24,369 nt of DNA from positions 1-24,369 of the IMG/VR virus record IMGVR_UViG_3300033153_001095; one strand, given 5' to 3'. The notes beneath the pieces were generated by a model. It was not told the origin of the DNA. It saw nothing but the letters and a program-made list of their open reading frames with translations, and did not search any database. This document shows positions 1 through 24,369 of this stretch, one piece after another. Position 1 is the first letter of the stretch. Every line of letters begins with the position of its first letter. Both the position numbers and the translations under genes were made by a program. This stretch comes from a virus.

Positions 1-267
1 GATAGACAGTATGAGGTGCCTTTATTAGTTGAGAAGCACCTTCATAGTTTGTTAGAAGAGTTAAGTCATAAGTTTGACAAGAAGTTTGATGGTAGTACAG
101 AGTTCTTTTCAGGTTTAGATGAAGATATGTTGTTAGGCTATATAGATGAATTTACTGAGAGAGATTTACTTAAAGGTGAAACTACGATGTCTATAGCTAA
201 TTATGAGGCAATATGTAGTAGTAAAAATGTTAAGAAGTGTGTGAAAAGTAACGAGTTACAATTCTAA
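1..267 (+). CDS. 3' end of an unidentified phage gene (partial)
   Basis: The reading frame is open from the first base of the window (frame 1 begins Asp-Arg-Gln-Tyr-Glu) and ends at TAA 265-267, so this is the C-terminal part of a longer protein; the internal GTG at 16 is probably not the start. The visible 88 residues are charged and probably helical, with a Phe/Asp/Lys-rich middle (KKFDGSTEFFSGLDEDMLLG) and a Cys/Lys-rich tail. I do not recognise a family. It is followed by a 214-base gap with a candidate promoter, so it probably closes the preceding transcription unit, and nothing visible ties it to the structural genes downstream. Confidence 0.7.
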   Translation, partial: DRQYEVPLLVEKHLHSLLEELSHKFDKKFDGSTEFFSGLDEDMLLGYIDEFTERDLLKGETTMSIANYEAICSSKNVKKCVKSNELQF

Positions 268-364
268 CCGCTCAATCACCGCTAGGCTAGAAGTATGTAC
301 GCCATGCATAGGCAAGCCAAGTAATCATAAGATGAGTATACCGAAATCACCCCTATTTTGTCAA

Positions 365-453
365 TTCATATTATTTAATATAAGGGATAGATTTAGTAAT
401 TTGCTTCATATTAGTTAATATTAGACTACTTCTATAATAGATTCAGCAATTTG
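365..453 (+). repeat. Two-part AT-rich motif present twice in the intergenic region
   Basis: In the gene-free stretch 268-481, a 20-base block occurs at 365-384 (TTCATATTATTTAATATAAG) and again at 405-424 with two changes. A second block, ATAGATTTAGTAATTTG at 387-403, recurs at 437-453 with two changes (C for T at two positions). The gap between the blocks is 2 bases in the first copy and 12 in the second. The tandem arrangement just upstream of a candidate -10 box suggests a regulator binding site or duplicated promoter, but this is inference. The rest of 268-364 shows nothing I can identify. Confidence 0.55.
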
Positions 454-462
454 TGATATACT
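454..462 (+). promoter_or_regulatory. Candidate extended -10 promoter upstream of the 482 gene
   Basis: TGATATACT fits the extended -10 pattern TGnTATAAT with one mismatch and lies 19 bases upstream of the ATG at 482. The gene's ribosome binding site (AAAAAGGA) lies between. No convincing -35 box is visible; the duplicated AT-rich motif sits immediately upstream. Confidence 0.4.
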
Positions 463-481
463 TACGAAAAAGGATTTACTT

Positions 482-739
482 ATGGCTACAAGTACAACAA
501 TAACACTTACTGAAGAGTGGGCACAGTTAACAGATGATACAGAGGATTTTGCAATCCAAAATACAAGTCCTAAAGGTACTGCAATACTAAAGTATTCTGC
601 TGATGAACCTGGTGCAAGTGCATACGGTAATATATGTAAGTCTAGAGAAGGTTTATCTAGTGCTATATTTGGGCAAGGTGTAGTTTGGGGACGTACTCCT
701 ATTGGTGGAGTAGGTACTACTGTAGAAGTGACTAAGTAA
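482..739 (+). CDS. Small predicted virion/fibre-associated beta protein
   Basis: This 85-residue protein is rich in Thr, Ser, Gly and Val and alternates short beta-prone segments (residues 4-16, 22-38, 63-84), with no transmembrane segment. It resembles the small beta-sandwich proteins often found beside phage fibre or capsid genes, which I recognise only by pattern (a Thr-rich start followed by a 'W..L.....A.QN.S' segment). AAAAAGGA precedes the ATG. Its TAA overlaps the next ATG (TAATG), so it is probably translationally coupled to the 556-residue fibre-like protein. A role as anchor, cap or decoration protein is inference. Confidence 0.75.
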   Translation: MATSTTITLTEEWAQLTDDTEDFAIQNTSPKGTAILKYSADEPGASAYGNICKSREGLSSAIFGQGVVWGRTPIGGVGTTVEVTK

Positions 740-2409
740 TGAAAGTGCCTACTTTAGTTAATCTAGTAGGTCTTGTTGCTTACGCAAGTGGAGCTTCATA
801 TAGTCCTTTACTACGCTACAAGTGGAATACTACTATTACTGATGGATATAGAACTCTCATAGATAGTGGTACATCTCCACGCTATAATGCTGATTTATAT
901 TTCGGTAGTGGTGTAAAGTTTAATGGTATTGACCAAAGAGTTAATTCAATTAATTGTGTAATAGGTGATATAGGCTATATATTTATGGAAGTTAGAGCTA
1001 TAAACGGTGTATACTTTTTATCACAAGCTGGTGCAAGCAGATTATACATTAAGGCATCAGCACATATTGGTTTAGGTGATAGTGCTAATATTCCGACTGG
1101 CAGACAAACAGACTTAGACGATGGAAATCATCATACTATTCTAACTATGTGGGATAATGGTAATTGGACTCAAATTATAGACAATACAGAAGTTTTAAAA
1201 GGAACATACGAGGGTGCAGTAAATGTTGAAGCCATATCCCTAGGTGGTTCATCTGCCTATGATAACTATAATGAGTTCATAGCTAAAAATACACAGATAG
1301 GCTCTTTTATACCAACTCAAACACAAATAGAATACCAATACAACAATCCCGAAAAATTCCTATACAGAGAAGATGATATTCTCAAATCTGAAATACTACC
1401 TCAAACTGAGATAGATAATGTAGTAGCTTATTTACCTATGTGTGAGACTGATGGATTTGTTAGAGACTTAGTTAGCTATAGTGAAGGTGTTGAAATAAAT
1501 GATGAAAATGCTGAATGGTGGTTTGTAGGAAGTAATTGGAGTTATGCAGATAATGTACTAGAGTCTTTAGGGGATAATACAGATGCAAGAGCCCAAATAG
1601 ATAATCCTACACTATTTGCAGGGAAATTTTATACACTATCTTTTGATGTGTTGACTCATGATGGTGTGCTTAATATATATATAATTGATGGTGGTTTTAA
1701 TAGACTAGATATGATTCAAGCTGCTGGTAGTTATGCGTATACAGTGTTTATAGCAAATGACGAGAGTTATTTTAGTTTCTACTCAAATCCATTTACGGGA
1801 ACTATTGCTAATATTTCTATTAGAGAGGTTACAGGTACATATCCTATAGCTAGTTATACAGATGAAGCACGTACTGATGCTACGCAACTTAGAAGTGGGT
1901 TACAATCGTGTTTTCTTAAAAGAGATGCTGCAGGAGTACCGTATGCTGGTAATTTTGATAGTGTTAAATTCGATGAAGTAGGTAAAATAGATACTAATTA
2001 TATTGTAGACAGCACAAATAGTTACCATGTAGAGTTTATAATAAATAGAAAAGATATATATTTATATGAAACATTTGGTACAAATAGAGATTTATTCCGA
2101 CTATACGAGACAAGCATGACAGTGAAAGTAAGAGATCAAACTACATCTGGTGCAAGTATACCATCAACTGGTGCATTTCATATATACAGTCAATATATTT
2201 CTACTGGAATAGATACTGGGGAACATAAACTATGGGTGAATGGTGTACTAAAAAACACTACAGCTATAGATAAATCTTCCTACAGTGGTGGAGAATGGTA
2301 TTTCCCTTCATCACTGATTAGCGAGTTTAGGATGTTCAATGTACATATAGAAGTACAAGATCCAACTAAACTATATAACACCGCATTAGCAAAAGGGTTA
2401 CTAGATTAG
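739..2409 (+). CDS. Fibre/adhesin-like virion protein with LamG-like regions
   Basis: This 556-residue protein is beta-rich and aromatic-rich. Two regions look like concanavalin/LamG jelly-roll modules: residues about 55-205 (a 'V.FNGIDQRV' strand followed by a 'HTILTMWDNGNWTQIIDN' segment) and about 400-550 (a 'HKLWVNGVLKNTT' strand and a final 'EFRMFNVHIE' segment). The last segment parallels the 'NFRMYDKAL' and 'NFRIYDRAL' C-termini of the fibres at 7738-11074. Between them, residues about 250-365 resemble a carbohydrate-binding module ('LSFDVLTHDG'). These folds are typical of receptor-binding fibres and glycan-binding adhesins. Start ATG overlaps the upstream stop. The hydrophobic N-terminus is not a convincing signal peptide. 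Function is inferred from fold-like patterns, not a named family. Confidence 0.75.
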   Translation: MKVPTLVNLVGLVAYASGASYSPLLRYKWNTTITDGYRTLIDSGTSPRYNADLYFGSGVKFNGIDQRVNSINCVIGDIGYIFMEVRAINGVYFLSQAGASRLYIKASAHIGLGDSANIPTGRQTDLDDGNHHTILTMWDNGNWTQIIDNTEVLKGTYEGAVNVEAISLGGSSAYDNYNEFIAKNTQIGSFIPTQTQIEYQYNNPEKFLYREDDILKSEILPQTEIDNVVAYLPMCETDGFVRDLVSYSEGVEINDENAEWWFVGSNWSYADNVLESLGDNTDARAQIDNPTLFAGKFYTLSFDVLTHDGVLNIYIIDGGFNRLDMIQAAGSYAYTVFIANDESYFSFYSNPFTGTIANISIREVTGTYPIASYTDEARTDATQLRSGLQSCFLKRDAAGVPYAGNFDSVKFDEVGKIDTNYIVDSTNSYHVEFIINRKDIYLYETFGTNRDLFRLYETSMTVKVRDQTTSGASIPSTGAFHIYSQYISTGIDTGEHKLWVNGVLKNTTAIDKSSYSGGEWYFPSSLISEFRMFNVHIEVQDPTKLYNTALAKGLLD

Positions 2410-2436
2410 GTTGATGAAATCTTCGAATAACCGCAT

Positions 2437-2464
2437 AAATGGGTAGCTTTTCAGCTATCCACTT
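2437..2464 (+). terminator. Intergenic hairpin after the 556-residue fibre gene
   Basis: Arms 2437-2448 (AAATGGGTAGCT) and 2453-2464 (AGCTATCCACTT) pair over 12 positions with one mismatch and one G-U, around the 4-base loop TTTC. No T-run follows on the + strand, so this is either a weak intrinsic terminator or an mRNA processing/stabilising hairpin separating the fibre gene from the packaging block. Confidence 0.5.
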
Positions 2465-2517
2465 CCCAAAATCTTACATTTTCCTTAACTTTCAGCTAAC
2501 ATTAATAACAGTACGTA

Positions 2518-2523
2518 TATACT
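2518..2523 (+). promoter_or_regulatory. Weak candidate -10 box upstream of the packaging block
   Basis: TATACT lies 28 bases before the ATG at 2552 in an AT-rich stretch, and resembles the box before the 482 gene (both read ATATACTT). There is no upstream TG and no clear -35, so support is weak. A promoter here would make sense because a hairpin closes the preceding gene. Confidence 0.27.
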
Positions 2524-2551
2524 TCCTATATTAAACACATAAAGGTGATAC

Positions 2552-3733
2552 ATGGGAAAGACTAAGTATAAGTTATTGAGTATAGATGAGAGATTAGCAT
2601 TGTATGATGAATATCATGGAGTAGGTTTCGGAGATAAAGAAGTTAAGTTAGAAGAGATGATGCTTAGACTTGGTGTATCACGAGCTACGTTAAGTAGATG
2701 GCTTCAGAAGATTAAGCAAACACTACAAGATAAGCCACATGAAGATGAGTACTTATTCTTGAAAGGCAAATCTGATTATGTAGATTATGAGAAAAACCCT
2801 AATGGTGATCCTGTTCGTGGTTGGAAGAAGTATGATACAGATAATGAAAAGAGATTTACAGCTATTAAAGAATCAGTAGTAAGATTGATGGCTGGTATTG
2901 AACCTATAGAGAATGTACCTGCTCCTGAGTTCCTCTCTAATAAACTATGTAATGTATTCATATCTAATGACATTCATATTGGTGCACTTATGCAAGCTAA
3001 GAGTACTAGAGACAGAAACTGGGATACAGATGTAGCTATTGATACGTTGAGAACTGCTATTGACTTCTTAGTTGAGAATAGTCCTCAAGCAGACGAAGCT
3101 ATTGTAGTTGATTTAGGTGACTTGACTGAGATGGATGACTTCAAGAATGCAACTCCTCATAGTGGTAATAGTTTAGATGTAGATGGTAGATACAGTGATG
3201 TAATAACTGCTGCAATGGATGCAATGGTGTACATGGTAAACAGTGCACTTAAGAAGCATAAGCTTGTTAGGTTTATCAATATAAGTGGTAATCATGATAT
3301 TACTACAGGTCATGCTATAAGAGCGTATGTAGTGGCGTGGTTTAGAGAAAATCCTAGAGTAATAGTTGATAATGGTCATGAAGATATTAAGTATCATAAA
3401 CACGGTAATACTATATTAGGTTTTGCTCATGGTGATGGTCTTAAGATGCAAGATGGTGGTGAAGCTATGGTAATGCATAATCCTGATTGGATTGAGTCTA
3501 ACCAGAATAGGTATTTCCACTTTGGTCATAATCACAAAGACAAAGTATTTGATGGTAGATTGTGTAAGAGTGAAAGCCATAGAAACTTAGCACCACTAAA
3601 CAACTGGGCAAGTCATAAAGGTTTTGGTAGAAGTGCAGGAACAATGAAATGTATTACATACCATGAGTTAGCAGGAGAGTACAATAGAGGTACTTTCAAT
3701 GTAATGATGATGGAGAATGAAGATGGAAATTAG
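2552..3733 (+). CDS. Calcineurin-like metallophosphoesterase with N-terminal helix-turn-helix
   Basis: This 393-residue protein carries the full metallophosphoesterase signature: D140-x-H142 (NDIHIG), GD at 189-190 (DLGDLTEMDD), GNHD at 246-249, an AHGDG segment at 292-296 and GHNH at 325-328. The spacing fits a two-metal phosphatase/nuclease core (Mre11/SbcD/calcineurin superfamily). Residues about 30-56 look like a helix-turn-helix (LGVSRATLSRWLQKIK), so it may bind DNA. It starts at an ATG preceded by AAAGGTG and opens the packaging operon just before the terminase genes. A role in processing DNA ends or branched DNA for packaging is plausible but inferred; a phosphatase acting on other substrates is not excluded. 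All metal ligands appear intact. Confidence 0.88.
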   Translation: MGKTKYKLLSIDERLALYDEYHGVGFGDKEVKLEEMMLRLGVSRATLSRWLQKIKQTLQDKPHEDEYLFLKGKSDYVDYEKNPNGDPVRGWKKYDTDNEKRFTAIKESVVRLMAGIEPIENVPAPEFLSNKLCNVFISNDIHIGALMQAKSTRDRNWDTDVAIDTLRTAIDFLVENSPQADEAIVVDLGDLTEMDDFKNATPHSGNSLDVDGRYSDVITAAMDAMVYMVNSALKKHKLVRFINISGNHDITTGHAIRAYVVAWFRENPRVIVDNGHEDIKYHKHGNTILGFAHGDGLKMQDGGEAMVMHNPDWIESNQNRYFHFGHNHKDKVFDGRLCKSESHRNLAPLNNWASHKGFGRSAGTMKCITYHELAGEYNRGTFNVMMMENEDGN

Positions 3734-3917
3734 TAAAGATGTGCTGCTAAAAGCACTAGGTCTACAGTATATTAAAGACATTGACGTAATAACAACTAAA
3801 GTTGATACAGCGTCAGATTTCGAAGAAGTAGCTAAACTCTATGATGAGTTAGCAGAAATTACTAGAGCTGCCGGTAAAGACTTTGCAGCAGTTGAGGCTA
3901 AGTATGAAGTACAATAA
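3723..3917 (+). CDS. Small hypothetical protein, helical
   Basis: I chose the ATG at 3723 (64 residues) over the in-frame ATG at 3717 because GGAG at 3712-3715 is 7 bases from 3723 but only 1 base from 3717. The gene overlaps the end of the phosphoesterase gene by 11 bases, indicating coupled translation. The protein is small, acidic and predicted helical (EEVAKLYDELAEITRAAG), with no transmembrane segment or known motif. I do not recognise it; its position in the terminase operon suggests a phage accessory role. Confidence 0.65.
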   Translation: MEISKDVLLKALGLQYIKDIDVITTKVDTASDFEEVAKLYDELAEITRAAGKDFAAVEAKYEVQ

Positions 3918-4113
3918 AACTGATAGACGTACTGCTAACCATGAATCAGATTACTGTATAGAGTGGAGTGATGGTACGCTAGTGTGGGTTAAAGATGATA
4001 CTATAGTAGATTTTAATGATATGCTTGAAGCAGAACAAGTTAATGATTTACTAATTTTAATATGTACAGAACTAAAAGAGTATAAATCTATGTATGAAGG
4101 ATTATGTAAATGA
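3904..4113 (+). CDS. Small hypothetical acidic protein
   Basis: The ATG at 3904 has GAGG 6 bases upstream and gives 69 residues; an upstream in-frame TTG at 3883 would lie deep inside the preceding gene and is less likely. It overlaps the preceding gene by 14 bases. The protein begins with a basic stretch (MKYNKTDRRT), continues with a beta-like acidic segment (DYCIEWSDGTLVWVKDD) and ends in a helix. No family recognised. Its TGA overlaps the ATG of the next microprotein (ATGA). Confidence 0.65.
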   Translation: MKYNKTDRRTANHESDYCIEWSDGTLVWVKDDTIVDFNDMLEAEQVNDLLILICTELKEYKSMYEGLCK

Positions 4114-4229
4114 GTAATGATGGTTTAGTTATAGGATTAGTACTGCTTTGTGCAGCGATGGCTGTTACTCTAGTATATAAGTTGTTGTTTACTTCCCCTG
4201 ATGAAGATAATTCCACTTGGATAGGATAA
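4110..4229 (+). CDS. 39-residue single-pass membrane microprotein
   Basis: ATG at 4110 overlaps the preceding TGA (ATGA) and the frame runs to TAA 4227-4229. The peptide has a short polar N-terminus, one hydrophobic helix at about residues 6-24 (LVIGLVLLCAAMAVTLVYKL) and an acidic C-terminal tail. It ends 3 bases before the small terminase start, filling an otherwise empty 120-base gap. Gap-filling, stop/start overlap and a clean transmembrane helix support a real gene; function is unknown (a holin-, antiholin- or superinfection-type role is speculation). Confidence 0.6.
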   Translation: MSNDGLVIGLVLLCAAMAVTLVYKLLFTSPDEDNSTWIG

Positions 4230-4232
4230 GAT

Positions 4233-4928
4233 ATGATTGAAATTGAAATGATACAAGAACAACTTGGTAAGAAGAAAGGTGAACTCGTTACACAAGGAAC
4301 TGTTGATGAGTTGAACAACTTAGTTGACGACCCTGAGTATGGTGAAGAGTTCTTAGATATGTATGTAAGCTACTTCAATGTAATGGAAGGTAACTCTGCT
4401 TGGTCTACTCCTAAGTATATGAATGCTATGAAGTTCTTCTGTTTGGTTGAAGGTGGTCATAATGGTGTGGATGCTTACGTAAAAGTATTCCCTGAAAGAC
4501 TTGAAGCTAGAGTCAAAAGAGGTCAAGGTAAAGATAATATGGGTGGCGAGTCCTCTCGTTATAACGCTAGTGCTTTAGTTAATGAGATACGTAAAGTTGC
4601 TACAATTCCTGTACAGCTAATACATAGACATTTGTTACACGAGGCGATCCTAGTAAATGCTGACTTGATGTTACATGCGAAGAGTGAGATGGTTCAACAA
4701 AAAGCTGCTGAGACTCTTATTAGAGAACTTAAACCAGTTGAAGATACTACTATCAATCTTAAGGTTGGTATGGATGATGAAACTAGAAGTGCTCAACGTG
4801 AGTTAGTTGACCATGTAGGACAGATAGCTCTTAACCAGCAAAAGATGTTAGCATCTGGAATGAGTATCTCAGAGATACAAAGGCTGAATATTAAAAAGCC
4901 TGAAGTAATAGAAGCGGAGGTAGAGTAA
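4233..4928 (+). CDS. terS: Probable terminase small subunit
   Basis: This 231-residue, largely helical protein sits two genes upstream of the large terminase. Its middle (residues about 60-150) has the pattern I associate with small-terminase proteins of podovirus-like phages: a 'YMNAMKFFCLVEGG' helix, 'VDAYVKVFPER', a 'SSRYNASALVNEIRKVA' segment and 'RHLLHEAI', followed by 'KAAETLIRELKPVED'. Small terminases recognise the packaging site on phage DNA and stimulate the large-subunit ATPase. The C-terminal about 50 residues are helical and charged. GGATAAG precedes the ATG. The TAA overlaps the next ATG (TAATG). The assignment rests on pattern recognition and position, not a catalytic motif. 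Confidence 0.75.
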   Translation: MIEIEMIQEQLGKKKGELVTQGTVDELNNLVDDPEYGEEFLDMYVSYFNVMEGNSAWSTPKYMNAMKFFCLVEGGHNGVDAYVKVFPERLEARVKRGQGKDNMGGESSRYNASALVNEIRKVATIPVQLIHRHLLHEAILVNADLMLHAKSEMVQQKAAETLIRELKPVEDTTINLKVGMDDETRSAQRELVDHVGQIALNQQKMLASGMSISEIQRLNIKKPEVIEAEVE

Positions 4929-5251
4929 TGGTTAATGTACAATTTGATAAATGTAGTGAGTGTGGTAGACCTAAAGATTACGTTAGGTTTGGTAAAGACG
5001 ATAAACCTATACTTTCGTGCAAGTACAACCATTATAGTGCACCTAAACCGCATTGTGTATTTACATATCCTGATGGCAGTACTACTAAGTGTAAACTTGG
5101 CAGTATTATAAAAGGTATACGTAAAGGACTCCATAGACCCATAAAAGTTACGTTTGTAGATATCAATAAAAACGATTTGAGTATGCAGGAGTTCATTTAT
5201 ACTTGTACTATCGCTTTACATGGTTCCAAAGGAGAAGTAGAATATGTCTAA
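4928..5251 (+). CDS. Small Cys-rich (zinc-ribbon-like) protein
   Basis: This 107-residue protein starts with a CxxC pair (KCSECGRPKD, residues 8-14) followed about 18 residues later by a Cys and His (SCKYNH); a further Cys pair lies in the middle. This is compatible with a small zinc-binding fold, though the second half-site is not a canonical CxxC. The remainder is basic and may bind nucleic acid. A strong GGAGG (4916-4920) lies 7 bases before the ATG, which overlaps the terS stop; its own 3' end overlaps the terL start by 8 bases. Position suggests a packaging or late regulatory accessory; no specific family recognised. Confidence 0.65.
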   Translation: MVNVQFDKCSECGRPKDYVRFGKDDKPILSCKYNHYSAPKPHCVFTYPDGSTTKCKLGSIIKGIRKGLHRPIKVTFVDINKNDLSMQEFIYTCTIALHGSKGEVEYV

Positions 5252-6998
5252 ACTTGCAAATATACCAGATAAGCCCAGTGTGGATTGGTTACTATCAAAT
5301 GTAGATTTAACTTTTAAAGGTTACATCCCTAGTGTAGTAGCATTTGAATTTTTCAACTTTATTAGACTTGCTCTTGGAGAAGAACCTGAGAATGCAAATC
5401 CATTAGCTCATTACTTCTTAATTGATACAATCTTTCAACAACCTAATGTTGCGTTCTATTTTGAGGCTAGAGGTATCAACTATGAAGAGATTAAAGGCAA
5501 GACAGCTATTATGTGTTGTCGTGAGTTCTCTAAATCTACATTGATTGGTACATATCTACCGTTGTTTATAGCGTGGAAAGGTAGTATCCCAGGTTACGGT
5601 AAAGTGAACTATGGTCTGTACGTTGGGGATAGTATGCGAAATAATGTTAAGACTACTATGAATACTATTGAATTAGTTTTCTTAGAGAGTGAATGGTTAG
5701 TTGACCAATTTGAGTCATATAGATTCACAGATGAGGTTATGGAATTAGTTAGACATCCATCTACTAAAGCTGAACTAGCTGCATTTCAGAGAGCTGTAGA
5801 TATGGGTAAGAAGAAAGAACAAGTACCTGGTAGAAGTAAGCGTAAGTTTGCTATGAAAGGTGTTGGTGCCGCAACTGGTACTCGTGGTACGAGAAGTGGT
5901 CTAGATAGACCTCAGTTTGCTATCTTCGATGACTTGGTATCTAGTGAGACTGATGCTAATAGTGAAGTTGTATTAGGCGGTATTGAGTCTACGATAGATT
6001 CAGATGTACTTAAAGCACTACATGGTGCTGGTAACTTTAGTATGATTATTGGTACACCATATAATAAGAAAGATCCAGTTTATCGTAGACTTGAAAGTGG
6101 TAGATGGGTTCCTATTGTATTTCCTATGTGTAAAGAGATAAATGTAGATATTACTAAAGAAGAGTTTGAAGGTGTGTGGGAAGATAGACATAGTTATGAG
6201 AAAGTTATGAAGCGTTACTTAGATGACTTAGCTGAGAATAAAATGCGTTCATTTAACCAGGAGCTTATGCTTAGAATTACTAGTGAGGAAGACAAACTTA
6301 TCCCTGATAGTTATTTGACTTGGTATAAGCGTTCTGACATTATTAATAGAGGTGGAGAGTATAATTGGTATATTACTACCGACTTTACAACTACAGGTTC
6401 TAAGGGTTCAGATTTTAGTGGTATGGCAGTGTGGGCTGTCAATAGTAATGATGATTGGTTATTAGTAGATTTAAGTCTTAAGAAACTTGAACTAGAAGAC
6501 CAGTATAAAGAGCTGTTTAGACTAGTTAATAGATACAAACGATTCACAGGTAACATAGTGGTTGGGGTAGAGACAGATGGGCAACAGAAGGCTCATTTAC
6601 ATGCTATACAGCAACGTATGTCTAAAGAGAATGAGTATTTTACATTAGGTCAACAGAAAGGTTCTACATCTTTAGGTATTAGGTCTGCTAGTGTTCCTGG
6701 TAAGAAGCATGACAGGTTTAAAGCTGTAGTACCAATGTTCCAGACTGGTAAGATTTGGTTTCCTGAAGAACTGCGTGAGACAAGTAGTATGCAAGAATTA
6801 CTGACTGAGTTACAGTATGTTACGTTTTTAGGATTTGGTTCTACTCATGATGATGGTGCTGACCTTATCACACAAATGCACTTAATGGAAACATTTAGTC
6901 CTAGTACAGTTGCTCAAACAGCTCATCCTAAAGATGCTATGTGGTTTGATGATGTAGATGATGATTATGAGAGTGGTATGAGCTCATATGTAGTTTAA
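5244..6998 (+). CDS. terL: Terminase large subunit (packaging ATPase/nuclease)
   Basis: This 584-residue protein has the two-domain architecture of TerL. The N-terminal ATPase shows a variant Walker A (CREFSKST, residues 92-99, as in T7/N4-type terminases rather than GxxxxGK[ST]), Walker B (FAIFDDL, 225-231) and the coupling motif (IIGTPY, 268-273). The C-terminal RNase H-like nuclease shows the expected acidic residues: D380 (TTDFT), E443/D445 (VETDG) and D537/D540 (HDDGAD). It pumps DNA into the procapsid through the portal and cuts concatemers. AAGGAG precedes the ATG. Length is normal and no residue looks missing. The next gene is an adaptor, not the portal, which lies 7.5 kb downstream. 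Confidence 0.95.
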   Translation: MSKLANIPDKPSVDWLLSNVDLTFKGYIPSVVAFEFFNFIRLALGEEPENANPLAHYFLIDTIFQQPNVAFYFEARGINYEEIKGKTAIMCCREFSKSTLIGTYLPLFIAWKGSIPGYGKVNYGLYVGDSMRNNVKTTMNTIELVFLESEWLVDQFESYRFTDEVMELVRHPSTKAELAAFQRAVDMGKKKEQVPGRSKRKFAMKGVGAATGTRGTRSGLDRPQFAIFDDLVSSETDANSEVVLGGIESTIDSDVLKALHGAGNFSMIIGTPYNKKDPVYRRLESGRWVPIVFPMCKEINVDITKEEFEGVWEDRHSYEKVMKRYLDDLAENKMRSFNQELMLRITSEEDKLIPDSYLTWYKRSDIINRGGEYNWYITTDFTTTGSKGSDFSGMAVWAVNSNDDWLLVDLSLKKLELEDQYKELFRLVNRYKRFTGNIVVGVETDGQQKAHLHAIQQRMSKENEYFTLGQQKGSTSLGIRSASVPGKKHDRFKAVVPMFQTGKIWFPEELRETSSMQELLTELQYVTFLGFGSTHDDGADLITQMHLMETFSPSTVAQTAHPKDAMWFDDVDDDYESGMSSYVV

Positions 6999-7013
6999 GT
7001 GTAGCTTAATCGG

Positions 7014-7027
7014 TAATACGGTATTAT
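7014..7027 (+). promoter_or_regulatory. Small palindrome overlapping a candidate -10 box
   Basis: TAATAC (7014-7019), G, GTATTA (7021-7026) is a 13-base perfect palindrome around one base. It overlaps TATTAT at 7022-7027, which is preceded by CGG and resembles the GGTATAAT boxes before other late blocks. It may be an operator-over-promoter or a weak hairpin ending terL. The stem is AT-rich, so an RNA hairpin would be weak. Confidence 0.3.
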
Positions 7028-7054
7028 TGGGTAAAAATTTACTGGAGATTGCAT

Positions 7055-7738
7055 ATGACTGTAGCAGATGTAATTGAGGATGCTAAGTACGGAGAACTCT
7101 CCCAGCTTGGTGTAGTCAAGAAATTAGAGAAAACAGCAACTAAAGCTGATGGTGAGAAGCAGATACTGAGTTATATTAACTTAGGTCTTATAGAGATTTA
7201 TAAACGATTTTCTATGCGTACTGAAGAGACTGTTATCACTATGGTAGAAGGTCAATCTTTATATACGATAGATATTGCTAATATATACCATGACCCAGAT
7301 AATCTGGATGGTTACTTAAATGCGTTACCAGGAGAATTGAATGCAGTACTAGGTGCGTATGATGAGGAAGGTGAAGCTTACCCTTTAAATGATGAGACAG
7401 ATGACTTGAGTGTTAATACTCCTTCGTATAATGTTATTCAAGTTCCTAATCCTGTAGCCGGTGAAGGTGTATTCATTATATATAATTCAGCTCCAGATAG
7501 GCTTATATGGCAAGAAGATTTATCGTTAGTTACGCTACCGATTGCTCCTGCATTACTAGAAGCATTGTTGCATTATATTGGATATAGAGGACATGGTTCT
7601 GTAGATGGTAGTATACAAGCAGAGAACAATACACACTATATGAGATTTGATGCTAGTTGTAAACGTGTTGAAGCGTTAGGGTTAAATACTCTAGATGCTA
7701 TTTTAGGAAATAATGTACAAGAAAAAGGATTTGTGTAA
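7055..7738 (+). CDS. Head-tail adaptor/head-completion-like protein
   Basis: I chose ATG 7055 (228 codons including stop) because GGAG lies at 7044-7047, 7 bases upstream; an in-frame TTG at 7049 is less suitable. The protein opens with a helical segment (VADVIEDAKYGELSQLGV ... ILSYINLGLIEIYKRF) typical of phage adaptor-like proteins described as DUF6682-like: an N-terminal helix bundle that counts rows of residues, then a beta middle (VITMVEGQSLYTI), then a C-terminal helical part (APALLEALLHYIGYRG) and a final helix. Such proteins bind below the portal or in the neck. The family link is by pattern and position. TAA overlaps the next ATG. Confidence 0.65.
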   Translation: MTVADVIEDAKYGELSQLGVVKKLEKTATKADGEKQILSYINLGLIEIYKRFSMRTEETVITMVEGQSLYTIDIANIYHDPDNLDGYLNALPGELNAVLGAYDEEGEAYPLNDETDDLSVNTPSYNVIQVPNPVAGEGVFIIYNSAPDRLIWQEDLSLVTLPIAPALLEALLHYIGYRGHGSVDGSIQAENNTHYMRFDASCKRVEALGLNTLDAILGNNVQEKGFV

Positions 7739-9864
7739 TGAAAAGAGCACCCTCTTCAGGCGTATCTAGTGGTGAGGTTTCTCGTCAACTAGATAATACT
7801 GCCTATGATAATGTTAAAGTTGTAGCATTAGCTATTACAGATGTAGCACTTGTAGCTGATAATATAGATGATCTGATTGCTGCCTCAGGTAATATAGCTG
7901 AGATACTAATTGTTGCTGGACTAGAGGATGAGATAATATCTCTAGTTACTGATAAAGCTACGTTAGATAGCCTATTTGCAGATAAAGCCACACTAGACTC
8001 TCTAGTAGCTGATAAAGATAGTTTAGACGCAGTAGCTCTTGCTTTAGCAGAAATTATTATAAATGCATCTAATATCGATGATATAGTTACTATAGCAGAT
8101 AGTATAGCAGATGTAAATACTATAGCTGATGATATAGCCGCAGTAATTACTGTAGCTGTTAATATAGCGGATATTACTAACTTTTCAGATGTGTACTATG
8201 GAGCAAAAGTTGCAGATCCTACATTACGAAATGATGGTTCTGCTATGGTTTCAGGAGATATGTACTTTAACACTATAGCTTCTGAACTTCGTTATTACAA
8301 AGGTACTGTATGGGAACCAATTCCGACACTTACGAAGGAAGAAGTTAAATCGTTATATGAGTCTAATGACAATACTAATGTATATAATGATATTGAAAAA
8401 GCTAAAGTAACTCATATTTCTGTTACACAAGCAGTTGATTTAGATGCTATAGAATTAAGAATAGAGGGTTTAGATAATGTAGATAATACATCTGATGCAA
8501 ATAAACCAGTATCTGATGCAACGCAAACGGCACTAGACCTTAAAGCACCAATAGCAGACCCTACGTTTACTGGGACAGTAAGTGGTATAAGTAAGACAAT
8601 GGTAGGATTATCAAATGTTGATAATACTTCAGATACCGCTAAACCAATCTCTACTGATACACAAACTGCATTGGACTTAAAGACAAATAATGTAGATTTA
8701 GTCACAGTAGTAGGAAATATCAATAACCCATTATTGAGTATACCATTACATAACTCATTAGATATAGAAGCAGGTAATGGTAATGTAAGTTTTAGTAGGG
8801 GTACAATAGCTACTTATGTAGATAGATATGGAATATTAAAATACGCTACTACTAATGAACCTAGATTTGAGGATACTGGACTTCTAGTTGAGGGTGATAG
8901 TACTAATGTGTTATTAAACTCAGAGATTGCTGTTATTCAAAGTGGTACAGTTGATGCTAATGTAATTGCTTCACCTGATGGAAATGTTACAGCCGATAAG
9001 GTTATCCCTGACGATGGTAACACTGTTGCTAGATGGGCTAAGTATTTTAATAAAACATCAGGCTCAATCTATACTGTTAGTTCATTTAATAAAGCGGGTG
9101 AAATGAATCGTATAAAACTAGGTTTTTATGAGAGCGGTGATAAATTTGCCCATTTCGACTTATCTGATGGAACTATCGTAAGTGAAGATAGTGGTATTGT
9201 TGGAAAGATTGAAGCCTTAGATGGTGGTTGGTATAGATGTTCTGCTACTTTCACTGCGGGAGCAACTTCAACCACAGACAATGCTTATGTTACTAGACAA
9301 GATAATGCAGATGCAGATGGAACGAAAGGATGGTATACATGGGGTGGACAAATTGAAGAATTGTTGTTTGCTTCAAGTTATATACCTACTATAGATAGTG
9401 AAGTTACTAGAAGCAAAGATGACTGTTATGTATCTTTAGCTAATAATACTATTGCGGGCAGTGCTCCATCAACTACTGTAGTAGACTTTGATAGATTAGG
9501 GTTAATGGTTGGTGCTCAGGCTTATATTTATTCATCATCTGTTACTCCTAGCCTTGCTATGTGGTTTTGGGCTGGTCACAATTCTTATGCTAGAGAAGGA
9601 ATAGACACAAATATAGATTTTTATAATAACTATAGTTTAGGAAAAAGTAGAGCTTGTGTAGTAAATGATTTATCAGAAACTGTATTATACAACAACGGTA
9701 TAGAAGTAGGTAGAAGTGCATTAGGTGATAATGCTCCAGTTAACGTACTTACTTCAATAAACATAGGCAGTAACCAGTCTTTGGATGATAACTTATTTGG
9801 GCACATTAAGAATTTTAGAATGTATGACAAAGCATTAATGCCCAGCGAAGCGTTAATAGTATAA
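7738..9864 (+). CDS. Long tail fibre with coiled-coil stalk and LamG-like tip
   Basis: This 708-residue protein is built in modules. Residues 1-20 are a short N-terminus, then about 20-155 form an Ile/Ala/Asp heptad-like stalk (repeats such as 'NIDDIVTIADSIADVNTIAD') common in podovirus-type fibres. Residues about 155-205 contain a 'GDMYFNTIASELRYYKGT' beta motif frequent at fibre anchor junctions. Residues 244-316 hold two 'GLxNVDNTSD...TQTALDLK' repeats. Residues 324-390 are a module shared with the next gene. The C-terminal about 315 residues contain a carbohydrate-binding-like domain and a LamG-like tip ending in 'LFGHIKNFRMYDKAL'. It likely attaches to the tail and contacts the host surface. 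Start ATG overlaps the upstream stop (TAATG). Confidence 0.88.
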   Translation: MKRAPSSGVSSGEVSRQLDNTAYDNVKVVALAITDVALVADNIDDLIAASGNIAEILIVAGLEDEIISLVTDKATLDSLFADKATLDSLVADKDSLDAVALALAEIIINASNIDDIVTIADSIADVNTIADDIAAVITVAVNIADITNFSDVYYGAKVADPTLRNDGSAMVSGDMYFNTIASELRYYKGTVWEPIPTLTKEEVKSLYESNDNTNVYNDIEKAKVTHISVTQAVDLDAIELRIEGLDNVDNTSDANKPVSDATQTALDLKAPIADPTFTGTVSGISKTMVGLSNVDNTSDTAKPISTDTQTALDLKTNNVDLVTVVGNINNPLLSIPLHNSLDIEAGNGNVSFSRGTIATYVDRYGILKYATTNEPRFEDTGLLVEGDSTNVLLNSEIAVIQSGTVDANVIASPDGNVTADKVIPDDGNTVARWAKYFNKTSGSIYTVSSFNKAGEMNRIKLGFYESGDKFAHFDLSDGTIVSEDSGIVGKIEALDGGWYRCSATFTAGATSTTDNAYVTRQDNADADGTKGWYTWGGQIEELLFASSYIPTIDSEVTRSKDDCYVSLANNTIAGSAPSTTVVDFDRLGLMVGAQAYIYSSSVTPSLAMWFWAGHNSYAREGIDTNIDFYNNYSLGKSRACVVNDLSETVLYNNGIEVGRSALGDNAPVNVLTSINIGSNQSLDDNLFGHIKNFRMYDKALMPSEALIV
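8467..8685 (+). repeat. Tandem fibre repeat (two 27-codon units)
   Basis: Codons 8467-8547 and 8605-8685 encode two related 27-residue units that share GL.NVDNTSD..KP.S..TQTALDLK. The motif is widespread in phage fibres and commonly marks trimerising stalk segments or recombination joints. The copies are separated by a 57-base linker encoding a 'PTFTGTVSG' strand. Confidence 0.8.
8707..8907 (+). repeat. 67-codon fibre module, copy 1 (copy 2 at 9958-10158)
   Basis: The encoded 67 residues, beginning at VVGNINNPLL and ending at the Asn of DSTN, align without gaps to those encoded at 9958-10158 in the next gene; I count 45 identical residues. The shared module is central in the first fibre but near the N-terminus in the second, which is consistent with duplication of the receptor-binding part of one fibre followed by divergence. 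Confidence 0.8.
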
Positions 9865-9873
9865 GGATGTAGT

Positions 9874-10281
9874 ATGAGTAACAATATGGGATGGGGACTT
9901 AAAAGTATAGCTGATAAGTTCCGTAAAGGTATATACACAGAAGATGAGTTGAGTAGTGTTATAGGTAATATAAATAATCCATTGCTAGATATGCCACTAA
10001 ATAACTCTTTGTCTATGAAACAAGGAGTCGGTGAAGTTACATTTACTAGAGATACGATAGCCACATATATTGATAGGTATGGCATACTTCAGTATGCTGC
10101 TGTAGATGAACCTAGATTTGAGAAAGATGGGTTTTTAGTTGAGGGTGAGAGTACTAATCTATGTTTGCAAAGTGAGGATTTTAACACTACATGGAACTGG
10201 CAAAATATAACACCAGTATCTAAAGTAGCACCTGATGGAAGTAACAATGCCTATAAACTAGAAGAAAACTCAAACACATGA
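9874..10281 (+). CDS. N-terminal part of a second, paralogous fibre (frame-broken)
   Basis: This 135-residue product begins after a good AAGGATG ribosome binding site with a short unique N-terminus (about 28 residues, basic-helical: WGLKSIADKFRKGIYTEDEL), followed by the 67-residue module shared with the upstream fibre and the first strand of a carbohydrate-binding-like domain. It stops at TGA 10279-10281 within that domain. The missing part continues in the +1 frame as the next CDS; the open frames overlap only between 10262 and 10281. Removing one A from AAAA at 10265-10268 would fuse them without a gap in similarity. It lacks the long coiled-coil stalk of the first fibre. Confidence 0.75.
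   Translation: MSNNMGWGLKSIADKFRKGIYTEDELSSVIGNINNPLLDMPLNNSLSMKQGVGEVTFTRDTIATYIDRYGILQYAAVDEPRFEKDGFLVEGESTNLCLQSEDFNTTWNWQNITPVSKVAPDGSNNAYKLEENSNT
9958..10158 (+). repeat. 67-codon fibre module, copy 2
   Basis: This is the partner of the module at 8707-8907: 45 of 67 residues identical by my count, no gaps, including RYGIL.YA...EPRFE and VEG.STN. It begins 28 codons after the start of the second fibre gene. Confidence 0.8.
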
Positions 10282-10291
10282 TGAAATAACA

Positions 10292-11074
10292 ATGAGCGTA
10301 TTTGCTAAGGCAGACGAAAGGGATTGGATTATAATAAATGCGTCAAGTTCTTACGCTAAAGTGTGGTTTAATGTTTCTACTGGAGAAATAGGTAACATAC
10401 TTAATGGTACAGCCAAGATAGAAAAAGTGGGTGATTTTTACAAATGTAGTGTAACGGGTAAGTTTTTAACTGGCGGCAATTTTACCATGTATATACAAAA
10501 TTCTATAGCTGATGGAATAGAAACTTATGACGGAGTAGTAGGAAGTGGAGCTATTTTTTATGGTGTTCAGTTAGAAAAGCTACCTTTTGCTTCAAGTTAT
10601 ATACCTACAGAAGCTAGTGAGGTTACTAGAAGTGGTGACTTTTGTGAAGTTGATTATAGTGGAAACATAACAGAGAGAAATGACAACACAACATGGATAG
10701 CAGACTTTGATAAACTAGGAGACATATCTACTCAACATCAATTTATAGCTTCAATTAAAAATGTTCTAAATACTAACATTGTTGCTTCATTAAATGGTAA
10801 TAATAACTTACATTCTAACTTTACTAGTAGTGGAAGTATAACAACATCTAATTTTGCAAGTGGAAGGGTAGCTGTATCTATAGATGAAGCTACACACTCA
10901 TTGTATGTAAATGGAACATTAGATACTTCCATTGCAGTAGACAGAGATGCTTTACATAGCCCTCAAGGACTAAGAATAGGAGTTAGAGATATAGGTGAAG
11001 AACTATTTGGACACCTTAAAAACTTTAGAATATACGACAGAGCATTGACACCAACTGAAATAGGAATGGCATAA
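10292..11074 (+). CDS. C-terminal part of the second fibre: CBM-like plus LamG-like tip
   Basis: The 260-residue frame from ATG 10292 starts with 'MSVFAKADERDW', which in intact phage fibres lies inside a carbohydrate-binding-like domain rather than at a start. It continues to 'FASSYIPTEASEVTRSGD' and a LamG-like domain ending in 'LFGHLKNFRIYDRAL', parallel to the upstream fibre throughout. No ribosome binding site is visible before 10292; the frame is open back to 10262. It is therefore better seen as the 3' part of the gene starting at 9874, expressed only by frameshifting or reinitiation, or not at all. The stop overlaps the next ATG (TAATG). Confidence 0.75.
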   Translation: MSVFAKADERDWIIINASSSYAKVWFNVSTGEIGNILNGTAKIEKVGDFYKCSVTGKFLTGGNFTMYIQNSIADGIETYDGVVGSGAIFYGVQLEKLPFASSYIPTEASEVTRSGDFCEVDYSGNITERNDNTTWIADFDKLGDISTQHQFIASIKNVLNTNIVASLNGNNNLHSNFTSSGSITTSNFASGRVAVSIDEATHSLYVNGTLDTSIAVDRDALHSPQGLRIGVRDIGEELFGHLKNFRIYDRALTPTEIGMA

Positions 11075-11121
11075 TGAGAAAATTTAGAAGTAATGCGGAA
11101 GCAAATGACATAGGTGCTTAA
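11074..11121 (+). pseudogene. 15-codon leader fragment of the third fibre-like gene
   Basis: ATG 11074 overlaps the upstream stop in the TAATG arrangement used by confident starts in this window, but runs only 15 codons (MRKFRSNAEANDIGA) to TAA 11119-11121. The +1 frame then opens at 11114 into the 293-residue fibre-like protein. Removing one T from the TT at 11118-11119 would join '...DIGA' directly to 'KNFIINGGFDIWQRG', which reads like a normal fibre N-terminus. I regard this as the displaced true start of the next gene. Confidence 0.5.
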
Positions 11122-11995
11122 AAACTTTATCATCAACGGTGGTTTTGATATTTGGCAGAGAGGAAATGGTACATTTACTACTAACCAATATTCTGCTGAT
11201 AGACATTATACTGGTAATGGTAGAGGTGTTGTAAAAGAAGTAGATTCAGTAGAGGGAAATGTACATAAATGTACTAATGATGTAGCAAGTGGTGTTTTTC
11301 TTGCTCAGCCTATAGAATTGAAAATACTTGGTAACAATAATGAGTTTAAAATAGGTAATACTTACACATTAACTGCTAGGGTTAAGAGTTCAGCAAAAGT
11401 TAGGTGTTATGCTCACTTTAGAGTAGGTGTAGCGGGTACAGCTACGGAAGTATTTACGGGTGATGAGAAAGGCGGTAATGATGTATATGAGAATATATCT
11501 TGGACTTTTACAGTTACCGCTTCTGCTAGTGGCTCACAAAATAATTTACTTATAAGATTATGGTCAAGTACAGATGAAGCTGATTTTAGGGTATCACATT
11601 GGCAATTAGAAGAGGGTAGTGTATTTACTGGTTTTGAGAAAAGACCTATAGGAATGGAATTGGCTTTATGCCAGAGATATTACTTTAGAACTGGAAGTGG
11701 TTATGCTTATTCTACTTGGGCTACTGGCTTTGCTGAATCTACTACTGAATTTGAGTGCGTGTTTCACTTGCAAAATACATTAAGAGCGATTCCATCTATA
11801 TCATCAAGTGGAGCAATAAGAGTAAGGAGCGGAAGCACTCATGCGGTTAGTGCTTTAAATATCTCAGGTATTACAATCACATTATCACAAGTGCACATAA
11901 TAGCTACAACGACTGGTCTAACTGCTGGTCAAGGTGGTAAGCTAACTGCGAATAATAATAATGCGTCTTATGTAGCTTTAGATGCAGAATTATAA
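11114..11995 (+). CDS. Third fibre-like protein with carbohydrate-binding-like domain
   Basis: The 293-residue frame has a GTG at 11114, with no convincing ribosome binding site (a GGAAG lies 13 bases upstream). The N-terminal half (residues 1-180) carries the motif 'NFIINGGFDIWQRG', then 'YSADRHYTG', then a jelly-roll ending in 'HWQLEEGSVFTGFEKRPIG', a pattern common in phage fibre proteins. The 'ELALCQRYYFRTG' segment (about 187-200) marks the start of a distinct C-terminal tip rich in Ser, Thr and Gly. It probably binds host surface glycans. The start is probably displaced by a one-base insertion relative to ATG 11074. Confidence 0.8.
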   Translation: MLKNFIINGGFDIWQRGNGTFTTNQYSADRHYTGNGRGVVKEVDSVEGNVHKCTNDVASGVFLAQPIELKILGNNNEFKIGNTYTLTARVKSSAKVRCYAHFRVGVAGTATEVFTGDEKGGNDVYENISWTFTVTASASGSQNNLLIRLWSSTDEADFRVSHWQLEEGSVFTGFEKRPIGMELALCQRYYFRTGSGYAYSTWATGFAESTTEFECVFHLQNTLRAIPSISSSGAIRVRSGSTHAVSALNISGITITLSQVHIIATTTGLTAGQGGKLTANNNNASYVALDAEL

Positions 11996-12003
11996 AAGGA
12001 TAT

Positions 12004-12495
12004 ATGATGGAAATTGAAACAGTAAAAATACAAGGTGATGGGTACTTAGTTAACGGTGTTTTGGGAGTACCTAAAGCAGATGAAAATAGACACTATCAAG
12101 AAGTTAAGATTTGGCTAGAGACTAATACTCCTGAGTCTGAATTTACAGAAGAAGAGTTATTGACTAAAGTTACTGCTCTAACTGCTATCAAAGCTAAGTT
12201 AGTTAAAGAGAAGGCTTTAGAGGGTATTGTCATTACTCATAATACAGTGGCATATGATGCTCACGGTAGGGCTATTGGTAATATGAGTGCTGTAATGGGT
12301 ATAGCTAACTTTAAATTTAATCAAGCTGTATCTATAGGTGGTGCAACAAACGAAGAAGCTTATCAGGCAATCTACAAAGATACTGTAATCTTCTGGAGAG
12401 GTGCTGATGATAAAACTCATGAAGTTATGATAGAATCAGTTTGTGAAGTGCTTGAGAAAGCGATGCTAGCGGTAGCAGAAATAGTGGTGGTATAA
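12004..12495 (+). CDS. DUF4376-like fibre accessory protein
   Basis: This 163-residue protein begins after AAAAGGA; ATGs at 12004 and 12007 are both possible. The C-terminal half follows the DUF4376 pattern seen in fibre-associated phage proteins: a helix rich in Lys/Glu (residues 61-74), a beta hairpin (GIVITHNTVAYDAHGRA), an 'IGNMSAVMGIANF' helix, a conserved 'FWRGADDKTHEVM' strand and a final helix. Such proteins lie next to fibre genes and are thought to act in fibre assembly or at the distal tip. Its place at the end of the fibre block supports that. The family match is by pattern. Confidence 0.65.
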   Translation: MMEIETVKIQGDGYLVNGVLGVPKADENRHYQEVKIWLETNTPESEFTEEELLTKVTALTAIKAKLVKEKALEGIVITHNTVAYDAHGRAIGNMSAVMGIANFKFNQAVSIGGATNEEAYQAIYKDTVIFWRGADDKTHEVMIESVCEVLEKAMLAVAEIVVV

Positions 12496-12496
12496 A

Positions 12497-13060
12497 ATGG
12501 AAAAGATGAAGACGATATTGTTAAGTGTATGGTATTTGGTAATACTTGTAACTAAAGGTGTATGGGCTAGGATATTTTATCCTGTTGCATATTTGTTCTA
12601 CGATTGGACTATGAGAGGTACAGTTAGACGTAATTATACTATACCTGAATCAATAGCTAAGAATCCTATTAAGTGGTTCTTATGGTTACATTATGATGAT
12701 GCACAACCTCCATGTGGCTCTAAAGAGTTTATAGCTGACAAGTGTACAAGATGTAGGTTCTTATGTGCGTACAAGTGGAATACAAGAAATAGTATGTACA
12801 ATATAAATTATAACTATTTAAGTAACCAGAGTAAGATAGTTAGTCATACTGAACCAGGTGGTATTTACCAATGGAACAGAAAGCTTAGAAGACGTAATGG
12901 TGATATAGGTAGTCAGTTAGTATGGTTTAGTACTGAGAAAGAACAATATAGATTCTTGTATAGTATGGCTAAGATATGGTTCAACAGAGATGTTACATTT
13001 TACTTTGGTTGGAACCCAAATACTAACGGTAGATTTACTCTAGCGTTAAAGATAAAATAA
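12497..13060 (+). CDS. Hydrophobic N-terminus phage protein (DUF7338-like)
   Basis: This 187-residue protein opens with a hydrophobic stretch (residues about 5-37, LLSVWYLVILVTKGVWARIF then YPVAYLFYDW), followed by an aromatic- and Arg-rich domain with Cys pairs (PCGS at 73-76, KCTRC at 83-87) and a 'YKWNTRNSMYNINYNY' segment. The pattern 'ARI.YP.AYL..D...R....' plus 'W..RN...N' is what I associate with DUF7338, a phage family of unknown role. It starts one base after the upstream stop and precedes the lysis genes, so a role at the inner membrane is possible. It lacks a good ribosome binding site and may rely on coupling. Confidence 0.65.
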   Translation: MEKMKTILLSVWYLVILVTKGVWARIFYPVAYLFYDWTMRGTVRRNYTIPESIAKNPIKWFLWLHYDDAQPPCGSKEFIADKCTRCRFLCAYKWNTRNSMYNINYNYLSNQSKIVSHTEPGGIYQWNRKLRRRNGDIGSQLVWFSTEKEQYRFLYSMAKIWFNRDVTFYFGWNPNTNGRFTLALKIK

Positions 13061-13069
13061 GGAAGTATT

Positions 13070-13489
13070 ATGAGTTGGTGGAATGCGTTAATCGAGCCTA
13101 TAACCTCAATGGTTAAAGCTCCATTAGTAGAATGGCAAAAGAGAAAGACTTTAGAGGTTGCTCAAGTGGATAAAGCTCTAGATAGAGAACATGAACTAAA
13201 TATGAAGAAGGTTGATGTAAACCATGAGTTAGCTAAGCAAGGTATGCAGATAGAGGCTAATTGGGATACAAATGCTCAAAGTAATATGAAGTATACGTGG
13301 AAAGATGAATGGTTTGTTATCCTATTCTCTATACCTTTGATTGGTGCATTTGTGCCCGGTATGGATATTTATATACTAAAAGGTTTTGAAGTACTATCTA
13401 AAACTCCTGAGTGGTATAGATGGTTATTAGCGGGTATTGTGGTAGCAACATTCGGATTACGTTGGATGTTTAGTAAAATTAAGATGTAA
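13070..13489 (+). CDS. Holin-like membrane protein (3TM/GTA-holin type)
   Basis: This 139-residue protein has an amphipathic start (MSWWNALIEPITSMVKAPL), a charged helical linker (20-75) and two hydrophobic segments at about 81-97 (WFVILFSIPLIGAFVPG) and 116-133 (WYRWLLAGIVVATFGLRW). The 'DEWFVILFSIPLI..FVPGMD' and 'TPEWYRW' motifs resemble the GTA_holin_3TM family, whose members form inner-membrane holes that release the endolysin. AAGGAAG precedes the ATG. The endolysin follows one gene later. A third transmembrane segment is not clear in this protein, unless the N-terminal amphipathic helix serves. Confidence 0.75.
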   Translation: MSWWNALIEPITSMVKAPLVEWQKRKTLEVAQVDKALDREHELNMKKVDVNHELAKQGMQIEANWDTNAQSNMKYTWKDEWFVILFSIPLIGAFVPGMDIYILKGFEVLSKTPEWYRWLLAGIVVATFGLRWMFSKIKM

Positions 13490-13490
13490 C

Positions 13491-13510
13491 TGCTATAATT
13501 TTGGTATAAT
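13491..13510 (+). promoter_or_regulatory. Two tandem extended -10 promoter boxes
   Basis: TGCTATAAT (13491-13499) and TGGTATAAT (13502-13510) each match the extended -10 consensus TGnTATAAT perfectly, 11 bases apart, in the 47-base gap between the holin-like gene and the coiled-coil/TM gene. No -35 box fits either, as expected for extended -10 promoters. They could give host RNA polymerase extra transcription of the endolysin and downstream genes. Confidence 0.55.
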
Positions 13511-13536
13511 TGTAAAAATGATTAACAAGGGCTAGA

Positions 13537-14016
13537 ATGGACGAGGAAACTGCAAAAGAGATAAAGACATTAGTCGTATCTCATGATAAAGATATAGGTA
13601 TTATGAGTCAATCTATCGAGCACTTAGTAGATGCTATAGGTACGACTAATAGTAAGATGGAAGATGTTATTGATGTCATTAGTATACAAAACGTACTAGC
13701 CGAAAAGGTTACTAATATGGATGGTCAACTCAAAGAGTCATTTGGTAGAGTTCATAATAAAGTAGATAAACTGGAAGAAGAATCTAAAAAGATTATTAAT
13801 CCTGTTATGCTTAAATGGGTATTAGGTATTATCATTGCTTACTCTGTTACGTTTGGTACGTACATTGTAACACATATACACGATCTAGAAATGGCAGTGA
13901 AAACTCAAACTGTTTTAGAGGCACAAAGGCATGAGTCTCTTAATAAAGATATAACTAGATTAGATGGTATAGCAGATCGTAATGCTTATATATTAAGAGG
14001 TGTGATAGATGACTAG
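13537..14016 (+). CDS. Coiled-coil protein with one transmembrane helix (lysis accessory)
   Basis: This 159-residue protein has an acidic helical N-terminal region (1-88) with coiled-coil-like heptads (VHNKVDKLEEESKK), one strong transmembrane helix at about 92-113 (LKWVLGIIIAYSVTFGTYIV) and a short charged C-terminal helix. The layout resembles haemolysin XhlA-type holin partners and other phage lysis accessories; it has no lipobox or signal peptide, so a classical o-spanin is unlikely. It lies between holin-like and endolysin genes and overlaps the endolysin start by 8 bases. AAGGG precedes the ATG. Exact function is not determined by sequence alone. Confidence 0.7.
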   Translation: MDEETAKEIKTLVVSHDKDIGIMSQSIEHLVDAIGTTNSKMEDVIDVISIQNVLAEKVTNMDGQLKESFGRVHNKVDKLEEESKKIINPVMLKWVLGIIIAYSVTFGTYIVTHIHDLEMAVKTQTVLEAQRHESLNKDITRLDGIADRNAYILRGVIDD

Positions 14017-14425
14017 TAAGTACTTTAAGGCACATGAATTAGTGCCTTTACAGATATTCAATCTTCTTAATGAAGACTTGTGTATGGCTATGATAGATGA
14101 TAAGCTTATTGAGACTATAGATGCTATTAAGGAAAGATTTCCTAATGGTACTATGACTATCAATAACTACATGTGGAATGGTGATAGAGGTTGGAGTGGT
14201 ATTAGGACTAAAGGTAGTCCTTATTATAGTCCAACTTCACAACATACTCTAGGTAAAGCTATCGATGCAGTATTTAGTGCTTATAATATAGATGAGGTAA
14301 GAGACTACATTATGGCTAATCCTGATGAGTTTCCTCATGTAAAAGGTATTGAGTTAGACGTTGGTTGGCTTCATGTAGATGTTAGAAATAGTAACAAAGT
14401 TATGCTGTTCAGTAAGATAGGTTAA
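14009..14425 (+). CDS. Endolysin, M15-family peptidase
   Basis: This 138-residue protein carries the zinc site of M15 (D-Ala-D-Ala carboxypeptidase/L-Ala-D-Glu endopeptidase) peptidases: S77-x-H79-x-x-G82-x-A84-x-D86 (SQHTLGKAID) and the second half GWLHVD with W120, H122 and D124. It should cleave peptide cross-links or stems of peptidoglycan. There is no signal peptide or transmembrane segment, so it needs a holin, which is present upstream. The length is typical of single-domain phage M15 endolysins with no wall-binding domain, consistent with a Gram-negative host. Confidence 0.92.
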   Translation: MTSKYFKAHELVPLQIFNLLNEDLCMAMIDDKLIETIDAIKERFPNGTMTINNYMWNGDRGWSGIRTKGSPYYSPTSQHTLGKAIDAVFSAYNIDEVRDYIMANPDEFPHVKGIELDVGWLHVDVRNSNKVMLFSKIG

Positions 14426-14426
14426 G

Positions 14427-14454
14427 TTAAGCTTAAACGAATATTAGGTATGAT
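14427..14454 (+). promoter_or_regulatory. Candidate promoter upstream of the portal gene
   Basis: TATGAT at 14449-14454 is preceded by AGG and, after a 16-base spacer, by TTAAGC (14427-14432), a modest -35 match. The TTAAGC forms part of the 10-base palindrome TTAAGCTTAA (14427-14436). It lies in the 50-base gap between endolysin and portal, 21 bases before the portal ATG. Confidence 0.4.
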
Positions 14455-14475
14455 ACAGCAAATAAAAGGGTATTT

Positions 14476-16560
14476 ATGGAAGATAATGAAGTTAAAACAG
14501 TAGATAAGCTAGTCGATTGGAAGAATCCTCCTACAGTTGAAGATTTAAAGAACGACCTCACTTCTGCTGAATCAGACCATAGTGAGCATATTACGAAGGT
14601 AGAAGGCTACTTAGAGAAGTTAGCCGGGGAACTTAAGATTAAGATACCTAAAGGTAGGTCTAAAGTACAGCCTAAACTTATTCGTACTCAAGCTGAGTGG
14701 AGATATGCTGCGTTAGAAGAACCGTTCCTCTCAACTAAAGATATGTTTGAGGTAAGTCCTCGTACTCATGAAGATGGTGAAGGTGCAGAAAGTAATCAGA
14801 TTGTACTCAACTACCAGTTCAATACTAAGATAGATAAAGTAGACTTTATTAATGAGTATGTTAGAACTGCTACTGATGAAGGTACTACTATAGTACAAGT
14901 TGGTTGGAAGTTTGTTGAGGAAGAAAAAGAAGTTGATGTAGAAATACATGCTACTCCTGAACAAGCTCAATCATATTTACTTTACCAAGTACAGACTGGA
15001 CAAATGACTCAAGAGGAAGCTATGATGGCTTCTCAGAGTGGAGAGCCTATAGTTGTAGGTACTAGGAAAGAGAAACGACTAGTTACTGTTGAGAATCATC
15101 CTACTTATAGAGTATGTGAGTATGATAAGTTAGTTATTGACCCTACATGTGAGGGTGATATAGATATGGCTGAATTTATTATTAGTCCATTTGAAACTAG
15201 TTGGAGTGGATTGAAGAGAGATGGTAGTTATTCAAATCTTGAATACATTTTTGGTACAGGTAAAGAAGATGGTGCTGGAGCAGGAGCTGAATCTACTGAT
15301 GAAGAGTTTATAGCTGCTCAAAGTGATGAAGAAGATCCAAGTGGATTTGAGTTCAAAGATAAAGCTCGTAAGAAGATAACTGCATACGAATACTATGGTT
15401 ATTGGGATATAGATGGTAATGGTCTAACTAAAGCTATTCGAGCTGTATGGACTGGTAGTACTATGATTAAACTTGAGGAGTTACCTTATCCAGATAAGAA
15501 ACTTCCTTTCGTTGCTGTACAATATTTACCAGTTAGGAAAGCTGTATATGGTGAACCAGATGGAGCACTAATTGCAGACCAACAAGATATTCAAGGTGCA
15601 TTATACCGTGGTATGATTGATATTATGGGTAGAGGTGCTAATGGTCAAATGGGTATGCAGAAAGGTATGCTAGATGTTGCTAATCAGAAAAAATTTGATG
15701 CAGGAGATCACTTCTTCTACAACCAAGGATTTGACCCTAAACAATCAGTATACACACAAACATTCCCAGAACTTCCTAGAGGAGCTATAGAGTTAGCTCA
15801 GAGTCAGAATCTACAAGCAGAAAGCCTTACAGGTGTTAAAGCTTATAGTTCTGGTATTAGTGGACAAGCATTAGGTTCAACAGCTACAGGAGCTAGAGGT
15901 GCTTTAGATAGTGCTTCTAAACGTGAGTTAGGTATTCTTAGAAGACTGAGCAAAGGTTTAGAAAAGATTGGTCGTAAGACTATTGCTATGAATGCAGCCT
16001 GGTTAGATGATGATGAAGTTATCAGAGTTACTAATGAAGAGTTTAGGACTATCAACAAAGATGATTTAGATGGTACATTCGATTTACGTTTATCTATTAG
16101 TACTGCAGAGAGTGATAATCAGAAAGCTGAAGAGCTATCGTTTATGTTACAAACTACTGCTCAGAGTTCAGACCCTGAAGAAGTACGTATGATTAGAGCT
16201 GAAATAGCTAAACTACGTAAGATGCCTGAATTAGCTGAGAGAATAGAATCATTTGAACCTAAACCTGACCCAATGGCAGTACAACAAGCTGAATTACAGA
16301 TTGAATTATTAAAAGCTCAAGTATTTAATGAACAAGCTAAAGGTCAAGAGAATGCAGTAGATGTAGAACTTAAGAAAGCTAAAACTACTAATGAACTTGC
16401 TAAAGCAGGTAAGACTAACTCAGAAAAAGATATGACAGACTTATCTTTCCTAGAAAAGGAAAGTGGTACTGCACATGCTCAAGAGATGGAAAAGAAGCAC
16501 TTTGATAGACAAGCAAACTTAGAGGGACTAGCTTTCAGTAAGCCTAGTGCTTCTAAGTAG
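14476..16560 (+). CDS. Portal protein (head-tail connector)
   Basis: This 694-residue protein is the dodecameric ring through which DNA enters and leaves the head. Evidence: size close to P22/N4-type portals (about 700 or more), an N-terminal helical region followed by an alpha/beta body with an acidic insertion (residues about 260-300), the 'YLPVRKAVYGEPDGALIADQ' segment, and a 'SLTGVKAYSSGISGQA' then 'TATGARGALDSASKRE' segment typical of the portal wing/stem, and a long Gln/Glu/Lys/Ala-rich helical C-terminus (about 590-680) like a barrel. AAAAGGG lies upstream of the ATG. It leads the head gene block (scaffold and capsid follow). Assignment combines pattern and synteny; no enzymatic motif exists. 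Confidence 0.85.
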   Translation: MEDNEVKTVDKLVDWKNPPTVEDLKNDLTSAESDHSEHITKVEGYLEKLAGELKIKIPKGRSKVQPKLIRTQAEWRYAALEEPFLSTKDMFEVSPRTHEDGEGAESNQIVLNYQFNTKIDKVDFINEYVRTATDEGTTIVQVGWKFVEEEKEVDVEIHATPEQAQSYLLYQVQTGQMTQEEAMMASQSGEPIVVGTRKEKRLVTVENHPTYRVCEYDKLVIDPTCEGDIDMAEFIISPFETSWSGLKRDGSYSNLEYIFGTGKEDGAGAGAESTDEEFIAAQSDEEDPSGFEFKDKARKKITAYEYYGYWDIDGNGLTKAIRAVWTGSTMIKLEELPYPDKKLPFVAVQYLPVRKAVYGEPDGALIADQQDIQGALYRGMIDIMGRGANGQMGMQKGMLDVANQKKFDAGDHFFYNQGFDPKQSVYTQTFPELPRGAIELAQSQNLQAESLTGVKAYSSGISGQALGSTATGARGALDSASKRELGILRRLSKGLEKIGRKTIAMNAAWLDDDEVIRVTNEEFRTINKDDLDGTFDLRLSISTAESDNQKAEELSFMLQTTAQSSDPEEVRMIRAEIAKLRKMPELAERIESFEPKPDPMAVQQAELQIELLKAQVFNEQAKGQENAVDVELKKAKTTNELAKAGKTNSEKDMTDLSFLEKESGTAHAQEMEKKHFDRQANLEGLAFSKPSASK

Positions 16561-16574
16561 TAAAAGGAGATAAT

Positions 16575-17195
16575 ATGGGTGATACACACGATAGTAGAGA
16601 AATGGATGTAAGTAAACATTCACGTAATGATAATCAGATACTGAGTAAGGACTTATTTAATGCTTATCAGGAACTAATTCGAGAATCTATCGCTTCAGAT
16701 ATTACTGGAGGGACTCACGTAGTGGATGAGTTTAGTCATGCTGTACATAACGGTGATGCTTATTCTGTATCTTCTGGTGGAACTATCCCAGGTGAAACAA
16801 CTGTATATATGCTTAGTCTAGGTGGAGATAAAGCTATACACTTCGGTGAGTTCTCTCTAGCAACTAGTAAAGGTCTTATTACGCTAGCATTATACGAAGA
16901 TTCTATCATTGAAGATAATGGTACGTTGCTTACTCCTTTGAATAGAAATAGAGAGTCTACTAATACGGCTACTAAATTTACATATAGTGGTGCTGATGTG
17001 TCAGATGTAGGTACTCTATTAGAAAAGTCTACTATATATGATACAGGTGGAGTTGGTAGTCATAATACTCAAGGATTTGGTTCTATAGACTCTCAATGGG
17101 TACTATCACCAGATAGAGTATATGTACTAGCTATCACGAATGAAGATAGTACAGAAGTAGATTTTAATGGTACGTTTATGTGGATTGAACACTAA
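16575..17195 (+). CDS. Predicted virion (head-associated) structural protein
   Basis: This 206-residue protein is beta-rich with Gly, Thr and Ser turns and no membrane segment. The pattern 'FSHAVHNGDAY', a central 'GLITLALYEDSI', a 'NRNRESTNT' segment and a terminal 'VLAITNEDS.....GTFMWIEH' recurs in phage proteins encoded beside the portal or capsid and generally called virion structural or head proteins. A strong AAGGAGATAAT ribosome binding site precedes the ATG, implying high expression. It could be a capsid decoration protein. No enzymatic motif seen. Confidence 0.7.
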   Translation: MGDTHDSREMDVSKHSRNDNQILSKDLFNAYQELIRESIASDITGGTHVVDEFSHAVHNGDAYSVSSGGTIPGETTVYMLSLGGDKAIHFGEFSLATSKGLITLALYEDSIIEDNGTLLTPLNRNRESTNTATKFTYSGADVSDVGTLLEKSTIYDTGGVGSHNTQGFGSIDSQWVLSPDRVYVLAITNEDSTEVDFNGTFMWIEH

Positions 17196-17241
17196 TTTAT
17201 TCTTTGTACACAGTGATTAAGCAGTAATTAAGTAAGTGTTA

Positions 17242-17250
17242 TGGTATAAT
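17242..17250 (+). promoter_or_regulatory. Extended -10 promoter before the small head-fibre-like gene
   Basis: TGGTATAAT is a perfect extended -10 match, identical to the box at 13502-13510, in the 75-base gap after the virion protein gene and 20 bases before the next ATG (17271). No good -35 is visible. It would drive the small protein, scaffold and capsid genes. Confidence 0.55.
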
Positions 17251-17270
17251 ACAAAAAATAAGGAATTAGC

Positions 17271-17501
17271 ATGGAAAACGGTAATAAAAGTAAAGTAATA
17301 GAACTAGATGGTGTTGTATATGCATGGAATGGTGATGCTTGGGCTCCTCTTCCTACTTTAGCTGAAGTAGCTAAGTTAGATGAAGCTAATACTTTTACTG
17401 ATGCAGTGCAGATATTTTCTGCATTACCTATAGAAGACCCAGTAGTTGCTGGACAACTATGGGCTAACTCAGGTGTAGTTACAGTGAGTGCTGGAGCATA
17501 A
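17271..17501 (+). CDS. Small head-fibre/decoration-like protein
   Basis: This 76-residue protein has an N-terminal beta segment (VIELDGVVYAWNGDAWAPLP), a helical 'TLAEVAKLDEANTFTDAVQIF' part and the C-terminal motif 'DPVVAGQLWANSGVVTVSAG', which is common at the ends of small phage head-fibre or decoration proteins. AAGGA precedes the ATG and a perfect extended -10 box lies 20 bases upstream. It probably decorates the capsid. Short length and family recognition by pattern limit certainty. Confidence 0.65.
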   Translation: MENGNKSKVIELDGVVYAWNGDAWAPLPTLAEVAKLDEANTFTDAVQIFSALPIEDPVVAGQLWANSGVVTVSAGA

Positions 17502-17588
17502 GTTTCTTCAGTGTCCAGAATGGGAATGACACTTAACTAAAAGCTCTAATTTTACAGGCAATCTCGAAAGAGGACACAAGGATATAAT
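17502..17588 (+). promoter_or_regulatory. Gene-free leader with competing stems before the 17589 gene
   Basis: AGTGTC (17510-17515) can pair with GACACT (17528-17533) around a 12-base loop, while the overlapping GTGTCC (17511-17516) is also fully complementary to GGACAC (17572-17577), just before the AAGGA ribosome binding site. A small CTC-GAAA-GAG hairpin sits between. The two long pairings are mutually exclusive, so a weak RNA switch or processing site is conceivable. This is read from complementarity only. Confidence 0.3.
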
Positions 17589-17918
17589 ATGTTAACACAA
17601 GAGCAACTCGATAACATCGAACTCGACAATGCGGAAGCAAGAGAAGCAATTAGTAAAGGTAAAGCCTTTGAAAAATTGTTAAATGGTGATGACTACAAGT
17701 TAGTTATCTCAGATGGATTTCTTAAAGAGTATCCAAAAGAACTAGCTGTAGCAATCGCTACTAATACTGGAGCATATGATACAGATGCACTTATTGAAGA
17801 ACTGAAGGGTATTAATGCCTTAGTAAGTTATGGATTTAGAGTAGCTGGAGCACATAAAGCCGCAGAACAAACATTAGCCGATAATGCAAAGCTTATCGCT
17901 TCTCAAGAAGAGGAGTAA
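17589..17918 (+). CDS. Small helical protein upstream of the scaffold
   Basis: This 109-residue protein is acidic and predicted all-helical (residues 4-30 and 62-108), with a 'LLNGDDYKLVISDGFLKEYPKELAVAIA' core. Small proteins with this layout are common immediately before scaffold or capsid genes in podovirus-type phages; their function is unknown to me. AAGGATATAAT precedes the ATG, and only 3 bases separate its stop from the scaffold start, so the two are co-translated. A chaperone-like or scaffold-partner role is inference. Confidence 0.72.
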   Translation: MLTQEQLDNIELDNAEAREAISKGKAFEKLLNGDDYKLVISDGFLKEYPKELAVAIATNTGAYDTDALIEELKGINALVSYGFRVAGAHKAAEQTLADNAKLIASQEEE

Positions 17919-17921
17919 CCG

Positions 17922-19085
17922 ATGGCTATTGACACTAACGGTATGTCCGATGATGAACTATTAGAGCACGTTGACTCTCTTCCTGTAGAGGAAGAAGAGC
18001 AAGAACAAGATGAGTCTGAGACTGAAGAAGACGAAGTAGATACTGAATCTGAAGAGTTAGAAGATGAAGATGAAGATGAAGAGCAAGAAGACCTTGAGGA
18101 CACTGAAGAGGACGAAGAAACTGAAGAAGTAGACGACACGACAGAGGATACTCTAGATACTGACGAAACTGAAGATGAAGAAGCCGATGAAGAATCTCAA
18201 ACTGAAGTGGATGAAGAAGAAGAGACTGAAGATACTGACAAGAAAGAGGATACTCCGGAAACAGGAACTTTAGAATTTTACAAAGCATTTCATGATACAG
18301 TAACAGCTCCATACAAAGCAAATGGTAAAGAGCAACCTGGGCTGAAAGACCCGAAAGACTTCGTGACAGCATTATCGATGGCTAGTAACTATGCACTTAA
18401 GACAACTGCGATGAAACCTCATATGGGTAGAATCAAGATGCTTAAAGATGTAACAGATGCTGAGCTTAATGAGATGTTGGATTTTAGAGAACGTAATCCA
18501 GAGGTGATTAAGAAGGCTTTGAAAGAAGCTGGAATTGACCCAATAGATTTAGGTGATGATGAAGAGGAATCTAGCTATGTAGCTAAAGACCACTCTATCA
18601 GCTCTGAAGAGATCGAGTTTGACGAAGTAATTGAGCCTATTAAAGGTACGCCAGAGTTTGCACAAACAACTAAGGTTGTGACTGAAGTTTGGGATGAACG
18701 TTCTAAAAGAGCTATGCTGAGTGACCCAAGGTTACTAGTGGCACTGAATGAAGAGATTCAGATGGGAAGGTATGACCAAATTCAAGGTATTATAGACCAG
18801 AACAGATTACTAGGTAAAACTGGTGGTAGAACTGATTTAGAGATGTACCAAGAAATTGCAACTACAATGAACTCTGAAGCTCCTCAGGAAGAGCCAAAAA
18901 CAGTAGTAGCTCCTAAGACAGTAGTTCCGAAAGAGAAAGTCCAAGACCCAGTGAAGAAAGCTGAAAAGCAGAAAGTTGGTATTAGTACTAAGAAGAAGAC
19001 TAAAGCTATTAAGAAGTATGATCCGACAACTTTGTCAGATGAAGCTTTCATGGAATTAGTTGAATCTGGTGCTAAATTTTTATAA
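17922..19085 (+). CDS. Capsid assembly scaffolding-like protein, highly acidic
   Basis: This 387-residue protein begins with an extraordinarily acidic, low-complexity region (residues about 5-110, more than half Glu/Asp). A structured middle follows (about 112-300: 'LEFYKAFHDTVTAPYKANGK', 'DFVTALSMASNYALKTT', 'EIQMGRYDQIQGIIDQ'), then a Pro/Lys-rich basic segment and a C-terminal helix-turn ('LSDEAFMELVESGAKFL'). This charge split and position directly before the major capsid gene match podovirus-type scaffolds, whose basic C-terminus binds the capsid protein. No protease motif is visible. Scaffold assignment is by architecture and synteny; the extreme acidity is notable. Confidence 0.78.
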   Translation: MAIDTNGMSDDELLEHVDSLPVEEEEQEQDESETEEDEVDTESEELEDEDEDEEQEDLEDTEEDEETEEVDDTTEDTLDTDETEDEEADEESQTEVDEEEETEDTDKKEDTPETGTLEFYKAFHDTVTAPYKANGKEQPGLKDPKDFVTALSMASNYALKTTAMKPHMGRIKMLKDVTDAELNEMLDFRERNPEVIKKALKEAGIDPIDLGDDEEESSYVAKDHSISSEEIEFDEVIEPIKGTPEFAQTTKVVTEVWDERSKRAMLSDPRLLVALNEEIQMGRYDQIQGIIDQNRLLGKTGGRTDLEMYQEIATTMNSEAPQEEPKTVVAPKTVVPKEKVQDPVKKAEKQKVGISTKKKTKAIKKYDPTTLSDEAFMELVESGAKFL

Positions 19086-19095
19086 AGGGTAACAC

Positions 19096-20502
19096 ATGAT
19101 TTACAATAACGGAACATCAAGTATTGGTAGTCAATTCAATACATTCGAATACAAGCGTAAAGCGATTATCGAAACAGCTAAGGCTGAGTATTTTAGTATG
19201 TTAGGTGATTCAGAATCACTAACTAAGAATTTTGGTCAAACGATCAAAAAGTTTCATTATATTCCTCTATTAGATGATAGAAATATTAATGACCAGGGAC
19301 TTGATTCTGCAGGTGCGTCAACTGCTAATGAAGTAACAATTACAATCGTTAATGGCGATGGTGAAACAGTATACATGGTTGGTAATGGTGCAGATGCAGC
19401 AGCAGCTCTTGTAGTAGCAAAAGCAGAAGCAGTTCTTTACTTCACACTTGAAGGTGTATTTGATACAAATTACGCTGATACTGTAACTGCTGTTGAAGCA
19501 TTAGATCCTGCATGGGTTGTAACTGAAGGTTCTGCTGTTAATGGTGGTGGTAACTTATACGGTTCTAGTAAAGATCCAGGTTATATCTCTGGTAAAATTC
19601 CTACACTGTCTGAAACAGGTGGTCGTGTGAATAGAGTTGGTTTCAAACGTGTTGAACTTGAAGGTTCTATTGCTAACTACGGTTTCTTCTATGAGTGGTC
19701 TAAAGACTCTATGGATTTCGATACTGATAAAGACTTATATACTCATATTAACCGTGAGAATGTACGTGGTGCTAGAGAGATATCTGAAGATATTATCCAG
19801 CAAGATTTAATTGATGGTGCAGGTGTAATTCGTTACGCTGGTGATGCAACTTCTTTAGCTTCTATTGGTTATAGTGCAACTTCTGCTCTTAACTCTATTG
19901 TTACATATAATGACCTTGTTCAACTTGGTATTACATTAGATGATAACCGTTGTGAGAAAGACACTAAAGCTGTTGTTGGTTCAAGAGATACAGATATCAA
20001 GATTATCCAATCTGCTAGATATATGTTCTGTGGTTCTGAAATGGTTCCTACGTTAATGCGTATGACTGATTATCACTCTAACCAAGCATTCGTGCCTGTT
20101 GCTAAGTATGGTAACGCTGGTGTTGATGGTAAGTACAAAAATGCTTTACATGGTGAAGTTGGTGCTGTAGCTGGTTTCAGAATTATCGTTGTTCCTGAAA
20201 TGTTCGGTTATGTTGGACAAGGTGAAGATGTTGGTGCAGATTTATCATTCCTTAATGATAGTGTTAAATATAATGTTTATCCTATGATTGCTGTTGGTTC
20301 TGGTTCGTTTGCGAACATCAAGTTCCAGTCTAACCAAGGTACTTCTGACAAGTTCAAAATCATTGTACGTAAACCTGGTACATTCGCTAATCCGGATGAT
20401 CCATATGAGAAAATTGGATACTCAAGTATTCAGTTCTGGCAAGGTACTATGATACTTCGTCCTGAGTGGATTGCAAAAATCCTAACTCTAGCTCAAGGTT
20501 AA
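19096..20502 (+). CDS. Major capsid protein, N4-gp56 family type
   Basis: This 468-residue protein shows the signature of N4-gp56 family capsid proteins (HK97-like fold): an N-terminal 'RKAIIETAKAEYFSMLGD' helix, 'GQTIKKFHYIPLLDDRNIND', an insertion (about 75-150) with an Ala-rich helix, then 'LYGSSKDPG', 'GRVNRVGFKRVELEG', 'GFFYEWSKDSMDFD' and a body with 'REISEDIIQQDLIDGAG'. It should form the icosahedral shell. AAAGGG precedes the ATG. It uses more CGT and GTT codons than its fibre neighbours, consistent with high expression. Three or more RNA hairpins follow its stop. Confidence 0.93.
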   Translation: MIYNNGTSSIGSQFNTFEYKRKAIIETAKAEYFSMLGDSESLTKNFGQTIKKFHYIPLLDDRNINDQGLDSAGASTANEVTITIVNGDGETVYMVGNGADAAAALVVAKAEAVLYFTLEGVFDTNYADTVTAVEALDPAWVVTEGSAVNGGGNLYGSSKDPGYISGKIPTLSETGGRVNRVGFKRVELEGSIANYGFFYEWSKDSMDFDTDKDLYTHINRENVRGAREISEDIIQQDLIDGAGVIRYAGDATSLASIGYSATSALNSIVTYNDLVQLGITLDDNRCEKDTKAVVGSRDTDIKIIQSARYMFCGSEMVPTLMRMTDYHSNQAFVPVAKYGNAGVDGKYKNALHGEVGAVAGFRIIVVPEMFGYVGQGEDVGADLSFLNDSVKYNVYPMIAVGSGSFANIKFQSNQGTSDKFKIIVRKPGTFANPDDPYEKIGYSSIQFWQGTMILRPEWIAKILTLAQG

Positions 20503-20568
20503 TCCCTGAGTTAGTAGCACTGTAGCCTTCGGGCTACTACATGATGGTATCACCCATCTTAAAAAGAT
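20482..20568 (+). terminator. Cluster of hairpins at and after the capsid gene stop
   Basis: CTAACTC (20482-20488) pairs with GAGTTAG (20508-20514) across the stop codon. GTAGCC (20522-20527) pairs with GGCTAC (20532-20537) closed by a very stable cUUCGg tetraloop, with an alternative stem TAGTAGC/GCTACTA (20512-20518/20533-20539). GATGG/CCATC (20543-20547/20554-20558) and ATCTT/AAGAT (20556-20560/20564-20568) follow and exclude one another. No T-run follows any stem, so mRNA stabilisation, processing or weak termination is more likely than classic intrinsic termination. Confidence 0.6.
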
Positions 20569-20584
20569 AATCTAAGGAAATGAT

Positions 20585-21142
20585 ATGAGTGAAAATAAAC
20601 TACCTACTGAGAGAGAAACATTAATTGAAAGAGCTAACCTAATGGGTTTAGATTTTAAAGGTAATATCTCTACAGATAAGTTACGTACATTAGTTAATGG
20701 TGAAATTAAGCCTGAAGTCAAAGAAGAGCCTAAACCAGTTAAAGCTGTTAAAGGTACTATGACACAAGCACAATTCGAGCAGAAGCAGTTAGTAGCTAAA
20801 AGAAAGCAAATGAGTAGATTACGCAGAATAATCGTTAGTTGTAATGACCCTCAGATGAAAGATTGGGATACTACTCCGTATATGCACATTAGTAATGCAT
20901 TGATTTCATTACCTAAAATAGTAGTGCCACTAAATGTAGAATGGCATGTTCAACAAGCATATGTAGATATGCTGAAAGGACAAAAGTGTGGAATACCTAT
21001 CAAAGGTAAAGATGAGAAAGGTCGTCCTATCACTAAACGTAAAGAGATTAAGAAGTACAATATTGCATTTCTAGACCCTCTAACGAATGACGAGTTGGAT
21101 GAACTCAAAGCTATGCAGATATCGAGAGATGGTGTAAAGTAA
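20585..21142 (+). CDS. Post-capsid structural protein with SAP/HeH-like N-terminus
   Basis: This 185-residue protein begins with a helix-extension-helix-like segment (about 11-39: LIERANLMGLDFKGN, then TDKLRTLVNG) resembling small SAP/HeH nucleic-acid-binding domains. A Lys/Glu/Pro linker (40-56) and a mixed alpha/beta C-terminal part (KRKQMSRLRRIIVSC, 'PMKIVVPLNVEWHVQQAY'-like strand, 'KEIKKYNIAFLDPLT') follow. It is encoded just after the capsid gene, where head-completion or structural genes usually lie, but I do not recognise a defined family. AAGGAAATGAT precedes the ATG. A nucleic-acid contact in the head is possible. Confidence 0.65.
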   Translation: MSENKLPTERETLIERANLMGLDFKGNISTDKLRTLVNGEIKPEVKEEPKPVKAVKGTMTQAQFEQKQLVAKRKQMSRLRRIIVSCNDPQMKDWDTTPYMHISNALISLPKIVVPLNVEWHVQQAYVDMLKGQKCGIPIKGKDEKGRPITKRKEIKKYNIAFLDPLTNDELDELKAMQISRDGVK

Positions 21143-21147
21143 TATGA

Positions 21148-21171
21148 CTAGGGCTTCTTAGGAAGCTCTAG
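21148..21171 (+). terminator. Strong 10-bp hairpin between two structural genes
   Basis: CTAGGGCTTC (21148-21157) and GAAGCTCTAG (21162-21171) pair over ten positions with one G-U, around the loop TTAG. No T-run follows. It is the strongest simple hairpin I found, occupying most of the 52-base gap, and suits an mRNA processing/stabilising element or partial terminator. Confidence 0.6.
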
Positions 21172-21194
21172 ATGATATTATATAAAGGATAACA

Positions 21195-21566
21195 ATGGCT
21201 AATTTTACAATACCTAAGAATAAAGACTATACTTTTACATTAAAGGTTATGGAGAAAGATTCGTTCTTACCTCAAGATTTAACTAATATGAGTGCAGCCT
21301 CTATTGAGGTACTATTAGCTTCTACAGCTTGTTCACTCTTTACAACTGCTATGACAGTACTTGATGCTATTAATGGTGTGTTAGAGTGTACTATCCCAGC
21401 AGCTCAGACCAACCTACTTACTATAGACCGTGGAGACCAAGTTGATGGTTACTATTTGAAACCTGCTCACCAAGCAAATATCACAGTTACGTTTAGTGAT
21501 GGAACACCAACTGTATTCAGTATCCTTGAAAAGGTATATGCAGCACCAACTGAGTGTATAGTATAA
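21195..21566 (+). CDS. Small beta-rich tail-associated protein
   Basis: This 123-residue protein is almost entirely beta-prone (residues 3-20 'FTIPKNKDYTFTLKVMEKD', 31-55, 62-75, 96-120), in the manner of small immunoglobulin-like or BppU-N-terminal-like baseplate/tail proteins. I cannot match it to a specific family. AAAGGATAAC precedes the ATG. It ends in TAATG shared with the large tail-tip-like gene, so the two are probably translated together and may interact. Confidence 0.65.
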   Translation: MANFTIPKNKDYTFTLKVMEKDSFLPQDLTNMSAASIEVLLASTACSLFTTAMTVLDAINGVLECTIPAAQTNLLTIDRGDQVDGYYLKPAHQANITVTFSDGTPTVFSILEKVYAAPTECIV

Positions 21567-23290
21567 TGGAGATAGAAGTAACTGATGTTGCTATTGTAGA
21601 TAGTGACTCTATAGTTATTAGTACTGATATTGGTACTGAAGTAGCTACTGCAACATCTACTATTACTGAGGTTATTCCAGATAGTTATGTACTTACTAGT
21701 TTAGGTATATTTACAGGTAACTTAGATGGTACTATTCCTATATGGCTATTAGATGCTATAGACACTGCACTTACTACAGGTGATGGAAATATCACTTCTG
21801 TACTAGCAGATATGCAGGGACTAATTGATGGTTTAGCTATAGGTGTTAACCAAAATATTACACAGATAGAGAGTACAAATGAATCTCTTAGTGCGTTAGA
21901 AGAGAGTATTGTTAGTAGATTAAATGGTAATGATGCATCTATTCTAAACCTAGAGACTACTAGAGTTACAGAGGATGACGCTCAGACAATAGCCTTATCC
22001 GTACAACAATCTACATTTGGTAGTGATGTTGAAGCTTTTATAGGTAATATTGCTAGTACTTATGTGGATGGCAGTTCCGCTATTGCTCAAGATATAGACT
22101 TGCTTACAGTTAGTGTCAATGGTGTAAACGCTAGTGTTTCTCAGATAAGTGTTGTCTCTGTAGATGAGGAAGAAGCAAGAGCTAAACATTCTTTAGTGGT
22201 AGACGTTGATGGGTCTATTGCAGGATATGTAGCCGAGACTGATGGAACTACTAGTGAGTTTACAATTAATGCTGATATATTTAAGGTAGGTAATTTAACT
22301 ACTAACTATACTCCTCTAGTGGTCAATGTACCAGAAGGCAGAGTAGAGTTTAATGGGTATGTATCATTTACTGGTTTAGGGCTGGATAGTGATAGTACTA
22401 GCATTAATGGTGGATTACTTGAAACTAATACTCTACACGCAGAAACTATTATAGCTGGTGGAACTATAGCTGCTCCTATTATTAATGGTGGGGTCATTAC
22501 TGGTGGTTTATTACAGGGCTCTATTATTGAAGGTGCTGTAATAAGAGCTTCATACCTGGATCTTGATGGGGATTTAGAAATACTTACTGATTATCATATC
22601 TCTATAGCATTATATGACAGCGATCCTAGTAGATTTATAGATGCTGTATATATAGCCATTGATAACGAATATAGGATACCTACGTTGAGTGATGTTAGAG
22701 ATATAGATACTGTATCTACATCTAACGTAATCGGAGCCTCTATAGAAAGTACTATATTTACATATGATACTGCCAATGTTAATAGTAATAAGAAGGCAAG
22801 AAAACTTAACCCAACTATAGCTGTACTAAACACTTCTGAGGTTATTAAGATTCATGCTAATGGCGGTAGTAACTGTAGTACTAAAAATGGAAATATTACT
22901 ATAGGGTTTTATCTTGGTGATGTGCAGTTATTTAATATTAAAGCTACATACCACCCTTCATGTGACCAGGGTAATGATATGCAAAGTGCTTATATCACCA
23001 ATAACTTTGGTGATAACGTATCTTTAGGGCATACATCCCTAGTAAATGTATTTACTTCGGCTGGTATACAATTCTCGACTGATGGAGTAGTTGCTTTATA
23101 TGATGATTACAGAGATCATACTTACTCAATCTATGTAGATCAAGGCTCCTACATAACTGAAATAGGTGTAAACGGTGAAACTAGTCTTTATAAAATAGTA
23201 CTGGAAGATGAGTACCATCAGACAGTAAACTATCACACAGCAGTTATCAGTACCGATAAAGATGTAGTAATAAATAACTTACTTGGGTAA
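21566..23290 (+). CDS. Tail-tip/central-fibre-like protein with J/DUF1983-type segment
   Basis: I take ATG 21566 (574 residues), which overlaps the upstream stop as TAATG, rather than the in-frame GTG at 21554. Residues about 75-170 are coiled-coil-like ('NITQIESTNESLSALEES'). Residues about 205-260 resemble the DUF1983/phage lambda J C-terminal segment ('HSLVVDVDGSIAGYV', then 'TSEFTINADIFKVG'). Residues about 285-335 form repeated 'INGGxxxxG' turns suggestive of a beta-solenoid. The remaining C-terminal about 240 residues are beta-rich and may be the receptor-binding tip. Typically this type of protein sits at the distal tail and determines host specificity. Confidence 0.75.
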   Translation: MEIEVTDVAIVDSDSIVISTDIGTEVATATSTITEVIPDSYVLTSLGIFTGNLDGTIPIWLLDAIDTALTTGDGNITSVLADMQGLIDGLAIGVNQNITQIESTNESLSALEESIVSRLNGNDASILNLETTRVTEDDAQTIALSVQQSTFGSDVEAFIGNIASTYVDGSSAIAQDIDLLTVSVNGVNASVSQISVVSVDEEEARAKHSLVVDVDGSIAGYVAETDGTTSEFTINADIFKVGNLTTNYTPLVVNVPEGRVEFNGYVSFTGLGLDSDSTSINGGLLETNTLHAETIIAGGTIAAPIINGGVITGGLLQGSIIEGAVIRASYLDLDGDLEILTDYHISIALYDSDPSRFIDAVYIAIDNEYRIPTLSDVRDIDTVSTSNVIGASIESTIFTYDTANVNSNKKARKLNPTIAVLNTSEVIKIHANGGSNCSTKNGNITIGFYLGDVQLFNIKATYHPSCDQGNDMQSAYITNNFGDNVSLGHTSLVNVFTSAGIQFSTDGVVALYDDYRDHTYSIYVDQGSYITEIGVNGETSLYKIVLEDEYHQTVNYHTAVISTDKDVVINNLLG

Positions 23291-23313
23291 TAAATGATAA
23301 CAATATGAGAATA

Positions 23314-23342
23314 TATAATACTAAGTAGTTATATAGTATAAT
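23314..23342 (+). promoter_or_regulatory. Two candidate -10 boxes upstream of the 23368 gene
   Basis: TATAAT occurs at 23314-23319 and 23337-23342 in the 77-base gap after the tail-tip gene. The second is preceded by TAG (near-extended -10, GTATAATG as before other blocks) and lies 25 bases from the next ATG. The region is very AT-rich, so chance matches are possible. Confidence 0.4.
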
Positions 23343-23367
23343 GTAAGAATTAAAATAAGGATAAAAA

Positions 23368-24189
23368 ATGGCAGAATCATCAGAAAGTTTTAGTAAAGAG
23401 AACGTAGGTGACTTAAGTATAGTCACAATATATAAAGAATTGATGGCAGCATCAACAGACCAAGATAGTGTGTATATCAAGGCTAAAGAGACTTTATCAG
23501 CATTGCTGTTAGAGAATGATTTAACTGGTACAGAGAAAGCTGCTGTGATTTCACAGACTATATCAGCTATAGCATCGAATATAACATCGTCAGCAATGAC
23601 TGCTGCTATTGATGTGGCTAAACATAATCAAGTAATGCCATATGAGTTAGCTAAGCTTATAGAAGATACTATCTATGTGCAAGAGCAAGCTAATAAAGTT
23701 GCTACGGATATAGCAAATGCAGATCAAGACCTTAAATCTAAAGTTTATAATGGCTGGAAAATACAAGGTGAACTAGTTCGTGACTTTGGTGTGAATGCAT
23801 TTAATTTAGCTGTTACTGATGATATTATACCTCAGATACAGTATAACTCATCTGGTACTAAGTATGAGGCTGAACGTCAAGCTAGAGCTAATGTATATAA
23901 TACATACGCTAGTTCTTATAGAGGTAATGGTTACGTTGCAGTTAACCTTAACGCTGATGGTACTTTAGCTAATACAACTACAGGAGATGTTAATGGGTTG
24001 ACTACAGCTCAGACTGCAGTTGCAGTTAGACAAGAGATTGGCTTTGATGATAATATGAGACAGCATGTAGCTAATAGTTCAGCTAGTATGATGAGTATGT
24101 TACTTAGTACTGAAGCAAGTGGTATTGACTATGCACCTTACTTAGCTAAATGGTCTACATCTATTGATTACCTTAATGAAGTAGTGTAG
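23368..24189 (+). CDS. Predicted virion structural protein, Ala-rich helical
   Basis: This 273-residue protein is helical and Ala/Thr/Gln-rich in the first half (e.g. 'KAAVISQTISAIASNITSSA', 'EQANKVATDIANADQD'), with a 'YNGWKIQGELVRDFGVNA' segment and a looped C-terminal region ('VRQEIGFDDNMRQHVANSSA', ending 'KWSTSIDYLNEVV'). Its layout resembles structural proteins encoded in the tail block of marine/podovirus-type phages, but I do not recognise a named family. AAGGATAAAAA precedes the ATG. There is no signal peptide or transmembrane segment. It begins what appears to be the next structural operon. Confidence 0.65.
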   Translation: MAESSESFSKENVGDLSIVTIYKELMAASTDQDSVYIKAKETLSALLLENDLTGTEKAAVISQTISAIASNITSSAMTAAIDVAKHNQVMPYELAKLIEDTIYVQEQANKVATDIANADQDLKSKVYNGWKIQGELVRDFGVNAFNLAVTDDIIPQIQYNSSGTKYEAERQARANVYNTYASSYRGNGYVAVNLNADGTLANTTTGDVNGLTTAQTAVAVRQEIGFDDNMRQHVANSSASMMSMLLSTEASGIDYAPYLAKWSTSIDYLNEVV

Positions 24190-24190
24190 T

Positions 24191-24369
24191 ATGTATTTGG
24201 TAGAAGATAGAGTCTCTCCTGCCATAGGTACATATGTAAGTAACTTGAGAGCTAAGAATAAAATACTTAATCACTTCCCTAAAGAGATGGATGGAACTGA
24301 TGAGGTATTTGGTAAACTCATGTACTATAATGGTAGTATAAATGAGTCAGCTTCATACCTTGAAGTATA
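24191..24369 (+). CDS. 5' end of a structural-block gene (partial)
   Basis: ATG 24191 follows the preceding TAG by one base and the frame remains open to the end of the window (59 complete codons). The visible N-terminus is mixed and charged (MYLVEDRVSPAIGTYVSNLR) with no signal peptide. Too little is present to identify a family; tight spacing suggests coupling to the preceding structural gene. Confidence 0.65.
   Translation, partial: MYLVEDRVSPAIGTYVSNLRAKNKILNHFPKEMDGTDEVFGKLMYYNGSINESASYLEV

Follow-up and report, generated by a model that had tools for sequence, protein, structure and literature searches.

A split accessory tail-fibre gene, apparently inactivated, in an uncultured podovirus-type phage

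The closest described precedent for a fibre gene lying in two open frames is stf of phage lambda. As described in PMC9659904, a frameshift split this one fibre gene of lambda PaPa into ORF401 and ORF314, while Ur-lambda retains it intact, and lambda stays viable on its main receptor-binding protein. For the domain affected in the present locus, PMC7296036 describes RcGTA head fibres as allowing attachment to the polysaccharide capsule, and RcGTA head spikes as holding oligosaccharide-binding sites. By sequence profile, the RcGTA head spike fibre Rcc01080 (6tb9), E217 gp45, Pa193 gp46 and the tail fibre gp17 (9occ) carry the same CBM-like domain (E-values of 1e-47, 2.5e-22, 4e-22 and 1e-19, respectively); it is complete in all four, whereas the second fibre gene studied here appears to lack one strand of it. 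The cyanophages S-CAM4 and S-WAM2 resemble our phage in having two adjacent paralogous fibre genes with this domain, but both copies are intact there, and these are Kyanoviridae, unlike the present phage.

The window analysed is an entire IMG/VR record (24,369 bases), assigned to viruses and carrying no completeness figure. Its core is of podovirus type, with an SU10/Schitoviridae-like portal, a terminase and a major head protein. The portal matches PF23899 with an E-value of 5.4e-130 and, in the best rows, shares 46-49% identity with portals of Schitoviridae type; its relatives in IMG/VR reach 66-71%. Near-identical relatives of the window by DNA were absent from phage records. Elsewhere in the window, the 556-residue product of 739-2409 had no Pfam or PHROGs match and a relative in contig L012 at 29% identity, and two small ORFs at 3717-4113 gave no match in a PHROGs search. 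For an ORF listed from GTG 21554, ATG 21566 is the likelier start, with a TAATG overlap with the previous stop. The relative of the major head protein in contig L009 (4108-5310) has about 68 residues fewer than that of the window, in frame.

The fibre cluster opens with fibre 1 (7738-9864), followed by the split gene 2 (9874-11074), gene 3 (11114-11995) and, last, a small gene that is intact (12004-12495), all on the + strand. Fibre 1 is an intact, anchored protein of 708 residues with an N-terminus common to other phages of its group and a C-terminus of CBM-like and Laminin_G_3-like domains. A promoter and terminator scan of 7600-12600 yielded no excess of sites over shuffled sequences.

In the initial annotation, gene 2 had been described as a single fibre gene divided over two frames, and this description is borne out. 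The ORFs 9874-10281 and 10292-11074 both exist in the window, and their frames overlap only at 10262-10281, the 3′ frame being open from 10262. Each half is homologous to the C-terminal part of fibre 1, with 64% identity over 77 residues (E = 5e-29) and 33% over 284 residues (E = 3e-23). We built a 402-position profile from the C-termini of six intact homologues (fibre 1, L011, L012, L013, L014 and L016), leaving gene 2 out. The 5′ frame (9874-10281, + strand), which encodes 135 residues behind a ribosome-binding site, covers profile positions 1-112, and the 3′ frame (10262-11074, + strand), with 270 open codons and its first ATG at 10292, covers positions 129-401; the E-values of 2e-58 and 1.9e-43 are far beyond chance. 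The claim that the halves together align end to end does not survive this comparison, as some 16 positions (113-128) are absent between them. Both parts also match phrog_5939, a family with a CBM-like and Laminin_G_3-like C-terminus, significantly (E = 1.3e-20 and 5.3e-27), and a Laminin_G_3 match has an E-value of 1.6e-10, yet neither frame of gene 2 holds a complete CBM-like beta-sandwich.

The reported lack of a ribosome-binding site for the downstream ORF was also upheld: ATG 10292 has no Shine-Dalgarno match and scores +0.4 kcal/mol versus -5.8 for the start at 9874, and 89% of the window's other 704 ATGs score the same or better. A frame open for 270 codons has a chance probability of about 2e-10, and the break is considered recent because the ribosome-binding site at 9874 is kept and the 3′ frame has remained open over this length. 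Relatives of the 3′ half were not found by direct scan of IMG/VR; a search of phage records matched eight, none of which covered 80% of the query.

The search for intact homologues that had been proposed for this gene did return unsplit relatives, standalone second fibres among them. Unsplit ORFs occur on IMG/VR contigs L011-L016 and at all eight loci examined in isolates or annotated records. Contig L015 carries a second fibre (7931-9934) directly 3′ of the first; this second fibre opens with a similar N-terminus, its start MAWTGYSLKAIADRFREGIY resembling MSNNMGWGLKSIADKFRKGIY. On L016, a fibre that shares the N-terminus of fibre 1, and a terminase relative, are both followed downstream by a standalone second fibre (5992-7206). 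Among the rows of the profile search, no other gene was broken at the gene 2 junction. One homologous fibre, on L017 (IMG/VR 2740892449_000010), does lie in two frames, with its break at 6803-6839 in the Laminin_G_3-like domain; a split at a different place favours sporadic lesions or errors over a conserved site.

To measure what is absent at the junction (10258-10295, + strand), we used the distance from the P of a PDG motif to the S of an SVFxKA motif. This distance is 64 nt (21.3 codons) in gene 2 versus 105 nt in fibre 1 and 96-126 nt (32-42 codons, median 36) in 36 homologous domains, so that 11-20 codons are missing alongside the change of frame. The set of 36 includes fibre 1 and the near-identical pairs L105/L106 and L118/L119, and leaves out the re-fetched copies L101-L104, L109 and L111 as well as L117, which is cut by a contig end; as entry required the interval to be spanned within one ORF, its members are unsplit by selection. 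Four domains from cellular genomes measure 33-36 codons, a fifth cellular-genome locus (L134) having no profile match, and two solved phage or GTA fibres (RcGTA Rcc01080, 6tb9; E217 gp45, 8env) measure 36 each. The next anchor interval is 297 nt in gene 2 versus 294 nt in fibre 1. Gene 2 is thus 41 nt shorter than fibre 1 across the junction interval and 3 nt longer across the next, and frame change and loss therefore share one short interval.

These lengths do not support the proposal that a one-base insertion in AAAA (10265-10268) caused the break, since gene 2 shows a net shortening of 41 nt at the frame change and not a gain of one. A single out-of-frame deletion of about 40 nt is the simplest event at this junction; the data also fit an in-frame deletion together with a second, one-base change. 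The end points of the deletion cannot be placed, because the relatives recovered for gene 2 did not exceed about 64% identity, a value reached in one half, and its exact size is uncertain because the family carries indels in the anchor region. Repeats pairing across the junction, as might account for a deletion, were looked for and not found.

A structural model of the domain, computed from 24 aligned relatives with L131 as first row, has a mean pLDDT of 93.6; a model of the entire C-terminus of fibre 1 was weak, with a pLDDT of 56.7, and was set aside. By fold, the domain matches carbohydrate-binding modules. For either model, most Foldseek matches are to lectin or jelly-roll folds of a generic sort and are uninformative on function. 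The segment between the retained motifs is strand 64-71 with its turn, so the lost segment appears to correspond to a complete beta-strand of the domain, which is of carbohydrate-binding type. The initial annotation held that deleting one A would restore continuous coding through the shared domain. Removing an A does join the frames, but the domain is left short, and the joined product would still be without a core beta-strand. Joining the frames alone would consequently mislead on the protein model of gene 2, because a structural strand is missing.

Gene 3 seems to have suffered a second break, which was missed in the initial annotation. Its probable original start is an ATG at 11074 (11074-11121, + strand), which overlaps the gene 2 stop as TAATG and opens 15 codons before a stop; the remainder of the gene, of the KNFIINGGFDIWQRG... 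tail-fibre family, lies in the other frame, where it follows directly on a stop (11114-11995, + strand). The 11114 frame starts no more than two codons ahead of the conserved motif KNxxINGGFDIWQRG. We compared it with 83 relatives, namely 79 IMG/VR loci (of 236 relatives found) and four phage records. In all 83 the frame is open at least 17 codons further upstream; in 79 of the 83, those with a possible start found away from a contig end, the first such start is 14 or more codons upstream. Within the window, four further gene pairs (at 739, 4928, 7738 and 21566) share the TAATG overlap seen at 11074. In addition, the frame of ATG 11074 carries RSNAEAN, which resembles RSNSELN at the same place in L134, a short match judged by eye. 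Because the relatives extend further upstream and the ATG 11074 frame shows this overlap and this likeness, gene 3 too seems to have lost its frame near the 5′ end, between 11074 and 11121.

On balance, we lean towards reading 9874-11074 as a single accessory gene for a receptor-binding tail fibre, paralogous in part to the fibre 1 C-terminus, within a recent inactivation of accessory fibre genes by natural lesion of the lambda stf kind: a loss and not a switch. Under this reading, gene 2 would formerly have encoded a second carbohydrate-binding receptor-recognition protein, now inactive. A recent single deletion of about 40 nt would have removed one beta-strand of the domain and thrown the remainder out of frame, so that translation of gene 2 would yield a 135-residue fragment alone and no working second fibre. 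A similar out-of-frame event would have struck gene 3 near its start, and the phage would be left relying on the anchored fibre 1. Gene 2 and stf are alike as accessory fibre genes (a side tail fibre in lambda) with two open halves produced by a frame-disrupting lesion and with intact homologues elsewhere. Lambda, however, is a cultured siphovirus with a known history, whereas the window is an uncultured podovirus-type fragment, and the lesion in gene 2, unlike that in stf, involves a loss of about 40 nt and an apparently broken neighbouring fibre gene. If natural, the lesion is of modest interest, as a case of receptor-binding gene loss in environmental phages in which the unanchored spare fibre would be the first to decay and the anchored copy is kept intact.

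The strongest alternative, to which we give substantial but lesser weight, is that the assembler dropped one or more short stretches in the fibre region, for example in a strain mixture, and that the genes of the real phage are intact. The record is metagenomic, and it is at fibre loci that assemblers are confused by strain mixtures. Paralogous repeats surround the site, both frames are perfectly open apart from the break, and two out-of-frame breaks inside about 850 bases may point to one local misassembly. The relative in L134, from a Sulfurimonas MAG, is frame-broken across the same region, and such artefacts may exist in such material. Against this, gene 2 is short by about 40 nt and not by one base in a run, and the window is otherwise free of sense-strand frame conflicts over the 13,368 bases covered by proteins of seven relatives (L004-L009 and L016). 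The sole sense-strand query among these proteins to match two frames was the gene 2 homologue; one minus-strand shadow ORF does likewise. The covered part holds 90 of the 200 homopolymers of at least four bases in the window, and uniformly error-prone sequence is, on all this, unlikely. The inactivating mutation and the sequence error raised in the initial annotation thus both stand as possibilities; an assembly fault would be a caution for metagenome fibre annotation, nothing more. What the locus presents is ordinary gene loss or an assembly fault, with no new control mechanism.

The other explanation raised at the outset, a programmed +1 frameshift or a phase-variable A-run controlling fibre length, is very unlikely. 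Both breaks would need the same +1 frame change, and the 3′ frame is intact at each. The run at the gene 2 break, however, is only AAAA, one of the 200 such homopolymers, with neither a long homopolymer nor a tract of short tandem repeats, and no known +1 recoding signal was recognised by eye at either stop. The break is not at a conserved position: in all 36 spanning domains the site is read in one frame, which is part of how they were selected, no homologue in the profile search rows is split here, and the split relative on L017 breaks elsewhere. The joined product, by the domain model, would be defective for want of its core strand. We likewise attach very little weight to the variant in which the shortened split gene 2 and the split gene 3 are both +1-recoded, or toggled by reversible short deletions, to give full and truncated accessory fibres.

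A one-base insertion alone, whether natural or an error, is if anything harder to credit: the frames do overlap at the A-run, where a single-base change joins them, but the 11-20 missing codons are left unaccounted for and two events would be needed. That the halves are two independent, always separate genes is the least credible reading and was rejected, for although each has an ATG, that at 10292 is without a ribosome-binding site and falls, in the model, within a beta-strand of the domain, and all 36 homologous domains spanning the site, spanning being their inclusion rule, read through it in one ORF.

The small intact gene that follows the fibre genes (12004-12495, + strand) has a homologue 3′ of the fibre genes in L134. 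On this Sulfurimonas MAG contig, relatives of gene 2, gene 3 and 12004-12495 stand in the same order at 2956-5659, with many frame breaks. The contig hints at a Campylobacterota host, or is a misbinned phage contig.

Follow-up and report, generated by a model that had tools for sequence, protein, structure and literature searches.

Frame breaks in two accessory tail-fibre genes of an N4-like phage fragment

In the tail fibres of the PHROG 4492 family, a KN..INGGFDIWQRG domain stands in frame with what precedes it. In some of the relatives collected here this is a long shaft, in others a short leader with 20-49 residues to NGG. Starts of the short-leader kind often lie in a TAATG overlap and have a Shine-Dalgarno, as in fibre genes of uncultured phages (L063, L028 and L010), where a TAATG-type start, a Shine-Dalgarno and an M[ST]RAR-type leader are followed by GKN..INGGFDIWQRG. 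The tail proteins of a second family, PHROG 5939, have a LamG-like end, and their intact relatives are single frames. A programmed +1 frameshift has been described in gene 17.1 of phage SPP1, where the site is CCCUAA (PMC6316719). The N4-like phage DEV was propagated and plated without its gp53 long tail fibres (PMC12892993), so that N4-like phages can tolerate the loss of fibres. In metagenomes, hot spots of microdiversity can lie in host-recognition proteins (PMC6832022), which makes false joins in such genes plausible.

The stretch of DNA analysed here, hereafter the window, is the whole of the 24,369-nt IMG/VR virus record IMGVR_UViG_3300033153_001095 (positions 1 to 24,369), a metagenomic contig from which end repeats are absent. 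Its portal matches the SU10_portal profile (5.4e-130), and portal and capsid match those of N4-like phages at up to 48.7% (Salmonella phage FSL SP-058) and 48.8% (Pseudoalteromonas phage pYD6-A), respectively. It therefore carries both the N4-type portal and the N4-type major capsid protein by which the Schitoviridae (N4-like phages) are recognized and, as placed by these two sequences, is a fragment of an N4-like phage (podovirus). No frame as large as the virion-packaged RNA polymerase gene occurs in these 24 kb, which represent only part of the genome. No relatives above 78% amino-acid identity were found, the closest reaching 78% in the terminase and 71% in the portal, and the fibre genes of the nearest relatives by terminase and portal are non-homologous to those of the window, which indicates that the fibre cassette turns over fast. 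Three fibre-like genes lie behind the terminase, gene 1 intact and genes 2 and 3 broken, and the features of this region are as follows.

7738..9864, + strand: gene 1, intact long fibre and paralogue of gene 2 (phrog_5939, 5e-43; aligns pairwise with both gene 2 pieces; N terminus common to relative L090)
9874..10281, + strand: gene 2, N-terminal piece of 135 aa (phrog_5939 positions 371-458; the intact relative L096:5931-7934 has the same N terminus)
10261..10291, + strand: gene 2 break zone (shortened PDG-TMSVFAK spacing)
10292..11074, + strand: gene 2, C-terminal piece of 260 aa from ATG in another frame, with a LamG-like end (phrog_5939 positions 482-757; Laminin_G_3, 1.6e-10)
11074..11121, + strand: gene 3, displaced leader of 15 codons, ending at TAA 11119-11121 (homologous to relatives' in-frame leaders, closest in L116)
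11111..11121, + strand: gene 3 break zone, from the body-frame stop TAG 11111-11113 to the leader-frame stop (29-nt gap in the DNA alignment with L116)
11114..11995, + strand: gene 3 body, tail-fibre tip protein of 293 codons from GTG, predicted carbohydrate-binding-module (CBM)-like jelly roll and C-terminal domain (PHROG 4492; viral-contig relatives; AlphaFold2 and Foldseek)
12004..12495, + strand: gene downstream of gene 3 (homologue at the same place in L116)
12497-13060: DUF7338-like gene (74% match in relative L005)

The putative start of gene 3, ATG 11074, overlaps the stop of the upstream frame 10292-11074 in a TAATG, an arrangement found again in the window at 739, 4928 and 7738, and is preceded by AGGAATGGCATA, a fair Shine-Dalgarno. 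As an earlier note on this DNA had described, with exact coordinates, the frame opened by this ATG (MRKFRSNAEANDIGA) ends after 15 codons at TAA 11119-11121, and a body of 293 codons follows in the next (+1) frame, from GTG 11114, just after TAG 11111-11113, to 11995. The body matches PHROG 4492, annotated as 'tail fiber protein', with an E-value of 2.3e-29, its residues 3-293 aligning with profile positions 792-1096 (the whole domain, and the last 305 of 1096 profile positions), and motif, fold and C-terminus are like those of the family; 236 relatives were identified in viral contigs. An AlphaFold2 model built on a 44-sequence alignment (mean pLDDT 83, pTM 0.78) predicts a CBM-like jelly roll with a C-terminal domain after it. 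By Foldseek, the model most closely resembles predicted phage tail fibres and, of the structures already solved, CBM4/CBM16-type modules. PDB matches to insecticidal proteins, which concern carbohydrate-binding-like domains and have global TM-scores near 0.3, were not taken as an indication of function.

Gene 3 departs from its relatives in what lies ahead of this domain. An open frame of at least 22 codons precedes NGGFDIWQ in 100 of 100 occurrences in related viral contigs, as against 7 codons in the window, and the leader is in frame with the domain in all 100 of these collected occurrences, whereas the window leader lies in another frame. Of 5000 shuffles, 37 equalled or exceeded the mean alignment score of the 15-codon translation to the relatives' leaders, as did 2 of 393 ATG-started 15-mers from the window; taken singly, the best score is unremarkable (1002 of 5000 shuffles), so that the claim of homology draws on the mean score and on the closest leader, that of contig L116 (a Sulfurimonas MAG). 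This leader reads MAKIVRSNSELN against MRKFRSNAEAN in the window, with RSNSELN corresponding to RSNAEAN, and the L116 sequence MAKIVRSNSELNRMINEGELAQNGGFKNLIINGGFDIWQRG can be set against MRKFRSNAEANDIGA and LKNFIINGGFDIWQRG. The start of the body is 88% alike over 17 residues, gene-1/2-like sequence lies upstream and a homologue of the gene at 12004 lies downstream. In contrast to the window, L116 has its leader in frame all the way to the domain, with 32 nt more, and the body is interrupted further on. The short leaders of L063, L028 and L010 also differ from that of gene 3 in being in frame and slightly longer, and relative L005, where the gene 3 homologue adjoins a homologue of the DUF7338-like gene, has an in-frame leader with 33 residues to NGG. 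These comparisons bear out the proposal that the mini-frame is the displaced start of a fibre-like gene: as judged from leader homology, it is the true N-terminal leader of gene 3, and gene 3 is a broken member of the PHROG 4492 fibres, not a non-member. The origin of L116 in a Sulfurimonas MAG hints, as a lead only, at a Sulfurimonas-type host; 4 of 228 Sulfurimonas-family genomes contained a match to gene 3, none of them a clean intact orthologue.

The same homology counts against GTG 11114 being the genuine start of the gene, with the upstream mini-frame 11074-11121, coupled to it, having arisen by chance or having a regulatory role. The GTG does overlap the mini-frame stop by 8 nt, a possible reinitiation arrangement, and the body is open over its full length. 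Not only is the leader homologous to in-frame protein leaders, however, but L116 has GGA, which is not a start codon, at the position of the GTG, and the Shine-Dalgarno-like GGAAG stands about 12 nt away; we consider a genuine GTG start very unlikely. That the 15-codon leader and the body are linked during translation by a programmed +1 frameshift is, by a little, harder still to credit. Such a site would share with SPP1 gene 17.1 a stop codon at the junction and continuation of the body in the +1 frame, but the junction in gene 3 has no slippery codon (GCU precedes UAA, and the alanine tRNA re-pairs badly on CUU, with a first-position mismatch) and the arrangement is not conserved, relatives reading straight through. 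Moreover, gene 2 has no plausible site and is missing sequence, and recoding five residues before the fold begins would have no obvious purpose.

The distance from ATG to NGG in gene 3 is 61 nt in the window versus 93 nt in L116, and the DNA alignment between the two opens a gap of 29 nt at the break, which leaves one codon of difference. The break had been ascribed to a one-base insertion, repaired by deleting one T at 11118-11119. The frame break itself stands, and, with 20-49 residues to NGG among natural leaders, a short leader that gained one base may account for it, but a loss of about 29 nt aligns better with L116, which is the only close gene 3 relative and has many frame breaks of its own. 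In our judgement the break is rather more probably a deletion. A 13-nt direct repeat, CTTAAAAACTTTA, at 11015 and 11117 was discarded as a recombination point, being plausibly a chance occurrence in AT-rich sequence encoding LKNF.

The second fibre gene proved to be broken too, in agreement with the earlier note. Gene 2 (9874-11074) is split into two pieces, 9874-10281 and 10292-11074, which match consecutive parts of a single family, phrog_5939, as the intact PHROG 5939 proteins do in one frame. Its N-terminal part has seven relatives in viral contigs and its C-terminal part none in the viral contigs searched, and the frame is intact in all the gene 2 relatives compared. The conserved PDG and TMSVFAK blocks are 49 nt apart in gene 2, versus 81-111 nt in eight intact copies (the paralogous gene 1, L096:5931-7934 and six further relatives). 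Relative to these copies gene 2 is missing 32-62 nt; at least 32 nt must therefore have gone, and the frame shifts because the number lost is not divisible by three. This replaces the one-base insertion previously suggested for gene 2, and we judge a deletion to be the very probable origin of its break. The common direction that had been remarked on for the two breaks would then be a coincidence of length modulo 3, with a chance of about 1/2.

No other gene of the window is visibly broken, so the breaks are, as had been observed, confined to the fibre genes. The remaining ~20 kb shows no frame break, and the apparent coding gaps at 3733-4233 and 17195-17589 hold small open frames and not broken genes; general sequencing error across the contig is thus not indicated. 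Were two breaks to occur at random, both would hit adhesin-like genes with a probability of about 11% when all such genes are counted; for genes 2 and 3 alone the figure is 0.8%, but that restriction was adopted with the data already in view. As evidence, the clustering in adhesin genes is weak, and selection would in any case remove breaks from essential genes.

Taken together, these sequence comparisons favor, with moderate assurance, real small out-of-frame deletions in two accessory fibres of the three-gene cassette of an N4-like phage fragment. Gene 3 would be an ordinary short tail-fibre (receptor-binding) gene that most likely lost about 29 nt just before its KN..INGGFDIWQRG domain, and gene 2 would independently have lost 32 nt or more, out of frame, from its jelly-roll domain. 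Translation from ATG 11074 would then end after 15 codons, and the 293-codon body would either depend on reinitiation at the overlapping GTG 11114, which has a weak ribosome site, and so yield a leaderless fibre, or remain unmade. Two broken accessory fibres beside an intact long fibre would fit relaxed constraint on dispensable adhesins. Counting against such deletions is that the body remains open over 293 codons, which implies that the break is recent or that the body is still expressed.

The two short losses might instead be assembly artefacts, arising where variants from co-existing strains were wrongly joined within a variable fibre cassette or where low coverage led to errors, a possibility that we take seriously while holding it to be the less probable. 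It is consistent with the record being an IMG/VR metagenomic fragment without end repeats, with both breaks lying in fibre genes, where strains differ most, and with the frame breaks seen in related metagenomic contigs (the terminase of L083 and the L116 region). It is harder to reconcile with the ~20 kb that hold no break, and with gene 1, which is just as variable and shares 72% DNA identity with gene 2 over 197 nt, yet is intact.

The clustering had also been read as selection or switching at host-recognition genes, a suggestion that gains no positive support. If the breaks were reversible off states of accessory adhesins that switch host range, their location in receptor-binding genes would be expected, and relative L084 does have features typical of a diversity-generating retroelement, namely a reverse transcriptase and a variable segment that is repeated. 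Neither break, however, has a homopolymer or tandem-repeat tract, no inverted-repeat switch was found, and slippage cannot restore 32 nt or more. No reverse transcriptase frame occurs within the 24-kb window, no gene 2 or gene 3 relative compared is in an alternating state, and the gene 3 frame is intact in every one of the 100 viral-contig occurrences. The breaks thus have neither the repeat tract or inverted repeats of a phase-variable gene nor the hallmark of a diversity-generating retroelement, and switching is among the two least probable readings considered here. The other is that small out-of-frame deletions recur in the cassette and give rise to host-range variants, the leaderless gene 3 product, reinitiated at GTG 11114, acting as an alternative adhesin.

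Should the deletions be real, the window would offer a snapshot of adhesin turnover, in a natural phage with an intact long fibre and two disabled accessory fibres. Should they be artefacts, fibre cassettes in metagenomic phage contigs can hold false frame breaks that are not to be read as switches. The case is fairly ordinary, and its importance is limited whether mutation or artefact is involved.

Several observations were made on related contigs and on the window itself. The L116 fibre cassette, which resembles that of the window and has many frame breaks, adjoins an endolysin-like gene and a bacterial SlyD-type gene; the region is either a decaying prophage or an indel-rich assembly. In L083, the terminase relative (1344-3085) is split between two frames near 2213-2219, an essential gene broken in a related metagenomic contig. 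In L084:4743-7495, from a relative whose terminase is 54% to that of the window, a reverse transcriptase with YMDD (6497-7495) follows a variable-type protein (4743-5843); together with a segment that is repeated near 6190-6507, they give the fibre cassette the look of a diversity-generating retroelement, absent from the window. Within the window, the frame listed as starting at TTG 7049 probably starts at ATG 7055 (MTVADVIEDAKYGELSQ), by comparison with L090 (MTVMDIIEYAKYGELAQ). Finally, the fibre proteins of L093:3518-5182 and L097:3992-5206, from different metagenomes, share a near-identical C-terminal half and differ in their N-terminal and middle parts, a pattern of modular exchange of fibre tips.
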